From positions 1 to 64,000 of the forward strand of contig JASLYQ010000003.1 of assembly GCA_030739735.1 (NCBI GenBank): a stretch of DNA of 64,000 nucleotides. The letters run 5' to 3'. The position numbers were made by a program, and so were the translations under genes. The notes beneath the pieces were generated by a model, which saw only the letters and a list, made by a program, of their open reading frames with translations, was not told where the DNA came from and did not search any database. Source of the DNA: Alphaproteobacteria bacterium. Its GTDB lineage: Bacteria; Pseudomonadota; Alphaproteobacteria; UBA7887. Shown here one piece after another: positions 1 to 64,000 of this stretch; positions within the stretch are counted from its first letter, which is position 1, and each line of letters starts with the position of its first letter.

Positions 1-2
1 GC

Positions 3-395
3 GGTCCCCTTATTCTCGCGGGTACGGTGTCGTTGGGTTCTTCTGCCTGCGGTGTCGTTGTTGATGATTCCGATGTTGTCTCGCCGGCGTGTAACGAAGA
101 CGCTGTGTTGCGCCAGGATGATCGGCTTATCCTGCGTATTTACCACCCCAAGAATGGCGTACAACACGATCTCACGTACAAGATTATTGACAGATTTTCC
201 TTGCCGCAGCCGTTTCGCGTTAGCCCCATCATCGATATGAACGGCAATCCGCGCTTCACCGAGTATATCGTCGAGGCCTATACGGACCGCGACGGTCGTG
301 CTGGTGAGGTGGGCGACGGGGAGGTCTTCGCGACCAGTGGAGAAACAGTGTCGCTCGGAACTACGGACCTGGCTCTCGAGTTGACCGCTCAGTAA
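3..395 (+). CDS. Putative lipoprotein-like exported protein, 5' end outside window
   Basis: The frame is open from the window edge, so the true start may lie upstream; the first possible start inside is a GTG at 27. The first residues are hydrophobic (GPLILAGTVSLGSSACG) and end in Ser-Ser-Ala-Cys, resembling the tail of a signal peptide with a weak lipobox. The rest is a beta-rich domain of about 100 residues with 'VEAYTDRDGRAGEVGDGEVF', similar in feel to small immunoglobulin-like periplasmic domains. I do not recognise a named family. It converges on the BatD-like gene, with 12 bases between the stops. Confidence 0.5.
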   Translation, partial: GPLILAGTVSLGSSACGVVVDDSDVVSPACNEDAVLRQDDRLILRIYHPKNGVQHDLTYKIIDRFSLPQPFRVSPIIDMNGNPRFTEYIVEAYTDRDGRAGEVGDGEVFATSGETVSLGTTDLALELTAQ

Positions 396-407
396 GCGCT
401 CTTAGTT

Positions 408-1526
408 TTACGAAACTTCCGCCGCCCGCGTCAGCGCCACACGGGCATTGGCATCTGCAGTTTCCTGTATAAAGCTCGTCGCCACGGTCAACAAACCTCG
501 GCTTTCCTCGCCGCCGGGCTGATGGCGGGCAAATTTCACCTGATCGCAACTCTTGAGAAAATTTTGCGTGAGTTCACGTTGCATGGCGACGAGGGCAACT
601 GCGCTCGGTTCGGCGATGGCGCTGACGACCTCGTCGGTCGTACGTTCAGCGGCCCGTAGACCAAACCGCCAATCGAGATAGCGACGAAAAATGGCCGATA
701 ATCGCACGTGAAAAATATCGATCTCCTCGGCTGTTGCGAACCGCATGTCTTCCAGGTTGGCAAGAGCCGCGAGCGCCAGCTCATGGGCCGGCGCCATGGG
801 CACAGGCTTCGCCCGGGGTGGCTGTGAGAGCCGTTGCCGTAGCCACAGGCCGAGCAGGATAGTCGTTAGGATACATGCCGCGACAATGGCATAGGGCTGC
901 CATACGATCGGGGTCGGCGGTGGTGGCAGCAGGGTGACCGGCGGCAGGATGTCCTTAGGCTTGGTGATATCGGCGTCGGGGGGTAGCACTGATGTAACCT
1001 CAATCGCGATCGGTGCTGTGCGCATGAACTCTGACGTAACCGTATATCCACGCTCAAAATTTTCTACTTTGCACTCCTCGCGGTAAACACATGCAACGGA
1101 AGGCAGGTTACTCGAATCCAATATCGATAAGAGTAAGGTTGGCATTGAATGAAAGCCAGGTTCTGTCGGTTCAAGAATATAGCGCCGTTGACTTCTATGC
1201 AGCTGATCGCCGGAGTTTCTGATTGCTTTCTTTGGCACCTTGATTTCTTTGACGACTTTGAAGGCGCCCCATTCCCCACGGACATGGGGAAACGTCACCA
1301 GGTACCAAGGTAGGGTATCAACCGTGACCGTGACCTCGACCGGATTGACGATAGGCGTGACGCCGATGTTCGCCGATACCACTATCTTAGTTTTTTCGTC
1401 GCCGCTTTCGGCAATGAAACCGAGCTCGCGGCGCGGCACGCTATCGTCGATGCCTTGCGCATGACCCGGCCCTGCGTGGCTCACCACAAAAACTGTCAGG
1501 GCGATGAGGCTGAGGCACCTGATCAT
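408..1526 (-). CDS. BatD/DUF4381-like membrane-anchored protein
   Basis: About 372 residues from the ATG at 1526, which begins a clean signal peptide ending near GHAQ; the longer frame to a TTG at 1652 lacks export features. An extracytoplasmic beta-rich domain of about 200 residues precedes a proline-rich linker, one transmembrane segment near residues 210-230, and a cytoplasmic helical domain containing 'FRRYLDWRFGLRAAERTTDE'. That last segment is characteristic of membrane proteins encoded with MoxR/BatA aerotolerance clusters. No MoxR or von Willebrand gene is visible here, so they may lie elsewhere. It lies downstream of the di-heme oxidoreductase on the same strand. Family assignment is by pattern only. 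Confidence 0.7.
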   Translation of the reverse strand: MIRCLSLIALTVFVVSHAGPGHAQGIDDSVPRRELGFIAESGDEKTKIVVSANIGVTPIVNPVEVTVTVDTLPWYLVTFPHVRGEWGAFKVVKEIKVPKKAIRNSGDQLHRSQRRYILEPTEPGFHSMPTLLLSILDSSNLPSVACVYREECKVENFERGYTVTSEFMRTAPIAIEVTSVLPPDADITKPKDILPPVTLLPPPPTPIVWQPYAIVAACILTTILLGLWLRQRLSQPPRAKPVPMAPAHELALAALANLEDMRFATAEEIDIFHVRLSAIFRRYLDWRFGLRAAERTTDEVVSAIAEPSAVALVAMQRELTQNFLKSCDQVKFARHQPGGEESRGLLTVATSFIQETADANARVALTRAAEVS

Positions 1527-1660
1527 GGCCGGGTTCAGAACTCCGCTTGGCCGTATCCAAAGACTTGGAGGCTGCCGATCGTTAATCGCACGCCGGTTTA
1601 CTCCGAGTGTCACTTTAGCCCGCAGCTTTCGCATTTTGTTGGTATGGATCAAGAGAAACG

Positions 1661-3166
1661 CTAGAGCGACGCGAGGAAGGCCAAGAGCGCGTCCCTGTCG
1701 GAGCTTGACAGCTCGATCACCGTGTCACGTGCTACCTGTGCTTCGCCACCATGCCAAAGCACGGCCTCCATGAGTCCACGTGCTCGTCCGTCATGCAGGA
1801 AATTGTTGTGCATATTGACGCGATGGACCAGGCCGATGCCCCATAGCGGCGGCGTGCGCCATTCCCTGCCGGAAGCGGCGTAATCCGGACGGCCGTCTGC
1901 CAGGCCTTCGCCCATGTCGTGCAGCAAGAGGTTCGTGTAGGGCTGAATGGTAATATTGGTGAGTTCGGGCAGGGCCGGATCTGAGCCCGTGCTGAGCGTC
2001 GGCGTGTGGCAGGCGGCACAGCCGATGTCGTCGAAGATCTCTGCGCCGCGGTGCGTTGCGGGGTCGTGGACGTCGCGCTTCGCCGGCACCCCCAAGGAAC
2101 GGGTATAGAGTACCAGCGTCGCGAGGCGTGCGTCGTCGAGCTCCGGCGCATCAGTGATGTGGGTCTCGGCGCAGGCGGCCTGTGCTGCAGGGCAATTTTC
2201 CTGCGGAAAGACCGATGTGGTTAGTCCCATGTCGCCATGCGCGGCGGCCGCCACTTGGGTATAGAGGTTCGGCGTGTTCGCCTTCCAGCCGAAGCGGCCG
2301 ATCGCTTGTTGCCCCGAGACGGGGTCCCATACTCTGTTGACGCGACCGGAAATTCCGTCGCTGTCCGCGTCATCCGGGTCAGCGTTAGCTTCGATTGTCG
2401 CTTGCTCCACCGCCTCTAGTAAGCCAAGGCCATAGATTGCTGGTGCCACGCGCGGCGATACCAGAACATCCGCGCCGACAGGGCCGTGTTGCAGGTCTCC
2501 AAAGGCGTAGACGGGTTGGCGCAGGCTGAAGGGCTCACCATCCGCAAAGCTACCGGTGATCTCGCGATATTCGATCGTCACGCGGCCTTCACGTGGCACG
2601 CCGACGATGCCCTTGTCCTGCAATTGACCACCGTAAACGGGGTGGGGCAGCGGCCCGCCATGCGCGGATTTGCCGGGCACGCTGAGCCTGACCAGCATCG
2701 ATTCCATCGGCTTGTCCACAGTTGCCGGCGGCTGGCCGCGGCCGTCCTTCAAATGGCACCCGGAGCAAGAGTTTCTGTTGAAGGTCGGGCCTAAGCCGTC
2801 GAAGCCGTCCTGCACTGTGCTTCTTCCCGACCAGCGTACGCGAAATAATTTTCGACCCAAGGCGAAGGCGCGCAGCCGGTCTTGATCGAGCGTGGAGATT
2901 GGTGCAGAGAAGGCCTCCCGAGATCGAGAAAATGTTGTCGCTGTGCCGGCGGATAGTCCCGCCATGGCCAACTCCTCGGGTGCAATCGGAGCGCCGAAAT
3001 TCAGCCAGGCCCAGCGATTGAACTCGGCGGCGTAGCTACCTTGCCCGGGGACCCATACATCCTCATCCGTAAGCTTGAGCATGGCCACGGGAGGCTCACC
3101 AGCCCGCGCCACGCTGCCCGCTGCCAGCGCCAGCCAGAAAAGACATAACGTGAAGATCCGTAACAC
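1661..3166 (-). CDS. Di-heme oxidoreductase (DUF1111, DHOR family), periplasmic
   Basis: About 501 residues. The GTG at 3166 is preferred over the in-frame start at 3226: it is preceded by GGAGG at good spacing and starts directly at a signal peptide (LRIFTLCLFWLALAAGSVARA). Two c-type heme motifs are visible, CSGCH near residues 134-138 and CAACH near 383-387, the DHOR/'thiol oxidoreductase' arrangement related to MauG and di-heme peroxidases. It is predicted to be a periplasmic redox protein; the substrate is unknown. The BatD-like gene follows on the same strand. Confidence 0.85.
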   Translation of the reverse strand: MLRIFTLCLFWLALAAGSVARAGEPPVAMLKLTDEDVWVPGQGSYAAEFNRWAWLNFGAPIAPEELAMAGLSAGTATTFSRSREAFSAPISTLDQDRLRAFALGRKLFRVRWSGRSTVQDGFDGLGPTFNRNSCSGCHLKDGRGQPPATVDKPMESMLVRLSVPGKSAHGGPLPHPVYGGQLQDKGIVGVPREGRVTIEYREITGSFADGEPFSLRQPVYAFGDLQHGPVGADVLVSPRVAPAIYGLGLLEAVEQATIEANADPDDADSDGISGRVNRVWDPVSGQQAIGRFGWKANTPNLYTQVAAAAHGDMGLTTSVFPQENCPAAQAACAETHITDAPELDDARLATLVLYTRSLGVPAKRDVHDPATHRGAEIFDDIGCAACHTPTLSTGSDPALPELTNITIQPYTNLLLHDMGEGLADGRPDYAASGREWRTPPLWGIGLVHRVNMHNNFLHDGRARGLMEAVLWHGGEAQVARDTVIELSSSDRDALLAFLASL

Positions 3167-3295
3167 AGACGATCCCTCCGGCGATTTTGCCAGGGTCACG
3201 CTATCATGCGGCCCTGCCTGACTCAATTTCTCGCCATCCGATCACGGCTTAAATAGCCTAAATGCTACGTTCGAAACGAGCCGTCTTGAGGCGCC

Positions 3296-3372
3296 TCAAC
3301 CGGAGATGTTCACCTTGTCCTTCCTGGTCAAGGTTTCGTAAAGCTCGTCGCTGATCTGAAAGCTCTCTAGCG
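3296..3372 (-). pseudogene. Short coding-like fragment, unidentified
   Basis: Within the 200-base spacer between the VOC gene stop and the di-heme gene start, one minus frame reads as plausible protein ending '...SDELYETLTRKDKVNISG' before a TGA. No start codon or ribosome-binding site goes with it, and the frame runs into the end of the VOC gene. It looks like the leftover C-terminus of a deleted gene. I cannot name the parent. Confidence 0.25.
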
Positions 3373-4110
3373 AAGATTGAAGACAGTGCCGCAGAGCGTG
3401 ACGCTGTCATCGGTATGGGGTAGGTCGGCTTTCGCCGCTGCTGCCAATATGGCGGTACGGGCTTGGGTTGCAACATCGAGCGAGAGGATACCGTCGCCGC
3501 CGGGGCGGAAGCGCAGCTTGGCATTGGGTAGGGCGAGCGTGACCGGATCGATAAGATCGTGCTGCAGGATCTCCGCCCACTGCTGCGCCATGGTTGGCGG
3601 GTCGGCGGCCGCGATGTCGACGCCGGTAATCGCGCTGATCCGCCCAGTCTGCACATGGTCGCGCCAGTCAGGGCCGGCCGGGGGCCAGTCGCACATGGGC
3701 TCGTGGATTGCCGTGACGCCGGGTTGGGATTCGATCGACAGCAGAATACCCCCGACATCGTGTGGATGATATTGGCCCGCGATATGGTTTGGTCGGTCGA
3801 TATTCCAAATGATGCGAATGCCCATATCGGCGATGCGCTGGCGGTCGCGGGCCGCATCGTCCGTTTGCAAGATCACCATATAGCCGCTGTCGCCGCCGCG
3901 TCTTGCCATGTAGCGGCCTGCGGCCGTGTTCTCCTCGACTGGCGAGACGATCTCCAGAAACTCGCCACCGATCGGGGCCAGGATGTTTTTGAGACCGAAG
4001 ACGCCGACATTGGGGTCGCGATAGCCGACCTCGATACCGAGTATATCATGCAGGAGCGTGACTTGGGCCTCGAGATCCGTTGCGACAAGCGCGATTTGGC
4101 GAAGTCTCAT
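3367..4110 (-). CDS. VOC (glyoxalase-fold) family protein
   Basis: 247 residues, starting 'MRLRQIALVATDLEAQ', the usual first strand of a glyoxalase/bleomycin-resistance/dioxygenase fold, followed by 'LHDILGIEVGYRDPNVG' and 'GEFLEIVSPVEENTAAGRYM'. The C-terminal half is a second, weaker repeat. The start has a GAGGGAG ribosome-binding site. The methyltransferase stop lies 10 bases upstream, so the two are probably cotranscribed. Family members bind a metal and act on small organic substrates; nothing here fixes the substrate. Confidence 0.85.
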   Translation of the reverse strand: MRLRQIALVATDLEAQVTLLHDILGIEVGYRDPNVGVFGLKNILAPIGGEFLEIVSPVEENTAAGRYMARRGGDSGYMVILQTDDAARDRQRIADMGIRIIWNIDRPNHIAGQYHPHDVGGILLSIESQPGVTAIHEPMCDWPPAGPDWRDHVQTGRISAITGVDIAAADPPTMAQQWAEILQHDLIDPVTLALPNAKLRFRPGGDGILSLDVATQARTAILAAAAKADLPHTDDSVTLCGTVFNLR

Positions 4111-4120
4111 TGCGTCTCCC

Positions 4121-4942
4121 TCATTCTCGGACCGGTGCTACTTGGTAGACCTCGCGGCAGATGAGCCCCGATGACACACCCTCGCGGCGTTTGCGTAGTG
4201 TGGCTAACCGCTGACCTTGCCGAGCGTCACCGCGCAGCGCGGCCAGGCGCAAGGCGTGCCGCTCCTCCTCCTCGATAAGCGTATCGGCGGTTTGCAGGAA
4301 TCCGGCGGAGACGTCGATATGTTTCGTGATCCGCCAATTCACCATTTCCAGCATCGTCACGTAGTCGAAAGGGGTGTCAACGAAAGCTGGACCCGTGTCG
4401 GCGGCCTTTTCCGCTTCTGTTTTGCTGAGGCCGGGGCATATGGCAAGGACCGAGAATACCATGGCTCCGGTCGGACGAAGGACCCGTCGGCATTCGCGCA
4501 GGACATCGAGCTTGGCTTCCAGGCAGCACAGAACGTCGGAATGGTGGATCGCATCGAAGCTGTTGTCGGCAAAGGGAATCGCGCCGGCATCGGCACGCAC
4601 CGGCTGACAGCGCCCCGCCGTGTCGTCTTCTGCCGCCCGGCGCGCAGCCGCCTGCAAGCCGCTAAAGGGTAGGTCGAGCAACATTGCCTCACAGCCGCTG
4701 GCCGAGGCTAGATAGAGACCTGGCCAACCGCAGCCGGTACCAACATCGAGCAGTCGCCTTCCGGGCGCCAATCCCAACATGTCCGCCGCCGTGTCGGCCT
4801 CCTCGCGGGTCGTCCAGCTGCTGGCACCATAGGTGCAGCCGCACACGGATTTCTCAATCTCATGGAGTAGGGCGTCGCCGGCGAGCTTGTATTCGTTCGA
4901 GAAGCCGTCGATCAGGGTAGTTTCGGCATCGGTCAGTGGCAT
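4121..4942 (-). CDS. Class I SAM-dependent methyltransferase
   Basis: 273 residues. SAM-binding motif I reads 'LLDVGTGCGWPGLYLA' (about 64-79), with the acidic strand-2 residue in 'EAMLLDLPFSG' and a motif IV region 'PFADNSFDAIHHSDVL'. This is a Methyltransf_11/25-type fold. The N-terminal 50 residues and the Cys-Gly-Cys near residue 34 are not typical of one named subfamily, so the substrate is unknown. It heads a two-gene unit with the VOC protein. The start has a GAGAG sequence at suitable spacing. Confidence 0.85.
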   Translation of the reverse strand: MPLTDAETTLIDGFSNEYKLAGDALLHEIEKSVCGCTYGASSWTTREEADTAADMLGLAPGRRLLDVGTGCGWPGLYLASASGCEAMLLDLPFSGLQAAARRAAEDDTAGRCQPVRADAGAIPFADNSFDAIHHSDVLCCLEAKLDVLRECRRVLRPTGAMVFSVLAICPGLSKTEAEKAADTGPAFVDTPFDYVTMLEMVNWRITKHIDVSAGFLQTADTLIEEEERHALRLAALRGDARQGQRLATLRKRREGVSSGLICREVYQVAPVRE

Positions 4943-4962
4943 GTGGTCTCTCGGCAGATACG

Positions 4963-5265
4963 TTAGTGAAAGGCGAGCACCGCCTCCATCGGTATGCCGC
5001 CAAACGCTGCAACCTCGCCACCGAAATCAGCGGCAAAGGCCAGCGCAGCCTCTCTGGTCGAGAATGGTACCGTTTCTACCGCGCCCATGCTACCGGCGCG
5101 ACTACCGCTGACCATGTACCACGCGGTGGCGCCGTCTATCCGCGCGGACGGAGCCGCATTGTTCCAGTCGACCTCAACCATATCCATGATGTGGAAGGCG
5201 CTAACGCCCTGCGGCATCTCCTCACGGCGCTGGTAGGCGTTGCCCGCGCGGATCGGCATTCTCAT
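4963..5265 (-). pseudogene. Orphan NosL-like C-terminal domain (N-terminal half missing)
   Basis: About 100 residues matching only the second half of NosL, the copper chaperone for nitrous oxide reductase: 'HIMDMVEVDW', then 'ATAWYMVSGSRAGSMGAVE', then a 'PFSTREAALAFAADFGGEV' helix. The first half of NosL, with the lipoprotein Cys and CGM metal site, is absent. An in-frame TAG lies directly before the ATG at 5265, and the other upstream frames do not contain it. The downstream metal Met (GSMG) is kept but the usual following His is Ala. No good ribosome-binding site is visible. It is probably a remnant, but a standalone small protein cannot be excluded. Confidence 0.65.
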
Positions 5266-5381
5266 CTAGGCTTTGACATAGAAGATAGCGAATGTGCCCA
5301 ACGTGGCCTTTTTGCCAGCTTGTGAGCCTTTCGGCGGGCCGATATGTTGCGATTGCGAAAGGCACAAAACGACAGGCGAGT

Positions 5382-6581
5382 ATGATGGGCGGTGTGGAAG
5401 TTACTGCCGGTGAAGGCGTAGCGGTCCCGATCGGCGAGACCTATCCTGAGATACGCGACGGCGTGCGTACGCTTTGCCAGGATTTCCCCGGTGAATACTG
5501 GCGCGCTCTCGATCGCGAGCGGGCCTATCCGACGGACTTCGTCAGGGCTTTGACCGAAGCGGGCTATCTGGCTGCTCTCATTCCCGAGGAGTATGGTGGT
5601 AGTGGCCTGCCCATTTCGGCAGCCGGCGCCGTGCTGGAGGAGATCCACCAGGCCGGCTGTAATGGCGCCGCCTGCCATGCTCAGATGTACACCATGGGTA
5701 CCGTGCTCAAGCATGGCTCGGAGGCGCAGAAGCAGCAGTATCTGCCTAGCATCGCCTCCGGAGAGTTGCGCCTGCAGGCTTTTGCCGTGACCGAGCCGAC
5801 CACGGGCTCCGATACCACCAATCTCCGCACTACGGCGGTACGCGACGGCAACGGCTATCGTGTCAACGGGCAAAAGGTCTGGATCAGCCGTACGGAGCAT
5901 TCCGATCTCATGGTGCTGCTTGCGCGCACCACATCGCGCGAAGAGGTGGCATCGCGGCGTCAGGGCTTGTCGGTGTTTCTTGTCGATATGCGTAGCGCGG
6001 TCGGTGAGGGGCTCACCATCCGGCCGATCAGGACCATGATCAACCACGCCACGACAGAGCTGTTCTTCGACGACCTGCATATCCCAGCCGACACCTTGAT
6101 CGGCGAGGAGGGGCGTGGCTTTGACTACATTCTCGATGGCATGAATGCCGAGCGCATCTTGATTTCCTGGGAAAGCCTGGGCGATGCCCGCTTTTTCATT
6201 GATCGCGCAAGCGCCTATGCCAGCGAGCGCGAAGTCTTCGGGGGGCCGATCGGGAAGAACCAGGGGGTACAGTTCCCCATCGCACGTGCCTGGGCGCAAT
6301 TGCAGGCGGCTGAGATGATGGTCCGCAAGGCTGCGGCTTTGTTCGAAGCAGGCAAGCCCTGTGGGCCGGAAGCTAACACCGCGAAGCTGCTCGCCTCGGA
6401 AGCGTCGTGGGCCGCGGCCGAGGCCTGTCTACAGACCCACGGCGGCTTCGGCTTCGCCGAAGAATACGACATAGAGCGCAAATATCGTGAGGCGCGGCTC
6501 TATCAGATCGCGCCAATCTCGACCAATATGATCCTCGCTTATATCGGGCATAAGGTGCTTGGTATGCCGCGCTCGTACTGA
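5382..6581 (+). CDS. Acyl-CoA dehydrogenase family protein
   Basis: About 399 residues from the ATG at 5382; an earlier in-frame start at 5292 adds a tail that does not fit the family. Visible features are the helical N-terminal domain, 'AVTEPTTGSDTTNLRTTA' FAD/substrate motif, and a C-terminal 'THGGFGFAEEYDIERKYREA' segment. Where short-chain enzymes have the catalytic Glu in 'YEGT', this one reads 'YQIAPISTN', a pattern I associate with dehydrogenases encoded beside CaiB-type CoA-transferases. It starts a plus-strand run with the CaiB remnant, MaoC-like hydratase, hydrolase and aldo-keto reductase. Likely FAD-dependent dehydrogenation of an unidentified acyl-CoA. Confidence 0.92.
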   Translation: MMGGVEVTAGEGVAVPIGETYPEIRDGVRTLCQDFPGEYWRALDRERAYPTDFVRALTEAGYLAALIPEEYGGSGLPISAAGAVLEEIHQAGCNGAACHAQMYTMGTVLKHGSEAQKQQYLPSIASGELRLQAFAVTEPTTGSDTTNLRTTAVRDGNGYRVNGQKVWISRTEHSDLMVLLARTTSREEVASRRQGLSVFLVDMRSAVGEGLTIRPIRTMINHATTELFFDDLHIPADTLIGEEGRGFDYILDGMNAERILISWESLGDARFFIDRASAYASEREVFGGPIGKNQGVQFPIARAWAQLQAAEMMVRKAAALFEAGKPCGPEANTAKLLASEASWAAAEACLQTHGGFGFAEEYDIERKYREARLYQIAPISTNMILAYIGHKVLGMPRSY

Positions 6582-6586
6582 CCACG

Positions 6587-7090
6587 ATGACGACCGAAGC
6601 GCCTCCTCTCGACGGCATCCTGGTCATTGCGCTCGAACAGGCGGTGGCGGGGCCGCTGTGTTCGTCGCGTTTGGCCGACGCCGGTGCCCGCGTTATCAAG
6701 ATAGAGCGCTTGGAAGGCGATTTCGCGCGCAACTACGATCACGTAGTGGATGGTGAAAGCGCCTATTTCGTCTGGCTTAATCGCGGCGAAGAATCATTGA
6801 CGTTGGATATAAAAAACCCTGGTGATCTATCTGTTTTAAAAGCAATATTAAGAAAAGCGGATATCTACATTCAGAACCTGGCGCCGGGTGCGGCGGCACG
6901 TGCCGGGGTTGGCAGCGAGGAGATGCGGGAGGCCAATCCGCAACTACGCACCATCGGCTGTCCAACGCAAAACGGCGAAGTAGGCGTGATCGCTCCAGCT
7001 CTCGTTGACCTAGCAGATGATACAACTTACCGGCCGGTGCCCGCTCTTGGCGAGCATTCTGAGGCCATACGCAAGGAGTTCGCAGCATGA
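6587..7090 (+). pseudogene. CaiB/BaiF CoA-transferase with internal deletion
   Basis: 167 residues where intact relatives have about 380-400. Residues 1-120 are a normal CaiB/BaiF N-terminus (LADAGARVIKIER, NRGEESLTLDIKNP). The chain then jumps to a C-terminal end with 'VIAPALVDLADD' and 'PVPALGEHSEAIRKEFA'. About 200 central residues, including the catalytic Asp region, are gone, so transferase activity is not expected. The reading frame stays open and the stop overlaps the next gene by four bases. Bases 6803-6870 are unusually AT-rich. Confidence 0.8.
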
Positions 7091-7926
7091 GCGAGGCCCT
7101 GACCGACTGGGTGGGAAGCACCCGTGTCAGCGATGATCTGATTGCGCCGTTTCAGGCGCGCGGCATGGCGGCGGCGCTCGACTATGACAGCGCGCCGGGC
7201 GAGGGTGAGGCTTTGCCGCCAGGTTGGCACTGGCTCTATTTCCCCGATATCGCGGCGCAGTCGGCGCTCGGTCTGGACGGGCACGAGGCGCGCGGCGAGT
7301 TCCTGCCGCCTGTGCCGTTGCCGCGGCGCATGTGGGCCGGCAACAGATTGGTCTTTCACCGCCCCTTGATTATCGGTGCCAAGGCACGCCGGGAGTCGGA
7401 TATTGTCTCGGTGGAGGAGAAGAGCGGTCGTGCCGGTGCGTTGGCCTTCGTCACTGTGCATCACCGCTACCTGTCGGGCGGTGAGCTGGCGCTGGAGGAA
7501 TGGCATGACATCGTCTATCGCGTGCCTGCGGCGCTCGATGCCGAGCCGCCGCCGATCCAGGCGCCACCGTCGGAAAGGCAGTGGCGACGCGCGCTGGTGC
7601 CCGACGAAGTGATGCTGTTCCGCTATTCGGCCGTCACCTTCAACGGCCACCGTATCCATTATGACCATCCCTACGTAACCGAAGAGGAAGGCTACGAAGG
7701 CCTGATCGTGCACGGGCCACTGACCGCCAGCCTACTGCTCGACCTCGTGGCGCGCGAAGCGCCGGAGCGTACCCTCGCCGGTGTGCGTTTTCGCGCTATG
7801 CGGCCGGTCTATGCCGGCCGTGCCCTGATCGTGGAAGGTGCGGCGGACGGCGATGGCCGAGGATCTGCCTGGGCGGTGGATGCCGATGGCGCCATGGCCA
7901 TGCGGGCCGATCTAACATTTGCTTGA
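7087..7926 (+). CDS. MaoC/HTD2-like acyl-CoA hydratase (mesaconyl-C4-CoA hydratase-like)
   Basis: 279 residues with two hot-dog halves. The N-terminal FAS1-type dehydratase domain starts 'LTDWVGSTRVSDDLI' and includes 'PPGWHWLYFPDI' and 'RMWAGNRLVFHRPL'. The C-terminal half has 'RYSAVTFNGHRIHYDHPYV' and 'EGLIVHGPL', the active-site segment of HTD2/mesaconyl-C4-CoA hydratase-type proteins. The predicted role is reversible hydration of an enoyl-CoA. ATGA overlap with the CaiB remnant indicates translational coupling, and the hydrolase follows directly. Confidence 0.88.
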   Translation: MSEALTDWVGSTRVSDDLIAPFQARGMAAALDYDSAPGEGEALPPGWHWLYFPDIAAQSALGLDGHEARGEFLPPVPLPRRMWAGNRLVFHRPLIIGAKARRESDIVSVEEKSGRAGALAFVTVHHRYLSGGELALEEWHDIVYRVPAALDAEPPPIQAPPSERQWRRALVPDEVMLFRYSAVTFNGHRIHYDHPYVTEEEGYEGLIVHGPLTASLLLDLVAREAPERTLAGVRFRAMRPVYAGRALIVEGAADGDGRGSAWAVDADGAMAMRADLTFA

Positions 7927-7936
7927 GAGGACAGCA

Positions 7937-8818
7937 GTGGCCGCGCAGAATCCCGGACCTACCTCACACAGTTACGTCTCACAACGGCTACGTCTGCATT
8001 ATGTGGACTGGGGCAACGAGGACGCGCCGCCGCTCCTAATGGTGCATGGCGGGCGCGATCACTGCCGCAACTGGGACTGGGTGGCCCAGGCGCTACGCGA
8101 GGAGTACCACATCATCGCGCCCGACCTGCGTGGCCACGGTGATTCCCAGTGGATGATTGGCGGCACCTACGAGCTAACCGACTACGTCTACGATATCGCC
8201 CAGCTCCTACATCAGACCAAGCTAATACCGGTCCGCATTCTCTCGCATTCTCTGGGCGGCATGATCTGCCTGCGCTATGCCGGGCTTTATCCGGAAAGCG
8301 TGACGCATCTGGTCTCGATCGAAGGCCTCGGCCCGTCGCCGCGGGTGATCGACGAGGCCATGGGCAAGCCGCTCGACGAGCGCCTGCGTAAGTGGGTCAA
8401 TACCTTGCGCAAGATCTCCGGCCGCCTGCCCCGGCGCTATGCCAGCGTCGAGGACGCCTTGGCCCGCATGCAGGAAGAGAACCCGCATCTGTCGCCCCAG
8501 CAGGCGCGCCATCTCACCGTGCACGGCGTCAATCAGAACGAGGATGGGAGCTATAGCTGGAAGTTCGATAACTATGTCCGCATCTTCCCGCAGACGGGTT
8601 TGAGCGAAGCACAGGTGGCGCAGCTTTGGCGGCGCATCACATGTCCGGTGCTGCACGTGCGCGGCAGCGAAAGCTGGGCCAGCGATCCGGAGCAGGATGG
8701 CCGTGTAGACCACTTTCAGAACACGCGCGTGATCAATTTCGAGGGCGCTGGACACTGGGCGCACCATGATCGCACTGATGATTTTGTTGCTCTGATAAGA
8801 GACTTTCTAGCTGACTGA
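7937..8818 (+). CDS. Alpha/beta hydrolase
   Basis: About 293 residues from the GTG at 7937, which has GAGAGGA just upstream; a TTG at 7919 would overlap the previous gene. It is a cytoplasmic alpha/beta hydrolase with the oxyanion segment 'LLMVHGGRDHCRNWDWV', nucleophile elbow 'SHSLGG' (Ser near 105), and terminal His in 'GAGHWAHHD' (near 273). It belongs to the broad epoxide hydrolase/C-C hydrolase/esterase group; substrate unknown. It lies in the acyl-CoA run, where it may act as a thioesterase or ester hydrolase (inference). Confidence 0.88.
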   Translation: MAAQNPGPTSHSYVSQRLRLHYVDWGNEDAPPLLMVHGGRDHCRNWDWVAQALREEYHIIAPDLRGHGDSQWMIGGTYELTDYVYDIAQLLHQTKLIPVRILSHSLGGMICLRYAGLYPESVTHLVSIEGLGPSPRVIDEAMGKPLDERLRKWVNTLRKISGRLPRRYASVEDALARMQEENPHLSPQQARHLTVHGVNQNEDGSYSWKFDNYVRIFPQTGLSEAQVAQLWRRITCPVLHVRGSESWASDPEQDGRVDHFQNTRVINFEGAGHWAHHDRTDDFVALIRDFLAD

Positions 8819-8827
8819 GGTTACCCC

Positions 8828-9841
8828 ATGGAGACACGCAAGCTCGGCCACTCCGGCCTGACCGTTTCGCGCCTTTGCCTCGGCACGATGATGTTTGGTG
8901 GGCAGACCGACGAGAAGACTTCGCGGCGCATTATCGATATGTCGCGCGATGCCGGGATCAACTTTCTCGATACCGCGGACGCCTATAACGCCGGCAAGTC
9001 CGAGCGAGTGGTTGGGCGCGCCATCAAGGCAACCAGGGATCACTGGGTTGTGGCCACCAAAGTGGCGCAACCTATGCACCGAGACAATCCGAACATGCGC
9101 GGGTTGTCGCGTCGTTGGATCACGGAGGGGCTTGATGCCAGCCTCAAGCGCCTTGGCGTTGATGCCGTGGACATTCTCTATTTTCATCGTGACGATCGCA
9201 CGGTGGCGACCGAGGAGGCTATCGATGCGGTGGCAACGGCTATCCGGGCGGGTAAGACACGCACCTTCGGGCTGTCGAATTTCCGCGCTTGGCGTCACGC
9301 CGATGTCGTGCGGCTCTGCGATGCCATGGGTGTGCCGCGTCCCGTCGTTAGCCAGCCCTATTACAACGCACTCAACCGCATGCCAGAGGTCGAGCTGCTA
9401 GAGGTTTGCGCCAATTTTGATATGGGTGTCGTGCCTTATAGCCCGGTCGCACGCGGCGTGCTGACGGGCAAGTACAAGCCCGGCACGGCACCGCGCAAGG
9501 GAACCCGCGCGGGTCGTTCTGACAAACGCATGATGCAGACAGAATTTCGCGAGGAGTCGCTGCAAATAGCCGAGAGGGTCGTGTCTCACACCAGCGATCG
9601 CGGCATGAACCCAGTGCATTACGCTATTAATTGGGTGCTAGCAAATCCGTTAGTTACAGCAACTATCGTCGGCCCGCGTACCGTCTCGCATATGAAGGAT
9701 TATCTTGCCAGCAGCGAGCACGCTTGGACGGCTGAGGATGAGGAGCTGATCGCGGCTTCGGTGCCGGCGGGGAACCCCTCCACGCCAGGCTATACTGACC
9801 CGGAATATCCGCTGACGGGGCGGCCTGTGGAGGCAGGGTGA
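8828..9841 (+). CDS. Aldo/keto reductase
   Basis: 337 residues. The catalytic tetrad is visible: Asp48 and Tyr53 in 'FLDTADAYNAG', Lys78 in 'WVVATK', and His120 in 'DILYFHRDD'. The C-terminal NADPH-binding segment reads 'TATIVGPRTVSHMKDYL'. This is a typical AKR barrel with NAD(P)H-dependent carbonyl reduction; the substrate cannot be told. It lies nine bases after the hydrolase and ends this plus-strand run, converging on the next acyl-CoA dehydrogenase. Confidence 0.92.
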   Translation: METRKLGHSGLTVSRLCLGTMMFGGQTDEKTSRRIIDMSRDAGINFLDTADAYNAGKSERVVGRAIKATRDHWVVATKVAQPMHRDNPNMRGLSRRWITEGLDASLKRLGVDAVDILYFHRDDRTVATEEAIDAVATAIRAGKTRTFGLSNFRAWRHADVVRLCDAMGVPRPVVSQPYYNALNRMPEVELLEVCANFDMGVVPYSPVARGVLTGKYKPGTAPRKGTRAGRSDKRMMQTEFREESLQIAERVVSHTSDRGMNPVHYAINWVLANPLVTATIVGPRTVSHMKDYLASSEHAWTAEDEELIAASVPAGNPSTPGYTDPEYPLTGRPVEAG

Positions 9842-9990
9842 ATGCACCGGATGGGTGTATCGCGATAGGCGTTATGGCCAAACAATCCATGGCGATCCTA
9901 CGGTTTGATTTATCACCTGAGTAGAAGTGGTGTTGAAATTGCTAGGTTTTGCGCAGGTAAAGATCACGATCGAATAGCTTATGACCCTTC

Positions 9991-11787
9991 TCAAAGTTCA
10001 GCCTCTGGAATTGCCATGACGGTCGCCTTTGCGGCCATGATAGGTCTCGCTTCCGCCGCTGCTGGAGCCAAATATTGGCTGGCATAGTGGCGAGCGGTGT
10101 CGAGCTTGGCGGTGTAGAAGGCCTCGTCATCCGGAAAATGGTCGATCTTGGAGTCGGCGACCTGAGCGCTCTTGGCGAGCTGCCAACCGCCGGTGATCCA
10201 GCCCAGCATGCGCATGTAGCGTGTGGCGCCGGAAGCGGCGGCGACGGGATCCGCACGAAAGGTCTCGGCGATCCATTTCGTTGTTGCAGCAAGGGCGTCG
10301 ATGGCAGGTGCGAGGTCGCTGCCGATGGCGGTCAGCGCTTCGTGGTCGCTGGCTGAGCAGGCGCGCGCCGTCTCTCGCATCTCTTCGATCATGGCCCGAG
10401 CTACACCGCCGCCGTCATGCTGCAGCTTGCGGCGCACCAGATCGAGGGCCTGGATACCATTGGTGCCTTCGTAGATCATAGTGATACGGGCATCGCGCAG
10501 GTGCTGGGCCGCACCCATCTCCTCGATATAGCCAATGCCGCCATGCACCTGCACGCCAATCGAGGCTACGGCGAAGCCCTGGTCGGTGCACCAGCCCTTG
10601 ACCACTGGCGTGATGAGGTCGGCGTAGCCTTGCGCACGGGCGCGAGCTTCCGGGTTGGTCTTGCGTGTCGCGGCGTCCAACGCGCTGGCCAGCGAATAGC
10701 AAAGCAGGCGCATGGCCTCGATCTGGCTGCGCATGTCCATTAGCATACAGCGCACGTCGGGATGGCGGATGATAGCCACGGCCTCGTCTGAGCGTTCACC
10801 GATCATGGTGCCCTGGACGCGGTCGCGGGCATAGTCGAGCGCCGCCTGGTAGGCGCGCTCGGCGATCGCCAGCCCTTGCACGCCGACGCTGAGGCGGGCC
10901 GAGTTCATCATCGTGAACATGCACTGGATGCCGCGCTGCTCACCGCCGATCAGCTCCGCGTGAGCGCCGCCGTCGTCTCCATATGACATGACGCAGGTGG
11001 GGCTCGCCATGTGCCCCATCTTATGTTCCAGAGAGACTGGGCGCAGATCGTTATGCTGGCCGAGGCTGCCATCGTTGTTGACTAGCACTTTCGGCACGAT
11101 GAATAGCGATATGCCCTTGACGCCTTCGGGCGCGCCTTGCGTGCGGGCGAGAACGAGATGGATGATGTTCTCGCTCATGTCCTGATCGCCGTGAGTGATG
11201 AAGATCTTGGTACCGGTGACACGCCAGCGTTCGCCGTCGCGCATCGCCCGGCTCTTGAGCGCGCCCACATCAGAGCCGGCGTTGGGCTCAGTCAGGTTCA
11301 TCGTGCCTGCCCATTCGCCCGAGATCAGCTTGGGCAGGTATTTGGCTTTCTGCTCTGGTGTCCCGTGGGCCTCGATGGCTTCGATCGCGCCCTGGCTTAA
11401 CATCAGTCCGTCGGCAAGCCCCATATTGGCCGACTGCCACATCTCGCCGATGGCCGTCGCCATGGTTACGCCGAGCCCCATGCCGCCGTGCTCTACGTTG
11501 CCGGCGACCGAGGGCCAGCCCGCCTCGCACCACTTGCCATAAGCCTCGACCACGCCATCGGGCATGCGCACGACGCCGTTGACCAGTTGCGCGCCTTCGA
11601 GGTCGCCTGGTTGGTTGAGGGGTGCGAAGACCTCGGAGGCGAACTTGCCTGCCTCGTCGAGCACCTGGCCCACTAGGATCGGCGTCAGTTGCTCCAGGCC
11701 ATCGAGCTTGGACAGGGCGTCGAGGCCTATCACCTCTTCCAGCACGAATCGCATGTCGCGCAAGGGGGCCGTGTATCCAGTTGCCAT
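9991..11787 (-). CDS. Acyl-CoA dehydrogenase, long DmdC-like subfamily
   Basis: 598 residues, the length of the ~600-residue family that includes 3-methylmercaptopropionyl-CoA dehydrogenase DmdC. Seen in order: 'NLTEPNAGSDVGALKSRA', 'GTKIFITHGDQD', 'VQVHGGIGYIEEMG', and 'MIYEGTNGIQALDL' carrying the catalytic Glu. A C-terminal helical extension of about 130 residues is typical of this subfamily. Membership does not prove the DMSP pathway, because other long-chain enzymes share the architecture and no dmdA or dmdB is in the window. It follows the GlcD-like gene on the minus strand. Confidence 0.92.
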   Translation of the reverse strand: MATGYTAPLRDMRFVLEEVIGLDALSKLDGLEQLTPILVGQVLDEAGKFASEVFAPLNQPGDLEGAQLVNGVVRMPDGVVEAYGKWCEAGWPSVAGNVEHGGMGLGVTMATAIGEMWQSANMGLADGLMLSQGAIEAIEAHGTPEQKAKYLPKLISGEWAGTMNLTEPNAGSDVGALKSRAMRDGERWRVTGTKIFITHGDQDMSENIIHLVLARTQGAPEGVKGISLFIVPKVLVNNDGSLGQHNDLRPVSLEHKMGHMASPTCVMSYGDDGGAHAELIGGEQRGIQCMFTMMNSARLSVGVQGLAIAERAYQAALDYARDRVQGTMIGERSDEAVAIIRHPDVRCMLMDMRSQIEAMRLLCYSLASALDAATRKTNPEARARAQGYADLITPVVKGWCTDQGFAVASIGVQVHGGIGYIEEMGAAQHLRDARITMIYEGTNGIQALDLVRRKLQHDGGGVARAMIEEMRETARACSASDHEALTAIGSDLAPAIDALAATTKWIAETFRADPVAAASGATRYMRMLGWITGGWQLAKSAQVADSKIDHFPDDEAFYTAKLDTARHYASQYLAPAAAEARPIMAAKATVMAIPEAEL

Positions 11788-11816
11788 GGGGGTCGCTCCG
11801 TGTCACGAGTTGGGTG

Positions 11817-11940
11817 TTAGAAGGGTGGGAGGTCTAGCGTCTCGCCGACGGCACGACCGAACGTGACCTGCTGCTCGTGGGTGAGACTGTGGTCGGCGAC
11901 CCACACGCCGGTGGCCGATTGTCGCCCTGTTGGCGAAGGC
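11817..11940 (-). pseudogene. Short remnant resembling the TauD/TfdA dioxygenase N-terminal region
   Basis: The 158-base spacer between the GlcD-like gene and the DmdC-like gene holds an open minus frame of about 40 codons ending 'HEQQVTFGRAVGETLDLPPF' before TAA. The pattern 'GVWVADHSLTHEQQVTFGR' resembles the segment near the start of TauD/TfdA dioxygenases. No start codon with a ribosome-binding site is visible and no metal-binding residues remain, so it would be non-functional. Confidence 0.35.
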
Positions 11941-11945
11941 CGCAC

Positions 11946-13349
11946 TCAGATTACCTTGCCGGGGTTCATCAGCCCATGCGGATCGAGCGCCGCTTTGATC
12001 GCGCGCATCATCTCGATCTCGACGGGCTGGCGGTAATGGACCAGCGCCTCGCGCTTGAGCTGACCGATGCCGTGCTCTGCCGAGAAGCTGCCGCCCATCT
12101 CCATCACCAGGTCGTGGATGACGGCGTTAAGCTCTTCCCAGCGAGTGAGAAATTCCACTTTGTTGGCGCCTTCGGGTTGGGTGACGTTGAAGTGGATATT
12201 GCCGTCGCCGGCATGGCCGAAGGGAACGGGGCGGGCGGCTGGGATGGTCTCCTCGGTGAGCGCCGTGGCGCGGCGCAGGAACTCGGGCATGCGGCTCACC
12301 GGCACCGAGACGTCATGCTTGATGCTACCGCCTTCTGGTCTCTGAGCCTCGGAGACGTTCTCGCGTAGGGCCCAAAGCGCCCGGGCCTGCGCCTCGCTGG
12401 CAGCGATGGTGCCGTCTAGCACCAGGCCATCCGCCATGGCGGTTTCGAGAATAGTCTCCATCACCGCATCAAGCCCGGCGTTGCTGGCCGGCGAGGTCAG
12501 TTCGACGAGCACGTACCAGTCATAGTGTTGGGTGAGGGGGTCCATCGTACCGGGGATATTGCGCAGCACGAAATCGACGCAACGACGCGCTTCTAGCTCG
12601 AATGCCGTCACCGTGTCGCCGCTCGCCTCGCGGGCGCAGGTCAAAAGCGTTAGCGCGGCTTCCGGATCGGACACGGCTAGCCAGGCGGTGCATGTGCTGC
12701 GCGGAATCGGCGAAAGCTTGAGCATCGCCGCGGTGATGATGCCGAGTGTACCTTCAGCGCCGATGAAAAGTTGCTTGAGGTCGTACCCGGTATTGTCCTT
12801 GCGCAGCGCTCGCAGACCGTCCCAGATCTGGCCATTCGGCAGCACCACCTCGAGGCCCAGCACCTGCTCGCGTGCCATGCCGTAACGCAGCACGTTGGTG
12901 CCGCCGGCGTTGGTAGAGATATTGCCGCCGATGAGGCAGCTGCCTTCGGCCGCGAGACTGAGCGGGAGCAGGCGCTCGGCGTTCGCCGCTGCGGCTTGCA
13001 GATCTGCCAGAACGCAGCCAGCTTCAGCGCACAAAGAGTAATTGGCGGCATCGACCTCGCGGATTGTGGTCAGGCGTGAGAGCGAGAGTATGATCGCATC
13101 GCCGCTGTCGTTCGGCACCGAGCCGCCGACCATGGACGTGTTGCCGCCCTGGGGCACGATGGGAACGCGCGTGTCGGCGCACAACTGCACCACCGCGGCA
13201 ACCTCCGCCGTGTTCGCGGGACGCACTAGGATCGACGTCTTGCCCCGATACTTCTCGCGTTGATCCAGCAAATGGGGCGCGAGTTGGTCTGGGTCGGTGA
13301 TACAGCCGATATCGCCGACGATCGAGCGCAGGTGGTCGGTAATCATCAT
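11946..13349 (-). CDS. FAD-linked D-2-hydroxyacid dehydrogenase (GlcD/D2HGDH family)
   Basis: 467 residues. The PCMH-type FAD domain reads 'IVPQGGNTSMVGGSVP' (about 80-95), 'GCVLADLQAAAANAERLLPL' and 'GNISTNAGGTNVLRYG'. The C-terminal substrate domain has 'PFGHAGDGNIHFNV' and 'SAEHGIGQLKREAL'. The family oxidises D-2-hydroxy acids such as D-lactate, glycolate or D-2-hydroxyglutarate, usually passing electrons to quinone or ETF. Without GlcE/GlcF nearby, a D-lactate or D-2-hydroxyglutarate dehydrogenase is more likely than glycolate oxidase. Its ATG overlaps the stop of the small secreted protein. Confidence 0.92.
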   Translation of the reverse strand: MMITDHLRSIVGDIGCITDPDQLAPHLLDQREKYRGKTSILVRPANTAEVAAVVQLCADTRVPIVPQGGNTSMVGGSVPNDSGDAIILSLSRLTTIREVDAANYSLCAEAGCVLADLQAAAANAERLLPLSLAAEGSCLIGGNISTNAGGTNVLRYGMAREQVLGLEVVLPNGQIWDGLRALRKDNTGYDLKQLFIGAEGTLGIITAAMLKLSPIPRSTCTAWLAVSDPEAALTLLTCAREASGDTVTAFELEARRCVDFVLRNIPGTMDPLTQHYDWYVLVELTSPASNAGLDAVMETILETAMADGLVLDGTIAASEAQARALWALRENVSEAQRPEGGSIKHDVSVPVSRMPEFLRRATALTEETIPAARPVPFGHAGDGNIHFNVTQPEGANKVEFLTRWEELNAVIHDLVMEMGGSFSAEHGIGQLKREALVHYRQPVEIEMMRAIKAALDPHGLMNPGKVI

Positions 13350-13618
13350 TGGCCGCGGTACCGAAACGACGACAATGTTTTGCCGTTGCGGGTCTTAGCG
13401 AGATCGTCGAGGAGGTGCAGCGTCACCTGGGATTCGAGGATGTTCGAGACTGCCAAAATGCTTTCGGTATGGTCCGGATTGGGAATGCCGACGAGGTGCA
13501 GATGCACAAGCCCCTCGACGCTGATCACATTGAGCTCGAAGGAGGAACTGTCATCTTCCTGAGCAGCAGAGATCGGCGGAAACAGAACTAAGCTCGCGGC
13601 GACGACGGCGGCACGCAT
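13346..13618 (-). CDS. Small secreted protein, unknown function
   Basis: About 90 residues from the ATG at 13618, which has a strong GGAGGG site eight bases upstream. A signal peptide (MRAAVVAASLVLFPPISAAQ) leads to a mature chain of about 70 residues with 'ISVEGLVHLHLVGIPNPDH' and 'LLDDLAKTRNGKTLSSF'. The stop overlaps the GlcD-like start by four bases (ATGA), so the two are coupled. I do not recognise the family. A periplasmic partner of the flavoprotein is possible but unproven. Confidence 0.6.
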   Translation of the reverse strand: MRAAVVAASLVLFPPISAAQEDDSSSFELNVISVEGLVHLHLVGIPNPDHTESILAVSNILESQVTLHLLDDLAKTRNGKTLSSFRYRGQ

Positions 13619-14316
13619 GGCAAATCTCCCTCCAAATCGTAACGATCGGTACCACATTCGTCGGGTGGCCGGAACCGCTTCCGATATCGTAGTCTGCATG
13701 AGATGAGGTCGCAGCAGAAAGCGAATCTGGTGGAACCGTATCGGGAGACACTCATCGAAGTGGACGCGCGCGCCGACCAAAAGACGGGCTTTGCCGCCAT
13801 CGCTGTCGCCTATGGCGAACCGCATCGCCATTGCCACACGCTCGAGCATATTGCTGTCTTTCGGAACGCATTGTACTTAGTTCGGCAATAGGTGCAAGAG
13901 TCGAGGTAGCTGGCGCTGATCATTTGGCTCGATAACGTCGTCTGTGACACACACCTTAGAGATAACGAAGTGTGCGGTGCCGCCTGAGCCGAGGCGTTCT
14001 GTGGTGGCGCCGGCCTGGACCACATGAGTCGGCCGATAGTGGACGTGATTCTAGCAACCAAATATGCGGCAATTGTGTCGGTGGAGACACCGCGCTACTC
14101 GTCGGTTTGAATCTCTCTATCTTAGGCCAAAATTCCCAGACCCTCGGCCGGTACGGCGCACAGATTAGGCATAAATACGCCTGGGTACCCGCGCTCGTCT
14201 ATCGCCGAGCGCGCGGCGAAGTCGTGCAAGGCTTTCTCGGCCGCCCGCAACATATCTGAGCATGGACGCAAAGCGCCGGCTCGAGGATCAGACTCGTGCC
14301 AATTTGCGGCAAGCGC
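13619..14316. other. Long spacer containing coding-like fragments
   Basis: About 700 bases without an intact gene. Three open stretches look like protein but are short and lack ribosome-binding sites: plus 13703-13891 (62 codons), minus 13877-14050 (ends 'DDVIEPNDQRQLPRLLHLLPN' after 'GSGGTAHFVISKV'), and minus 14122-14253 (43 codons, contains 'AAEKALHDFAARSAIDERG'). I could not identify any of them. The stretch is best read as decayed gene material plus the leader of the minus-strand cluster at 13618. Confidence 0.4.
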
Positions 14317-15255
14317 TTATCGTGCTGCAGCGCGCCTGAGCCGGTCGTTGATGGCGCCGCCGAGACCATCGTCGGGGATCGCGGTGACGGCGATAGCCCT
14401 AGCGCCGTAATCGTCGAGCGCGTGCAACATGGCGAAGAGATTGGCGGCAGCTTCGGCGAGATCGCCGGCGGGGCTGAGATTGTGCACGACAGAGGCGCCA
14501 TCCAGGACACTCGGGCCGAAAGCAAGCAAGGCCTCGTCGGTGTCGACGCCCGTGGCGTTGAGACGCAGGGGTGTGTGCGGGGCATAGTGGCTGAGCAGCT
14601 GTCCCGGCGCTTTCGGGACGTGCGCATCACCTTTCCCGTCGCGGATATCGATGATGGTCGCGATGTCCTCGCGCGTGATGGCGCCCGGGCGTAGAAGGAC
14701 GGCTGGGGTGACGGAGAGATCAACGATGGTCGATTCCACGCCGATGGAACACGGACCGCCGTCGAGGATGAAGTTGACTTTGCCGTCGAGATCATTGGCT
14801 ACATGCTGCGCCGTGGTCGGGCTGAGACGGCCAGAGCTGTTGGCACTCGGCGCGGCAATCGGGCAGTCGACTTCCGCCAGCAAGGCCTGGGCAACTGCTG
14901 CAGCGGGGCATCGCAGGGCCACGGTGTCGAGGCCGCAGAGGGCGAGCATGGATATGGTGCAGTCAGGCCGCTTCGGCAGCACTAAAGTGAGGGGCCCCGG
15001 CCAATAGGCCTCGGTCAGCGTAGTCGCGTCCTGGTCGAAAACCGCCTGGCGCTCGGCCGCGGCGCGATCAACGACGTGGGCGATCAGCGGGTTGAATTCG
15101 GGCCTGCCCTTGGCTTTGAATATGCTTGCCACGGCATGGTCATTTGTGGCGTCGGCGCCAAGGCCGTAGACGGTTTCGGTGGGAAAGGCGACCAGGTCGC
15201 CGCCGCGCAGCTTCGCTGCCGCGTACGCAATCTCTTCCGGTGAGATGGCGCTCAC
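14317..15255 (-). CDS. tsaC: L-threonylcarbamoyladenylate synthase (TsaC/Sua5)
   Basis: 312 residues, the long Sua5 type with a C-terminal domain. It makes threonylcarbamoyl-AMP from threonine, bicarbonate and ATP for the t6A37 tRNA modification. YrdC-domain hallmarks are 'AFPTETVYGLGADA' (about 23-36), 'IFKAKGRPEFNPLIAHV', 'PIAAPSANSSGRLSPT' and 'GVESTIVDLS'. The C-terminal Sua5 domain starts after 'APGQLLSHYAPHTPL'. The start is a GTG overlapping the aminotransferase stop (GTGA), so it is the last gene of the coupled uxaA-like/receiver/aminotransferase unit. Confidence 0.95.
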   Translation of the reverse strand: MSAISPEEIAYAAAKLRGGDLVAFPTETVYGLGADATNDHAVASIFKAKGRPEFNPLIAHVVDRAAAERQAVFDQDATTLTEAYWPGPLTLVLPKRPDCTISMLALCGLDTVALRCPAAAVAQALLAEVDCPIAAPSANSSGRLSPTTAQHVANDLDGKVNFILDGGPCSIGVESTIVDLSVTPAVLLRPGAITREDIATIIDIRDGKGDAHVPKAPGQLLSHYAPHTPLRLNATGVDTDEALLAFGPSVLDGASVVHNLSPAGDLAEAAANLFAMLHALDDYGARAIAVTAIPDDGLGGAINDRLRRAAAR

Positions 15256-16415
15256 GCGTCGAGCAACGGCGCCAGACGCTCGAAGGCCTCGGCCAGCAGC
15301 TCCGGCGACTTGGCATAGCAGATGCGCAGGTAATCCTCGCCGCCTTCACCGAAGGCTGTTCCCGGCGCCACGCCGACATTGGTTTCGTCCAGGATGCGCT
15401 TGGCAAAGACGCGGCTGTCGTCCACGCCATCGACCGCGAAGAAGGCGTAAAAGGCGGCCTCCGGGCGGGTCAGACGTACGCGGCGCATGGCGCCGAGGCG
15501 TTGCTGCACCATATCGCGGGCGATGCGATAGCGGTCCGCCATATTGGCTACGAAAGGCTCGCCGTCACGGATCGCCGTGATGCCGGCATACTGGGCGTTG
15601 GTGCTGGGGGAGGCCACGTTGTACTCGCTCAAGCTCTCCAGCGCCTGGCCGATCGAGGCCGGCGCTGTGATCCAGCCCAAGCGCCAGCCGGTCATGGCCC
15701 AAGTCTTGGAGAAGCTGTTGACTACTAGCATCAGATCCTCGGGCTCGGCGAGTTCGAGAAATGAGGGCGCATAGGGCCGGTCGTAGATGATGCGGGCATA
15801 GACCTCGTCGGCGATCAGCCAGATGCCACGCTGGCGACAACGGGAAAGCACTTCGGCCTGGGTCTTGCGGTCCATCATCCAGCCCGTCGGGTTGCTCGGC
15901 GAATTGACGCAGACGGCGCGGGTGCGCCCGTCACACGCCTCGAACAGGCGGTCGATATCGAGTGCCCAGCCGTCACCGCTACGTTGCAGCGGCACCTGGC
16001 GCGCCTCGCCGCCCATGATCTCGACGCAGCGGAAGAAATTGGGCCACAGCGGGGTGACAAAGACGATGTTGTCGCCCGGCTCTACAAGCAATTCGGCGAT
16101 CATCATGAGCGCGTTCATGCCAGCCGAGGTCACTGTGATACGGTCGATGTCTAACGCCATGCCGTACAGGGCGTTGGTGTAGTCGCTGATTGTGTCGCGC
16201 AGCTCCGGCACGCCACGATTGTGGCTGTAAAAGGTCTCGCCGGCGCGCAAGGCCGCATCCGAGGCGGCGATGATGAAATCCGGCGTCGGCAGGTCGGGTT
16301 CGCCGAACCAGAGCGGGATGACGCCGGGCCGGTCCATGCCGACATGGGCAATCTCGCGGATGCCCGAGTGCTGCAGCTCACGCACTTGGGTGCGGATGTG
16401 ATCGGTGGCACTCAT
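15252..16415 (-). CDS. Class I/II pyridoxal-phosphate aminotransferase
   Basis: 387 residues from the ATG at 16415; the longer frame to 16496 overlaps the receiver gene and lacks family similarity. PLP-binding features are 'VNSPSNPTGWMMDRKTQ' (about 170-186), 'LIADEVYARIIYDRPY', and 'NSFSKTWAMTGWRLGW' with the Schiff-base Lys at 237. This is an AspC/AlaT-like fold type I enzyme; the amino donor is not predictable. The start overlaps the truncated receiver by four bases and the stop overlaps tsaC. Confidence 0.92.
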   Translation of the reverse strand: MSATDHIRTQVRELQHSGIREIAHVGMDRPGVIPLWFGEPDLPTPDFIIAASDAALRAGETFYSHNRGVPELRDTISDYTNALYGMALDIDRITVTSAGMNALMMIAELLVEPGDNIVFVTPLWPNFFRCVEIMGGEARQVPLQRSGDGWALDIDRLFEACDGRTRAVCVNSPSNPTGWMMDRKTQAEVLSRCRQRGIWLIADEVYARIIYDRPYAPSFLELAEPEDLMLVVNSFSKTWAMTGWRLGWITAPASIGQALESLSEYNVASPSTNAQYAGITAIRDGEPFVANMADRYRIARDMVQQRLGAMRRVRLTRPEAAFYAFFAVDGVDDSRVFAKRILDETNVGVAPGTAFGEGGEDYLRICYAKSPELLAEAFERLAPLLDA

Positions 16416-16708
16416 AGGCAGCTTTCTTTCGCTGTGCCGGCATGTTTCTGTGCGAGCTGTGGCGCGTCGATCAGCTCGCATGCAGCGCGGCTGCAATGGC
16501 CTAGGCCCATCTGGTAGTCGACGAAGACCGGTCCCATAGGCGCCTTCTGAGAATAGGCGAGCATCGTCTCCGCCATAGCGCTGTTGGGCGTGGTGACCAC
16601 GGCAACGGCGCCTAATCCGCTCACGATATCCGACATCAGCGCGATGGTGTTTGGATCATCGTCGACCACAACCAAGATCGACGGCTTGCCGAGATCGTAA
16701 AAGGCCAT
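16412..16708 (-). CDS. Truncated CheY-like receiver domain protein
   Basis: 98 residues. The N-terminus is a recognisable receiver: beta-1 with the acidic cluster 'SILVVVDDDPNTIALMSDIV' and a phospho-acceptor strand 'GPVFVDYQMGLG'. After that Asp the fold stops: there is no beta-4 Ser/Thr strand and no beta-5 Lys, and the remaining 25 residues (HCSRAACELIDAPQ...) do not resemble a receiver. A normal domain needs about 115-120 residues. ATGA overlap with the aminotransferase start suggests it is still translated and coupled. It is either a decayed regulator or a reduced domain. Confidence 0.6.
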   Translation of the reverse strand: MAFYDLGKPSILVVVDDDPNTIALMSDIVSGLGAVAVVTTPNSAMAETMLAYSQKAPMGPVFVDYQMGLGHCSRAACELIDAPQLAQKHAGTAKESCL

Positions 16709-16749
16709 GACGCTCCAATATCGGCCATTTTTTGCCTGTGCGTAGATGC

Positions 16750-18276
16750 CTACATGTAGGCGCCGATTTGCCAGGGCACAAACTCGTTGTCGCCATAGCC
16801 AAGTGCCTCGCTCTTTGTGGGCTCGCCTGACGCTGTGGCGAGGATCTTGTGGAAGATGCGCTCGCCGACCTCCTCGACGCTCTCGTCGCCATCGACGATC
16901 GGTCCGCAATTGATATCCATGTCCTCTTCAAGGCGCTGATACATGGTGCTGTTGGAGGCAAGCTTTAAGATAGGTGTCGGCTTGCAGCCAAAGGCCGAGC
17001 CACGTCCGGTGGTGAAGCAGACCACGTTTGCGCCACCCGCCACCATGCCGTTGACCGAGGTCACATCGTAGCCTGGCGTGTTCATAAAACAGAAGCCCTT
17101 TTCCGTAACCAACTCGCCATATTGGTAGACATCGACTAGATTCGTCGTGCCGCCCTTGGCGACGGCGCCGAGGGACTTTTCCAGGATGGTTGTCAGCCCA
17201 CCCGCCTTGTTGCCGGGCGAGGGATTGTTATTTAGCTCGGCGCCGTGTTTTTCGGCGTACTCCTCCCACCACAGGATATGCTTGACCAGCTTGTCGCCGA
17301 CCGCTTTGGAGACCGCACGCCGGGTGAGCAGGTGCTCGGCTCCGTAGACCTCGGGCGTTTCTGCAAGCACCGCGGTGCCGCCATGACGTACCAACAGGTC
17401 CGCCGCGGCACCCAGTGCCGGATTGGCGGTGATGCCAGAATAGGCATCTGAGCCGCCGCATTCGAGACCCAGGACGATATGGCTCGCGGGCACGGCCTGG
17501 CGTTCAGCCTTGTCGGCCTCAGGCAGCATCTCGCGGATGCGCGCGATGCCCTCCTCGATGGTTTTGCGGGTGCCACCCGTGTCCTGGATGGTCATGGTTG
17601 AAAGCATTTTGCCAGTCTGCCAGCCGTGCTGTTCGATCATGCTCGAGATTTGGTTAACCTCGCAGCCGAGTCCGACGGCGACGACGCCGGCGAAGTTAGG
17701 GTGCGACTTGTAGCCGTTGAGTGTGTTCTGCAGGAACTCCCAGCCGATGCCGTAGTTGGACATGCCGCAGCCCGAGCCGTGGGTCAGCGCTACCACGCCG
17801 TCGATATTGGGATAGTTCGCCAGGGCATCGCCGCGAAAGGCGTCGGCAATATAATTTGCCACCGTCGCCGAGCAATTCACCGAACTGATGATGCCAATGT
17901 AGTTACGCGTTGCCACGCGACCGTCGGCACGCATGATGCCCTGGAAGGTAGCGCACTCCGCTTCCGGCACGAAAGCCGTATTGCAGGCATCGACGCCATA
18001 GGCGTAGTCACGCTTGAAGGCTTTCATCTCGACGTTCTGGGTGTGAACGTGCTGGCCGGCCGGAATCCCCTCGGTCGCGAAACCAATGATCTGGTTGTAT
18101 TTGCGCACTGCCTCGCCCGCCGCGATAGCCTGTGTTGCCACCTTATGGCCGGCGGGTATCTCCGCGATGGCCAAAATCCCTTGGGGAGGAACGGGAGCGC
18201 CGGCGACGATGGTTTGTTTGGCTGTGACCACGTTGTCCGCCTGATGCAGGCGGACGGTCAGAACTTGGTCGGACAT
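16750..18276 (-). CDS. UxaA-family sugar-acid dehydratase (altronate dehydratase-like)
   Basis: 508 residues from the ATG at 18276, which has GAGG eight bases upstream. The N-terminal SAF-type domain (about 1-90) begins 'VLTVRLHQADNVVTAKQTI'. The large C-terminal domain has 'GDGRVATRNYIGIISSVNC'-type features (here ADGRVATRNYIG), 'THGSGCGMS', 'LGLECGGSDAYSGITANPA' and 'FTTGRGSAFGCKPTPI'. This single-chain architecture is that of altronate (UxaA) and galactarate dehydratases, Fe-dependent enzymes that dehydrate aldonic or aldaric acids to 2-keto-3-deoxy acids. It faces the SDR/FAH genes across a 211-base divergent spacer. Confidence 0.9.
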   Translation of the reverse strand: MSDQVLTVRLHQADNVVTAKQTIVAGAPVPPQGILAIAEIPAGHKVATQAIAAGEAVRKYNQIIGFATEGIPAGQHVHTQNVEMKAFKRDYAYGVDACNTAFVPEAECATFQGIMRADGRVATRNYIGIISSVNCSATVANYIADAFRGDALANYPNIDGVVALTHGSGCGMSNYGIGWEFLQNTLNGYKSHPNFAGVVAVGLGCEVNQISSMIEQHGWQTGKMLSTMTIQDTGGTRKTIEEGIARIREMLPEADKAERQAVPASHIVLGLECGGSDAYSGITANPALGAAADLLVRHGGTAVLAETPEVYGAEHLLTRRAVSKAVGDKLVKHILWWEEYAEKHGAELNNNPSPGNKAGGLTTILEKSLGAVAKGGTTNLVDVYQYGELVTEKGFCFMNTPGYDVTSVNGMVAGGANVVCFTTGRGSAFGCKPTPILKLASNSTMYQRLEEDMDINCGPIVDGDESVEEVGERIFHKILATASGEPTKSEALGYGDNEFVPWQIGAYM

Positions 18277-18487
18277 GCGAACCTCGCGAGCTTCTATAGT
18301 TCTGATAATTCGCAGCAAATATGGCCATTCCAGCACCTCGCGCAAGCACCGTTTGCCGACAATGGCAAAGTCCTTGCCGCCACAACCGTCGCGCCGGTAT
18401 GGTCGCGCCGCCAGATCAGGAGGATAGCGACGGCATGCACGGGGTCGAAATCGGGTCGCGAGTGGCCCAGAAAAATAGTTTCATTCG
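18277..18487. promoter_or_regulatory. Divergent intergenic region, sugar-acid genes
   Basis: A 211-base spacer separates the starts of the UxaA-like gene (minus) and the SDR gene (plus), so it should hold both promoters and any shared operator. I could not pick out a convincing hexamer pair or palindrome, and no regulator gene is adjacent. Confidence 0.4.
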
Positions 18488-19213
18488 ATGAGCCTGGCAG
18501 GCAAAACGGCACTGATTACGGCTGCCGGCCAGGGTATCGGGCGCGCCACGGCCGAGCGCTTTCTGGCCGCCGGCGCAAAGCTTTGGGCAACGGATATCGA
18601 TACTGCCAAGCTGGGGGGTCTCGATGGTGCCAAGACCTTCACCCTCGATGTCACCGATGCGCAAGCGGTTGCCTCTGCGTGCGAGCGCACGGGTCCTGTG
18701 GACATTCTATTCAATTGCGCCGGTTATGTCGCTGTCGGTAGTCTGCTCGACTGCGATGACGAGGACTGGGAACGCTCGTTCGACATCAACGTTGATTCCA
18801 TGCGCCGGACCATCACCGCCTACCTGCCCGGGATGGTCGAGCAGGGCTACGGTCGCATCGTCAACATGGCCTCGGTCGCGTCCTCGGTGAGCGGGGTGAA
18901 AAGCCGTGCCGCATACGGCACTACCAAAGCGGCCGTTGTAGGTTTGACCAAGTCGGTTGCAATGGACTACATCGAGCATGGAATCACGTGCAATGCCGTT
19001 TGTCCTGGAACTGTTGAGACGCCATCGCTCGGAGAGCGTATTCAGGCCTTCGACGACCCCGAGGCCGCGCGGCGCATGTTTATCGATAGACAACCCATGG
19101 GCCGCCTCGCGCAGCCCGATGAAATCGCCGGACTCGTTGCCTATCTCGCATCAGAGTCCGCAGCGTTTATGACCGGCCAGGCAATCGTGGTGGATGGAGG
19201 CATTAGCCTCTAA
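18488..19213 (+). CDS. SDR dehydrogenase, 2-keto-3-deoxy-L-fuconate dehydrogenase/BDH2-like
   Basis: 241 residues. Rossmann motif 'ALITAAGQGIGRATAE' (about 8-23), an Asp at the end of beta-2 ('WATDIDTAKL') implying NAD preference, catalytic Ser129, Tyr143 and Lys147 ('YGTTK'), and C-terminal 'GQAIVVDGGISL'. The short linker and 'FNCAGYV' resemble DHRS6/BDH2 and bacterial 2-keto-3-deoxy-L-fuconate dehydrogenases. The following FAH hydrolase supports that pathway (dehydrogenation to a diketo acid, then hydrolytic cleavage). The assignment is inference from context. Confidence 0.9.
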   Translation: MSLAGKTALITAAGQGIGRATAERFLAAGAKLWATDIDTAKLGGLDGAKTFTLDVTDAQAVASACERTGPVDILFNCAGYVAVGSLLDCDDEDWERSFDINVDSMRRTITAYLPGMVEQGYGRIVNMASVASSVSGVKSRAAYGTTKAAVVGLTKSVAMDYIEHGITCNAVCPGTVETPSLGERIQAFDDPEAARRMFIDRQPMGRLAQPDEIAGLVAYLASESAAFMTGQAIVVDGGISL

Positions 19214-19276
19214 ATCACATGATTGCCCAGCTACTTTTGTAACTTTCTATCGGCCCTGAAGGGGTTGGGAGGCAAC

Positions 19277-20128
19277 ATGAAACTCGTACGTTACGGCCGC
19301 GCTGGTAGGGAAAAGCCTGGTCTCGTCGATGCCGACGGTAAGCTGCGCGACCTCAGCGGTAAGATCGACGACATAACGCCAGATCTGCTGAGCCCCAAGT
19401 GCATGGCCAAGCTTGCGCGCTACAACCCGAAGCGTCTGCCACTGGTAAAGGGGCGCCCGCGTCTCGGCGTGCCATGGTCACCGGTCGGCAAGATCATGTG
19501 CATCGGCCTCAACTATGTCGATCACGCCAAGGAGACCGGCAGTCCGATCCCCACGGAACCAATTCTCTTCATCAAGGCCAACAGCGCTCTCAATGGCCCG
19601 AACGATACCGTGATCATGCCCAAGGGCTCGAAGAAGTCAGATTGGGAGTGCGAGATGGGCGTGGTTATCGGCACTGCCGCCAACAACGTGACGCAGAAAG
19701 CCGCGCTAAGCCACGTTGCCGGTTACACCATCTGCAACGACGTTTCCGAGCGTGAGTGGCAGATGGAACACGGCCCGACCTGGACCAAGGGTAAGAGCTG
19801 CGACACCTTCGGGCCGATCGGCCCGTGGCTGGTCAGCGTCGACGAGGTGGAAAATCCGCAGCGCCTCGCCATGTGGCTCGACGTCAACGGTGAGCGCCGC
19901 CAGACAGGCAACACCAAGACCATGATCTTCGGCGTTGCCAAGCTGATTGCCTATCTCAGCAAGATCATGACGCTCAACCCGGGCGACGTGATCTCCACCG
20001 GCACGCCGCCCGGTGTTGGTGCTGGCATGAAGCCGCAGACCTTCCTCAAGAAGGGTGACGTGATGACCCTTGGCATCGAGGGTCTTGGCCGGCAGCGCCA
20101 GAAGGTCGAAGCCTGGAGCCGCAAATGA
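19277..20128 (+). CDS. Fumarylacetoacetate hydrolase family protein (diketo-acid hydrolase-like)
   Basis: 283 residues from the ATG at 19277, which has a GGGAGG site; the earlier start at 19223 is not supported. The FAH fold is visible in 'IMCIGLNYVDHAKETG' (about 73-88), 'EPILFIKANSALNGPND', metal-binding acidic residues in 'SDWECEMGVVIG', and 'MTLNPGDVISTGTPPGVG'. It resembles 2,4-diketo-3-deoxy-L-fuconate hydrolases and ureidoglycolate-lyase-like proteins. Placement after the KDF-dehydrogenase-like SDR and opposite UxaA suggests cleavage of a diketo sugar acid to pyruvate plus a hydroxy acid. Confidence 0.92.
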   Translation: MKLVRYGRAGREKPGLVDADGKLRDLSGKIDDITPDLLSPKCMAKLARYNPKRLPLVKGRPRLGVPWSPVGKIMCIGLNYVDHAKETGSPIPTEPILFIKANSALNGPNDTVIMPKGSKKSDWECEMGVVIGTAANNVTQKAALSHVAGYTICNDVSEREWQMEHGPTWTKGKSCDTFGPIGPWLVSVDEVENPQRLAMWLDVNGERRQTGNTKTMIFGVAKLIAYLSKIMTLNPGDVISTGTPPGVGAGMKPQTFLKKGDVMTLGIEGLGRQRQKVEAWSRK

Positions 20129-20135
20129 GCCAGGC

Positions 20136-21110
20136 ATGAAGCCTTCCGTTCTGGTTGTGAGCTGGGCGTCGGAGGCGGTTCTCACCGATCTCCGGCGCCA
20201 TTTCGATGTCTCACATGTCGATATTTTTGAGGATGGAGTGCCCGATGCGGCCGAGCTGGCACGCCTAGCCGAGGGCAAGGACGGTCTGCTGATCCATATG
20301 ATTCCAGTGAGCTCCGACTTGCTCGTGGCGGGCAAGGGCAAGCTCAAGGTGTTGGCGAACGCTTCAGCCGGGGCCGACAATGTCGATCTCGAGACAGCGA
20401 CCGCCGCTGGCATACAGGTCACCAATACCCCAGGGGTTCTCACGGACGCGGTGGCCGATTTCGGCATGGCCATGGTGCTTGCGGTCGGCCGACGTCTTGG
20501 CGAGGCTGAGCGCTATGCTCGTGCCGGCAAGCTCGACACTTTCTCGTTTCCCTTGTTCTGGGGCACTGCCTTGCAGGGCGAGACGCTCGGCATCGTCGGC
20601 ATGGGCCGCATCGGCCAGGCGCTGGCGCGCCGAGCCAAAGGCTTCGGTATCGACATCGCCTATCACAACCGCAACCCCGTTGCGCCCGAGATCGAGGCTG
20701 AGCTTGGTGCGACCTGGATGCCGTTCGACCGACTGCTGGCCGAGGCCCGTTTCGTGCTGCTGTTGACGCCGTTGACGCCTGAGACACGGCACTTGATTGG
20801 CGCGCCGGAGCTCGCAGCAATGCGCAAGGACGGCTACCTGATCAATATCGCCCGCGGCCCCGTGGTGCATGAAGAGGCGCTGTTGACGGCGCTGCAAGAG
20901 GGCCAGATCGCTGGAGCGGGTCTCGATGTCTACGAGTTCGAGCCCAAGGTCACGGACGGCCTCAAGTCGCTCGATACTGTCTTTCTGACCCCGCATATCG
21001 CCAGCGCTACGGTGCAGTCGCGCCATGGCATGATCGAGATCGCGGCGGCGAATCTGAAGGCGGTGTTATTCGGCGAGCCCGTCCCCAATCCCGTGAACAC
21101 GCTTGACTGA
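20136..21110 (+). CDS. D-isomer-specific 2-hydroxyacid dehydrogenase
   Basis: 324 residues from the ATG at 20136; the longer frame from 20070 overlaps the FAH gene. NAD-binding motif 'LGIVGMGRIGQALARRAKG' (about 147-165), catalytic Arg in 'LINIARGPVVHEEAL', Glu in the 'AGLDVYEFEP' region and His in 'FLTPHIASAT'. It is a GhrB/glyoxylate/hydroxypyruvate reductase-like enzyme. It starts seven bases after the FAH gene, so a likely job is reduction or oxidation of the hydroxy acid released upstream, though that is inference. Confidence 0.92.
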   Translation: MKPSVLVVSWASEAVLTDLRRHFDVSHVDIFEDGVPDAAELARLAEGKDGLLIHMIPVSSDLLVAGKGKLKVLANASAGADNVDLETATAAGIQVTNTPGVLTDAVADFGMAMVLAVGRRLGEAERYARAGKLDTFSFPLFWGTALQGETLGIVGMGRIGQALARRAKGFGIDIAYHNRNPVAPEIEAELGATWMPFDRLLAEARFVLLLTPLTPETRHLIGAPELAAMRKDGYLINIARGPVVHEEALLTALQEGQIAGAGLDVYEFEPKVTDGLKSLDTVFLTPHIASATVQSRHGMIEIAAANLKAVLFGEPVPNPVNTLD

Positions 21111-21118
21111 GGCAGGAC

Positions 21119-21859
21119 ATGGCACGCGCGATCGATCTTTCCGGTAAATCAGCGGTAGTGACGGGCGGTGCCTCCGGCATCGGCTACGGCATCGCCTTGG
21201 CGCTTCAGGAGGCTGGCGCCGAGGTCGCCGTGACCGGGCGCAGCAGCGAGACCATCAAGGCTTGCGAGCACAGCACGCCCTACGGTGAGTTTGCCGTCCA
21301 TCGCCTCGATGTGACAAACGACCTGTCGATCGAGGAGTTCTTGTCGCAAATTCCGCGCATTGACATTCTTGTAAACAATGCCGGCACCATCGTGCGCCAG
21401 GGCAAGGAATACCAGCCTGACCAGTTCGCCCAGGTGGTCAACACCAATCTGATCGGTGCCATGCGCATGAGCCATGCCTGTCTCGGCAAGCTGGTCATCG
21501 CCAAGGGCGCGATCCTCAATATCGCCTCGATGTTCAGTTTCTATGGCTCGCTGGCGACGCCCGCCTATGCTGCGAGCAAGGCCGGGCTGGTTAATCTGAC
21601 TAAGTCGCTGGCTATCGGCTGGGCGGCGCAGGGTCTGCGCGTCAACGCCATTGCGCCGGGTTGGATCGAGACCAAGCTGACTGCGAGTCTCTCGGAGAGC
21701 CAGCCCGAGCGCTACCAAACGATCATCGAGCGGACGCCCATGAAGCGCTGGGGAAGGCCGCAGGAGATCGGTGATGCAGCGCTGTTCCTGTGTTCGCCGG
21801 CGGCCTCGTTCATCACCGGCCACACCCTGATCGTTGATGGCGGTTACGCGGCGGCCTAA
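21119..21859 (+). CDS. SDR dehydrogenase, KduD-like
   Basis: 246 residues. 'AVVTGGASGIGYGIALAL' Rossmann motif, 'ILVNNAGTIVRQGKEY', catalytic Ser137, Tyr150 and Lys154 ('YAASK'), and 'GHTLIVDGGYAAA' end. The pattern 'NNAGTIVR...' and overall length resemble 2-deoxy-D-gluconate/2-keto-3-deoxygluconate 5-dehydrogenases (KduD). It closes the sugar-acid run, eight bases after the hydroxyacid dehydrogenase. Confidence 0.9.
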   Translation: MARAIDLSGKSAVVTGGASGIGYGIALALQEAGAEVAVTGRSSETIKACEHSTPYGEFAVHRLDVTNDLSIEEFLSQIPRIDILVNNAGTIVRQGKEYQPDQFAQVVNTNLIGAMRMSHACLGKLVIAKGAILNIASMFSFYGSLATPAYAASKAGLVNLTKSLAIGWAAQGLRVNAIAPGWIETKLTASLSESQPERYQTIIERTPMKRWGRPQEIGDAALFLCSPAASFITGHTLIVDGGYAAA

Positions 21860-21916
21860 GCACCCGGTGCTAGCTGCTGCTTTGCAAACGGGGCATCCTT
21901 TCGGGGCCGGGGCGAA

Positions 21917-22156
21917 ATGGCTTTAGGCGGATTGGCTCGAAGTGGTGCGGCCAAAGACGATATGTTTCAGCGCGTGCTTGACGCCTTCACTTTTGACCTT
22001 CTTGCTGCCCGTGAACAGGGTTTGAAAACAGCCTTTGTCCGGCGAACCGAGGAATGGGGAGATCTCGACCTATTCGATCAAGTCGATGAACCGGATCAAG
22101 TCCACGACGTCATCGCCGAGGACTTTCACGATCTGGTCGAAAAAATCGCGTCGTAG
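21917..22156 (+). pseudogene. Haloacid dehalogenase (HAD type II) C-terminal remnant
   Basis: 79 codons, of which the last 55 match the C-terminal end of type II haloacid dehalogenases: 'DLLAAREQGLKTAFVRRTEE' followed by 'DVIAEDFHDLVEKI'. In intact enzymes of about 220-240 residues this follows the His/Asp 'AHxxDLxAA' loop; here the preceding 24 residues are unrelated and the catalytic N-terminal Asp domain is absent. It cannot be an active dehalogenase and is a deletion remnant. Confidence 0.65.
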
Positions 22157-22316
22157 CCGCTGGTTTCAATGATTAGCGGCACGCGAGATAACTGAAACAG
22201 TAACCTGATTTGAATGCTTTGGCGGAAGTGCGTCGTGATCCGATTAACTAGCCTCCTATCCAGCGGCCTTGAAGTCGTTTAGGCATCTCTCAGCGGATAA
22301 GAACTCGCAGCCAGCG

Positions 22317-22418
22317 TTACTTCATCAGGTAGGCGATGATCTTGCTGCGGCTCGGCTCGGCGACCTTCAGGTACATGATGTCCGTGCCCTGAATCGAGAA
22401 GGTCTGGTCCGACCTCGG
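22317..22418 (-). pseudogene. Cytochrome c-like C-terminal remnant
   Basis: A 33-codon minus frame ends 'GTDIMYLKVAEPSRSKIIAY' plus LMK before TAA. This resembles the last helix of class I cytochromes c (methionine ligand, then an Arg...IIAYL helix). A stop lies just upstream in frame and no CXXCH motif is present, so only the tail of a gene survives. Identification rests on a short stretch. Confidence 0.4.
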
Positions 22419-22436
22419 CTACGTACGTTGAGATGT

Positions 22437-22478
22437 ATGATCTTGATCAAGGATCATTGGCGCTTGATTTGAGACTAT
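22437..22478 (+). promoter_or_regulatory. Predicted FNR/FixK-type box and -10 for hemA
   Basis: ATGATCTTGATCAA at 22437-22450 matches the FNR/FixK consensus TTGAT-N4-ATCAA at nine of ten positions. A -10-like GACTAT at 22473-22478 would put the transcription start near 22485 and the box centre at about -41.5, the classic activator position. hemA begins 77 bases after the box. FNR-family control of hemA is established in other alphaproteobacteria; for this organism it is inference. Confidence 0.55.
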
Positions 22479-22526
22479 CGGCGACTAGGTTAGATTGGCC
22501 TCGGGCCAAAGAACGGAAACGAGCTA

Positions 22527-23741
22527 ATGAATTACGATAAGTACTTCTCTCAATCTCTTGATTCTCTTAGAGAAGAGGGGCGTTATCGAATATTCGCAGA
22601 CTTGGCACGCCATGCTGGTAACTTTCCGAAAGCGACCTATTTTCAGAATGGCGGCGAACGCGATGTCGTGATCTGGTGCTCGAACGACTATCTCGGCATG
22701 GGCCAGCATCCCGATGTCGTTAGCGCCATGACCGAGGCTTTGCAGAAGGTCGGGGCCGGCGCCGGCGGCACACGCAATATCTCCGGCACGACCCATTATC
22801 ACGTGTTGCTGGAGCGCGAACTGGCCGACCTGCACCGCAAGGACGCGGCGTTGCTGTTCACTTCTGGCTACATCTCGAATGACGCGACGCTCTCCACGCT
22901 GGGCTCGATCCTGCCAGGCTGCGTCATTCTCTCCGATGCTCTCAACCACGCTTCTATGATCCAGGGCGTGCGCCATTCCAAGGCGCCTAAAAAGATCTTC
23001 CGCCATAATGATCCTGGCCACCTTGATGAGCTCTTGGGCGAGCTTGATCCGGACGCGCCCAAGATCGTGGCCTTCGAGTCCGTCTACTCCATGGACGGCG
23101 ATATCGCGCCCATCGGCGAGATCTGCGAGGTTGCCAAGCGTCATAACGCACTGACCTATCTCGACGAAGTCCATGCTGTCGGCATGTACGGTCCGCGCGG
23201 TGGTGGCGTTGCCGAGTGTGAGGGTCTGATGGAGCAGGTCGACGTCATCGAGGGCACGCTGGGTAAGGCATTCGGCGTCATGGGCGGCTATATCACGGCT
23301 TCCGCCTCGATCGTCGACGTGGTGCGCTCGTTCGCTTCTGGATTCATCTTCACCACCTCGTTGCCGCCGGCCGTGGCGGCGGGCGCTCTAGCAGCGGTCA
23401 AGCACCTTAAGGCCAGCAATGCCGAACGCGAGTGCCACCAGGAGCGAGCACGGACCCTTAAGCGGCGGCTCGCCGAGGTGGGCATACCGGTGATCGAGAA
23501 CCGTAGCCACATCGTGCCGGTGATCGTGGGTGATCCCGTGCTCTGCAAGCGTGCCAGCGACGAGTTGTTGAGCGATCACGGGATCTACGTGCAGCCGATC
23601 AACTATCCGACCGTGCCGCGCGGCACGGAGCGGCTGCGCATCACGCCGTGCCCGCTGCATGATGACGCCATGATGGACCATCTGGTCGATTCCCTGCGCC
23701 GGGTCTGGGGTAATCTCGATATCAGCCGCGCCGCCGCCTGA
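22527..23741 (+). CDS. hemA: 5-aminolevulinate synthase
   Basis: 404 residues, the usual ALAS length. It condenses glycine and succinyl-CoA to 5-aminolevulinate, the first step of the C4 heme pathway. Visible are '[14 protein letters not shown]' (about 51-64), '[17 protein letters not shown]', '[13 protein letters not shown]', '[15 protein letters not shown]' and the PLP Lys247 in '[14 protein letters not shown]'. Among bacteria this enzyme is largely confined to alphaproteobacteria, a main clue to the host. A 47-codon ORF follows eight bases later. Confidence 0.97.
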
Positions 23742-23748
23742 TTTGCGC

Positions 23749-23892
23749 ATGGCTGGGGCGGCCTGGGACCCGACCGAGGTCATTTACGATTTCATCCAGG
23801 TCGGCGGCGCACTGAAGATCACAGCTGTTGATTTTGATACCGGCATCGAGGTTTCCACGGTCGGCTTGCCTGCCTTGAGTGAGCGGAGTTAA
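23749..23892 (+). CDS. Small DUF6898-like protein, C-terminally short
   Basis: 47 residues starting eight bases after the hemA stop. The core 'TEVIYDFIQVGGALKITAVD' then 'DTGIEVSTVG' matches the small alphaproteobacterial family I know as DUF6898 (pattern EVYFEFxRxGxxVKVSAIDxxTGxEVSIVG). Relatives continue with a helix of about 20 residues after the Gly; here the chain ends 'LPALSERS', so it is shortened or recently truncated. It probably shares the hemA transcript. Function unknown. Confidence 0.6.
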   Translation: MAGAAWDPTEVIYDFIQVGGALKITAVDFDTGIEVSTVGLPALSERS

Positions 23893-23901
23893 TGGGACTT
23901 G

Positions 23902-23989
23902 CCTAGAGCAACCTGGAATATGTCCTCTTAAAGCAAGGCAAGATTCCGTCGCCATAAGCCGGTTCCCAATGAGGGGAATCTGCTCTAGG
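23902..23989. repeat. Nested inverted-repeat element (possible MITE-like palindromic unit)
   Basis: CCTAGAGCA at 23902-23910 and TGCTCTAGG at 23981-23989 are perfect 9-base inverted repeats bounding 88 bases. Inside, AGATTCC (23941-23947) pairs with GGAATCT (23975-23981). I found no second copy in this window. It sits between the hemA unit and livH and could be a small mobile palindromic unit or a structured RNA element. Confidence 0.45.
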
Positions 23990-24015
23990 TGTGGAGCACC
24001 GCGGGCGGGGGGCGA

Positions 24016-24930
24016 ATGGCCTATTTTCTTCAGCAACTGATCAACGGCGTGACGCTCGGCAGCATCTACGGGCTGATCGCGATCGGTTACACGATGGTCT
24101 ACGGCATTATCGGCATGATCAATTTCGCCCACGGCGAGATTTACATGATCGGTGCCTTCGTCGCCATCATTAGCTTCACCATTCTTGGTGCCGCCGGCAT
24201 AACCTGGGTGCCGCTGGCGCTGCTGCTGGTGCTGGTGGTGACGATGCTGTTTACCGCGCTCTACGGCTGGACGGTGGAGCGGGTGGCTTATCGGCCGTTG
24301 CGCGGCTCGCAACGCCTGGCGGCACTGATCTCGGCCATTGGCATGTCGCTCGCCCTGCAGAACTACGTACTGCTCAGCCAGGGCGCGGGCGTCAAGGCGA
24401 TCAGCCCGATCATTGAAGGCAGGTTTGATGTCTACGAGGCCGACAACTTCCTCGTCACCCTGAGCTATATTCAAATCTTTATCGTCATTTTGACCGTGGT
24501 TCTAATGGCGGCTTTCGCCTCGCTGATCAGTGGCACTTCGTTGGGTCGGGCCCAGCGTGCCTGCGAACAGGACCGCACCATGGCCACCCTGCTTGGCATC
24601 GATGTCGACCGTACCATCTCGCTGACTTTCGTCATGGGGGCGGCGCTGGCGGCGGTGGCCGGAGTCATGGTGACGCTTTATTACGGCGTAATCGACTTCT
24701 TCATGGGGTTTATCGCCGGTCTCAAGGCCTTCACGGCGGCCGTTCTTGGCGGCATCGGCTCGCTGCCCGGCGCCATGCTGGGGGGCATGCTACTGGGCAT
24801 GGTTGAGGCGTTTTGGTCCGGCTATTTCACTGTCGAATACAAAGACGTCGCGGCCTTCGGTATTCTTGTTCTGGTGCTTATCTTCCGTCCCTCGGGCCTG
24901 CTCGGTCGACCCGAGATCGAGAAGGTCTGA
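24016..24930 (+). CDS. livH: Branched-chain amino acid ABC transporter permease LivH
   Basis: 304 residues from the ATG at 24016. It is a very hydrophobic LivH-type inner-membrane permease: 'LQQLINGVTLGSIYGLIAIG', 'GIIGMINFAHGEIYMIGAF', 'RACEQDRTMATLLGID' (the cytoplasmic EAA-type loop) and 'GFIAGLKAFTAAVLGGIGSL'. It is the first gene of a complete livHMGF-DUF6867-livJ set for import of branched-chain or other amino acids. The family also handles amides and aromatic acids, so substrate specificity is open. Confidence 0.95.
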   Translation: MAYFLQQLINGVTLGSIYGLIAIGYTMVYGIIGMINFAHGEIYMIGAFVAIISFTILGAAGITWVPLALLLVLVVTMLFTALYGWTVERVAYRPLRGSQRLAALISAIGMSLALQNYVLLSQGAGVKAISPIIEGRFDVYEADNFLVTLSYIQIFIVILTVVLMAAFASLISGTSLGRAQRACEQDRTMATLLGIDVDRTISLTFVMGAALAAVAGVMVTLYYGVIDFFMGFIAGLKAFTAAVLGGIGSLPGAMLGGMLLGMVEAFWSGYFTVEYKDVAAFGILVLVLIFRPSGLLGRPEIEKV

Positions 24931-24943
24931 GGGCGTGGGCGAA

Positions 24944-26218
24944 ATGACTGCCGTCCAAGCGCTACGGGAGGGGGCGCTCGCCGCCCTGGTGGCGGTGGCG
25001 CTGGCTGTGCCCATGCTCGGCCTCAAGCTTGAGCACGGCGTTGGTGGGCTCTCGGTGCATGGCCGCTGGGAGTTCCTGTTGCTGGCGGCGGCGATCGTCG
25101 GCCTTGGCCGAGGGCTGATGGTCTGCGCGGGCACCAGCGGTATCTTTGAGGGCTTGTGGCGTGGACGTGGCGGGAAGGCTGCGGCGCCGGGGCAGACCCT
25201 GTGGCAGCGCCACTGGGGCTATGCTGCGCTCGCAGCTTTGATCGCCGCCATCGCATTGCCTTTCATGCCTTTTGCCGACCGCTACGTGGTCGATACCGCA
25301 ACCCAGGTGCTGATCTACGTGTTGTTGGGCTGGGGTCTTAACATTGTGGTTGGGCTCGCAGGCCTGCTCGATCTCGGCTATGTGGCGTTCTACGCCGTCG
25401 GTGCCTACAGCTTCGCACTGCTCGGTACCGAGTTCGGCTTCGGTTTCTGGATGTGCCTGCCGCTGGCCGGGGTCTTCGCCGCCAGTTTTGGCATCCTGCT
25501 GGGATATCCGGTGCTACGCTTGCGCGGCGACTACCTAGCCATCGTCACTCTTGGTTTCGGTGAGATCGTCCGCGTCGTTCTGGTCAACTGGGTCGATTTC
25601 TCGGGCGGCCCCAATGGCGTCACCGGCGTGCCGCGCCCCACCTTGTTCGGGCTCGAATTCACCAAGCGTGTCGGGGACGGCACGGCGTTTCACGATTACT
25701 TCGGCATCGACTATTCCGGCCAGTACCGCATCATCTTCCTCTATTTCATCATCCTCGGCATCGCGCTACTGACAAACTTCTTCGTGCTGCGTATCCGCAA
25801 GCTGCCATTGGGGCGTGCCTGGGAGGCTTTGCGAGAGGATGAGATTGCCTGCCGCGCGCTCGGCATCAACCCGGTCAACACCAAGCTCTCGGCCTTCGCG
25901 CTAGGTGCTATGTTTGGTGGTTTCGCGGGTTCGTTCTTCGCCACGCGCTCGGGCTTCATCAGCCCCGAGAGCTTTACCTTTATAGAATCCGCCATCATTC
26001 TCGCGATCGTCGTGCTCGGCGGCATGGGTAGCCAGATCGGCGTCGTGCTTGCGGCTGCGGCGATCATTCTGCTGCCCGAATTCCTGCGCGAGTTCTCGGA
26101 GTTCCGCATGCTTGCTTTCGGCAGTGCCATGGTGCTGATCATGATCTGGAAGCCGCGCGGCCTGCTCTCGCGGCGCCAGCCGACCATCCGCTTGGCGGGT
26201 CGGGAGGCGCCGCCATGA
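24944..26218 (+). CDS. livM: Branched-chain amino acid ABC transporter permease LivM
   Basis: 424 residues from the ATG at 24944; the frame extends back to 24746 but overlaps livH. The long N-terminal portion (about 1-110, with two hydrophobic stretches) precedes the conserved core: 'GLNIVVGLAGLLDLGYVAFY', 'LRGDYLAIVTLGFGEIVRV', 'AWEALREDEIACRALGINP' and 'ILAIVVLGGMGSQIG'. It forms the permease dimer with LivH. Its stop overlaps livG by four bases (ATGA). Confidence 0.95.
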   Translation: MTAVQALREGALAALVAVALAVPMLGLKLEHGVGGLSVHGRWEFLLLAAAIVGLGRGLMVCAGTSGIFEGLWRGRGGKAAAPGQTLWQRHWGYAALAALIAAIALPFMPFADRYVVDTATQVLIYVLLGWGLNIVVGLAGLLDLGYVAFYAVGAYSFALLGTEFGFGFWMCLPLAGVFAASFGILLGYPVLRLRGDYLAIVTLGFGEIVRVVLVNWVDFSGGPNGVTGVPRPTLFGLEFTKRVGDGTAFHDYFGIDYSGQYRIIFLYFIILGIALLTNFFVLRIRKLPLGRAWEALREDEIACRALGINPVNTKLSAFALGAMFGGFAGSFFATRSGFISPESFTFIESAIILAIVVLGGMGSQIGVVLAAAAIILLPEFLREFSEFRMLAFGSAMVLIMIWKPRGLLSRRQPTIRLAGREAPP

Positions 26219-27018
26219 GCGTGTTGCTGACGGTCGAGCATCTTACCATGCGCTTCGGCGGCCTGGTGGCGATCGACGATCTCTCTTTCATTGCCGAGCC
26301 CGAGCAAATCACTGCCATCATCGGCCCCAACGGTGCCGGCAAGACCACCGTGTTCAACTGCCTGACCGGGTTCTACAAGCCGAGCGTCGGGCGCCTTGCC
26401 TTGCGCGGTCACGGCGATGAAACCTATCTGCTTGAGCGCATGGATGGATTTCGCAGCGCCCGCGCCGGAATCGCCCGCACGTTCCAGAACATCCGCCTGT
26501 TTCCCGCCATGTCAGTGCTGGAGAACCTGGTCGTCGCTCAGCACAACGCGCTAATGCGGGCCTCGGCTTTCTCCATCGCCGGGCTGCTCGGCTTGCCGGC
26601 CTACCGTGCCGCCGAGGACGAGGCAATAGAACTTGCCCGCCATTGGCTGGAACGCGTCGGCTTGGTCGAGCACGCTGATCGCGGCGCCAGCGAGCTGCCG
26701 TACGGTGCTCAACGACGCCTGGAGATCGCACGTGCCATGTGCACCCGCCCCGTGCTGCTTTGTCTCGACGAGCCAGCGGCCGGGCTCAACCCGCGCGAAT
26801 CTGCCGAGCTGAATCAGCTGCTGCTCAATATCCGCGACGAGCAGCAAATCGGTATCTTGCTCATCGAGCATGACATGAACGTGGTCATGGGCATCTCCGA
26901 CCACATCGTCGTACTCGATTACGGTAAGCTTATCGCCGACGGCGATCCGGCCACCGTGCGCGCCGATCCGGCCGTTATCCGCGCCTATTTGGGCGAGACC
27001 GAGGAGGGCGCGGCATGA
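26215..27018 (+). CDS. livG: Branched-chain amino acid ABC transporter ATPase LivG
   Basis: 267 residues. Walker A 'GPNGAGKTTVFNCLTGF' (about 39-55), Q-loop region 'IARTFQNIRLFPAMSVLENL', degenerate signature 'LPYGAQRRLEIARAM' in place of LSGGQ, Walker B 'LLCLDEPAAGLNP', and H-loop 'LLIEHDMNVVMGI'. The LPYG signature is normal for LivG. It couples ATP hydrolysis to LivHM transport, and both of its ends overlap neighbours by four bases. Confidence 0.97.
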   Translation: MSVLLTVEHLTMRFGGLVAIDDLSFIAEPEQITAIIGPNGAGKTTVFNCLTGFYKPSVGRLALRGHGDETYLLERMDGFRSARAGIARTFQNIRLFPAMSVLENLVVAQHNALMRASAFSIAGLLGLPAYRAAEDEAIELARHWLERVGLVEHADRGASELPYGAQRRLEIARAMCTRPVLLCLDEPAAGLNPRESAELNQLLLNIRDEQQIGILLIEHDMNVVMGISDHIVVLDYGKLIADGDPATVRADPAVIRAYLGETEEGAA

Positions 27019-27728
27019 TGCTTTCGCTAGAAGGTGTGCACACACATTACGGGCCCATCGAGGCCTTGCGCGGTGTCGATCTCAGTGTCGGTGAAGGCGA
27101 GATAGTCACTTTGATCGGCGCCAATGGCGCCGGCAAGTCGACATTGTTGATGACCATTTGCGGCAACCCCCACGCTAGCGCCGGGCGCGTGCTCTTCGAA
27201 GGCGAGGAGATCACGGCGCTACCGACCTTCCAGATCGTCCGCCGCGGCATAGCGCAGTCGCCCGAAGGGCGACGCATCTTTCCTCGCATGACGGTGCTAG
27301 AAAATCTGCAAATGGGCGCCATCGTGGGCGAGGAAGCGAACTTTCAGGAAGATCTTGAAGCGGTTTTCGCCACCTTTCCCATTTTAGCCGAGCGCCGCGG
27401 CCAGCGAGGCGGCACACTCTCGGGTGGGGAACAGCAGATGCTCGCCATCGCTCGCGCCCTGATGAGCCGGCCGCGCCTGTTGCTGCTCGACGAGCCCTCG
27501 CTCGGCCTGGCGCCGTTGATCGTCAAGCAGATCTTTGCGATCATTGCCGAGATCAACCGCAGCCGTGGCATGACCATTCTGCTGGTTGAGCAGAATGCCT
27601 TTCACGCTCTGCGTCTTACGAACCGCGGCTATGTTATGGCCAACGGCAAGATCGTGTTGCAGGGCACGGGTGAGGAGTTGATGGCCAATGCCGAGGTCAA
27701 GTCGGCCTATCTCGAGGGAGGGCATTGA
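27015..27728 (+). CDS. livF: Branched-chain amino acid ABC transporter ATPase LivF
   Basis: 237 residues, the second ATPase of the Liv complex. Walker A 'GANGAGKSTLL' (about 37-47), 'GIAQSPEGRRIFPRMTVLEN', signature 'LSGGEQQMLAIARAL', Walker B 'LLLLDEPSLGLAP' and 'ILLVEQNAFHAL'. All catalytic motifs are intact. The stop overlaps the TTG that could start the DUF6867-like gene, so coupling continues down the operon. Confidence 0.97.
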   Translation: MMLSLEGVHTHYGPIEALRGVDLSVGEGEIVTLIGANGAGKSTLLMTICGNPHASAGRVLFEGEEITALPTFQIVRRGIAQSPEGRRIFPRMTVLENLQMGAIVGEEANFQEDLEAVFATFPILAERRGQRGGTLSGGEQQMLAIARALMSRPRLLLLDEPSLGLAPLIVKQIFAIIAEINRSRGMTILLVEQNAFHALRLTNRGYVMANGKIVLQGTGEELMANAEVKSAYLEGGH

Positions 27729-27730
27729 GC

Positions 27731-28087
27731 ATGGGGATGTGGGGCGACGCGGCGACACTGACCGGCACCACGCTGGATGTCTGGATCGGTATCACCCTGG
27801 TCATCGCCGGCGGGGCGGCTCTGATGACGGGGCGCGCCATCGCCATAACCTGGCGTCCGCCCTGGCAGGTGATCTTGGCCTGTATTGGCTTGGGTCTGGG
27901 CGATCGTTTTCTGATTTACGGCCTCTTCGACGGTCCGCTGTTATTGCTGTCCGGCTATGTCATTGATACGGCTGTAATTATCTCCATCGGACTGGTCGCC
28001 TATCGCATTGCCATGGTGCGGCTAATGGTGAGGCAATATCCCTGGCTCTACCAGCAGACAGGGTCTTTTACCTATCGTCCGCATTAG
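27731..28087 (+). CDS. DUF6867-like small inner-membrane protein in liv operon
   Basis: About 118 residues with three predicted membrane segments (roughly 15-33, 45-65, 70-92). The ATG at 27731 is preferred to a TTG at 27725. Conserved-looking elements are 'ITWRPPWQVILACIGLGLGD' and the C-terminal 'MVRQYPWLYQQTGSFTYR', which match the small family I know as DUF6867, found beside alphaproteobacterial liv operons. The position between livF and livJ implies a role with the transporter, for example assembly or regulation. No function is established. Confidence 0.8.
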   Translation: MGMWGDAATLTGTTLDVWIGITLVIAGGAALMTGRAIAITWRPPWQVILACIGLGLGDRFLIYGLFDGPLLLLSGYVIDTAVIISIGLVAYRIAMVRLMVRQYPWLYQQTGSFTYRPH

Positions 28088-28161
28088 GGGGCTTGGCAAA
28101 GTCGGTTTGAATCGCGATCTTTTGGGTAGGTTTCTGCCGGATCGGAGAGAGGTGAGGAAAG

Positions 28162-29271
28162 ATGAAGACTTCAGTTCAACATACGCTGATCGTACTGGGC
28201 ACGGCTGCCGCCTTGGCGACGCCGGCCATCGCCGACGAGATCATCATTGCCACCGCTGGGCCGGTGACGGGGCAGTACGCAATTTTCGGCGAGCAGATGG
28301 TGCGCGGCGCCGAGATGGCCGTGGCCGACATTAACGCCGCCGGTGGCGTGCTCGGCAAGAAACTGGTGTTGGAAATTGGCGACGACGGCTGCGAGGCCAA
28401 GCAGGCGGTGGCCGTGGCTAACCAGATGGTCAACAAGGGCGTGGTCTTCATGGCCGGGCATTTTTGCTCCTCGACCTCGATCCCCGCCTCCGAGACCTAT
28501 TACGAGGAAGGTGTGTTGCAGATTTCGCCGGCCTCGACTAACCCGCTGCTGACGGAGCAGGGCTTCGACAATGTCTTTCGCACCTGCGGGCGCGACGACC
28601 AGCAAGGTGCCGTGGCCGGCTCCTTCCTGGCGGACCATTTCGCTGGCCAGAATATCGCCATCCTTCACGACAAGACGGCCTACGGCAAAGGCTTGGCCGA
28701 CGAGACCCGCAAGCAGCTTGCGGGTCTCGGCATCAGCGAGGCGATGTACGAGGCTTATACGGCGGGCGAGAAGGACTATTCGGCGCTCGTCAGCAAGCTC
28801 AAGGCAGCCGGCATCGATGTCATCTATCTCGGTGGCTACCATACTGAGGCCGGGCTGATCGTCCGTCAGGCCCGGGCGCAAGGTTTGGAGGCGCGGTTGG
28901 TTTCGGGCGATGCCCTGGTGACCGAAGAGTTTTGGTCGATTACTGGCGATGCGGGCGAGGGCACGCTGTTTTCCTTCAGCCCCGATCCCGCCAAGAACCC
29001 CAATGCGGCCGATGTGGTCGAGCGTTTTCTGACCCAGGGTTATAAGCCCGAGGGCTACACACTCTACACTTACGCCGCCGTCCAGGTGTTCGCACAGGTG
29101 GCGGAAGCCGCGGGCTCGACCGATCTCGACGCACTGATCGCGGCGCTGCGTAGCGGTAGTTTTCAGACCGTGCTCGGCGATATCGGCTTCGACGACAAGG
29201 GCGATGTCTCGGCGCCGGGATACGTCTTCTACGAATGGAGCCAGGGCTCCTACGACTACACGGATATGTAG
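28162..29271 (+). CDS. livJ: Branched-chain amino acid ABC transporter substrate-binding protein
   Basis: 369 residues with a Sec signal peptide (MKTSVQHTLIVLGTAAALA, cut near AIADE). The periplasmic binding protein type I fold shows 'IIIATAGPVTGQYAIFGEQM', 'NAAGGVLGKKLVLEIGDDGC', 'SPASTNPLLTEQGFDNVFRT' and 'IAILHDKTAYGKGLADETR'. It captures the ligand in the periplasm for LivHMGF. A GAGAGGTGAGGA region precedes the ATG. It is the final gene of the operon, 74 bases after the DUF6867-like gene. Confidence 0.95.
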   Translation: MKTSVQHTLIVLGTAAALATPAIADEIIIATAGPVTGQYAIFGEQMVRGAEMAVADINAAGGVLGKKLVLEIGDDGCEAKQAVAVANQMVNKGVVFMAGHFCSSTSIPASETYYEEGVLQISPASTNPLLTEQGFDNVFRTCGRDDQQGAVAGSFLADHFAGQNIAILHDKTAYGKGLADETRKQLAGLGISEAMYEAYTAGEKDYSALVSKLKAAGIDVIYLGGYHTEAGLIVRQARAQGLEARLVSGDALVTEEFWSITGDAGEGTLFSFSPDPAKNPNAADVVERFLTQGYKPEGYTLYTYAAVQVFAQVAEAAGSTDLDALIAALRSGSFQTVLGDIGFDDKGDVSAPGYVFYEWSQGSYDYTDM

Positions 29272-29658
29272 CCCGGTATTAGCTGCTGCGGGACAGCGGT
29301 AGGCGGTCGACGCCTGGGCTCCCCACCGTGGCGTGCTGCACCGTGCCGTCGGCGATAACCAGCATCGCTGAGGCGGCAGTCGCCCGTGGCACGGTATGGA
29401 ACTAGGGGAATCGGCGGATCAGTGCGAATGCACTCCCAGTGCTTGCCTGGTGGCGCCGTCGAGAGGCAGATTCGTGGCCAGGGGAAAGAACTTCGACTCG
29501 GCCGCTCCAGCCATTCCGGCGCGGAACGGCAGGCTGCGAATGCGATGACCGCAACAAAGTGGGAAGGGCTGACCATGGCTAAACTGGCCCAAGCGCCATG
29601 CCAAAGAAAAGACCCAGAGGGCGCGTCCTGCGGGCCTTGAAATCGTTTTGCCGCGGCG
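29272..29658. other. Spacer between livJ and mucR
   Basis: About 390 bases with no intact gene. A minus frame from 29401 to 29279 reads as protein for about 40 codons, containing 'SAMLVIADGTVQHATVGSPG' and ending in RSS, but it has no start or ribosome-binding site and a stop lies just upstream. It slightly resembles a peroxiredoxin tail. I could not assign it. No terminator hairpin with a T-run is evident after livJ. Confidence 0.35.
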
Positions 29659-30105
29659 TTAGCTCTTGGCGTGCCGCCTGCGGCTACTCGCCTTCTTCCG
29701 GCCGAGGCCGATCTTCTTGGCGAACTCCGAGCGTTGCTTGGCATAGTTTGGCGCGACCATCGGATAGTCGACAGGAAGATTCCACTTGGCGCGATAGTCT
29801 TCCGGAGACATGCTGTAGTTGGTGCGTAGATGGCGTTTTAGCATTTTCAGCTTCTTGCCATCTTCAAGACAAATAATGTAGTCGGGCGTTATCGAGCGAC
29901 GCACTGAAACCGCAGGCTTCTGCGGCTGCCCTGTTGCCTCACTGGTGGATGGCTGCACACCATCGAGGGATGTATAAACGGTTTTAATCAGCTCCGGGAT
30001 TTGATCCGCAGGCAAAGCATTGTGGCTCACATATGAGGACACAATGTTCGAAGTCATCCCCAGAACACTCTCGGGAGATACGTTACTCTTATTATCATGC
30101 GTCAT
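29659..30105 (-). CDS. mucR: MucR/Ros-family transcriptional regulator, zinc-ligand-poor type
   Basis: 148 residues. The N-terminal half (about 10-50) is the oligomerisation region. The DNA-binding half is 'YIICLEDGKKLKMLKRHLRT' followed by 'YSMSPEDYRAKWNLPVDYP' and a basic tail. Compared with Ros (C-x2-C...H...H), this protein keeps Cys79 and His92 but has Asp82 for the second Cys and Asn/Tyr near 96-97 for the last His, a variant known among MucR homologues, some of which do not need zinc. MucR proteins act as H-NS-like silencers of AT-rich DNA. An AT-rich region lies upstream. Confidence 0.93.
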   Translation of the reverse strand: MTHDNKSNVSPESVLGMTSNIVSSYVSHNALPADQIPELIKTVYTSLDGVQPSTSEATGQPQKPAVSVRRSITPDYIICLEDGKKLKMLKRHLRTNYSMSPEDYRAKWNLPVDYPMVAPNYAKQRSEFAKKIGLGRKKASSRRRHAKS

Positions 30106-30328
30106 TCTTTACATACTCTAGAAATATTGTCTCATATCTAGTATTTACTGCCAGTATGACTATGCCATGTCAATTGTAAAATCTTTCATCTCAGATCAAT
30201 ATATAATAAAATTTAATGGTTCTATTAAAGAAAAGAATAGGAAACAAATTAGAAATAATACTATTTGGAATACAACTTATTTTCTGGACAGAAATAGTCG
30301 GTCTTGATCTGGTGCGTGAACCCCACAT
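30106..30328. promoter_or_regulatory. Very AT-rich divergent region between mucR and rpiB
   Basis: About 220 bases rich in A/T runs and TpA steps (for example AATATATAATAAAATTTAAT near 30200) in an otherwise GC-rich window. No ORF fits it. It carries the upstream region of mucR and lies before rpiB. MucR of Brucella and Rhizobium binds such DNA and represses its own gene, so autoregulation here is a reasonable inference. Confidence 0.55.
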
Positions 30329-30382
30329 GTGGTAATCAACCGCCAACCGGAAGCGATCAGACCACAAAATGCGAGATCTGCC

Positions 30383-30835
30383 GTGGCAAGCGAATCCCGA
30401 TCGGACGTGATAGCCATTGCTGCCGACCATGCCGGCTATCCTTTGAAAACCGTGCTCGCTGAAGACTTGCGCGCGTCAGGCCTGAATGTGCTCGACCTGG
30501 GCACGAACTCGTCGAACTCCGTGGACTACCCAACCTATGGCAAAGTCCTGGTCAAAGCTCTTCTGGAAGGCAAGGCGGCTCGCGGCGTTTTGGTCTGTGG
30601 CACGGGCATCGGCATGGACATCACTGCGAATCGTTTCAAAGGTGTACGGGCGGCCAATTGCTATACGGCGGAAGTTGCGCGTCTGGCCCGTCAGCACAAC
30701 AATGCAAATGTTCTCGTACTGGGGGGCCGCTTCATCGACCAGGAGACGGCAGGGCAATGTTTGCGCGCTTTTCTAGAAACCGATTTCGAAGGCGGCCGGC
30801 ACCAGCGCCGTGTCGCCATGTTCGACGAAACCTAA
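30383..30835 (+). CDS. rpiB: Ribose-5-phosphate isomerase B
   Basis: About 150 residues from the GTG at 30383, which places 'IAIAADHAGYPLKTVLAEDL' at the position usual for RpiB; an earlier GTG at 30329 adds a tail unlike the family. Family motifs are the substrate loop 'AADHAGYPLK', 'GVLVCGTGIGMDITANR' with the catalytic Cys, and 'HNNANVLVLGGRFI'. It interconverts ribose-5-P and ribulose-5-P. It lies 20 bases before glyA, a conserved alphaproteobacterial neighbour. Confidence 0.93.
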   Translation: MASESRSDVIAIAADHAGYPLKTVLAEDLRASGLNVLDLGTNSSNSVDYPTYGKVLVKALLEGKAARGVLVCGTGIGMDITANRFKGVRAANCYTAEVARLARQHNNANVLVLGGRFIDQETAGQCLRAFLETDFEGGRHQRRVAMFDET

Positions 30836-30855
30836 CCTCCTGCGGAATTGCCTAG

Positions 30856-32160
30856 ATGAGCACATCGTCTTCCACCGCTTGCGAACCTATCTTCAGCATA
30901 TCCGCTTACTTTGACGCCGATCCGGACCTGTTTGGTGCCATCGAGACCGAGCGCCATCGCCAGCAGGACCAGGTCGAGCTAATTGCTTCGGAGAACATCG
31001 TCAGCGAGGCGGTGTTGGCGGCACAGGGCTCGGTCCTGACCAACAAATATGCGGAAGGTTATCCGGGTCGACGCTACTATGGCGGTTGCGAGTTCGTCGA
31101 TGTGGCCGAGCGCCTGGCAATTGAGCGTGCGACAAAGTTGTTTGATTGCGGCTGGGTCAACGTCCAACCCCATTCCGGCGCCCAGGCGAACCAGACCGTG
31201 ATGCTGGGTTTGCTGCGGCCCGGTGATACGGTTTTGGGCATGTCGCTCGCGGCAGGCGGCCATCTCAGCCATGGCGCCAAGCCAAACATGTCCGGCAAGT
31301 GGCTTAACGCTGTTCAATACGGCGTGCGCGAGGCCGACGGGCGCATCGATATGGACGAGGTGGCGTGCCTAGCCGAAAAGCATCGTCCCGCCCTTATTAT
31401 TGCAGGGGCGTCGGCTTATTCGCGTGAGATTGATTTTGCGGTTTTTAGGGCCATTGCTGACTCCGTCGACGCCTATCTCCATGTTGACATGGCGCATATC
31501 GCTGGCCTGGTCGCGGTCGGCGCTCATCCGAGCCCCTTGCCGCACGCCCATGTAGTTACCAGCACCACGCACAAGACTTTGCGCGGGCCGCGCGGCGGTA
31601 TGGTCTTGAGCAATAATGCTGCCATCGGCAAGAAAATGGATTCGGCCCTGTTTCCGGGCCTTCAGGGAGGGCCGCTGATGCACGTCATTGCGGCCAAGGC
31701 AGTGGCGCTTGGCGAGGCGTTGCAGCCGACCTTCGCTGATTATATTCGTGCCGTGGTGGCCAATGCTCAGGCACTTGCCGGCACTCTGAAGGCGCGCGGC
31801 GTTGATATCGTGACCGGCGGCACCGATAACCACATGCTGTTGGTTGACCTCCGCAGAAAGGGCCTGACCGGCAAGGTCGTCGAGGCCGGATTGGAACGCG
31901 CCGGGCTCACTTGCAACAAGAATGCCGTGCCCTTCGATCCGCGGAAGCCTTCAGTGACTTCGGGTATCCGCCTCGGCAGCCCGGCGGCCACCAGCCGCGG
32001 CTTCGGTGTTGCCGAGTTCCGCCAAGTCGGCGAGTTGATCGGCAATGTTTTGGACGGGCTTGCCAAGAGGGGTCCCGACGGCGATGCCCAGGTCGAGGCG
32101 CGCACTCTCGGCGAGGTGCGCGAGCTCTGCCAGCGTTTCCCAATCTACCAGCATAGATAG
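30856..32160 (+). CDS. glyA: Serine hydroxymethyltransferase
   Basis: 434 residues. A PLP enzyme that converts serine and tetrahydrofolate to glycine and methylene-THF. Visible are '[20 protein letters not shown]' (about 39-58), '[20 protein letters not shown]', the PLP-binding '[17 protein letters not shown]' (Asp211, His214) and the Schiff-base Lys240 in '[14 protein letters not shown]'. Full length. It sits in the conserved rpiB-glyA-nrdR-ribD order, 11 bases before nrdR. Confidence 0.97.
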
Positions 32161-32171
32161 GGCTCTAGAGT

Positions 32172-32633
32172 ATGCGCTGTCCATTCTGCGGCGACAAAGA
32201 CACTCAGGTTAAGGATTCGCGCCCGACCGAGGACAATGCGGTCATTCGCCGGCGCCGCTTTTGCCCCTCTTGCGGTTCGCGCTTCACGACCTTCGAGCGG
32301 GTGCAGCTGCGCGATCTGACCGTGGTCAAGAAGGATGGTACGCGCACGCCCTTCGACCGCGAGAAGCTGGCGCGCTCGATCGAAATCGCAGTGCGTAAGC
32401 GTCCCGTTGAGCCCGAACGCATAGAGCGCCTAGTCAGTGGCATTGTGCGCCGTCTGGAGAGTTCTGGCGAATCCGATATTCCCTCCAACGAGATTGGCGA
32501 GATGGTGATGGAGGCTTTGTCCGGTCTCGATCCGGTTGCCTTTGTGCGGTTCGCCTCGGTCTATCGCAATTTCCGCGAGGCCAGGGATTTCGAGGAGTTC
32601 GTCGAGCTGCTGCCCCGTGACAAGGAGGACTGA
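32172..32633 (+). CDS. nrdR: Transcriptional repressor NrdR
   Basis: 153 residues, typical length. An N-terminal zinc ribbon has Cys pairs at 3/6 ('MRCPFCGD') and 31/34 ('[11 protein letters not shown]'). An ATP-cone domain follows ('[20 protein letters not shown]'). It senses nucleotide levels and represses ribonucleotide reductase genes by binding NrdR boxes. It lies between glyA and ribD; the next start is 14 bases downstream. Confidence 0.97.
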
Positions 32634-32646
32634 GCATCACAGGCAC

Positions 32647-33723
32647 ATGACCGCCGCGCTGACCCTGGCGCGGCGCGGCCTCGGCGCGGTCTGGCCCAAT
32701 CCCGCCGTCGGCTGCATCCTGGTGCGTGAGCAGCAGGTGGTGGGACGCGGCTGGACCCAGCCTGGTGGCCGGCCGCACGCTGAAACCGAAGCCTTGCGGC
32801 GCGCTGGTGAGGCGGCAGTCGGCGCTACGGCCTATGTCACCCTCGAGCCCTGCGCCCATGAGGGGAAGACCCCACCTTGTGCCGACGCCTTGATCGAGGC
32901 CCGCATTGGGTGCTGCGTTGTGGCTACGGAGGATCCCGATCGGCGCGTGGGTGGGGCCGGCCTAGCGCGCCTCCGGGATGCCGGCATCCAGGTCATAGAG
33001 GGGCTCTGCCGCGAAGAAGCTAGGGACCTAAATGCCGGCTACCTGTTGCGTTGCGAGCAGGGGCGTCCCCTAGTGACCCTGAAGACAGCGACCACGCTCG
33101 ACGGTCGTATCGCGACGGCGGGCGGCGACAGAGAATGGATAACGGCTGAGTTGGCGCGGGCCCGGGCGCATCTCCTGCGGGCCGAGCATGATGCGGTGAT
33201 GGTCGGTGCGCGCACCGCCATGTCGGACCGACCGCGCCTGACCTGTCGGCTTCCTGGGCTCGCCGAACGTTCGCCGGTGCGCGTTGTGGCCGACAGCCGG
33301 TTGCGCCTGCCGCTCACCGACCCGCTGGTCGCCGAACACGAGGAGGCGCCAACTTGGATCGTGGCCTTGCAAAACGCCGATACGGCGCGCCGCCGCGCCT
33401 TTTCAGATTGCGGCGTTGAGGTGATTTCCGTGGCTGCTGACGACGGCGGTGTTTCTGTGGCTGCGACACTACAGGCTCTGGCCGCGCGGGGCATCACGCG
33501 GCTGCTGGTTGAAGGTGGCGGACGCCTGACCGCGAGCCTGATCGCCGCCGATTGCGTCGATCGCATCGCCTGGTTCCGGGCCGCCTCGGTGATTGGCGGC
33601 GATGGCGTGGCCGCCGTAGCAGGGCTGGGCCTGGATGCGATGGCCGACAAGCCACGTTTCGAGCGCATATCGCTCATGGCTCTTGGCGAGGATGTGCTGG
33701 AAACTTACGCTCGTCGGGAATAG
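32647..33723 (+). CDS. ribD: Bifunctional riboflavin deaminase/reductase RibD
   Basis: 358 residues from the ATG at 32647; the frame extends back into nrdR but not with family sequence. The N-terminal deaminase domain has zinc ligands in 'GGRPHAETEAL' and 'LEPCAHEGKTPPCADAL'. The C-terminal reductase domain (about 140-358) shows 'VTLKTATTLDGRIATAGGD' and 'ITRLLVEGGGRLTASLI'. It performs the second and third steps of riboflavin synthesis. First rib gene of the ribD-ribE-ribB-ribH run; no FMN riboswitch is seen upstream. Confidence 0.96.
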   Translation: MTAALTLARRGLGAVWPNPAVGCILVREQQVVGRGWTQPGGRPHAETEALRRAGEAAVGATAYVTLEPCAHEGKTPPCADALIEARIGCCVVATEDPDRRVGGAGLARLRDAGIQVIEGLCREEARDLNAGYLLRCEQGRPLVTLKTATTLDGRIATAGGDREWITAELARARAHLLRAEHDAVMVGARTAMSDRPRLTCRLPGLAERSPVRVVADSRLRLPLTDPLVAEHEEAPTWIVALQNADTARRRAFSDCGVEVISVAADDGGVSVAATLQALAARGITRLLVEGGGRLTASLIAADCVDRIAWFRAASVIGGDGVAAVAGLGLDAMADKPRFERISLMALGEDVLETYARRE

Positions 33724-33732
33724 TTTCTCGCC

Positions 33733-34332
33733 ATGTTTACGGGATTGATCAGTGATGTGGGCAAGGTGCGCGCTCTCGAGCACTCCGGCGATTTGCGTCT
33801 GACCATCGGCACTGCGTTCGACATGGATGCGGTCGCTATCGGCGCTTCCATTGCCTGCTCAGGGGTCTGCTTGACGGTAGTCGACAAGGGCGCGGACTGG
33901 TTCGCTGTCGATGTCTCGGCCGAGTCCCTAGCCAAGACCACGCTTGGCGATTGGCAGGAGGGCCGTGCCATCAATCTGGAGCGCTCTTTGACCGTTGGCG
34001 ACGAAATCGGCGGCCATCTGGTAAGCGGCCACGTGGACGGCGTGATCAAGGTGCTGTCGCGCAAGCCATCGGGAGATTCCGTTGTGTTGGCCTTCGTTTT
34101 ACCGGAGTGGCTCGCGCCGTATGTGGCGCCCAAGGGCTCGATCGCCCTAGACGGCATCTCGTTGACCGTAAACTGGGTCATGGCCGATTGTTTCGAAGTC
34201 AATATCATTTTCTACACCCAGGAGGTGACGACCTTCGGCGCTCTTGCGGTAGGCGACTTGGTCAATGTGGAGATCGACATGCAGGCCCGTTACGCGCGTC
34301 GCGCACTGGCACATGCGGGGGTGGCGACATGA
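33733..34332 (+). CDS. ribE: Riboflavin synthase alpha subunit
   Basis: 199 residues with the two internal lumazine-binding repeats: 'MFTGLISDVGKVRALEHSGD' with 'GASIACSGVCLTVVD', and a second half with 'GGHLVSGHVDGVIKVLSRKP' and 'GSIALDGISLTVNW'. It dismutates two 6,7-dimethyl-8-ribityllumazine molecules to riboflavin. It starts nine bases after ribD, and its stop overlaps the next gene by four bases. Confidence 0.97.
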   Translation: MFTGLISDVGKVRALEHSGDLRLTIGTAFDMDAVAIGASIACSGVCLTVVDKGADWFAVDVSAESLAKTTLGDWQEGRAINLERSLTVGDEIGGHLVSGHVDGVIKVLSRKPSGDSVVLAFVLPEWLAPYVAPKGSIALDGISLTVNWVMADCFEVNIIFYTQEVTTFGALAVGDLVNVEIDMQARYARRALAHAGVAT

Positions 34333-35465
34333 ACGTGGTGGCTGATTCGACATCGATGGACTCGCCCTTCTCGCGGATCGAGGACCTGATCGACGACGCG
34401 CGTAACGGCCGCATGTTCGTTCTAGTTGATGATGAAGGTCGAGAGAACGAGGGCGATCTGATAGTGCCGGCTGAGTTCGCCACGCCAGAAGCGATCAATT
34501 TTATGGCTCGCCACGGTCGCGGGCTGGTCTGCTTGGCGCTATCGCCAGACCGCGCAACCAAGCTTGAACTCGAGCCGATGCAGCGGCGCAACGTCAAGCG
34601 CTTTGACACCGCGTTCACGGTCTCTATCGAGGCGACCGATGGAGTCTCTACGGGTATCTCCGCCTCTGACCGCGCCCATACCATCCACACCGCCATCGAC
34701 CCCCGTAGCACCGCTACTGACATTACGACGCCCGGGCACGTCTTTCCCGTCGTGGCGCGCGATGGTGGTGTTTTGGTGCGCGCCGGCCACACTGAAGCGG
34801 CAGTCGATGTTGCGCGCCTCGCCGGCCTGGAGCCAGCTGGGGTGATCTGCGAGATCATGAATGACGACGGCTCTATGGCGCGACGCGACGATCTCATCGC
34901 CTATTGCCAGAAGCACGGTCTCAAGATCGGCACGATCGCCGACCTCATCGCCTATCGCCGTCGCGTCGACCGCGTTGTCGAGCGGTTGCTGGAGCGGGAC
35001 TTTGAGAGCCGTTGGGGCGGCAACTTCCGCATGATCGTGTACGTCAATACTGCGGACGGGACCGAACACGCGGCACTGGTCAAGGGCAATCTTGGCGGCG
35101 ATGCACCGGTGCTCGTGCGCATGCACCGGGTCAATCCGTTGATCGATATCATGGGCGACACCGCGACGGGGCGCGGCGATGAATTGCATCGGGCCATGGA
35201 GTTGATCGCCGAAGAAGGTCGTGGCGTCGTTGTAGTCATCCGTGCGGCACGCCCGGATTCGCTGTCGACGCTGCTTGAGGGGCACGAGATTGAGCCCGAC
35301 GAGAGCGGCGGCGCCCTGCGTGCTTACGGCACCGGGGCGCAAATCCTGCTTGATCTCGGTATTCGCGAGATGGTGCTGCTGAGCAATTCCGAGCGCATAG
35401 TGGTCGGCCTCGGGGGCTTCGGTCTCAGCATCGCCGGACGCCGGCCGATCAAAGGCGGAGACTGA
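34329..35465 (+). CDS. ribB: 3,4-dihydroxy-2-butanone-4-phosphate synthase with degenerate GTP cyclohydrolase II domain (RibBX type)
   Basis: 378 residues from the ATG at 34329. The N-terminal domain (about 15-215) is intact: 'VLVDDEGRENEGDLIVPAEF', 'TDGVSTGISASDRAHTI' and 'PGHVFPVVARDGGVLVRAGH'. The C-terminal domain has the GTP cyclohydrolase II fold, but the three zinc cysteines of RibA are missing: the segment reads 'VRMHRVNPLIDIMGDTATGR', and 'EEGRGVVVVIRAA' replaces the RQEGRG-IGL site. GTP cyclohydrolase activity is therefore not expected, as described for RibBX proteins, so a separate RibA must exist outside the window. Confidence 0.93.
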   Translation: MNVVADSTSMDSPFSRIEDLIDDARNGRMFVLVDDEGRENEGDLIVPAEFATPEAINFMARHGRGLVCLALSPDRATKLELEPMQRRNVKRFDTAFTVSIEATDGVSTGISASDRAHTIHTAIDPRSTATDITTPGHVFPVVARDGGVLVRAGHTEAAVDVARLAGLEPAGVICEIMNDDGSMARRDDLIAYCQKHGLKIGTIADLIAYRRRVDRVVERLLERDFESRWGGNFRMIVYVNTADGTEHAALVKGNLGGDAPVLVRMHRVNPLIDIMGDTATGRGDELHRAMELIAEEGRGVVVVIRAARPDSLSTLLEGHEIEPDESGGALRAYGTGAQILLDLGIREMVLLSNSERIVVGLGGFGLSIAGRRPIKGGD

Positions 35466-35466
35466 G

Positions 35467-35916
35467 ATGGCGGGATTGCCTTTCGCCCCACGCGTGCTAC
35501 TGGTGGTGGCGCGCTACTACGAAGACATCGCCGCCGAGCTCGAGGCCGGTGCGGTTGCTGCTCTCGAAGCCTCCGGGGCAAGTTGGGAGAGTGTCGCCGT
35601 ACCCGGCGCGCTGGAGATACCCGGCGCAATTGCCAGCGCCCACCGCCTTGGCGCCTATGACGGCTATGTCGCACTCGGCTGCATCATCCGTGGTGAGACC
35701 AGCCACTATGATATTGTCGCCGGCGAGAGCGCACGCGGGTTGACCAGCCTTGCCATTGACCATGGTGCTGCGCTCGGCAATGGTATCTTAACTACCGAAG
35801 ACTACGACCAGGCCATGAAGCGTGCCGCTGTGTTAGACGGCAACAAGGGCGCTGTAGCGGTTGAGGCATGTCTCGCCCTAATCGATTTGGCACGGCGTTT
35901 CGCGAGCGACGCGTGA
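35467..35916 (+). CDS. ribH: 6,7-dimethyl-8-ribityllumazine synthase
   Basis: 149 residues, usual size. 'VLLVVARYYEDIAAELEAGA', 'VAVPGALEIPGAIASAHRLG' and the catalytic 'GCIIRGETSHYDIVAGESAR' with the His in 'SHYD'. It forms the lumazine precursor from the RibB and RibD products. It starts one base after ribB, and its stop overlaps the likely nusB GTG start. Confidence 0.97.
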   Translation: MAGLPFAPRVLLVVARYYEDIAAELEAGAVAALEASGASWESVAVPGALEIPGAIASAHRLGAYDGYVALGCIIRGETSHYDIVAGESARGLTSLAIDHGAALGNGILTTEDYDQAMKRAAVLDGNKGAVAVEACLALIDLARRFASDA

Positions 35917-36380
35917 GTGCTGCGGCTGACAGCGCGCTCGCGGCCCGACGCGGCGCCCGCCTGGCGGCTGTGCAAGCGATGTATCAGATTGATTTGGTCG
36001 GTACCGAGGCTGAGACCGTTGTTGCCGAGATGGCCGCGCGCCCATCGCCGACTGGCGCGCTTGATAAGGCTTTTTTGCGACGCCTCGCTGATGGTGCACT
36101 TGCGCATGCTGAGGCGCTAGATGCGGCGATCTCCGAGACTTTGCGCGAAGGCTGGTCACTTGCACGTCTGTCGCTCACCATGCGGGGAATTTTGCGCGTC
36201 GCGACCTACGAGATTCGAGATTGCCTCGATGTGCCACCGCGTGTTGCGGTCAGCGAATATGTTGCCATCGCGCACAGCTTTTTCGACGAGGACGAGGCGG
36301 GCTTCGTTAATGGCGCGCTGGAGACCTTGGCGCGGCGTCTGCGGGCGGTGGAATGGGCTGATGGCCAACAGGGCAAGTGA
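35913..36380 (+). CDS. nusB: Transcription antitermination factor NusB
   Basis: 155 residues from the GTG at 35913, which overlaps the ribH stop (GTGA). An ATG at 35868 is also in frame but lies inside ribH and adds an unusual tail. The helical RNA-binding N-terminus is 'ARRGARLAAVQAMYQIDLVG'; the C-terminal half has 'RVAVSEYVAIAHSFFDEDEA' and 'FVNGALETLARRLR'. NusB works with NusE at boxA in rRNA antitermination. Its end overlaps thiL by 20 bases. Confidence 0.94.
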   Translation: MSAAADSALAARRGARLAAVQAMYQIDLVGTEAETVVAEMAARPSPTGALDKAFLRRLADGALAHAEALDAAISETLREGWSLARLSLTMRGILRVATYEIRDCLDVPPRVAVSEYVAIAHSFFDEDEAGFVNGALETLARRLRAVEWADGQQGK

Positions 36381-37293
36381 GTTCGCGCTGATCGAAACGC
36401 TCTTCCGCCCTCTGTCCGAGGGCTTTCCCGGCGCACTGGGACTTAAGGACGATGCGGCGTTATTATCGGCCGACGAAGAGCTGGCGGTGACCCAGGATGG
36501 CCTCGTCGCCGGGGTGCATTTTCCCCTGGACGAGACGCCAGAAGCGATCGCCGCCAAGGCACTGCGCGTAAACCTCAGCGACCTTGCCGCGATGGGCGCT
36601 GCGCCGCTAGCCTATCTGCTTACCCTAGCGCTACCGGACGAGATTGACGGGACTTGGCTGCGCCGCTTCTGTGCCAGCCTCGGCGAGGAGCAGGGGCGCT
36701 GGGGTATCATGCTTGCCGGTGGCGATACGGTCTCGACGCCCGGCCCACTGATGCTTTCTATCACTGCATTAGGCACAGTACCTGTTGGTGCCGCATTGCG
36801 TCGATCGGGTGCGCGGCCGGGGGATTCAGTCTATGTCTCGGGCACTATCGGCGATGGTGTTCTGGGCCTCGCGGTCCTGAGGGGAGAGTTGTCCGCTGCC
36901 GGGTGCGGGTCGCTCGTCGAGCGCCTGCGCCTACCGACACCTCGCGTGGCGCTCGGCCGCGCCCTCATCGGCGTGGCAAGCGCTTGCGCTGATATCTCTG
37001 ACGGGCTCGTCGCCGATACCGGCCATATTGCTGAGGCCTCGGGTGTCGCCATCGCGATAGATGCCGCAGCGGTGCCCCTGTCGGATGCTGCCAAGGCGGT
37101 TGTGGCGGAGGAACCTGCCTGGTTTCCTCGCATGCTAACAGGTGGCGATGACTACGAGCTGGTGTTTACTGCAGGTGAAGCCGTCGCAGAGGGAATACCA
37201 ATAGGTAGCGTCGAACCAGGGCGGGGTGTCACAGTCCTGGCCGCCGACGGCACTCCCATGACTTTCGACGATTGCGGCTACCGTCACTTCTGA
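36361..37293 (+). CDS. thiL: Thiamine-monophosphate kinase
   Basis: 310 residues from the ATG at 36361, inside the last 20 bases of nusB. Hallmarks are 'SEFALIETLFRPLSEGFPGA', metal-binding 'LKDDAALLS', 'TQDGLVAGVHF', 'LRVNLSDLAAMGAAPLAYLL', 'GGDTVSTPGPLMLSITALG' and 'DISDGLVADTGHIAEAS'. It phosphorylates thiamine phosphate to the diphosphate. It ends the rib/nus/thi block and converges on a lipoprotein gene with a 10-base overlap of the 3' ends. Confidence 0.96.
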   Translation: MANRASEFALIETLFRPLSEGFPGALGLKDDAALLSADEELAVTQDGLVAGVHFPLDETPEAIAAKALRVNLSDLAAMGAAPLAYLLTLALPDEIDGTWLRRFCASLGEEQGRWGIMLAGGDTVSTPGPLMLSITALGTVPVGAALRRSGARPGDSVYVSGTIGDGVLGLAVLRGELSAAGCGSLVERLRLPTPRVALGRALIGVASACADISDGLVADTGHIAEASGVAIAIDAAAVPLSDAAKAVVAEEPAWFPRMLTGGDDYELVFTAGEAVAEGIPIGSVEPGRGVTVLAADGTPMTFDDCGYRHF

Positions 37294-37859
37294 TCGTTCG
37301 GCAGGGTCAGCGAGCGAAAGATGTTCTCGACAGCCTCGCGGTGGGCGTCAAAATAAACTGCGTCGGTGCCGATATAGAGCAGCAGGTGCAGGATTTTTTC
37401 TGCATCAATGGCGCCGCAGGCTAGGCCACGATAGGCAAGACCGTCGCTAGAAAAAAAAGTGATATCGAAGCGAAAGCCCGAGAGGCTGCCAAAGGCGGCC
37501 GGGCGCAGATTGCTGAAATCGGCATCGTTGGTCCCGACCTGGGCCAGACTGGCGAGCACGAAGTCGGCGACATCACTGGCGCGCATGCTCGTACGGTAGC
37601 GCGGCACGCCGTCATCGGGCCGTGGGCTGCTGTTGTCGAATAGCGCGTCACCGTCCTTGATGGTCGCGTAAAGCCGCAAGTTTTGCAGCGGGAGGCCGTC
37701 GACTGTCCACTGTTCCATGGGCGCCAGGGGAAAGCGGCTCCAGGCGATGGGGGTGGTTACCTCGTAGGCGCCATTGATCGACTGCGTGCCTGGCTCCACC
37801 AAGGTTACCTGCTCGCAGGATGCGGCGAGTAACAGCGCCGCGGCGAAAACGAGCCTCAT
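37284..37859 (-). CDS. Putative lipoprotein, unknown function
   Basis: 191 residues with a lipoprotein signal (MRLVFAAALLLAASCEQ, lipid Cys near 15). The mature domain contains 'VTTPIAWSRFPLAPMEQWTV' and a C-terminal 'DAVYFDAHREAVENIFRSL'. It would be anchored to a membrane on the periplasmic side. It is last in a three-gene minus-strand set of lipoprotein-like genes, each overlapping the next by four bases. I do not know the family; coupling to the M48 protease suggests a shared envelope job. Confidence 0.8.
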   Translation of the reverse strand: MRLVFAAALLLAASCEQVTLVEPGTQSINGAYEVTTPIAWSRFPLAPMEQWTVDGLPLQNLRLYATIKDGDALFDNSSPRPDDGVPRYRTSMRASDVADFVLASLAQVGTNDADFSNLRPAAFGSLSGFRFDITFFSSDGLAYRGLACGAIDAEKILHLLLYIGTDAVYFDAHREAVENIFRSLTLPNDQK

Positions 37860-38977
37860 TTGAGTTCCTTGATATAGGCACGGATCATCGCCGTGTCCTT
37901 GGCTTGCGGAGCGGTTACGAGATAGCGGGTAAAGGCGCGCAGGGCCTCGCTATCGCGGCCGAGCGACCACAAGGTAAGCCCAAGCCCGCGATGGGCTACG
38001 GCTGGTGCCTCTGGGCTCACCACAGCCATACGATAGGCGGCCAAGGCCTTCTTAGTTTCGCCGCTGCGGCGGAACATCTCGCCGCGCCAGTAACTCGCCA
38101 CGCCGTTATCGCCGAGGCGTTGCAGCACCACGTCCAGCGCGCCGTAGCGACCCTTGCCAATTTCCGCAGCGATCCACTCGTTGCGATGGCGTGCGACGGC
38201 TGCGTCAAAGCGCCCGGCGAAGCGCTCGCCACCCCGCATGTCGGCGAGCGCCGCAAGATTGGTTAGGCGCTCGTCGCTGGCCGGATGGGTTGAAAGCAGC
38301 ACGGGCGGCGCTTGGTCTTCATCCATAGCGTCCTGCTCGGCCAGTGCATTGCGCCAGACGGCGGCAGCAGCCTCGGCATCGTAGCTGGCCGCGACGAGGC
38401 GTTCGAAGCCAAGGCTATCGGCCTCGCGCTCCTGCTCCCGCGAGTAACTAAGCAAGGCGAGCTGAGTGGCAAGCTGCACGAGATTGCCGGCGCCACCATA
38501 GCCCCCGACTGCTGCGGCGATCGAAAGGAATGTTACCGCTGATGTGGCCGCGCGCGTCGAGCGCCAGCGCTCAAGCGTGTGGCGGCGCTGATAGTGGGCG
38601 ACCTCGTGGCCGAGCACGGCAGCGAGCTGGGCCTCGTTCTCGACGCGCAGTAGCAGGCCTGTCCAGACCGTCATAAAGCCGTTCGGTGCCATTGAGGCGT
38701 TGAAGCCTGCGCGCTCGACAACATAAACGCGGATGTCGCCGCAATAGTCGCTGGCGACGCGGCAGGCCACCTCTCTCACATAGGCTTGCAAGGTTTCATC
38801 TGCGACCAGAGCACCCGAGGTCAGGAGGGCACTCTCGGCTTGCTCCATCTCAGCCCATATGCCGCGCTCGTCGTGCTCCGCCACCACCTGGTCGGTGTCG
38901 CCGGGTGCGATGTCAGGCAATGACTGGGCGCAGGCGCTAGTGATCAGAAGCGTGCAGGCCGTCGCCAGAGTTCTCAC
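37856..38977 (-). CDS. M48 family metalloprotease with TPR-like tail, exported
   Basis: 373 residues. An export signal with possible lipobox (LLITSAC, Cys near 16) precedes the M48 domain: 'MAPNGFMTVWTGLLLRVENE', the zinc site 'VLGHEVAHYQRRH' (HEVAH 124-128), the third ligand in 'QEREADSLGFERL', and 'LLSTHPASDERLTNL'. The last 100 residues look like helical tetratricopeptide-type repeats. This is the BepA/LoiP-like envelope protease layout, associated with outer-membrane protein quality control. Coupled to lipoprotein genes on both sides. Confidence 0.92.
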   Translation of the reverse strand: MRTLATACTLLITSACAQSLPDIAPGDTDQVVAEHDERGIWAEMEQAESALLTSGALVADETLQAYVREVACRVASDYCGDIRVYVVERAGFNASMAPNGFMTVWTGLLLRVENEAQLAAVLGHEVAHYQRRHTLERWRSTRAATSAVTFLSIAAAVGGYGGAGNLVQLATQLALLSYSREQEREADSLGFERLVAASYDAEAAAAVWRNALAEQDAMDEDQAPPVLLSTHPASDERLTNLAALADMRGGERFAGRFDAAVARHRNEWIAAEIGKGRYGALDVVLQRLGDNGVASYWRGEMFRRSGETKKALAAYRMAVVSPEAPAVAHRGLGLTLWSLGRDSEALRAFTRYLVTAPQAKDTAMIRAYIKELK

Positions 38978-39672
38978 AATGGCAGCCCATCGAGCAGCCG
39001 CCGTGTGGTCTCGCGCGCGCCCTTTTCCTGGCGCGGGTCGCCGACGCTGCTGTTGAGACTGTTGAACCAGATGATACGGCCGTCATTGAGGTCGACCAGG
39101 GAGATGAAACCGAATTGCTGACCACCCTGCACTACAGCGCCGAGCGCGGCGCCGATCACCATCAGGGCAACGCGCCCAGAACTGGAAAAGCTGTCGCGAA
39201 AAGTGAGGAAGAGGGCGTAGTCGGCCTCGTAATCCTCGCGCAAAACAGCGATGCCAGGGCCGAGGGTATAATCAAGCACCGGCTTGGTCGGCAACGCCAG
39301 GCTTGGCAGCTGACCGTGGAAGAGAATGGCCGAGCCGACGGCATCGTGCAGCTTGACCAATTGCTGATGCTCGGGGTGGTGACGCAGCAAGCTGTTCTGT
39401 GGCGGCGCGTAGGCGAGGACGTTGGCGGCGTGCTTCGCAAAATGCTCGCCAAGAGCTGTGGCGATGTTCTGGCGTGCTGTCTCGGTCCATTCCGCATTAG
39501 GCTCGAGCAACCCGGCGACGGTAATTTCGTACAGCGCAATATTGGTTGGCATTACCAGAACGGAAACCGTCTCCGCCGACCGTGCGAACTCAAGCTCTGG
39601 TAGCAGCGGATCCGTGCGCACGCAAGCCGCTAGCATCAGCAACAGAAAACCCAGCGATGTACCTGCTCTCAT
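38974..39672 (-). CDS. Putative lipoprotein, unknown function
   Basis: About 232 residues from the ATG at 39672, which begins a lipoprotein signal (MRAGTSLGFLLLMLAACV, lipobox LAAC); the earlier start at 39696 adds eight residues. The mature part includes 'TVSVLVMPTNIALYEITVAG', a glycine-rich stretch near 'ALMVIGAALGAVVQGGQ' that may touch the membrane, and 'FGFISLVDLNDGRIIWFNSL', like periplasmic lipoproteins that export or assembly systems use. First gene of the M48 operon. Confidence 0.82.
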   Translation of the reverse strand: MRAGTSLGFLLLMLAACVRTDPLLPELEFARSAETVSVLVMPTNIALYEITVAGLLEPNAEWTETARQNIATALGEHFAKHAANVLAYAPPQNSLLRHHPEHQQLVKLHDAVGSAILFHGQLPSLALPTKPVLDYTLGPGIAVLREDYEADYALFLTFRDSFSSSGRVALMVIGAALGAVVQGGQQFGFISLVDLNDGRIIWFNSLNSSVGDPRQEKGARETTRRLLDGLPL

Positions 39673-39725
39673 CATCTCCTGCTCATAGCACCCCAAGCGA
39701 GGTTCGTGCTACCTACCGGATATGA

Positions 39726-40120
39726 GGGGGGCAAGCCATTGTCTTTGGTGTACTGTTGGGCGCTCTGACCGCGTTCACCTGGGGTCGGCTGCGACAAGCC
39801 GTAGTGGCGGTGCTGGCGCCGATGCTGGTGGCGACCATGCTTCTCTCGGATATGATCAACAATGCCGCCATAACGCTGGTCATGGCGCCGATCGCCGTTG
39901 GCATTACCGAGACCCTGGGGGTCGGTCGCGATGCTTTTCTGATGGCGGTAGCAATGGGGGCAACGTGTTCTTTTTGACACCCATCGGCCGGCAGTCGAAC
40001 ACGTTGGTGATGGGGCCGGGCAGCTACCGCTTCGGTGACCATTGGCGTGTGGGTCTGCCGCTGGAAGTGGCGGTCGTGCTCGTTGGCGTGCCGATGATCG
40101 TGCTCGTACCGCCGATATGA
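39726..40120 (+). pseudogene. SLC13/DASS-type permease C-terminal remnant with frameshift
   Basis: A decayed transporter end in two frames. Frame one reads '[20 protein letters not shown]' up to 'AMGATCSF' and stops at 39975-39977. The other frame continues '[20 protein letters not shown]' then '[13 protein letters not shown]' to 40120. Joined, they match the end of SLC13-type carriers, including the intact gene at the right edge (SCSFASPIGYQTNLLVMAPG). Restoring one T in the T-run near 39970-39974 reconnects them. The N-terminal three quarters are missing. Confidence 0.75.
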
Positions 40121-40204
40121 TTACCACATCATATAGGCGAGCTGGTCCATATTCAGGTAGAAGACGAGCCCGGATACCGCGAGGATGATGATACAAGCGT
40201 TCAT
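40121..40204 (-). CDS. Candidate 27-residue single-span membrane microprotein
   Basis: The ATG at 40204 has a strong AGAAAGG site six bases upstream. Residues 2-18 are hydrophobic (NACIIILAVSGLVFYLN) and form one short membrane span; the tail is 'MDQLAYMMW' and stop. It abuts the stop of the SLC13 remnant on the other strand and diverges from dgoK. It is too short for routine gene callers. The clean ribosome-binding site and membrane-like sequence are the evidence; no homologue is known to me. Confidence 0.5.
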   Translation of the reverse strand: MNACIIILAVSGLVFYLNMDQLAYMMW

Positions 40205-40252
40205 GTCAAACCTTTCTGCGACGAACCTAACCTCGCGCTTCTGGACGGCACA

Positions 40253-41185
40253 GTGACGGGGATCACGGATACGGCATTGATCGGCATCGACTGGGGCACC
40301 ACTGCCCTGCGTGCCTATCGCTTCGGCGGCGACGGCGCCGTCGTCGATCGCCGCGCCAGTGCGCACGGAATCTTGGCGGTCGCCGGGGGTGGCTTTGATG
40401 CGGTGTTTGAAGAAACAGTTGCGGGCTGGCCCGACTGCCCGGTGGTGATCTCCGGTATGATCACGAGCCGCCAGGGCTGGTTGGAGCTACCCTATCTGAT
40501 GTGCCCGGCCCCGGTGGGCACTTTGGCGGATGCCCTGCACCGGCACCGATGCGAAAGCGGTCGCACCGTGCACTTCGTGACCGGCCTTAAGGTGCGCGAC
40601 ACCGCGGGTGTACCAGACGTGATGCGTGGTGAGGAAACGCAGATCCTCGGCGCTATCACGGTGGGCGCTACGGAGCCGCGCCTTCTGGTGCTGCCAGGTA
40701 CCCATAGCAAGTGGGTCCTGGTCAAAGGTGACGAGGTATCCGGGTTCTCTACTTTCATGACCGGCGAAGTCTTTGCCGTGCTCAAGGAGCACTCGATACT
40801 CGGGCGCATGACGACCGGCGAGACGAGAGATCAAGCGGCCTGGCGGCGCGGTGTCGCGTACGGGCTCGACGAGAGCAGTGATCATGGAGGACTGTTGCGG
40901 CGTCTGTTCAGCGCCCGCAGTCTGGCGCTTTTCGATGAGCTGCCGCGGGCCGGCGTTGCGTCATACCTGTCCGGGTTGCTGCTGGGGGCGGAGGTGCGCG
41001 AGGCACGGCATTTCTTTGGCGCGCGCGTGAGTGGGGGGTCCGTGCTGTTGCTCGGTAGTGCCGCACTCTGCGATCTCTACGCCGAGGCGCTGGCGTTTGC
41101 CGGGTTATCGGCCGAGCGTGGACCCGACGATGCGGCAGCGCGGGGCCATTGGCGAATCGCCGCCGCTGCGGATTTGCTGACATGA
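40253..41185 (+). CDS. dgoK: 2-dehydro-3-deoxygalactonokinase
   Basis: 310 residues starting at a GTG. The sugar-kinase (ASKHA-like) N-terminus reads 'ALIGIDWGTTALRAYRFGGD' and 'ADGRV'-like loops are replaced by the DgoK-specific 'VVISGMITSRQGWLELPYL' and 'VLPGTHSKWVLVKGDEVSGF'. It phosphorylates 2-keto-3-deoxygalactonate (De Ley-Doudoroff route). The start of the aldolase overlaps its stop (ATGA). With the UxaA-like/SDR/KduD-like genes at 16-22 kb this supports keto-deoxy sugar acid use. Confidence 0.93.
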   Translation: MTGITDTALIGIDWGTTALRAYRFGGDGAVVDRRASAHGILAVAGGGFDAVFEETVAGWPDCPVVISGMITSRQGWLELPYLMCPAPVGTLADALHRHRCESGRTVHFVTGLKVRDTAGVPDVMRGEETQILGAITVGATEPRLLVLPGTHSKWVLVKGDEVSGFSTFMTGEVFAVLKEHSILGRMTTGETRDQAAWRRGVAYGLDESSDHGGLLRRLFSARSLALFDELPRAGVASYLSGLLLGAEVREARHFFGARVSGGSVLLLGSAALCDLYAEALAFAGLSAERGPDDAAARGHWRIAAAADLLT

Positions 41186-41799
41186 TGGATTTGGGCGCAT
41201 TGCCGTTGGTCGCTATTTTGCGTGGTGTCGAGCCGGGGGAGGTGGTGGCGATCGGCGAGGCGCTAGTCGCGGAGGGTTTTCGTATCGTCGAGGTGCCGTT
41301 GAACTCGCCGCAACCGCTCGATAGCATCGCGAGACTGGTCAAAAATTTGGGCAATGACGTGCTCATCGGCGCCGGCACTGTGCGCGATCCGGACGACATC
41401 GCGCGCATCGCCAATGCCGGCGGGCGTCTCATCGTTATGCCCCACAGTGATGCGCGTGTGATTGCGGAGGCCAAGCGGCAGCATCTCTTCTGCCTGCCAG
41501 GGGTGGCGACGCCTACGGAGGCCTTTGCGGCACTCGCCTCCGGCGCCGACGGGCTTAAAATGTTTCCGGCCGAGGCGCTGCCGCCACTCACGCTTAAGGC
41601 CTGGCGCGCGGTGCTGCCGAAAGACTTGCCGTTGTTGCCGGTTGGCGGTATCGCGCCTAACACCATGGCCCCTTATGTCAGCGCAGGTGCTGCCGGATTC
41701 GGGCTTGGCTCGGCGCTGTACAAGCCAGGCATGACAGCGGGCGACGTGATGACGAGCGCTCGCGCTTTCGCCGACGCCTGGGCTGCGCTCAGTCGCTAA
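41182..41799 (+). CDS. dgoA: 2-dehydro-3-deoxy-6-phosphogalactonate aldolase
   Basis: 205 residues from the ATG at 41182, overlapping the dgoK stop. KDPG/KDPGal class I aldolase: 'PLVAILRGVEPGEVVAIGEA', catalytic Glu in 'GFRIVEVPLNSP', 'VLIGAGTVRDPDD', 'LFCLPGVATPTEAF' and the Schiff-base Lys in 'GADGLKMFPAEALPP'. Pairing with dgoK favours KDPGal over KDPG. It yields pyruvate and glyceraldehyde-3-P. It converges on the UDG gene with an 11-base 3' overlap. Confidence 0.94.
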   Translation: MMDLGALPLVAILRGVEPGEVVAIGEALVAEGFRIVEVPLNSPQPLDSIARLVKNLGNDVLIGAGTVRDPDDIARIANAGGRLIVMPHSDARVIAEAKRQHLFCLPGVATPTEAFAALASGADGLKMFPAEALPPLTLKAWRAVLPKDLPLLPVGGIAPNTMAPYVSAGAAGFGLGSALYKPGMTAGDVMTSARAFADAWAALSR

Positions 41800-42430
41800 G
41801 CCGTCTGCAGATGGCGGCAAAGACGGCGTCGAACATAGCTGGTGTCAGGCGGCCGGTGTTCGTGTTGTAGCGTGAGCAATGATAGCTGTTGAAGAGCCGC
41901 AACCCTTCTCCCAGCGTGTGCTCGCCGCCGTGGCTGAAAGGATGGTCCCTCCGCTTTTTATCTCGTGTCGCTAGCACCGCATCATGGGCGATGTGTCCGA
42001 GTGCGAGCAGTATCCGCAAGCGTGGCATGGCGTTGATTTCCTGGCGCAGAAAATCGCGGCAGGCCTTGATCTCAGCCTTGATGGGCTTGTTGTCGGGCGG
42101 CACGCAGCGCACCGCATTGGTGATGCGGCAGTTGCACATAACGAGCCCGTCGTCTGGTCGGGCGTCGTAGACACCCTCGGCAAAGCCGTGCGCCAGCAGG
42201 GTCGGGTAGAGCAGGTCGCCCGCAGCGTCACCAGTGAAAGGACGCCCGGTGCGATTGGCCCCGCGCAGTCCTGGTGCTAGCCCGACCACGAGCAGTGCCG
42301 AGTCCACGGCGCCAAACGATGCCACCGGCGCATTGAGAGAATCCGGCAGGTGCCGGCGGTTGTCCGCGCGAAAAGTCACCAGCCGCGGACAGAGCGCGCA
42401 GTCCGGGCTTGGCTGTGTCATGGCGCTCAT
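41789..42430 (-). CDS. Uracil-DNA glycosylase, family 5 (UdgB-like), Fe-S
   Basis: About 213 residues from the ATG at 42430 (an ATG at 42421 is also possible). The active-site motif reads 'VVGLAPGLRGANRTGRPFTG', and the second motif 'YHCSRYNTNTGRLTP' matches the family 5 pattern HPSxxNTxTGRLT, with Cys in place of Pro. Cysteines for a 4Fe-4S cluster are visible in 'CALCPRLV' and 'MCNCRITNAVRCVPPDNKP'. It removes uracil and some other deaminated bases from DNA. Confidence 0.9.
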   Translation of the reverse strand: MSAMTQPSPDCALCPRLVTFRADNRRHLPDSLNAPVASFGAVDSALLVVGLAPGLRGANRTGRPFTGDAAGDLLYPTLLAHGFAEGVYDARPDDGLVMCNCRITNAVRCVPPDNKPIKAEIKACRDFLRQEINAMPRLRILLALGHIAHDAVLATRDKKRRDHPFSHGGEHTLGEGLRLFNSYHCSRYNTNTGRLTPAMFDAVFAAICRRLSD

Positions 42431-42657
42431 ACCAGGGCTTGGCGATAAAGACCCATTGGATAGATCGAGACGGCTTCTCGAGCAGGAGCAGTGCACAGGG
42501 TGATGCGGGGACACCTTTCAAGCGTCGTGATGTATCCGGAAAGCCGACTCGGGTCACTGCGGGTCACTTTACGTGGGGTGATACGATGGCGCGTACGACT
42601 CTTAGCCCGCGGTGAAAATCGTGCGGTTAAGTGGGTCTTTATCATCGGCCCTTGATA

Positions 42658-43314
42658 TCAAACCGGCGTAGTGTCGATCTCGTCGCCGGTGAGGTCAATA
42701 TCGCCGTCATCCAGCGGCTCACCCACACCCTCTTCGTTGATGGTCCGATCGCCTTCGCTTTGTGGCTCACGCGACGGGCGCTGCTGCGAGTCGCGGCTGA
42801 TCAAGTCGGCCAGATCCTTGAGCTCGACGAAGCGGTCAGCCTGGCGGCGTAGCTCGTCGGCGACCATAGGTGGTTGCGAGCGGATGGTCGAGATCACCGA
42901 GGCTCGGAGCCCCTTGCGCTGGATGGCTTCGATCAGGCGGCGGAAATCGCCGTCGCCGGAGAACAACACCACATGATCTAGATGTGGCGCCATTTCCATC
43001 ACGTCGATGGCAAGCTCGATATCCATATTGCCTTTGATCTTGCGTCTGCCCTGGGCGTCAGTGAACTCCTTGGTTGGTTTGGTGACCATGGTGTAGCCGT
43101 TGTAATCAAGCCAATCGACTAGCGGCCGAATCGGCGAGTATTCCTGGTCGTCGAGTAGCGCCGTGTAATAGAACGCGCGTACCAATTGGCCTTGTTTTTG
43201 GAACAACTCCAGCAATCGCTTGTAATCGATATCGAAACCGAGCAAGCGGGCCGCGTTATACAGATTGGCGCCGTCGATAAAGAGGGCTATGCGTTCGTCG
43301 GGGTAAAAATGCAT
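42658..43314 (-). CDS. NYN-domain (LabA/DUF88) putative ribonuclease
   Basis: 218 residues from the ATG at 43314; the long upstream frame crosses folK and is spurious. The PIN-like NYN fold shows acidic residues in 'IALFIDGANLYNAARLLGFD', 'KGNMDIELAIDVMEMAP' and 'HVVLFSGDGDFRRLIEAIQR'. The last 50 residues are acidic and disordered. Relatives are RNases or RNA-binding proteins, generally conserved next to folK and rpoZ in alphaproteobacteria. Divergent from folK across about 150 bases. Confidence 0.9.
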   Translation of the reverse strand: MHFYPDERIALFIDGANLYNAARLLGFDIDYKRLLELFQKQGQLVRAFYYTALLDDQEYSPIRPLVDWLDYNGYTMVTKPTKEFTDAQGRRKIKGNMDIELAIDVMEMAPHLDHVVLFSGDGDFRRLIEAIQRKGLRASVISTIRSQPPMVADELRRQADRFVELKDLADLISRDSQQRPSREPQSEGDRTINEEGVGEPLDDGDIDLTGDEIDTTPV

Positions 43315-43465
43315 GAATCTTAATCCTAAAAAAATAACGTGCCGGTCAACGCTCCTCTGCCGCCGGCATCCGCCATGATGACGTTGAACAAGCGACCCAT
43401 AGCGCGTGTTGGGTCGCGTGTGCAACAGATAAGGTCTTAATCGCAATGGGCAAGGGGCCAGCGAG

Positions 43466-43966
43466 GTGAATGCTATAATCGCGATTGGGTCGAATCTCCC
43501 GGCCGCCGATGGCACACCGCCACTTGCGGTTTGCCGCCGCGCGCTGGCGGCGATTGCGGCTGCTGTTGGCCCCGTACTGTCACATTCCGCCTGGTACCTC
43601 TCCGAGCCTATGCCGGCGTCGTCGCAGCCCTGGTTCGTCAACGGCGTTGCGGTGGTGCGCACGGAGTTGGCACCGGCAGCGCACTTGGCGGTGTTGCACG
43701 ACATCGAGCAGGTGGCCGGTCGCCGCCGCCGCGGGCGCTGGGAAGCCCGCGTGCTTGACCTTGATTTGCTGGCCTGTGACGACCAGCTATGGGACGAGGA
43801 TAAAGGTGGTGTTGTGCTGCCTCACCCTAGGCTTAGCGACCGGGCTTTTGTGCTGCTACCGCTGGCAGACGTGGCGCCGGATTGGCGCCATCCGGGTGAC
43901 GGCCGCACGGTGACCGATATGTTGGCAGCACTGCCGTCCGGCCAACGCATTGCAAGGGTGCCTTGA
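43466..43966 (+). CDS. folK: 2-amino-4-hydroxy-6-hydroxymethyldihydropteridine pyrophosphokinase
   Basis: 166 residues starting at a GTG behind GCGAGG. HPPK motifs are 'AIIAIGSNLPAADGTPP', 'SAWYLSEPMPASSQPWFVNG', 'GRWEARVLDLDLLACDD' with the Mg-binding Asp pair, and 'LPHPRLSDRAFVLLPLADVA'. It transfers pyrophosphate from ATP in folate synthesis. It stands alone, 93 bases before rpoZ. Confidence 0.95.
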   Translation: MNAIIAIGSNLPAADGTPPLAVCRRALAAIAAAVGPVLSHSAWYLSEPMPASSQPWFVNGVAVVRTELAPAAHLAVLHDIEQVAGRRRRGRWEARVLDLDLLACDDQLWDEDKGGVVLPHPRLSDRAFVLLPLADVAPDWRHPGDGRTVTDMLAALPSGQRIARVP

Positions 43967-43972
43967 GACGTG

Positions 43973-44001
43973 TTGATTCTGATCATGTTCGTCCCTAGTA
44001 T
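43973..44001 (+). promoter_or_regulatory. Predicted sigma-70-type promoter for rpoZ
   Basis: TTGATT at 43973-43978 and TAGTAT at 43996-44001 are separated by exactly 17 bases, each matching four of six consensus positions. A start near 44008 would give a leader of about 50 bases to the rpoZ ATG. Position and spacing are right; activity is not shown. Confidence 0.4.
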
Positions 44002-44059
44002 CCGCCGGCTGGGCCAAACCGCATTTTTGTCATAGAAAATTAGCCGAGGAGCTGTCCAT

Positions 44060-44470
44060 ATGGCGCGCGTAACCGTCGAGGATTGCGTTACGAAGATTCC
44101 TAACCGTTTTGAACTTGTCATGCTTGCCTCACAAAGAGCGCGTGACATCGCCGCTGGTGGCGAGTTGACGGTCGATCGTGACAACGACAAGGATGCGGTG
44201 GTCGCTTTGCGCGAGATCGCTGACGAGAAGATGACCCAGAACGATCTGACAGAATCCCTGCTGCTCGGCCTCCAACGTCATGCCGAGAACGATGAGCTGG
44301 AAGAAGAGGTGATGGAGACCGGAGAGGGTGGCGATCTGCTCGGCGAAATCGAGGCGCGCGGTGGCAAGGTTGCTGGTATGCAGGTATTTGATGTTGGCCT
44401 CGGCGACGCTGCTGAAGGCAAGACGCCGACCAATCTTAGCAAGCTGTTTGGAGGCGGCGGCAGCGAGTGA
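44060..44470 (+). CDS. rpoZ: RNA polymerase omega subunit
   Basis: 136 residues. The conserved N-terminus reads '[20 protein letters not shown]' then '[20 protein letters not shown]' and '[12 protein letters not shown]'. The C-terminal half is acidic, as in other alphaproteobacteria. Omega helps beta-prime folding and contributes to (p)ppGpp response. It precedes rel by 72 bases, a widely conserved order. Confidence 0.96.
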
Positions 44471-44542
44471 TCGGCGGGGCAGGGCAAAGGGGAGCCCGCG
44501 CGGCGACCGGCACGTAGTGTCGATGGCGGAAGCGGGGCAGCC

Positions 44543-46711
44543 ATGATCCGCCAATACGAGCTTGTTGAGCGCGTGAGCAGCTACGACCCCGATGCTTCCG
44601 AAGCGTCTCTCAACCGCGCCTATGTCTTCTCCATGTCTCGGCACGGCTCGCAAACCCGGGCCTCAGGCGACCCCTATTTCTCCCATCCCGTCGAAGTGGC
44701 CGGCATTCTCACTGACCTCAAGCTTGACAGCGCTTCGATCATCACTGCGCTGCTGCACGACACCGTCGAGGACGGCGTCGCCAGCCAGGAAGAAGTTGAG
44801 GAGATGTTCGGTGACGAGATTGGCCGTCTGGTCGACGGTGTCACCAAGCTTGGCAAGATAGAGCTGCAGTCCCATAGCGAGCGCCAGGCGGAAAACTTTC
44901 GTAAGTTTCTGCTGGCGATGTCAGAAGATATACGCGTACTACTGATTAAGTTGGCCGATCGTCTACATAACATGCGCACACTACATTTTATTCCTAAGTC
45001 GAAAAAACGCCTGCGCATCGCTGTCGAGACAATGGACATCTATGTGCCCCTTGCCGAGCGTATCGGTATGCGGCGCATGAAGGATGAACTTGAGGATCTG
45101 GCATGTCGCGAGATCTATCCAGAGGCGCAACCTGTCGCGAGATCTATTGATTCTCTGACCCGGCGGCTGGATTTCCTACGTGATACTGAAGGCGAGACGA
45201 TAGACCTTATTATCGGTGAACTCGAGAACACGCTCGCCGACGCTGGGGTTGAGGCCGAAGTCGATGGTCGCGAGAAGCGCCCTTATTCGATTTGGCGCAA
45301 GATGCAACGCAAGCATGTGCCGTTTGAGCAGGTGGCAGACGTTTTTGCCTTTCGCGTGGTGCTACACAGCATCGACGACTGTTACTGTGCGCTCGGCGCC
45401 GTGCACCGAGCCTATTCAATGGTCCCGGGCCGGTTCAAGGACTATATCTCGACGCCCAAGCAGAATGGTTATCAATCGATCCATACGGCTGTGATCGGCC
45501 CGCACAAGCAGCGCGTCGAAGTGCAGATCCGCACCGTTGAAATGCACGAGATCGCCGAATACGGTGTCGCTGCCCATTGGATATACAAGCATGGCAGCGA
45601 CGATTCCGGCCAACGCGAGGGGCGGCAATATCGCTGGATTCGGCATCTGTTGGAGATCCTCGACCATGCTGGCGGGGCCGAGGAATTCCTCGAGCACACC
45701 AAGCTCGAGATGTTTAGCGACCAAGTGTTCTGCTTCTCACCAAAGGGTGATCTCATCAGCCTACCTGCCGGTGCAACACCGGTGGACTTCGCGTACGCCG
45801 TGCATTCTGATATCGGCGATACCTGCGTCGGTGCCAAGATCAACGGCCGCATGGCGCCGCTGCGCACGGAGCTGCACAATGGCGATCAGGTTGAGGTACT
45901 GCGCTCGAGCGTGCCGGCGCCAGACCCGAACTGGGAGAACTTTGTCGTGACTGGCAAGGCGCGGGCGCGCATCCGCCGCTTCGTTCGCCAGCGCGCTAAC
46001 GATGAATATGCCAGCCTCGGCCGCTCGATCCTGGAAAAGACCTTCGCCGCGCATGAGCGCCCCTTTGCCGACCACATGTTGCGCCCGGTGCTGGCCAAGT
46101 TTGGTGGGAAAAAGCCACTCGACCTGATGGTCCGGGTTGGACGCGGCGTGATCAACGCCGAGGCCGCGCTCAATGCCGTCTATCCCGATCTCACGGATGG
46201 CGGTAAGGTCGTACCGATGTCGCGTCCGTTGGGTGAGGGCGAGGAGAAAAAGCGCGGCGGCGCGGTGCCGATCCGCGGTCTCACGCCGGGCATGGCCGTG
46301 CACGTGGCAGAATGCTGCTATCCTTTGCCCGGAGAGCGCATCGTCGGTCTCGTCACTGAGGGCAAAGGTGTGACGATCCACACCATCGATTGCGAGGTGT
46401 TGGAAAGCTTTTCTAACGTGCCGGAGCGCTGGCTCGATGTCTCCTGGAGCACGGACGGCGATGACGCCTACGCTCATACCGGACGCATGGTGACGGTGAT
46501 CAACAACGTGCCGGGGAGCCTCAATGCGCTCACCGAGGCAATCGCGCAGACCGGCGGCAACATCACCAATCTGCGCATTAGCCGCCGGGCGCCGGATTTC
46601 TTCGAACTGGTTGTTGATGTCGAGGTCGAGGACGTGCGCCATCTCACCAGCATCATGGCGGCATTGCGCGCCAATCCAGCGATCTATCAGGTCGAGCGCG
46701 CCCATGGCTGA
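44543..46711 (+). CDS. rel: Bifunctional (p)ppGpp synthetase/hydrolase (Rel/SpoT)
   Basis: 722 residues. The HD hydrolase domain has 'GDPYFSHPVEVAGILTDLKL' and 'ITALLHDTVEDG' (about 60-75). The synthetase domain shows 'REKRPYSIWRKMQRKHVPFE' and 'DYISTPKQNGYQSIHTAVIG'. TGS ('FCFSPKGDLISLPAGATPVD'), a zinc-finger/helical region and a C-terminal ACT domain ('NNVPGSLNALTEAIAQTGGN') follow. Both catalytic halves look intact, as expected for the single alphaproteobacterial Rel. It controls the stringent response. Confidence 0.97.
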   Translation: MIRQYELVERVSSYDPDASEASLNRAYVFSMSRHGSQTRASGDPYFSHPVEVAGILTDLKLDSASIITALLHDTVEDGVASQEEVEEMFGDEIGRLVDGVTKLGKIELQSHSERQAENFRKFLLAMSEDIRVLLIKLADRLHNMRTLHFIPKSKKRLRIAVETMDIYVPLAERIGMRRMKDELEDLACREIYPEAQPVARSIDSLTRRLDFLRDTEGETIDLIIGELENTLADAGVEAEVDGREKRPYSIWRKMQRKHVPFEQVADVFAFRVVLHSIDDCYCALGAVHRAYSMVPGRFKDYISTPKQNGYQSIHTAVIGPHKQRVEVQIRTVEMHEIAEYGVAAHWIYKHGSDDSGQREGRQYRWIRHLLEILDHAGGAEEFLEHTKLEMFSDQVFCFSPKGDLISLPAGATPVDFAYAVHSDIGDTCVGAKINGRMAPLRTELHNGDQVEVLRSSVPAPDPNWENFVVTGKARARIRRFVRQRANDEYASLGRSILEKTFAAHERPFADHMLRPVLAKFGGKKPLDLMVRVGRGVINAEAALNAVYPDLTDGGKVVPMSRPLGEGEEKKRGGAVPIRGLTPGMAVHVAECCYPLPGERIVGLVTEGKGVTIHTIDCEVLESFSNVPERWLDVSWSTDGDDAYAHTGRMVTVINNVPGSLNALTEAIAQTGGNITNLRISRRAPDFFELVVDVEVEDVRHLTSIMAALRANPAIYQVERAHG

Positions 46712-46714
46712 GCC

Positions 46715-47332
46715 ATGCTAGGGCGCCGCGAGCGGCGTCTGCTACGGGACCGGGCGCGCGATGTCGTGTGGCCGCGCATCGGCTGGCGCCGGGCCGCGAG
46801 TTACTTTTCGCACCGTATCCGCCGCCTGCCGGGAAGCCCCTACAGCATCGCCGCGGGCTTCGCCTGCGGTGCGGCAGTGTCCTTCACTCCATTCCTCGGC
46901 TTTCACTTTGTCCTGGCGGCGCTGGCGTCGTGGATGATCGGTGCCAGTATTCTTGCCGCCGCCATCGGTACCGTGGTCGGCAATCCTTGGACCTTTCCCT
47001 TCATCTGGTTCATGGCCTACCGCCTCGGTTGTTTCATCCTGGGCATCGATACTGGCGAGACGCTGCCGCAGGGACTGCCGATGGAGTATGAAGGGCTATC
47101 GATGAAGTATATTTTTGACAACCCTGAGGCCGTTCTTCTACCCACCACTGTCGGCGGCGTGCCGCTTGGCGTGGTTGCCTGGGGAACCTCGTTCTGGCTT
47201 GTGCGCCGCGCTGTGGCACGCTATCAGCGCATTCGAAAAGCGAGCATTCGCCGCAAGATCGAGAGGCAGCAACGCAAAATGAACGCCGCCGTTAAACATG
47301 AGGAGCAAGCGGGGAAAGAAAGCGGGCAATGA
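46715..47332 (+). CDS. DUF2062 family membrane protein
   Basis: 205 residues, starting three bases after rel. A basic N-terminus leads to hydrophobic segments: '[20 protein letters not shown]', '[20 protein letters not shown]', '[20 protein letters not shown]' and a last one near 150-170. The GNPWTFP motif is typical of DUF2062. The C-terminus is a long basic helix. Function unknown. It overlaps pdxJ by four bases; its place in the rel-pdxJ-acpS-lepB run is conserved. Confidence 0.92.
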
Positions 47333-48084
47333 TCGGCAAGCCTCGTCTTGGTGTCAATATTGACCACGTGGCGACCATCCGCAACGCTCGTGGTGGCGCC
47401 CGTCCCGACCCACTGCGTGCGGCGCGCATGGCCGCCGAGGCCGGTGCCGACGGCATCACCGCCCATCTACGCGAAGATCGCCGCCATATCTCCGACAATG
47501 ATATCCGTCGTATCAAGGCGGAGGTCGATCAGCCATTGAATCTGGAGATGGCGGCGACCGAGGAGATGCTCGCGATCGCGCTGGCAACGCGTCCGGACCA
47601 GGTCTGCTTGGTGCCCGAGAAACGCGCCGAGTTGACCACCGAGGGTGGGCTCGATGTGGCGGCGAACGATACGGTATTGGAGGATTACATTGCCAGGCTC
47701 GGCGACGCCGGTATTCGTGTCTCGCTTTTCATCGATCCCGAACGGGTGCAGATCGCTGTCGCCGAAAAACTCGGCGCCGATGTCGTAGAGCTCCATACCG
47801 GCAGTTATTGCGATGCGCCAGATGCCGCGCGCGAAGGTGAGTTGGCGCGCCTTGCCGCCGCGGCGACCGAGGCCGCCGGTCTGGGCCTGCAGGTTCATGC
47901 CGGACATGGCCTGAGCTATAGCACGGTAGGGCCGGTGGCGGCACTGGTGGAAGTGAGCGAGTTGAATATCGGCCATTTTCTCATCGGCGAGGCTATTTTC
48001 AGTGGTTTGGAAAGCGCCATCCGCCGTATGCGCGCGCTGATGGACACCGCCCGCGCCGAAGCTAGCGGTCAGCGCAGCGCATGA
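47329..48084 (+). CDS. pdxJ: Pyridoxine 5'-phosphate synthase
   Basis: 251 residues. '[20 protein letters not shown]' (about 7-26), '[20 protein letters not shown]', '[17 protein letters not shown]', '[20 protein letters not shown]' and '[16 protein letters not shown]' are hallmark PdxJ segments. It condenses 1-deoxyxylulose-5-P with aminoacetone-P-derived substrate to PNP. Start overlaps the DUF2062 stop. Confidence 0.97.
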
Positions 48085-48091
48085 TCCGTTC

Positions 48092-48496
48092 ATGACCATC
48101 ATCGGCATCGGCCACGACGTCTGCGACGCAACCCGCATCGTGGCCACCTTGGAGCGATTCGGGGAGCGCTTCACCCATCGTGTTTTCACGCCACTCGAGC
48201 GCGAGAAGTGCGAGCGTCGCCTGCGTCGTGCTGATTCCTACGCCCGGCGCTTCGCCGCCAAGGAAGCTTGCTCGAAAGCGCTCGGTACGGGCTTTCGCCA
48301 TGGCGTCTATTGGCGCGACATCGGCGTCATTAATTTACCCGGTGGCAAGCCGACCCTGAAACTGACTGGCGGCGCGCTCGTGCGCCTACAGTCTCTGGTC
48401 CCGGACGGCCTAGAGCCGAAGATCGATGTTACTCTCACCGACGATCGGGATTTGGCTCATGCCTTCGTTCTGATCTCTACTGTGCAAGCGGAATAG
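48092..48496 (+). CDS. acpS: Holo-[acyl-carrier-protein] synthase
   Basis: 134 residues. '[20 protein letters not shown]' carries the metal-binding Asp, and '[17 protein letters not shown]' the second metal Glu and catalytic Lys region. The usual 'GTD' reads 'GHD'. It transfers phosphopantetheine from CoA to ACP. It lies seven bases after pdxJ and five before lepB. Confidence 0.95.
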
Positions 48497-48501
48497 GACG
48501 G

Positions 48502-49245
48502 ATGGCAAAGGAAGAGAAACGGCGCAGCGCCTTTTGGGAGAGCTTCAAGACGGTCATCTATGCGGTGCTGATCGCGCTGGTCGTACGCACCTTCGCCTAT
48601 GAGCCGTTTCATATTCCCTCGGGCTCGATGAAACCGACCTTGCTGATTGGCGACTATCTGTTCGTCTCCAAGTTCTCCTACGGCTACAGCAAATACTCGT
48701 TCTTCTACCCCCTGCCGGGCCTTAAAGGACGTATCTGGAACGGCGCACCTAAGCGCGGCGACATCATCGTCTTCAAGCTGCCGCGCGACAATTCCACCGA
48801 CTACATCAAACGTCTGGTGGGGCTGCCGGGCGACCGCATTCAGGTGCAGGGTGGCATTCTATTAATCAACGATGAGCCGGTGCCGCGCCAGCGCATCGAG
48901 GATTTTGAACTCGTGGGCCGCGGCGGCTATTCGCGCAAGGTACAGCAATATATCGAAACCCTGCCGAACGACGTCAGCTATCGCGTGCTCGACAGCGATC
49001 CCTTCGGTGCCCTCGACAATACCGATGTCTATGTGGTGCCCGATCAGCATTACTTTTTCATGGGCGACAATCGGGATCATTCGTCGGACAGCCGTGTACT
49101 AAACAATGTCGGCTATGTGCCGGTCGAAAACCTGCTCGGCCAGGCTGAGATCCTGTTCTTTTCCACCGACGGCACGGCGCATTTTTGGGAAGTGTGGAGG
49201 TGGCCTTTTGCGATCCGCTTCTCACGCTTTTTCACCACCCTTTGA
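48502..49245 (+). CDS. lepB: Signal peptidase I
   Basis: 247 residues. One N-terminal membrane anchor (about 14-33), then catalytic Ser42 in 'FHIPSGSMKPTLLIGDY' and general base Lys103 in 'DYIKRLVGLPGDRIQVQGG'. Box E is 'FFMGDNRDHSSDSR'. It removes signal peptides from exported proteins at the periplasmic face of the membrane. It lies directly upstream of rnc, as is common in proteobacteria. Confidence 0.97.
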   Translation: MAKEEKRRSAFWESFKTVIYAVLIALVVRTFAYEPFHIPSGSMKPTLLIGDYLFVSKFSYGYSKYSFFYPLPGLKGRIWNGAPKRGDIIVFKLPRDNSTDYIKRLVGLPGDRIQVQGGILLINDEPVPRQRIEDFELVGRGGYSRKVQQYIETLPNDVSYRVLDSDPFGALDNTDVYVVPDQHYFFMGDNRDHSSDSRVLNNVGYVPVENLLGQAEILFFSTDGTAHFWEVWRWPFAIRFSRFFTTL

Positions 49246-49904
49246 GCACCGCCGACGCCCTCGGCGTTTCCTTTACCGACCCCGCCTTGTTGCGCGAGGT
49301 TCTGACCCATCGCAGTCTTGTCGGGCAGACCAACAACCAACGGCTGGAATTTCTCGGCGACCGTGTGCTCGGTCTGATCGTTGCCGAGCGCCTGATGACA
49401 CGATTCCCGCATGAGGACGAGGGCGACCTGGCGCCACGCCTTGCTGAACTCGTGAGTGCCGACAGCCTGACCGTGGTGTCGCGGACCATCGATCTCGGGC
49501 GGCATATGGATATGGCGCCGAGTGAGGCTGTGAGCGGTGGGCGCGAGAACGACGCCAATCTCGCCGATGCTTGTGAGGCGCTGATCGGTGCACTGTACCT
49601 CGACGGTGGCCTGGCCGCTGCTGCGGCCTTCGTTGAGTGCCATTGGCGGCCCCTGATCGAGGCCCAGATATTACCGCCCAAGGATGCCAAGACGGCATTG
49701 CAGGAATGGAGCCAGGCGCGCGGGTTGGGTCTGCCGCGCTACCGTCTGGTCTCCAGCGAAGGCCCCGACCACAAGCCCACCTTTCGTATGACCGCGGCCG
49801 TAGAGGGCCGGGGTGAGGGTGAAGGGGAGGCGCTCAGCAAACGGGAGGCCGAGCGCCGCGCTGCCGAGACGCTCCTTGCACGACTGGCGGGCGAGGATGG
49901 CTGA
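49242..49904 (+). CDS. rnc: Ribonuclease III
   Basis: About 220 residues. The start is uncertain: a TTG at 49242 overlaps the lepB stop (TTGA) and gives the usual N-terminus 'STADALGVSFTDPALLREVL'; GTG at 49200 or TTG at 49185 would extend into lepB. Catalytic residues are in 'NQRLEFLGDRVLGLIVAERL' and 'LADACEALIGALYLDGG'. A C-terminal dsRNA-binding domain starts near 'KTALQEWSQARGLGLPRYRL'. It processes rRNA and other duplex RNA. The 3' end overlaps era by eight bases. Confidence 0.95.
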   Translation: MSTADALGVSFTDPALLREVLTHRSLVGQTNNQRLEFLGDRVLGLIVAERLMTRFPHEDEGDLAPRLAELVSADSLTVVSRTIDLGRHMDMAPSEAVSGGRENDANLADACEALIGALYLDGGLAAAAAFVECHWRPLIEAQILPPKDAKTALQEWSQARGLGLPRYRLVSSEGPDHKPTFRMTAAVEGRGEGEGEALSKREAERRAAETLLARLAGEDG

Positions 49905-50811
49905 GCGGTCTTGTGGCTTCGTCGCCGTTCTCGGTGCGTCCAACGTCGGTAAGTCAACACTGGTCAACCGTTTGGTCGGCACTAAGGTCTCTATCGTAAC
50001 GCCCAAGGTGCAGACGACCCGCAGCCGGGTGATCGGCATAGCACTTGTGGGCGACGCGCAGATTATCTTCATCGATACGCCCGGCATCTTTGTGCCAAAA
50101 AAGCGTCTGGAGCGGGCCATGGTCTCGGCGGCTTGGTCAGGCGCGCGCGATGCCGATATCGTACTCGTGCTGATCGATGCCAAGCACGGGCTCGACAAGC
50201 ATAGTCGGCTCATCGTCGAGCATTTGTGTAAGGACGGTCGTCAGGCGCTCCTAGCCATCAACAAGATCGACACCGTCGAGCGGAATTCGCTGCTGAGAGT
50301 GGCGGCGGAATTCGATGCTGAGAAGCTTGCTGACGGTAGCGACATGTTTGCTGCTATATTCATGATCTCGGCCCTGACCGGCGATGGCGTTGATGATCTG
50401 CAAGAGGCCTTGGGCGGGCGCATGCGGGCCGGCCCCTGGCATTATCCCGCTGACCAGGCCGCCGACATGCCCATGCGCCTACTCGCCGCTGAGATTACAC
50501 GCGAAAAGGTTTTTCTCCAATTACAGCAAGAGCTACCTTACGCGATCGCCGTGGAGACCGAGGCCTGGCGTGAGCGTGACGATGGCAGCGTACGAGTTGA
50601 CCAGGTTCTCTACGTGCGCCGTGACAGCCAGAAGAGCATCGTGCTCGGCAAGGACGGGCGCCGGGTCAAGGCCATCGGCAGCGCGGCCAGGCACGAGCTT
50701 CAGGAAATGCTCGGTCGCTCCGCGCATCTCTTTATCCATGTCAAGGTCCGCGATGATTGGCAGGACAACCCTGAGCGCTACCGCGATATAGGCCTTAATT
50801 TTGACGTCTAA
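49897..50811 (+). CDS. era: GTPase Era
   Basis: 304 residues from the ATG at 49897. G1 'GASNVGKSTL' (about 13-22), G2 'VQTTRSRVIGI', G3 'IFIDTPGIFVPKKRLE' and G4 'LLAINKIDTVE'. The C-terminal KH domain has 'VLGKDGRRVKAIGSAARHEL'. Era helps 16S rRNA maturation and 30S assembly. The lepB-rnc-era order is conserved; here recO is separated from era by a CaiB/crotonase pair. Confidence 0.97.
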   Translation: MAERSCGFVAVLGASNVGKSTLVNRLVGTKVSIVTPKVQTTRSRVIGIALVGDAQIIFIDTPGIFVPKKRLERAMVSAAWSGARDADIVLVLIDAKHGLDKHSRLIVEHLCKDGRQALLAINKIDTVERNSLLRVAAEFDAEKLADGSDMFAAIFMISALTGDGVDDLQEALGGRMRAGPWHYPADQAADMPMRLLAAEITREKVFLQLQQELPYAIAVETEAWRERDDGSVRVDQVLYVRRDSQKSIVLGKDGRRVKAIGSAARHELQEMLGRSAHLFIHVKVRDDWQDNPERYRDIGLNFDV

Positions 50812-51998
50812 AGGATGTCTGTGGCAACAAGATCTTGGATTCTGGCATCATCGTAATCGAGCCATTCGCTGAGGATATCGGCGTTGTGCTGGCCGGGGCT
50901 AGGCACTGGGTGATAGAGGGCGGACGGGGTCTCTGATAACTTAGCGACGAATCCTTGCAGCGGCACTTTTTCGCCGTGGGCGTGCTCGACATCGATGATC
51001 TGGCCGCGGTGACGAAGTTGGGGATTAGCGAGCACATCGGCAATGGTGTTAACAGGCCCGCATGGTACACTCGCCACCTCCATGGCGGCGATGATCTCGT
51101 CGGCGCTGCGTGCGGCCACCCATTCACTGACGACCGCTTCCAGCGCCTCGGCATTCTCGCGCCGCCGGGTATTGTCGGCATAGGCGGGGTTTTCCAGTAG
51201 GTCCTCGCGGCCGATGGCGCGGCAAAAGCGGCCAAAGCGTGGATCGCCTCCGGCCATGATATGAACGTATTTTCCATCCGCAGTCAGAAAGCTGTTCGAC
51301 GGCGCGCCGTAACGGTCGCGATTGCCCATACGGGTCGCAGCTTTGCCGAATATCGCTTGCTCCGGAATCACGGTCATCAACAAAGACAGGGCGCTGTCCA
51401 TCAGGGCAACATCGACAAGTTGGCCGCGGCCACTTTGGTGGCGCCCCTGCACTGCAGCGAGGATGCCGACCACCGCGTGCAAGCCGGTCGAATGATCCAC
51501 GACCGTGGTGCCCGCCAAGGTCGGCGGGCCATCCGGGTCGCCTGTCAGTTCCATGATGCCGCTGCCAGCCTGGGCGACGGCATCGAAGCAGGGCCGCTGT
51601 GCATGAGGGCCGTCTTGGCCGTGGCCCGAGATGCGGGCCATGATCAGGCGCGGATTGATGCCGCTCAGGGTCTCCCAGTCGCAACCCATGGCCTCCATCA
51701 CGCCGGGGCGGAAATTCTCCACGAGAATATCCGCTTCGCTGACCAACTCGCGCAGGATCGCTTGTCCCTGCTCGCTACGCAAATTGAGCGTCAACGAACG
51801 CTTGTTGCGGTTGTAGGTGATGACAAACAGGCTGTCGCCGTCGACCAATGGCGGTAGCGAGCGGATATCCTCGCCGGTTTTCGGCTTCTCGACCTTGACC
51901 ACCTGGGCACCCATGTCGCCGAGCATCATGGCGCAGAAGGGCCCGGCCACGAACCGCGACAAGTCGAGGACTTTTAGGTCTGCAAGGGGGCCGCTCAT
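50808..51998 (-). CDS. CaiB/BaiF family CoA-transferase
   Basis: 396 residues from the ATG at 51998, with AGAGGCGAG upstream; the frame to 52130 is spurious. Full-length type III CoA-transferase: 'GPLADLKVLDLSRFVAGPFC', 'DMGAQVVKVEKPKTGEDIR', 'NRNKRSLTLNLRSEQG', the catalytic-Asp region 'GQLVDVALMDSALSLLM' and C-terminal 'SVPCGPVNTIADVLANPQL'. It moves CoA between carboxylic acids, partners unknown. It is divergent from an enoyl-CoA hydratase-like gene, and its 3' end overlaps era by four bases. Compare the gutted copy at 6.6 kb. Confidence 0.93.
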   Translation of the reverse strand: MSGPLADLKVLDLSRFVAGPFCAMMLGDMGAQVVKVEKPKTGEDIRSLPPLVDGDSLFVITYNRNKRSLTLNLRSEQGQAILRELVSEADILVENFRPGVMEAMGCDWETLSGINPRLIMARISGHGQDGPHAQRPCFDAVAQAGSGIMELTGDPDGPPTLAGTTVVDHSTGLHAVVGILAAVQGRHQSGRGQLVDVALMDSALSLLMTVIPEQAIFGKAATRMGNRDRYGAPSNSFLTADGKYVHIMAGGDPRFGRFCRAIGREDLLENPAYADNTRRRENAEALEAVVSEWVAARSADEIIAAMEVASVPCGPVNTIADVLANPQLRHRGQIIDVEHAHGEKVPLQGFVAKLSETPSALYHPVPSPGQHNADILSEWLDYDDARIQDLVATDIL

Positions 51999-52123
51999 CT
52001 CGCCTCTGAGGATTGCTCTTACGGCCGCGATCATACGCAGAAATCGCAGCCGAGACGAGACGGGACTTGGTATTCCAACCGTGCCCTGCCAATCTGCGAC
52101 CGAACAGATAAGGGAGAGCGCAA

Positions 52124-52918
52124 GTGACAACAGATTTGCTCGAAAGCGTACAGGACCGCGTGGCGACCCTGACTATGAATCGTCCTGATCGGCGCAATGC
52201 AATGTCGAGGGATATGTTGGAGGCCCTACTGGAGAGCTTGGTCCGGATCGGCGCCGATGGTGACGTGGGGGCGGTGATCCTGACCGGTGCAGGCGGTGCC
52301 TTTTGTGCCGGTGGCGACGTCAAGGCGATGGCCGAGGGCAAGGAGTTCGCCGAGGAAGGGCTCGAAGCCAAGGCCCGCGGCCTGCGCAGGGTGATGGAGG
52401 TCTCGCGCCTACTCCACGAGATGCCGAAGCCTGCCATTGCCTTGGTGCCCGGGGCGGCTGCCGGCGCAGGTCTGTCGCTGTGCCTCGCTTGCGACATGCG
52501 TATCGCCAGCGAGTCAGCGAAGTTCACTACCGCCTTCGCTCGCGTCGGCTATTCGGGTGATTTCGGCGGTAGCTATTATCTAACCTCACTGGTTGGCACT
52601 GCGAAGGCGCGCGAACTCTACTACATGGCCGATCTCGTGGATGCGCAGACCGCGCTCTCGCTCGGTATGGTCAACCGCGTGGTCACCGATGATGAGCTGG
52701 AAGCGGTGGGCAACGAGGTGGCCGAGCGTATCGCTGCCGGGCCGTCGATTGCGCTCGGCTACATGAAGCGCAATCTCAACGCCGCCGAGCATGTGGCGCT
52801 CGGTGAATTGCTCGATCTGGAGGCTTTGCACCACAGCCGCTGTGGCATGACTGAGGACCACAAGGAGGCCACCAAGGCTTTTGTCGAAAAGCGCCAGCCG
52901 GTCTTCCACGGGCGTTAA
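52124..52918 (+). CDS. Enoyl-CoA hydratase/isomerase family protein
   Basis: 264 residues starting at a GTG. Crotonase-fold oxyanion-hole segments are 'GAGGAFCAGGDVKAMAEGKE' and 'LVPGAAAGAGLSLCLACDMR', with 'RIASESAKFTTAFARVGYSG' after. The two Glu of classic enoyl-CoA hydratase are not both evident: the second site reads 'GYSGDFGGSYYL', with Asp, so an isomerase or other crotonase activity is possible. Divergent from CaiB across 125 bases, so the two likely share regulation and substrate. Confidence 0.92.
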   Translation: MTTDLLESVQDRVATLTMNRPDRRNAMSRDMLEALLESLVRIGADGDVGAVILTGAGGAFCAGGDVKAMAEGKEFAEEGLEAKARGLRRVMEVSRLLHEMPKPAIALVPGAAAGAGLSLCLACDMRIASESAKFTTAFARVGYSGDFGGSYYLTSLVGTAKARELYYMADLVDAQTALSLGMVNRVVTDDELEAVGNEVAERIAAGPSIALGYMKRNLNAAEHVALGELLDLEALHHSRCGMTEDHKEATKAFVEKRQPVFHGR

Positions 52919-52921
52919 GCG

Positions 52922-53647
52922 CTGGAGTGGCATGACCATGGGGTCGTGATTTCGGCCCGCCGTCACGGTGAGGCGGCGTTAGTGCTGCATGTTCTGACCG
53001 AGCATCACGGTCGTCATGCCGGCCTGGTGCTGGGTGGGGCGGGGCGGCGCAAGCGCGGTACCTTCCAGCCAGGCAACGGGCTCGCCTGCCGTTGGCGGGC
53101 GCGCTTGCCCGAGCATCTCGGCAACTTCAGCGCCGAACTCGTGCGCGTGCGAGCCGGGCCGCTGCTGGGCGATGCGCCACGCCTCGCCGGGCTTGGGGCT
53201 GCCTGTGCTCTGGTCGATGCCGTGCTGCCCGAGCGTGAGCCCTATCCTGCCGTCTATCACGGGCTCCTAGCTTTGCTCGATAGTCTGATCGATGATGAGT
53301 ACCCGCTGGAAGCTTGGGGCGCCGGCTATGTACGCTGGGAGCTTGGCGTGTTGGCTGTGCTTGGATTCGGCCTCGACCTTAGCGCTTGTGCCGCGACCGG
53401 CAGCAATAAAAGGCTGATCTGGGTCTCGCCCAAGTCGGGTTGTGCGGTCTCGGCCGCGGCAGGCGCCGACTATGCCGATCGGCTGCTGCGGCTGCCGCCG
53501 TTTCTCGTCGGCAGCGGCGCGGCGACAACGGCTGAAATCGCTGATGGGCTACGGCTCACGGGCCACTTTCTGACCCGGCATGGGCTGGTCCGCGACGATG
53601 CAGCGCTTCCGGCGGCGCGCGATCGGTTGAGTGAGATTTTCCGCTAG
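52922..53647 (+). CDS. recO: DNA repair protein RecO, probable CTG start
   Basis: About 241 residues. RecO proteins begin M-E-W-x-D-x-G-(I/V)-V; here that sequence appears in frame as EWHDHGVVISARRHGE only if translation starts at CTG 52922. The first standard start (GTG 52946) would cut off eight conserved residues. Further RecO features are 'LTEHHGRHAGLVLGGAGRRK' and the helical C-terminal domain. RecO loads RecA on SSB-coated DNA with RecR. It lies four bases after the crotonase stop and before parC. Confidence 0.9.
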   Translation: MEWHDHGVVISARRHGEAALVLHVLTEHHGRHAGLVLGGAGRRKRGTFQPGNGLACRWRARLPEHLGNFSAELVRVRAGPLLGDAPRLAGLGAACALVDAVLPEREPYPAVYHGLLALLDSLIDDEYPLEAWGAGYVRWELGVLAVLGFGLDLSACAATGSNKRLIWVSPKSGCAVSAAAGADYADRLLRLPPFLVGSGAATTAEIADGLRLTGHFLTRHGLVRDDAALPAARDRLSEIFR

Positions 53648-53688
53648 ATGTAGTGGTTGTCCCCGCCTAGCCATGCTATCACTGGCCC

Positions 53689-55911
53689 ATGGGCAAGAAA
53701 GCTAAGCTCCCCGAGCCGATCCCTGTCGATTTTGCCCAAACGCTCAGCGAACGATATCTGTCTTACGCGATGTCCACAATTATGGCGCGTTCGCTGCCTG
53801 ACGTGCGCGACGGTCTCAAGCCCGTCCACCGGCGCTTGCTGCACGCCATGCGCCTACTCAGGCTTGACCCGCGCTCTGGCTTCAAGAAATGCGCCCGTGT
53901 CGTGGGCGATGTTATCGGCAAATACCACCCGCACGGAGAGGTCGCGGTTTATGACGCCATGGTACGCTTGGCCCAGGAGTTCGCGGTGCGCTACCCGCTG
54001 GTCGACGGCCAAGGCAATTTTGGCAGTATCGATGGTGATGGCGCGGCGGCTATGCGCTACACGGAAGCGCGACTAACCGAGGTTGCCGAAGCTCTGCTAG
54101 AAGGGCTTGATGAGGAAACGGTTGATTTTCGCGCTACCTATGATGGCGAGGAAGAGGAGCCGGTGGTGCTGCCGGCGACGTTTCCGAACCTGCTGGCAAA
54201 TGGCGCTAGCGGCATCGCCGTCGGCATGGCGACGAGCATCCCGCCACACAACGCGCACGAGCTGTGCGATGCCCTGCTGCATCTGATCAAAAAACCGAAC
54301 GCACGTATTGAGACACTGGTCGATCTCGTGCCGGGGCCGGATTTTCCCACCGGCGGCGTGCTGGTCGAGACGCGCGAGAGCATTGCCACCGCCTATAAAA
54401 CCGGCCGTGGCGCCTTCCGCGTGCGCGCGCGTTGGCATGAGGAGAAGGCGAGCCACGGACGCTATCGCATTATCGTCACTGAGTTGCCCTATCAAGTGCA
54501 GAAGGCGCGCCTGATTGAGAAGGTCGCCGAGTTGATGACGGCCAAGAAGCTGCCCTGGCTGGCCGATATTGTCGACGAATCGGCAGAAGACATCCGTTTG
54601 GCGCTGGAGCCGCGCTCGCGCACGGTCGAGGCGGGGGCACTGATGGAATCACTTTTCCGCCTCAGTGATTTGGAGAGCCGCGTTTCACTTAATCTCAACG
54701 TTCTCGATGCCGACAACACACCCAAGGTGATGTCGTTGGCTGAGGTGCTGCAGGCGTTTCTCGACCACCGCCGCATCGTGTTACAGCGGCGCGGCCGCTA
54801 TCGATTGGGGAAGATCAACACGCGATTGGAGGTGCTCAAAGGCTTCCTCGTCGCTTTCGTCAATCTGGGCAAGATAATCCGCATTATACGCGAGGACGAT
54901 GAGCCCAAGGCTACCATGATGGCGCGCTGGGATCTGAGCGACGTGCAGGCTGAGGCGATCCTCAACATGCGTTTGCGCGCGCTACGCAGGCTGGAAGAGA
55001 TAGCCATCCGCAAGGAGCTTGAAGGTCTCGGCGAGGAGCGCGATATGCTAACCGCGCTGCTCGCTGACGAAAAGCGGCAGTGGCGCGCTATCGGCAATGA
55101 GGTGAAGGACATCCGAGCGCGCTTTGGAAGGGACACCGTGCTCGGCGCCAGGCGCACCGAGATAGGCGAGGCACCGAGCGTTGAGGTGGTGCCACTCGAG
55201 GCCATGGTGGAGCGCGAACCGATCACCATCATCTGTTCAGAGAAAGGCTGGATTCGTACTGTTCGTGGTCACTTAGCGGAAGATACTGAGATTAAGATTA
55301 AGGAAGGCGATCGGATCTGGCGACGCCTGCACGCCCAGTCAACCGACAAGCTGGTGGTGTTTGCCACCAACGGCCGCTTCTATACCCTTCCTTGCGACCG
55401 CCTACCCGGCGGGCGTGGCTTTGGCGAACCACTCCGCTTAATGGTAGATCTCAGCAACGAGCACGATCTGGTCGAATTGATGGTGCACCAGCCTGACCAA
55501 AAGCTGTTGGTGGCGGCGAGCGACGGCCGCGGTTTTATCGTCGAGACCGATGAGATCGTGGCGCAAAAGCGTGGCGGACGTCAGGTGCTCAACGTTTCGG
55601 GTGAGGTTGAAGCTGTGGTCTGTGTGTTGGCTGAGGGCGACCGGTTGGCAGTGGTCGGTGAGAACCACAAGCTGCTTGTCTTTGGACTCGACGAATTGCC
55701 GGTGATGACCCGCGGGCGTGGTGTCATCCTGCAGAAGTATCGCGATGGCGGCTTATCGGATGCCCGCTGCTTCTCAGGTGGCGCAGGCCTGACCTGGCGT
55801 CAAGGCTCGCGCCTGCGTACCCTGACCGAATTGGGGGACTGGATTAGCAAGCGCGGCAATGCCGGCCGACTCGCCCCGAAAGGCTTCCCGCGCCACAATC
55901 GCTTTCGTTAG
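53689..55911 (+). CDS. parC: DNA topoisomerase IV subunit A
   Basis: 740 residues. The breakage-reunion domain has '[20 protein letters not shown]', '[20 protein letters not shown]' and catalytic Tyr124 in '[15 protein letters not shown]'. The C-terminal beta-propeller is short, as in ParC rather than GyrA, and the GyrA box is absent. In the quinolone region '[19 protein letters not shown]' the position equal to E. coli Ser80 is Val85. It decatenates chromosomes with ParE, encoded elsewhere. Confidence 0.97.
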
Positions 55912-55914
55912 GAA

Positions 55915-56610
55915 CTATTCTGCGGTGACAGCTGTCGCCAGTTTGAGCCGGCCGAGCATGCGGTTGGTGACAACAGTTACCACCTGCTCTATGCGCTCCG
56001 GCGTGAAATTCTCCCAACCCAGGCTGCGCAGCGCGATGGGCTGATTGCGGCAGATCATCAGGAAGTCTCCGACCAGGGCTTCGGTCACGATCCCAACATG
56101 CTCGAAATTCTGCTGACCCGTCGCAGCTTCAACTAGTTTGCGGACCACCCGGTGGCAAGGTAGGAAGACCATCTCGTAGATCTTCTCTTCGCCAGGAGAT
56201 AGTAGCCCCAGCGCACGCGTGATCACGGCGACCCACCAGGTCTGCAGATCGAGGGGCAAACAGGTTTGCAGGAAGTCGCTGCCGAAGCGCGTGGTCGCCT
56301 CGGCCAGCAGCTCCCGATCACCGTCTGCGCCGTCGATCGCCATATCGAGCTCCGCGAAAATGCGGCCGATGTGCTCGTTGCTGCGCGCCACGACGTGATC
56401 GATAATCGCCTGTTGCAGGCCGTCCTTGCCGCCGAAGTAATAGGCGATGGCCGCAAGGTTTACGCCGGCGACACTGGTGATCCGACGGGTCGAGATCGAG
56501 TCGAAACCCTGCCTAGCGTAGAGAATTCCCGCGGTGTGCAGCAGCCGCTCGCTGCAACAGCTCGGATCCTCGCAAAGAACGTCGAGAACCGCATCAAGAG
56601 GTTCGGCCAT
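55915..56610 (-). CDS. TetR family transcriptional regulator
   Basis: 231 residues. The N-terminal helix-turn-helix (about 20-66) reads 'LLHTAGILYARQGFDSISTR' then 'ITSVAGVNLAAIAYYFGGKD'. The C-terminal ligand domain resembles the CerR/DUF1956 type. It is divergent from dctQ, with a 165-base spacer, so it is the natural candidate regulator of the TRAP genes. The 3' end lies three bases from parC. Confidence 0.92.
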   Translation of the reverse strand: MAEPLDAVLDVLCEDPSCCSERLLHTAGILYARQGFDSISTRRITSVAGVNLAAIAYYFGGKDGLQQAIIDHVVARSNEHIGRIFAELDMAIDGADGDRELLAEATTRFGSDFLQTCLPLDLQTWWVAVITRALGLLSPGEEKIYEMVFLPCHRVVRKLVEAATGQQNFEHVGIVTEALVGDFLMICRNQPIALRSLGWENFTPERIEQVVTVVTNRMLGRLKLATAVTAE

Positions 56611-56691
56611 GTTGAGCCGCCGTGTTATCCGGTTGCCGGGAGACTATAGACCAAGCTGACCCGTGTTTGTACAGGCTCCGCAGCAATCCCC

Positions 56692-56719
56692 TTGAGTTGA
56701 CGGCAGAAAGCTCTACTTT
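56692..56719 (+). promoter_or_regulatory. Possible dctQ promoter in tetR-dctQ spacer
   Basis: TTGAGT (56692-56697) and TACTTT (56714-56719) are 16 bases apart in the divergent spacer between the TetR gene and dctQ. Match to consensus is moderate. No clear TetR-type palindrome was found in the 165 bases. Confidence 0.25.
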
Positions 56720-56775
56720 GCGCCCTCGGATGGGGGAGGGTACGAGCTGATACAGCATTGGGGTGAAAGCGCCAT

Positions 56776-57318
56776 ATGGATGGCTTAATCCGTATCGCGC
56801 GTGCCATCGACGCGTTTAACGACTCTGTGGGCCGTGCCGTCTCCTGGCTGACCCTGGTGATGGTGCTGGCTACGGTCGTCATCGTCGTGCTGCGTTACGG
56901 CTTCGACACCGGCTTTATTTGGATGCAGGAGTCGGTGCGCTTTATGCACTCCTTTGTCTTTCTGCTCTGTGCCGCCTATACGTTGCTGCACAATGAGCAC
57001 GTACGCGTTGACGTGCTCTACGCCAATATGTCGGAGCGCCGGAAGGCGATGGTTGACATTTTCGGCTCGCTCGTCTTCCTGATTCCGGTCTGCGTCATCA
57101 TCATCCTGTTCTCCTGGAACTACGTGCTGAATAGCTGGGCAGAATGGGAAGGCTCGCTGGAGGAACGCGGTCTGCATGCGGTCTATCTGCTCAAGACCTG
57201 CATCTGGATCTTCGCTGCGGCAATGATCGCGCAGTCACTGTCGCGCATCATCCACGGTATTGCGATTATTTGCAGCGTCGAGCACGAAGTGTCTGGAGAC
57301 CACGAGCAGGCGCTCTGA
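56776..57318 (+). CDS. TRAP transporter small permease (DctQ)
   Basis: 180 residues with four membrane segments (roughly 22-42, 58-76, 92-112, 138-160). The first is 'AVSWLTLVMVLATVVIVVLR', followed by 'WMQESVRFMHSFVFLLCAAY' and 'LHNEHVRVDVLYANMSERRK', typical DctQ sequence. Together with DctM it forms the membrane part of a sodium-driven TRAP importer. Three bases separate it from dctM. Confidence 0.94.
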   Translation: MDGLIRIARAIDAFNDSVGRAVSWLTLVMVLATVVIVVLRYGFDTGFIWMQESVRFMHSFVFLLCAAYTLLHNEHVRVDVLYANMSERRKAMVDIFGSLVFLIPVCVIIILFSWNYVLNSWAEWEGSLEERGLHAVYLLKTCIWIFAAAMIAQSLSRIIHGIAIICSVEHEVSGDHEQAL

Positions 57319-57321
57319 GCG

Positions 57322-58722
57322 ATGGCTGATCCCTGGGTCTACGAGCTGATCATTGTGGCGATGATCCTGACGCTATGCGGTGCGTTAATGCTCGGTTTCC
57401 CTGTGGCCTTCACGCTCTCGGGCGTGGCTCTGATCTACGCCCTTGGCGGCGCCGCCTTCGGCATATTTGAGCTTGCTTTCGTGCAGGCTCTACCCAACCG
57501 CATGTACGGCATCATGACCAACGACTTGCTAATTGCGGTGCCGTTGTTCGTCTTCATGGGAGTGATGCTCGAGCGCTCGAGATTGGCGGAAGAGCTGCTC
57601 GAGACCATGGCGCTGGTGATGAGCGCCGTACGCGGGGGCCTCGGCATTGCCGTCAGCATTGTCGGCGCGCTTCTCGCGGCGTCGACGGGCATCGTCGGCG
57701 CCACGGTAGTGACCATGGGCCTGTTGTCGCTGCCGACCATGCTACGCCGGGGCTATGCGGCACCGATCGCCTGCGGCTCGATTTGCGCCGCAGGTACCCT
57801 CGGGCAGATCATCCCGCCCTCGATCGTACTGATCCTGCTCGGCGACCAGATATCAGCAGCCTACCAGCAGGCGCAGCTTGCGGCCGGCAACTTCGCGCCC
57901 GATCCTGTGTCCGTCGCCGACCTTTTCATCGGCGCCCTGATCCCGGGCTTTGCGTTGGTGCTGCTCTACATCCTCTGGCAGTTCATCTACGCCTCCATCT
58001 ACCCCGACCGCATGCCCTCGGTGCCAGCCGAAGAGCGCGCTGCAATGGCTGGCAGTGAGCTGATGGGCCGGGTCTTCAAGGTGCTGCTGCCGCCGCTCTT
58101 GCTTATCGTGCTGGTGCTGGGCTCGATCCTGGTCGGGGTGGCAACGCCGACCGAAGCTGCTGGCGTCGGTGCTATGGGCGCCCTGTTGCTCGCGGCGATG
58201 CGGCGTCAGCTGACCATGGACAACCTGCTCGACGTCATGCGCTCGACGGCCAAAGTGTCGTCGATGGTTTTCGTCATCCTCATCGGCGCGCAGCTCTTCA
58301 GCCTCGTCTTCCGCGGTTTTCAGGGCGACGAGATCGTGGCTGAGTTCCTGCACGGGCTGCCGGGTGGGGTGTTCAGCGCCATGTTGCTGACTATGGCGCT
58401 GATGTTTGTGCTTGGCTTCTTTCTCGATTTCATCGAGATCGTTTTCGTGGTGGTTCCGATCGTCGGCCCGGCGCTGCTGATGAACGATATTAGCCCAGTC
58501 TGGTTCGCGATCATGATCGCGGTCAACATTCAGACCTCGTTCCTGACCCCACCCTTTGGCTTTGCGCTGTTCTACCTGCGCGGCGTCGCACCGCCGGAGG
58601 TCAAGACCACCGACATCTATCGCGGCGTCATCCCCTTCGTAATCATGCAACTCGCCATGCTTGGCATTCTCGCCACCTTCCCCGCTATGGCCACCTGGTT
58701 GCCGAAGGTGGTCTACGGCTGA
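57322..58722 (+). CDS. TRAP transporter large permease (DctM)
   Basis: 466 residues with about a dozen membrane segments. Hallmarks are 'MTNDLLIAVPLFVFMGVMLE', 'GIVGATVVTMGLLSLPTMLR', 'CAAGTLGQIIPPSIVLILLG', 'GVATPTEAAGVGAMGALLLA' and 'QTSFLTPPFGFALFYLRGVA'. It contains the transport pathway. It faces three TRAP receptor genes on the other strand, and its 3' end overlaps the unknown secreted protein by 10 bases. Confidence 0.96.
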   Translation: MADPWVYELIIVAMILTLCGALMLGFPVAFTLSGVALIYALGGAAFGIFELAFVQALPNRMYGIMTNDLLIAVPLFVFMGVMLERSRLAEELLETMALVMSAVRGGLGIAVSIVGALLAASTGIVGATVVTMGLLSLPTMLRRGYAAPIACGSICAAGTLGQIIPPSIVLILLGDQISAAYQQAQLAAGNFAPDPVSVADLFIGALIPGFALVLLYILWQFIYASIYPDRMPSVPAEERAAMAGSELMGRVFKVLLPPLLLIVLVLGSILVGVATPTEAAGVGAMGALLLAAMRRQLTMDNLLDVMRSTAKVSSMVFVILIGAQLFSLVFRGFQGDEIVAEFLHGLPGGVFSAMLLTMALMFVLGFFLDFIEIVFVVVPIVGPALLMNDISPVWFAIMIAVNIQTSFLTPPFGFALFYLRGVAPPEVKTTDIYRGVIPFVIMQLAMLGILATFPAMATWLPKVVYG

Positions 58723-59327
58723 TACTCGACCTCGTCGTGGTGCAAGAAGCCGCGGCAGGTAGCGTCTGGCGCATCGCTGGGCAATTGTTCGTAGAGGCGA
58801 AGCTCAAGGACCACTTCCTCAAGCAACTGATCGGCTAGCTCGCTTGAGGTGTCGTCGTCGGTCCAGGGCTCTTCAATGCCGAAGGTGCGCTCCACGAAGC
58901 TACGGGCGCGGTTTGTCTGGCTGCCACCGGCGCTGGTCTCTGAGACCAGCAACTCTTCGCGCATCTTGGCCATCACCGTGCTGCAGGTCTCGGCGGACCG
59001 ATATTGGCCTTGCGCCAGCACCACACCGATCAGCACCAGCTTGCCGCTTTCGCGATGTGCCAGCGGGTAGCCATAGCGGTAATCGACGGCCGGATATTTT
59101 AGGCTATAACTCTCGAAATCGTCGCCATAGTCTGAGAGGTCGTAGGTATAGGACCATAGCGGATTCTCGATCCTGTTAAGCATCCGCTCTAGCTTGACGA
59201 AGCCGACGTCGAAGGCGCTGGCTGGCCGCTTGCGAAGCAATTCCAGGGCACTGATCTCCTGGGCCACGGCATTGCTTCCGATAAGGGTGCAAAGCAGCAG
59301 GGTTGCAGGGGCTAGGCGGTGGGCCAT
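58713..59327 (-). CDS. Secreted protein of unknown function, coupled to TRAP receptor
   Basis: 204 residues with a Sec signal peptide (MAHRLAPATLLLCTLIGSNA, cleavage near VAQE). Mature segments include 'LLRKRPASAFDVGFVKLERM', 'YDLSDYGDDFESYSLKYPAV' and two conserved-looking cysteines near 115 and 190. It starts one base after the stop of the first TRAP receptor gene, so it is translationally coupled. I know no family for it. A periplasmic accessory role in uptake is possible. Confidence 0.75.
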   Translation of the reverse strand: MAHRLAPATLLLCTLIGSNAVAQEISALELLRKRPASAFDVGFVKLERMLNRIENPLWSYTYDLSDYGDDFESYSLKYPAVDYRYGYPLAHRESGKLVLIGVVLAQGQYRSAETCSTVMAKMREELLVSETSAGGSQTNRARSFVERTFGIEEPWTDDDTSSELADQLLEEVVLELRLYEQLPSDAPDATCRGFLHHDEVEYQP

Positions 59328-59328
59328 G

Positions 59329-60471
59329 TCAACCCAGCGCCCGGTTGTTCATATAGCCCTGCTCGGCATACGGCGCGCGCTTCACGGCATCGGTACGGAA
59401 GCTCCACCAGCTGTCGAAGATGCGCTTGGCGATATCGCCCTCGCTAGCCGTCTCTTGCACCACGTCGACGGCGTTGGCGAAAGCGGTTTTCACGACATCG
59501 TCTGGAAAGTTACCGATGGTCACCCCGTGCTCTTCCACTAGGGTCGTCTGCGAGATGTTGTTGCCGGCGGTAAACTCGCTCACCGTGTAGTTGGCTTCGG
59601 CCGTACAGGCCGCCTCGACGATGGCCTTGAGATCGCTTGGGAGGGCATCGAATTTATCCTTTGAGAGCATCACCTCGAGGGATGAGGAGGGCTCGTGGAA
59701 CCCGGGACCGTAATAGAACTTGGCGATTTTGTGAAAACCGAAGGCAAGGTCGTTCCAGGGGCCGACCCATTCGGTGGCGTCGATAACACCCGATTGCAAA
59801 GCGGGCATGATCTCGCCGCCGGGCATGTTGACCGCAGTTACGCCCATGCGGTTGACCACCTCAGCGCCAAGGCCGGGAATGCGCATCTTTAGGCCGTTGA
59901 GGTCTGCTAGTGAGTTTATTTCCTTCTGAAACCAGCCTCCCATTTGCACGCCAGAGCCGCCGGCCAAAAAGGCCTTGAGGCCGAATTCGGCATAAAGCTC
60001 GTCCCACAATGCCTGACCGCCGCCGTGGTGGATCCAACCCGAATGCTCCTGCTGGGTTAGTCCGCCCGGCACGGTGCAGAAAAATGGTGTGCTCTTGTGC
60101 TTTGCCACCCAATAGTACGACGCATCATGGCTCATCTCGGCGGTGCCTTCGCGCACCGCGTCGAAGGCCTCAAAGGCGGGAACAAGCTCTCCAGCAGCAT
60201 AGAGGCGCACGACCATCTTGCCGTTGGACATGGCGCTGATGCGGTCGGCGACGCGCTGGGCGCCGGTGCCGAGGCCGGGGAAGTTCTTAGGCCAGGTGGT
60301 GACCATCTTCCATTCCACGGTGCCGCTGGTGGCGCCCGGTGCTTGGCCAGGTTGCTCTGGCGTACCTGCCACCATTGGCTCCGGCTTTTGTGCGGTTGCT
60401 AGATATGTCGCGCCGCCGGCGACCACGGCGCCTGTCGCAGCACCAATAAGAAAATCACGTCGGGATGCCAT
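59329..60471 (-). CDS. TRAP transporter substrate-binding protein (DctP), Tat signal, copy 1
   Basis: 380 residues. A twin-arginine signal (MASRRDFLIGAATGAVVAG) leads to the DctP domain: 'EWKMVTTWPKNFPGLGTGAQ', 'GELVPAFEAFDAVREGTAEM', 'LNGLKMRIPGLGAEVVNRMG', 'NMPGGEIMPALQSGVIDATE' and 'AKFYYGPGFHEP'. The family binds carboxylates or similar anions; the Arg in 'LKMRIPG' usually holds the ligand carboxylate. By eye it is much closer to copy 3 than to copy 2. It lies 16 bases after copy 2. Confidence 0.95.
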   Translation of the reverse strand: MASRRDFLIGAATGAVVAGGATYLATAQKPEPMVAGTPEQPGQAPGATSGTVEWKMVTTWPKNFPGLGTGAQRVADRISAMSNGKMVVRLYAAGELVPAFEAFDAVREGTAEMSHDASYYWVAKHKSTPFFCTVPGGLTQQEHSGWIHHGGGQALWDELYAEFGLKAFLAGGSGVQMGGWFQKEINSLADLNGLKMRIPGLGAEVVNRMGVTAVNMPGGEIMPALQSGVIDATEWVGPWNDLAFGFHKIAKFYYGPGFHEPSSSLEVMLSKDKFDALPSDLKAIVEAACTAEANYTVSEFTAGNNISQTTLVEEHGVTIGNFPDDVVKTAFANAVDVVQETASEGDIAKRIFDSWWSFRTDAVKRAPYAEQGYMNNRALG

Positions 60472-60487
60472 GGCTCTTCCTTTCCGG

Positions 60488-61570
60488 CTATAGGTTTCTT
60501 TGGTTGAGCGCGCCCTGCTCGGTGAACGGCGCTAGCGCCGCTACTTGGGCACGAAAGCGCGACCAGTTCTCGTAGATGCGGCGGTTGATATCGCCGAGCG
60601 CTGCGGTCTCCGCTACCACGTCCTCGGATAGTCGTCGCAATTCGCGGATTACCTCGTCTGGCATGGGGGTTGGCTCGATGCCGTGGTCGTCGCGCAGCGC
60701 GATCAGAGAGGCAGTGTTGCCGGCAGTAAATTCCGACAGCATGCGCTGGTTCTCCGCCGCCGCAGCTTGTGCGACGATGGTCTGTAAATGCACTGGCAGG
60801 TCGTCCCAGAGCGCGCGGTTAACCGTCAGCTCTAGGGTGGCCCCGGGCTCGTGGAATCCTGGGCCATAGTAATATTTGGCGATCTTATGGAAGCCGAAGG
60901 CGAGGTCGGACCAGGGCCCGGCGAACTCCACCGCATCGATCACGCCCGATTGCAGGCTCGGCATAATTTCAGCACCGGGAATGGTCACCGAGACGCCGCC
61001 GGCGCGATTGATCACTTCGCCGGCGAGGCCCGGAATGCGCATGCGTAGGCCCGAGAGGTCGTCGAGGCTCTCGATGGCCCGGTTGAACCAGCCGCCCATC
61101 TGCGTGCCAGTATTGCCGGCGGCAAAAGCCTTGAGCCCGTATTCGCCGTAAATCTCGTCCCACAAGTCTTGCCCGCCGCCATAGTCGAGCCAGGCGTTCT
61201 GCTCCTGCGCCACCAGCCCGGCAGGGACCACCGCGAAGAAGGCAAAACTCTTGTTCTTGCCGACCCAATAGGCAGCGCCGGCATGACCAAGCTCCGCCGT
61301 GCCTTCGCGTACTGCGTCGAAGATCTCGAAGGCAGGAACCAGCTCGCCGGAAGCATAAAGTCGCACCTCCAGCGCACCTTCCGACATCTCCGTGATGGCA
61401 TTGGCGATGCGTTGTGCGCCGGTACCAAGACCGGGAAGGTTTTTCGGCCAGGCGGTGGCCATTTTCCAACGCCGTTTTCCTTGCGCAATCGCGGGCGTTG
61501 ACAGGTTTGTCGCGGCTGCTGCGCCGCTGCCTGCAATCAGGGCGCGGCGGCTGACTTTGGCAATGCTCAC
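60488..61570 (-). CDS. TRAP transporter substrate-binding protein (DctP), Tat signal, copy 2
   Basis: 360 residues. The signal is 'SIAKVSRRALIAGSGAAAAT', a Tat type. The domain keeps 'RWKMATAWPKNLPGLGTGAQ', 'GELVPAFEIFDAVREGTAEL', 'LSGLRMRIPGLAGEVINRAG' and 'GAEIMPSLQSGVIDAVEFAG'. It differs from copies 1 and 3 in the missing linker after the signal and at many ligand-side positions, so it may bind a different compound. Its start overlaps the stop of copy 3 by four bases. Confidence 0.95.
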   Translation of the reverse strand: MSIAKVSRRALIAGSGAAAATNLSTPAIAQGKRRWKMATAWPKNLPGLGTGAQRIANAITEMSEGALEVRLYASGELVPAFEIFDAVREGTAELGHAGAAYWVGKNKSFAFFAVVPAGLVAQEQNAWLDYGGGQDLWDEIYGEYGLKAFAAGNTGTQMGGWFNRAIESLDDLSGLRMRIPGLAGEVINRAGGVSVTIPGAEIMPSLQSGVIDAVEFAGPWSDLAFGFHKIAKYYYGPGFHEPGATLELTVNRALWDDLPVHLQTIVAQAAAAENQRMLSEFTAGNTASLIALRDDHGIEPTPMPDEVIRELRRLSEDVVAETAALGDINRRIYENWSRFRAQVAALAPFTEQGALNQRNL

Positions 61571-62715
61571 GTCCGGCTCGCCCGCGCACGGTTGCCAATA
61601 AAGCCGAAGTCAGACAGCGGTTGATACTCGATGGCGCGCCTGCGAAAATTGCTCCAGCTCTCATAGATGCGACGATTGATGTCGCCTTCGCTCGCCGTCT
61701 CTGCATTAACCTCCTCGGAGATGTCGAACATGGCATTGAGAACATCGTCCGGGAAGTTGCGGACGTCGACTTCGTGCTCGCCGGTCAGCATTGGCAGTGT
61801 GTTGGTATTGCGTGCGAAATACTCCGCTGGCAAGATCATATTGGCTTCGTGGCATGCTACTTTAACAATGGCCTGGAGATCGCTCGGCAATGCCTGCCAG
61901 CGCGCTTCGTTTATCAGAAGCTCATTCGCCGTGCTACCCTCGTGGAAGCCGGGACCGTAGTAGTACTTGGCTACCTTGTAGAAGCCCATGGTCAGATCAA
62001 CCCAAGGCCCGACCCATTCGGCAGCGTCGATGACGCCGGATTGCAAAGCGGGCATGATCTCGCCGCCCGGCATGTTGACGGTGGTGGCCCCGAGGCGGTT
62101 TAGCACTTCGGCGGCTAATCCCGGAATGCGGATTTTGAGACCCGAAAAATCCTCCAGCGAGTTGATCTCCTTTTGGTACCAACCGCCCATCTGGGTGCCG
62201 GTATTGCCGCTGAGGAAGCCACGCACGCCGAACGGCGCATAAAGCTCATCCCACAGCGCCTGGCCGCCGCCGTAGAGGATCCAGGCATTGTGCTCGCGCA
62301 CGCTCAAGCCGCCTGGGACGGCACAGAAGAAGGGGATGCTCTTGTTCTTGGCGACCCAGTAATAGGCTGCATCGTGCGAGCAGTCGGCGGTGCCCTCGCG
62401 CACAGCGTCAAAGGATTCGAAGGCCGGCACCATCTCGCCGGCGGCGAACACCTTGACTGTGAGCCGGCCGTCGGACATCAGCCGGATGGCATCAGCCAAC
62501 GCCTGCGCCGCGGTTCCGGCACCCGGGAAGTTCTTTGGCCAGGTGGTCAGCATCTTCCATTCGTGCAGGTTCGAATTGACGGCCGGCGCAGTGCCTGGCG
62601 TTTCCGGGGTTCCTGCTACCATCGGCGCAGGTCCTTTGGACGTTGCTAGATGGGCCGCGCTGCCGGCGATCACGGCACCAGTCGCTACGCCGCCGAGAAA
62701 ATCTCGTCTGTTCAT
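61567..62715 (-). CDS. TRAP transporter substrate-binding protein (DctP), Tat signal, copy 3
   Basis: 382 residues from the ATG at 62715, behind a strong GGAGGGAAGG; the frame to 62889 overlaps bpt. Tat signal 'MNRRDFLGGVATGAVIAGSA', then 'EWKMLTTWPKNFPGAGTAAQ', 'GEMVPAFESFDAVREGTADC', 'FSGLKIRIPGLAAEVLNRLG' and 'MPGGEIMPALQSGVIDAAE'. It shares with copy 1 a linker containing 'PMVAGTPE', marking a recent duplication. Start overlaps the bpt stop. Confidence 0.95.
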   Translation of the reverse strand: MNRRDFLGGVATGAVIAGSAAHLATSKGPAPMVAGTPETPGTAPAVNSNLHEWKMLTTWPKNFPGAGTAAQALADAIRLMSDGRLTVKVFAAGEMVPAFESFDAVREGTADCSHDAAYYWVAKNKSIPFFCAVPGGLSVREHNAWILYGGGQALWDELYAPFGVRGFLSGNTGTQMGGWYQKEINSLEDFSGLKIRIPGLAAEVLNRLGATTVNMPGGEIMPALQSGVIDAAEWVGPWVDLTMGFYKVAKYYYGPGFHEGSTANELLINEARWQALPSDLQAIVKVACHEANMILPAEYFARNTNTLPMLTGEHEVDVRNFPDDVLNAMFDISEEVNAETASEGDINRRIYESWSNFRRRAIEYQPLSDFGFIGNRARASRT

Positions 62716-63464
62716 CCTTCCCTCCCCTGACTGGATTCCCCATCGCGCGTCAGGCGCACCCATTGCTCGTCGACCAGGCCTTCCAACGGTTGAAAACGCA
62801 TTTTGTAGGCCATTTTTGGGCTCTCGGCGATCCAATAGCCGAGATAGACATATGGTAGCCCCAACTCGCGCGCCTGATCGATGTGCCAAAGAATGACGTA
62901 GGTGCCGGGGCTGGTGCGGCTGCGGTCGAGGGCAAAGAACTTGTAAACCCCGGACAGGCCGTCGCCTAAACGGTCGCTGAGCGAGGTCGCAGCGAGGCGC
63001 CCGTTCGCCTCGCGGAACTCGACAATATGGGTCTCGACCGGTGTGTCCTCGATCATGGCGCGGTAGTCGGTGAAGTCCATCAGCGCCATGTCGCCGTCGC
63101 TGTGGCGGCCGATCTCGTATGCGCGGAACAGTTCATATTGCTCTTCCGTAGCGACAGGTGGACGCAGGTTGGCCTCGAGATTCGCGTTGCGCCGCATGAC
63201 GCGGCGCAGGGAGCGGCTGAGGCGAAAGTTGGCCACCGGCACGCGGACCGGCACGCAGGCGTGGCAGTCATGGCAGGCTGGGCGGTAGGCGATGGTATGG
63301 CTGCGTCGAAAGCCGGCTTGGCTAAGCAGGTCGTGCAAGCGCACCGCGCCGGGGCCGTTCAGCTCTGTGACAGCTTTCGCCTCCATGCGGCTCGGCACAT
63401 AGGGGCAGGGCTGCTCTGCGGTGCCGTAGAAAAAGCGGATGGCGCATGGGTCTAGGTTCAACAT
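62712..63464 (-). CDS. bpt: Aspartate/glutamate leucyltransferase (Bpt; ATE family)
   Basis: 250 residues. The N-terminal Cys-rich part reads 'GTAEQPCPYVPSRMEAKAVT' and 'AYRPACHDCHACVPVRVPVA'. The GNAT-like C-terminal domain has 'LSDRLGDGLSGVYKFFALD', 'GTYVILWHIDQARELGLPYV' and 'YLGYWIAESPKMAYKMRFQP'. Enzymes of this type add Leu to proteins with N-terminal Asp or Glu, marking them for ClpS/ClpAP. Unusually it heads a coupled operon of three TRAP receptors. Confidence 0.95.
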   Translation of the reverse strand: MLNLDPCAIRFFYGTAEQPCPYVPSRMEAKAVTELNGPGAVRLHDLLSQAGFRRSHTIAYRPACHDCHACVPVRVPVANFRLSRSLRRVMRRNANLEANLRPPVATEEQYELFRAYEIGRHSDGDMALMDFTDYRAMIEDTPVETHIVEFREANGRLAATSLSDRLGDGLSGVYKFFALDRSRTSPGTYVILWHIDQARELGLPYVYLGYWIAESPKMAYKMRFQPLEGLVDEQWVRLTRDGESSQGREG

Positions 63465-63488
63465 TGTACGTCCGTCGGCGAATGGCTG

Positions 63489-64000
63489 TCAGAGGTCATA
63501 ATACCACGGTGCGAACAGTGAGAAAGCGACCCACAATATCAAAATCAGTGGTGCGCCCGCCCGCACATAGTCGCTGAAGCGGTAATGGCCGGGCGCCATG
63601 ACCAGAAGATTGGTCTGGTAGCCGATGGGCGAGGCGAAGGAGCAGCTGGCGGCGAAGATCACGGCATAGACGAAAACCATCGGCTCGATCCCCAGCTGGT
63701 GGGCGAGATTGATAGCGATGGGCGTGAAGAGAACCGCTGCAGCGTTGTTGCTGAGAAGATTGGTGAACAGCGCGATGACCGCAAAAAGCGCGGAAAGTAT
63801 GATCGCGGGGCCGAATTGTGCGAGCCCGGCAATCATCTGGTGCGCCACGTAGGCAGCGGCACCCGTGGTCTCGAGTGCGGCCCCGAGCGCCAGGGTGGCC
63901 GCGACGATCATGACTACGGCGCCATCCACCGCACGCGTCGCCTGGCGCACGTTGAGACAGCCGGTCAGTAGCATCGTCGCTGCACCGGTCACCGCTGCGA
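63489..64000 (-). CDS. SLC13/DASS-type transporter, C-terminal part, cut by window edge
   Basis: The frame is open through the right edge, so only the last 170 residues are seen. They contain several membrane spans, 'IALFTNLLSNNAAAVLFTPI', 'IFAASCSFASPIGYQTNLLV' and 'GHYRFSDYVRAGAPLILILW', which are hallmarks of the SLC13 anion symporter (or TrkA-C-containing SLC13-like) family. The decayed copy at 39.7-40.1 kb is the same family. Substrates are typically dicarboxylates, sulfate or other anions. Confidence 0.88.
   Translation of the reverse strand, partial: AAVTGAATMLLTGCLNVRQATRAVDGAVVMIVAATLALGAALETTGAAAYVAHQMIAGLAQFGPAIILSALFAVIALFTNLLSNNAAAVLFTPIAINLAHQLGIEPMVFVYAVIFAASCSFASPIGYQTNLLVMAPGHYRFSDYVRAGAPLILILWVAFSLFAPWYYDL

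Follow-up and report, generated by a model that had tools for sequence, protein, structure and literature searches.

A probable lineage-restricted small membrane protein gene upstream of dgoK in two alphaproteobacterial genera

Can an open reading frame (ORF) of only 27 codons, squeezed between a pair of sugar-acid genes and a broken transporter gene, be a genuine gene, and what might its product do? The ORF lies on the minus strand of the window (the whole 64,000-nucleotide stretch of DNA analysed here), at positions 40121–40204, and its translation from 40204 to 40121 reads MNACIIILAVSGLVFYLNMDQLAYMMW, followed by a TAA stop codon. An earlier note had described, with no strand given, a 27-residue ORF here with the motif AGAAAGG six bases before its ATG, and both are present: the Shine-Dalgarno site AGAAAGG occupies positions 40211–40217 of the same strand, in the order AGAAAGG-TTTGAC-ATG. 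Matches of this kind are uncommon, since at least six nucleotides of a Shine-Dalgarno site match at 1.5 per cent of the ATGs in the 64-kb window and at least seven nucleotides at 0.4 per cent. The ATG is located inside a longer open frame of 81 amino acids that begins with GTG and runs antisense to the start of dgoK; because the Shine-Dalgarno site points to the ATG, we favour the 27-aa start. A search for a promoter-like site near the ORF found none. Its own genome (2.64 Mb, 69 contigs) contains the ORF only once.

Small membrane proteins as a general class have at most 60 amino acids and one span, and are conserved (compare PMC10903887). The 27-aa ORF is short and has one hydrophobic segment of 15–30 residues, as such proteins do. 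When tiny ORFs are counted as membrane-like if their best 15-residue mean hydropathy is at least 2.0, it is the only one in the window that starts with ATG and has a Shine-Dalgarno match of at least six nucleotides. Twenty windows simulated with a first-order Markov model contained on average 0.55 tiny ORFs with a hydropathy of at least 2.5, none of them with a Shine-Dalgarno match of that length. The earlier suggestion of a small protein that would span the membrane once and has a good ribosome-binding site, beside a transporter remnant, is supported. Such a gene would likely be overlooked by standard annotation.

The neighbours of the ORF differ in their state of preservation. Divergent from it is an intact dgoK (2-keto-3-deoxygalactonokinase; 40253–41185, plus strand; PF05035, E = 1.2e-91), whose start codon is 48 bp from that of the microprotein, and dgoK is followed by an intact gene for a dgoA-type 2-dehydro-3-deoxy-6-phosphogalactonate aldolase (41182–41799, plus strand; NF006600, above the cut-off). 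At the other end, the stop codon of the ORF adjoins that of a convergent (tail-to-tail) C-terminal remnant of an SLC13/CitMHS transporter gene (39807–40120, plus strand). The remnant consists of two pieces, 61 and 69 per cent identical to residues 506–608 of an intact 609-aa relative. As these pieces are in different frames and cover only the last ~100 residues, the transporter is both truncated and frameshifted. Intact relatives of the transporter are common in Alphaproteobacteria (104 of the 385 sampled genomes).

A counterpart of the ORF exists in G002, a genome from a different genus within the same family of Alphaproteobacteria (metagenome-assembled genome IP29b_bin.128, record JANQOH010000339.1). 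Its sample name, IP29b, refers to a colony of the coral Isopora palifera whose skeleton was sampled (PMC9868349). The G002 ORF encodes 30 residues, MWNVKTASIAVIICAILLFYNIDRINALIW (L021:4405-4497, minus strand). Seen from dgoK, it lies where the window ORF does and on the corresponding strand, upstream of, and divergent from, dgoK-dgoA. On the strand of the 30-aa ORF, about 90 bp downstream of it, is a gene for a dehydratase of the mandelate-racemase type, and beyond the dehydratase lies an intact gene for a 609-aa transporter, convergent to the microprotein and dehydratase genes. The spacer between the start codons of the microprotein and dgoK measures 139 bp in G002 vs 48 bp in the window and aligns poorly; no Shine-Dalgarno site is recognisable before the G002 ORF. 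The window genome lacks the dehydratase gene at the microprotein locus; its closest homologue of the G002 enzyme (66 per cent) is encoded on another contig, with no copy of the microprotein in the flanks that were retrieved. Apart from the remnant, the best match to the G002 transporter in the window genome is 33 per cent identical.

The two peptides are 35 per cent identical; both contain an FY-N-D core and end in a Trp immediately before the stop codon. By hydropathy alone, their membrane segments are alike, with best 15-residue means of 2.65 (window) and 2.51 (G002). The best local alignment pairs ACIIILAVSGLVFYLNMDQLAYMMW of the window with ASIAVIICAILLFY-NIDRINALIW of G002, and the sole indel in the aligned part is one whole codon. 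The codon alignment scores 51 in the coding frame and at most 15 in the other five frames, with the offset and gap taken from the protein alignment, a choice that favours the coding frame. Identity is highest at second codon positions and lowest at third positions (13, 18 and 10 of 26 at positions 1, 2 and 3, respectively). In 20,000 neutral mutation runs the observed score was never reached; 0.03 per cent of column shuffles attained it. Could a non-coding spacer nonetheless carry a hydrophobic ORF in both genomes by chance? The ORFs are short and number just two, no Shine-Dalgarno site can be recognised before the one in G002, and when the G002 peptide was shuffled with its core and tail kept apart, 1 per cent of trials attained the local alignment score. 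A coincidence would nevertheless have to account for position, strand, terminal Trp and stop, and frame-specific similarity in combination, as well as for the strong Shine-Dalgarno site in the window, and we regard it as rather improbable. With a similar copy in the corresponding spot of a related genus, the microprotein gene is probably genuine, restricted to this lineage and likely to encode a small membrane protein.

Beyond this pair, the searches yielded little. A single-sequence search of 143 relatives gave chance matches alone and missed even the G002 copy at E ≤ 1. A profile built from the two sequences found nothing convincing beyond its founders among 385 genomes of the class, 9 of the family and 398 of the phylum, where searches at such short length have low power for diverged members. 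Among the best 80 dgoK loci of the genome collection, a counterpart was present in G002's own record only, and neither the loci of related dehydratases nor those of related transporters contained one; a tblastn search of plasmids with the G002 peptide returned no match. The check proposed in the earlier note, a search of translated spacers of relatives for the same peptide, therefore came out positive in one relative and negative in the other genomes searched, and conservation elsewhere amounts to one syntenic counterpart, two sequences in all. No family in Pfam, NCBIfam or PDB matches the microprotein. The Pfam families Sid-5 and Neur_chan_memb were rejected as identities, their matches being far below the cut-off, and the PDB matches were weak (E ≥ 0.2) and to parts of unrelated membrane proteins.

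The difference between the two loci suggests a history. In the ancestral state, the microprotein gene would have stood upstream of, and divergent from, the sugar-acid genes dgoK and dgoA, with the dehydratase gene after it on the same strand and a convergent SLC13-type transporter gene beyond. We infer loss in the window genome rather than gain in G002 because a fragment of the transporter remains: the dehydratase would have disappeared from this spot, the transporter would have been cut to a fragment, and the microprotein gene would have been left beside the deletion scar with its start, Shine-Dalgarno site and stop all intact. The same truncated and frameshifted transporter and missing dehydratase could also mean that the ORF itself is a relict, a once real gene whose partner (the transporter, for example) has gone and which is now decaying in a partly deleted locus. 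This is possible, if on the whole unlikely, as decay has spared not only the start, Shine-Dalgarno site and stop but also the membrane segment, and dgoK-dgoA is intact. Alternatively, the layout of G002, where the ORF precedes the dehydratase gene by a short distance in the same direction, would suit a leader ORF whose translation controlled that downstream gene ancestrally, with no role for the peptide as such. Against this, the similarity is at the amino-acid level and the membrane segment is kept; we find a leader conceivable but clearly less likely because the ORF survives in a genome that lacks the dehydratase at this locus and no RNA element was found (an Rfam search of the window's stretch gave none, and folding there is not unusual). 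The size and hydrophobicity of the peptide would in general fit a type I toxin as well, yet it matches no Pfam toxin family, has no basic residues and no Rfam antisense RNA, occurs once in the genome and is found in a metabolic gene context in two genera, which makes a toxin highly improbable.

If the gene is real, its peptide would be translated and inserted in the inner membrane as one helix, most likely with the N terminus inside and the D-containing, W-terminated tail outside. Known proteins of this kind, very small and with one span, join larger membrane proteins or target them (PMC11539335), and by analogy with AcrZ, KdpF and MgtS, the peptide probably binds and tunes such a protein. As the earlier note proposed, it may regulate a membrane protein or act as its partner, a plausible candidate role. 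The obvious candidate partner is the transporter, yet its gene is convergent in G002, where the microprotein is instead co-directional with a soluble dehydratase, and broken in the window genome; the microprotein gene has therefore either been kept for another partner or is a leftover. We put the probability of the whole account (a real lineage-restricted gene, an ancestral locus whose other members were lost here, and one helix tuning a larger membrane protein) at roughly 60 per cent. More tentatively, and with little confidence, the two sequences could represent an undescribed microprotein family of this group of Alphaproteobacteria, linked to the metabolism or uptake of sugar acids (galactonate-type). 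Its members would serve a membrane transporter as small subunit or regulator, and the window copy would have outlasted its ancestral neighbours thanks to a second target.

Like the window peptide, the Escherichia coli transporter regulators AcrZ, KdpF and MgtS are very small and have a single span, but the window peptide has no sequence match to a Pfam, NCBIfam or PDB family, and none of their partner genes lies beside it. Cytochrome bd oxidase has a small subunit, CydX, that is likewise a small hydrophobic protein and sets a precedent for large sequence variability with few conserved residues, as well as for members left unannotated (PMC4325964). The window ORF differs from it in lacking both a family match and adjacent cytochrome bd genes: neither a CydX nor a KdpF profile in Pfam or NCBIfam matches the peptide, and its neighbours are dgoK-dgoA and the SLC13 remnant, not cydAB or kdpABC. 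Small membrane proteins of uncultured lineages easily go unnoticed. The window and G002 hold two syntenic copies whose coding-type similarity escapes a single-sequence search. The two genomes also offer a natural case of a microprotein ORF that outlives the genes accompanying its relative's copy.

Elsewhere in the window, a second SLC13-type transporter gene occupies the very end (63489–64000, minus strand) and continues to about C3:65168; its product is 33 per cent identical to the G002 transporter. A 240-aa ORF without a Pfam match or a homologue in G002 (38974–39696, minus strand) adjoins a gene for an M48 peptidase/TPR protein (37856–38977).
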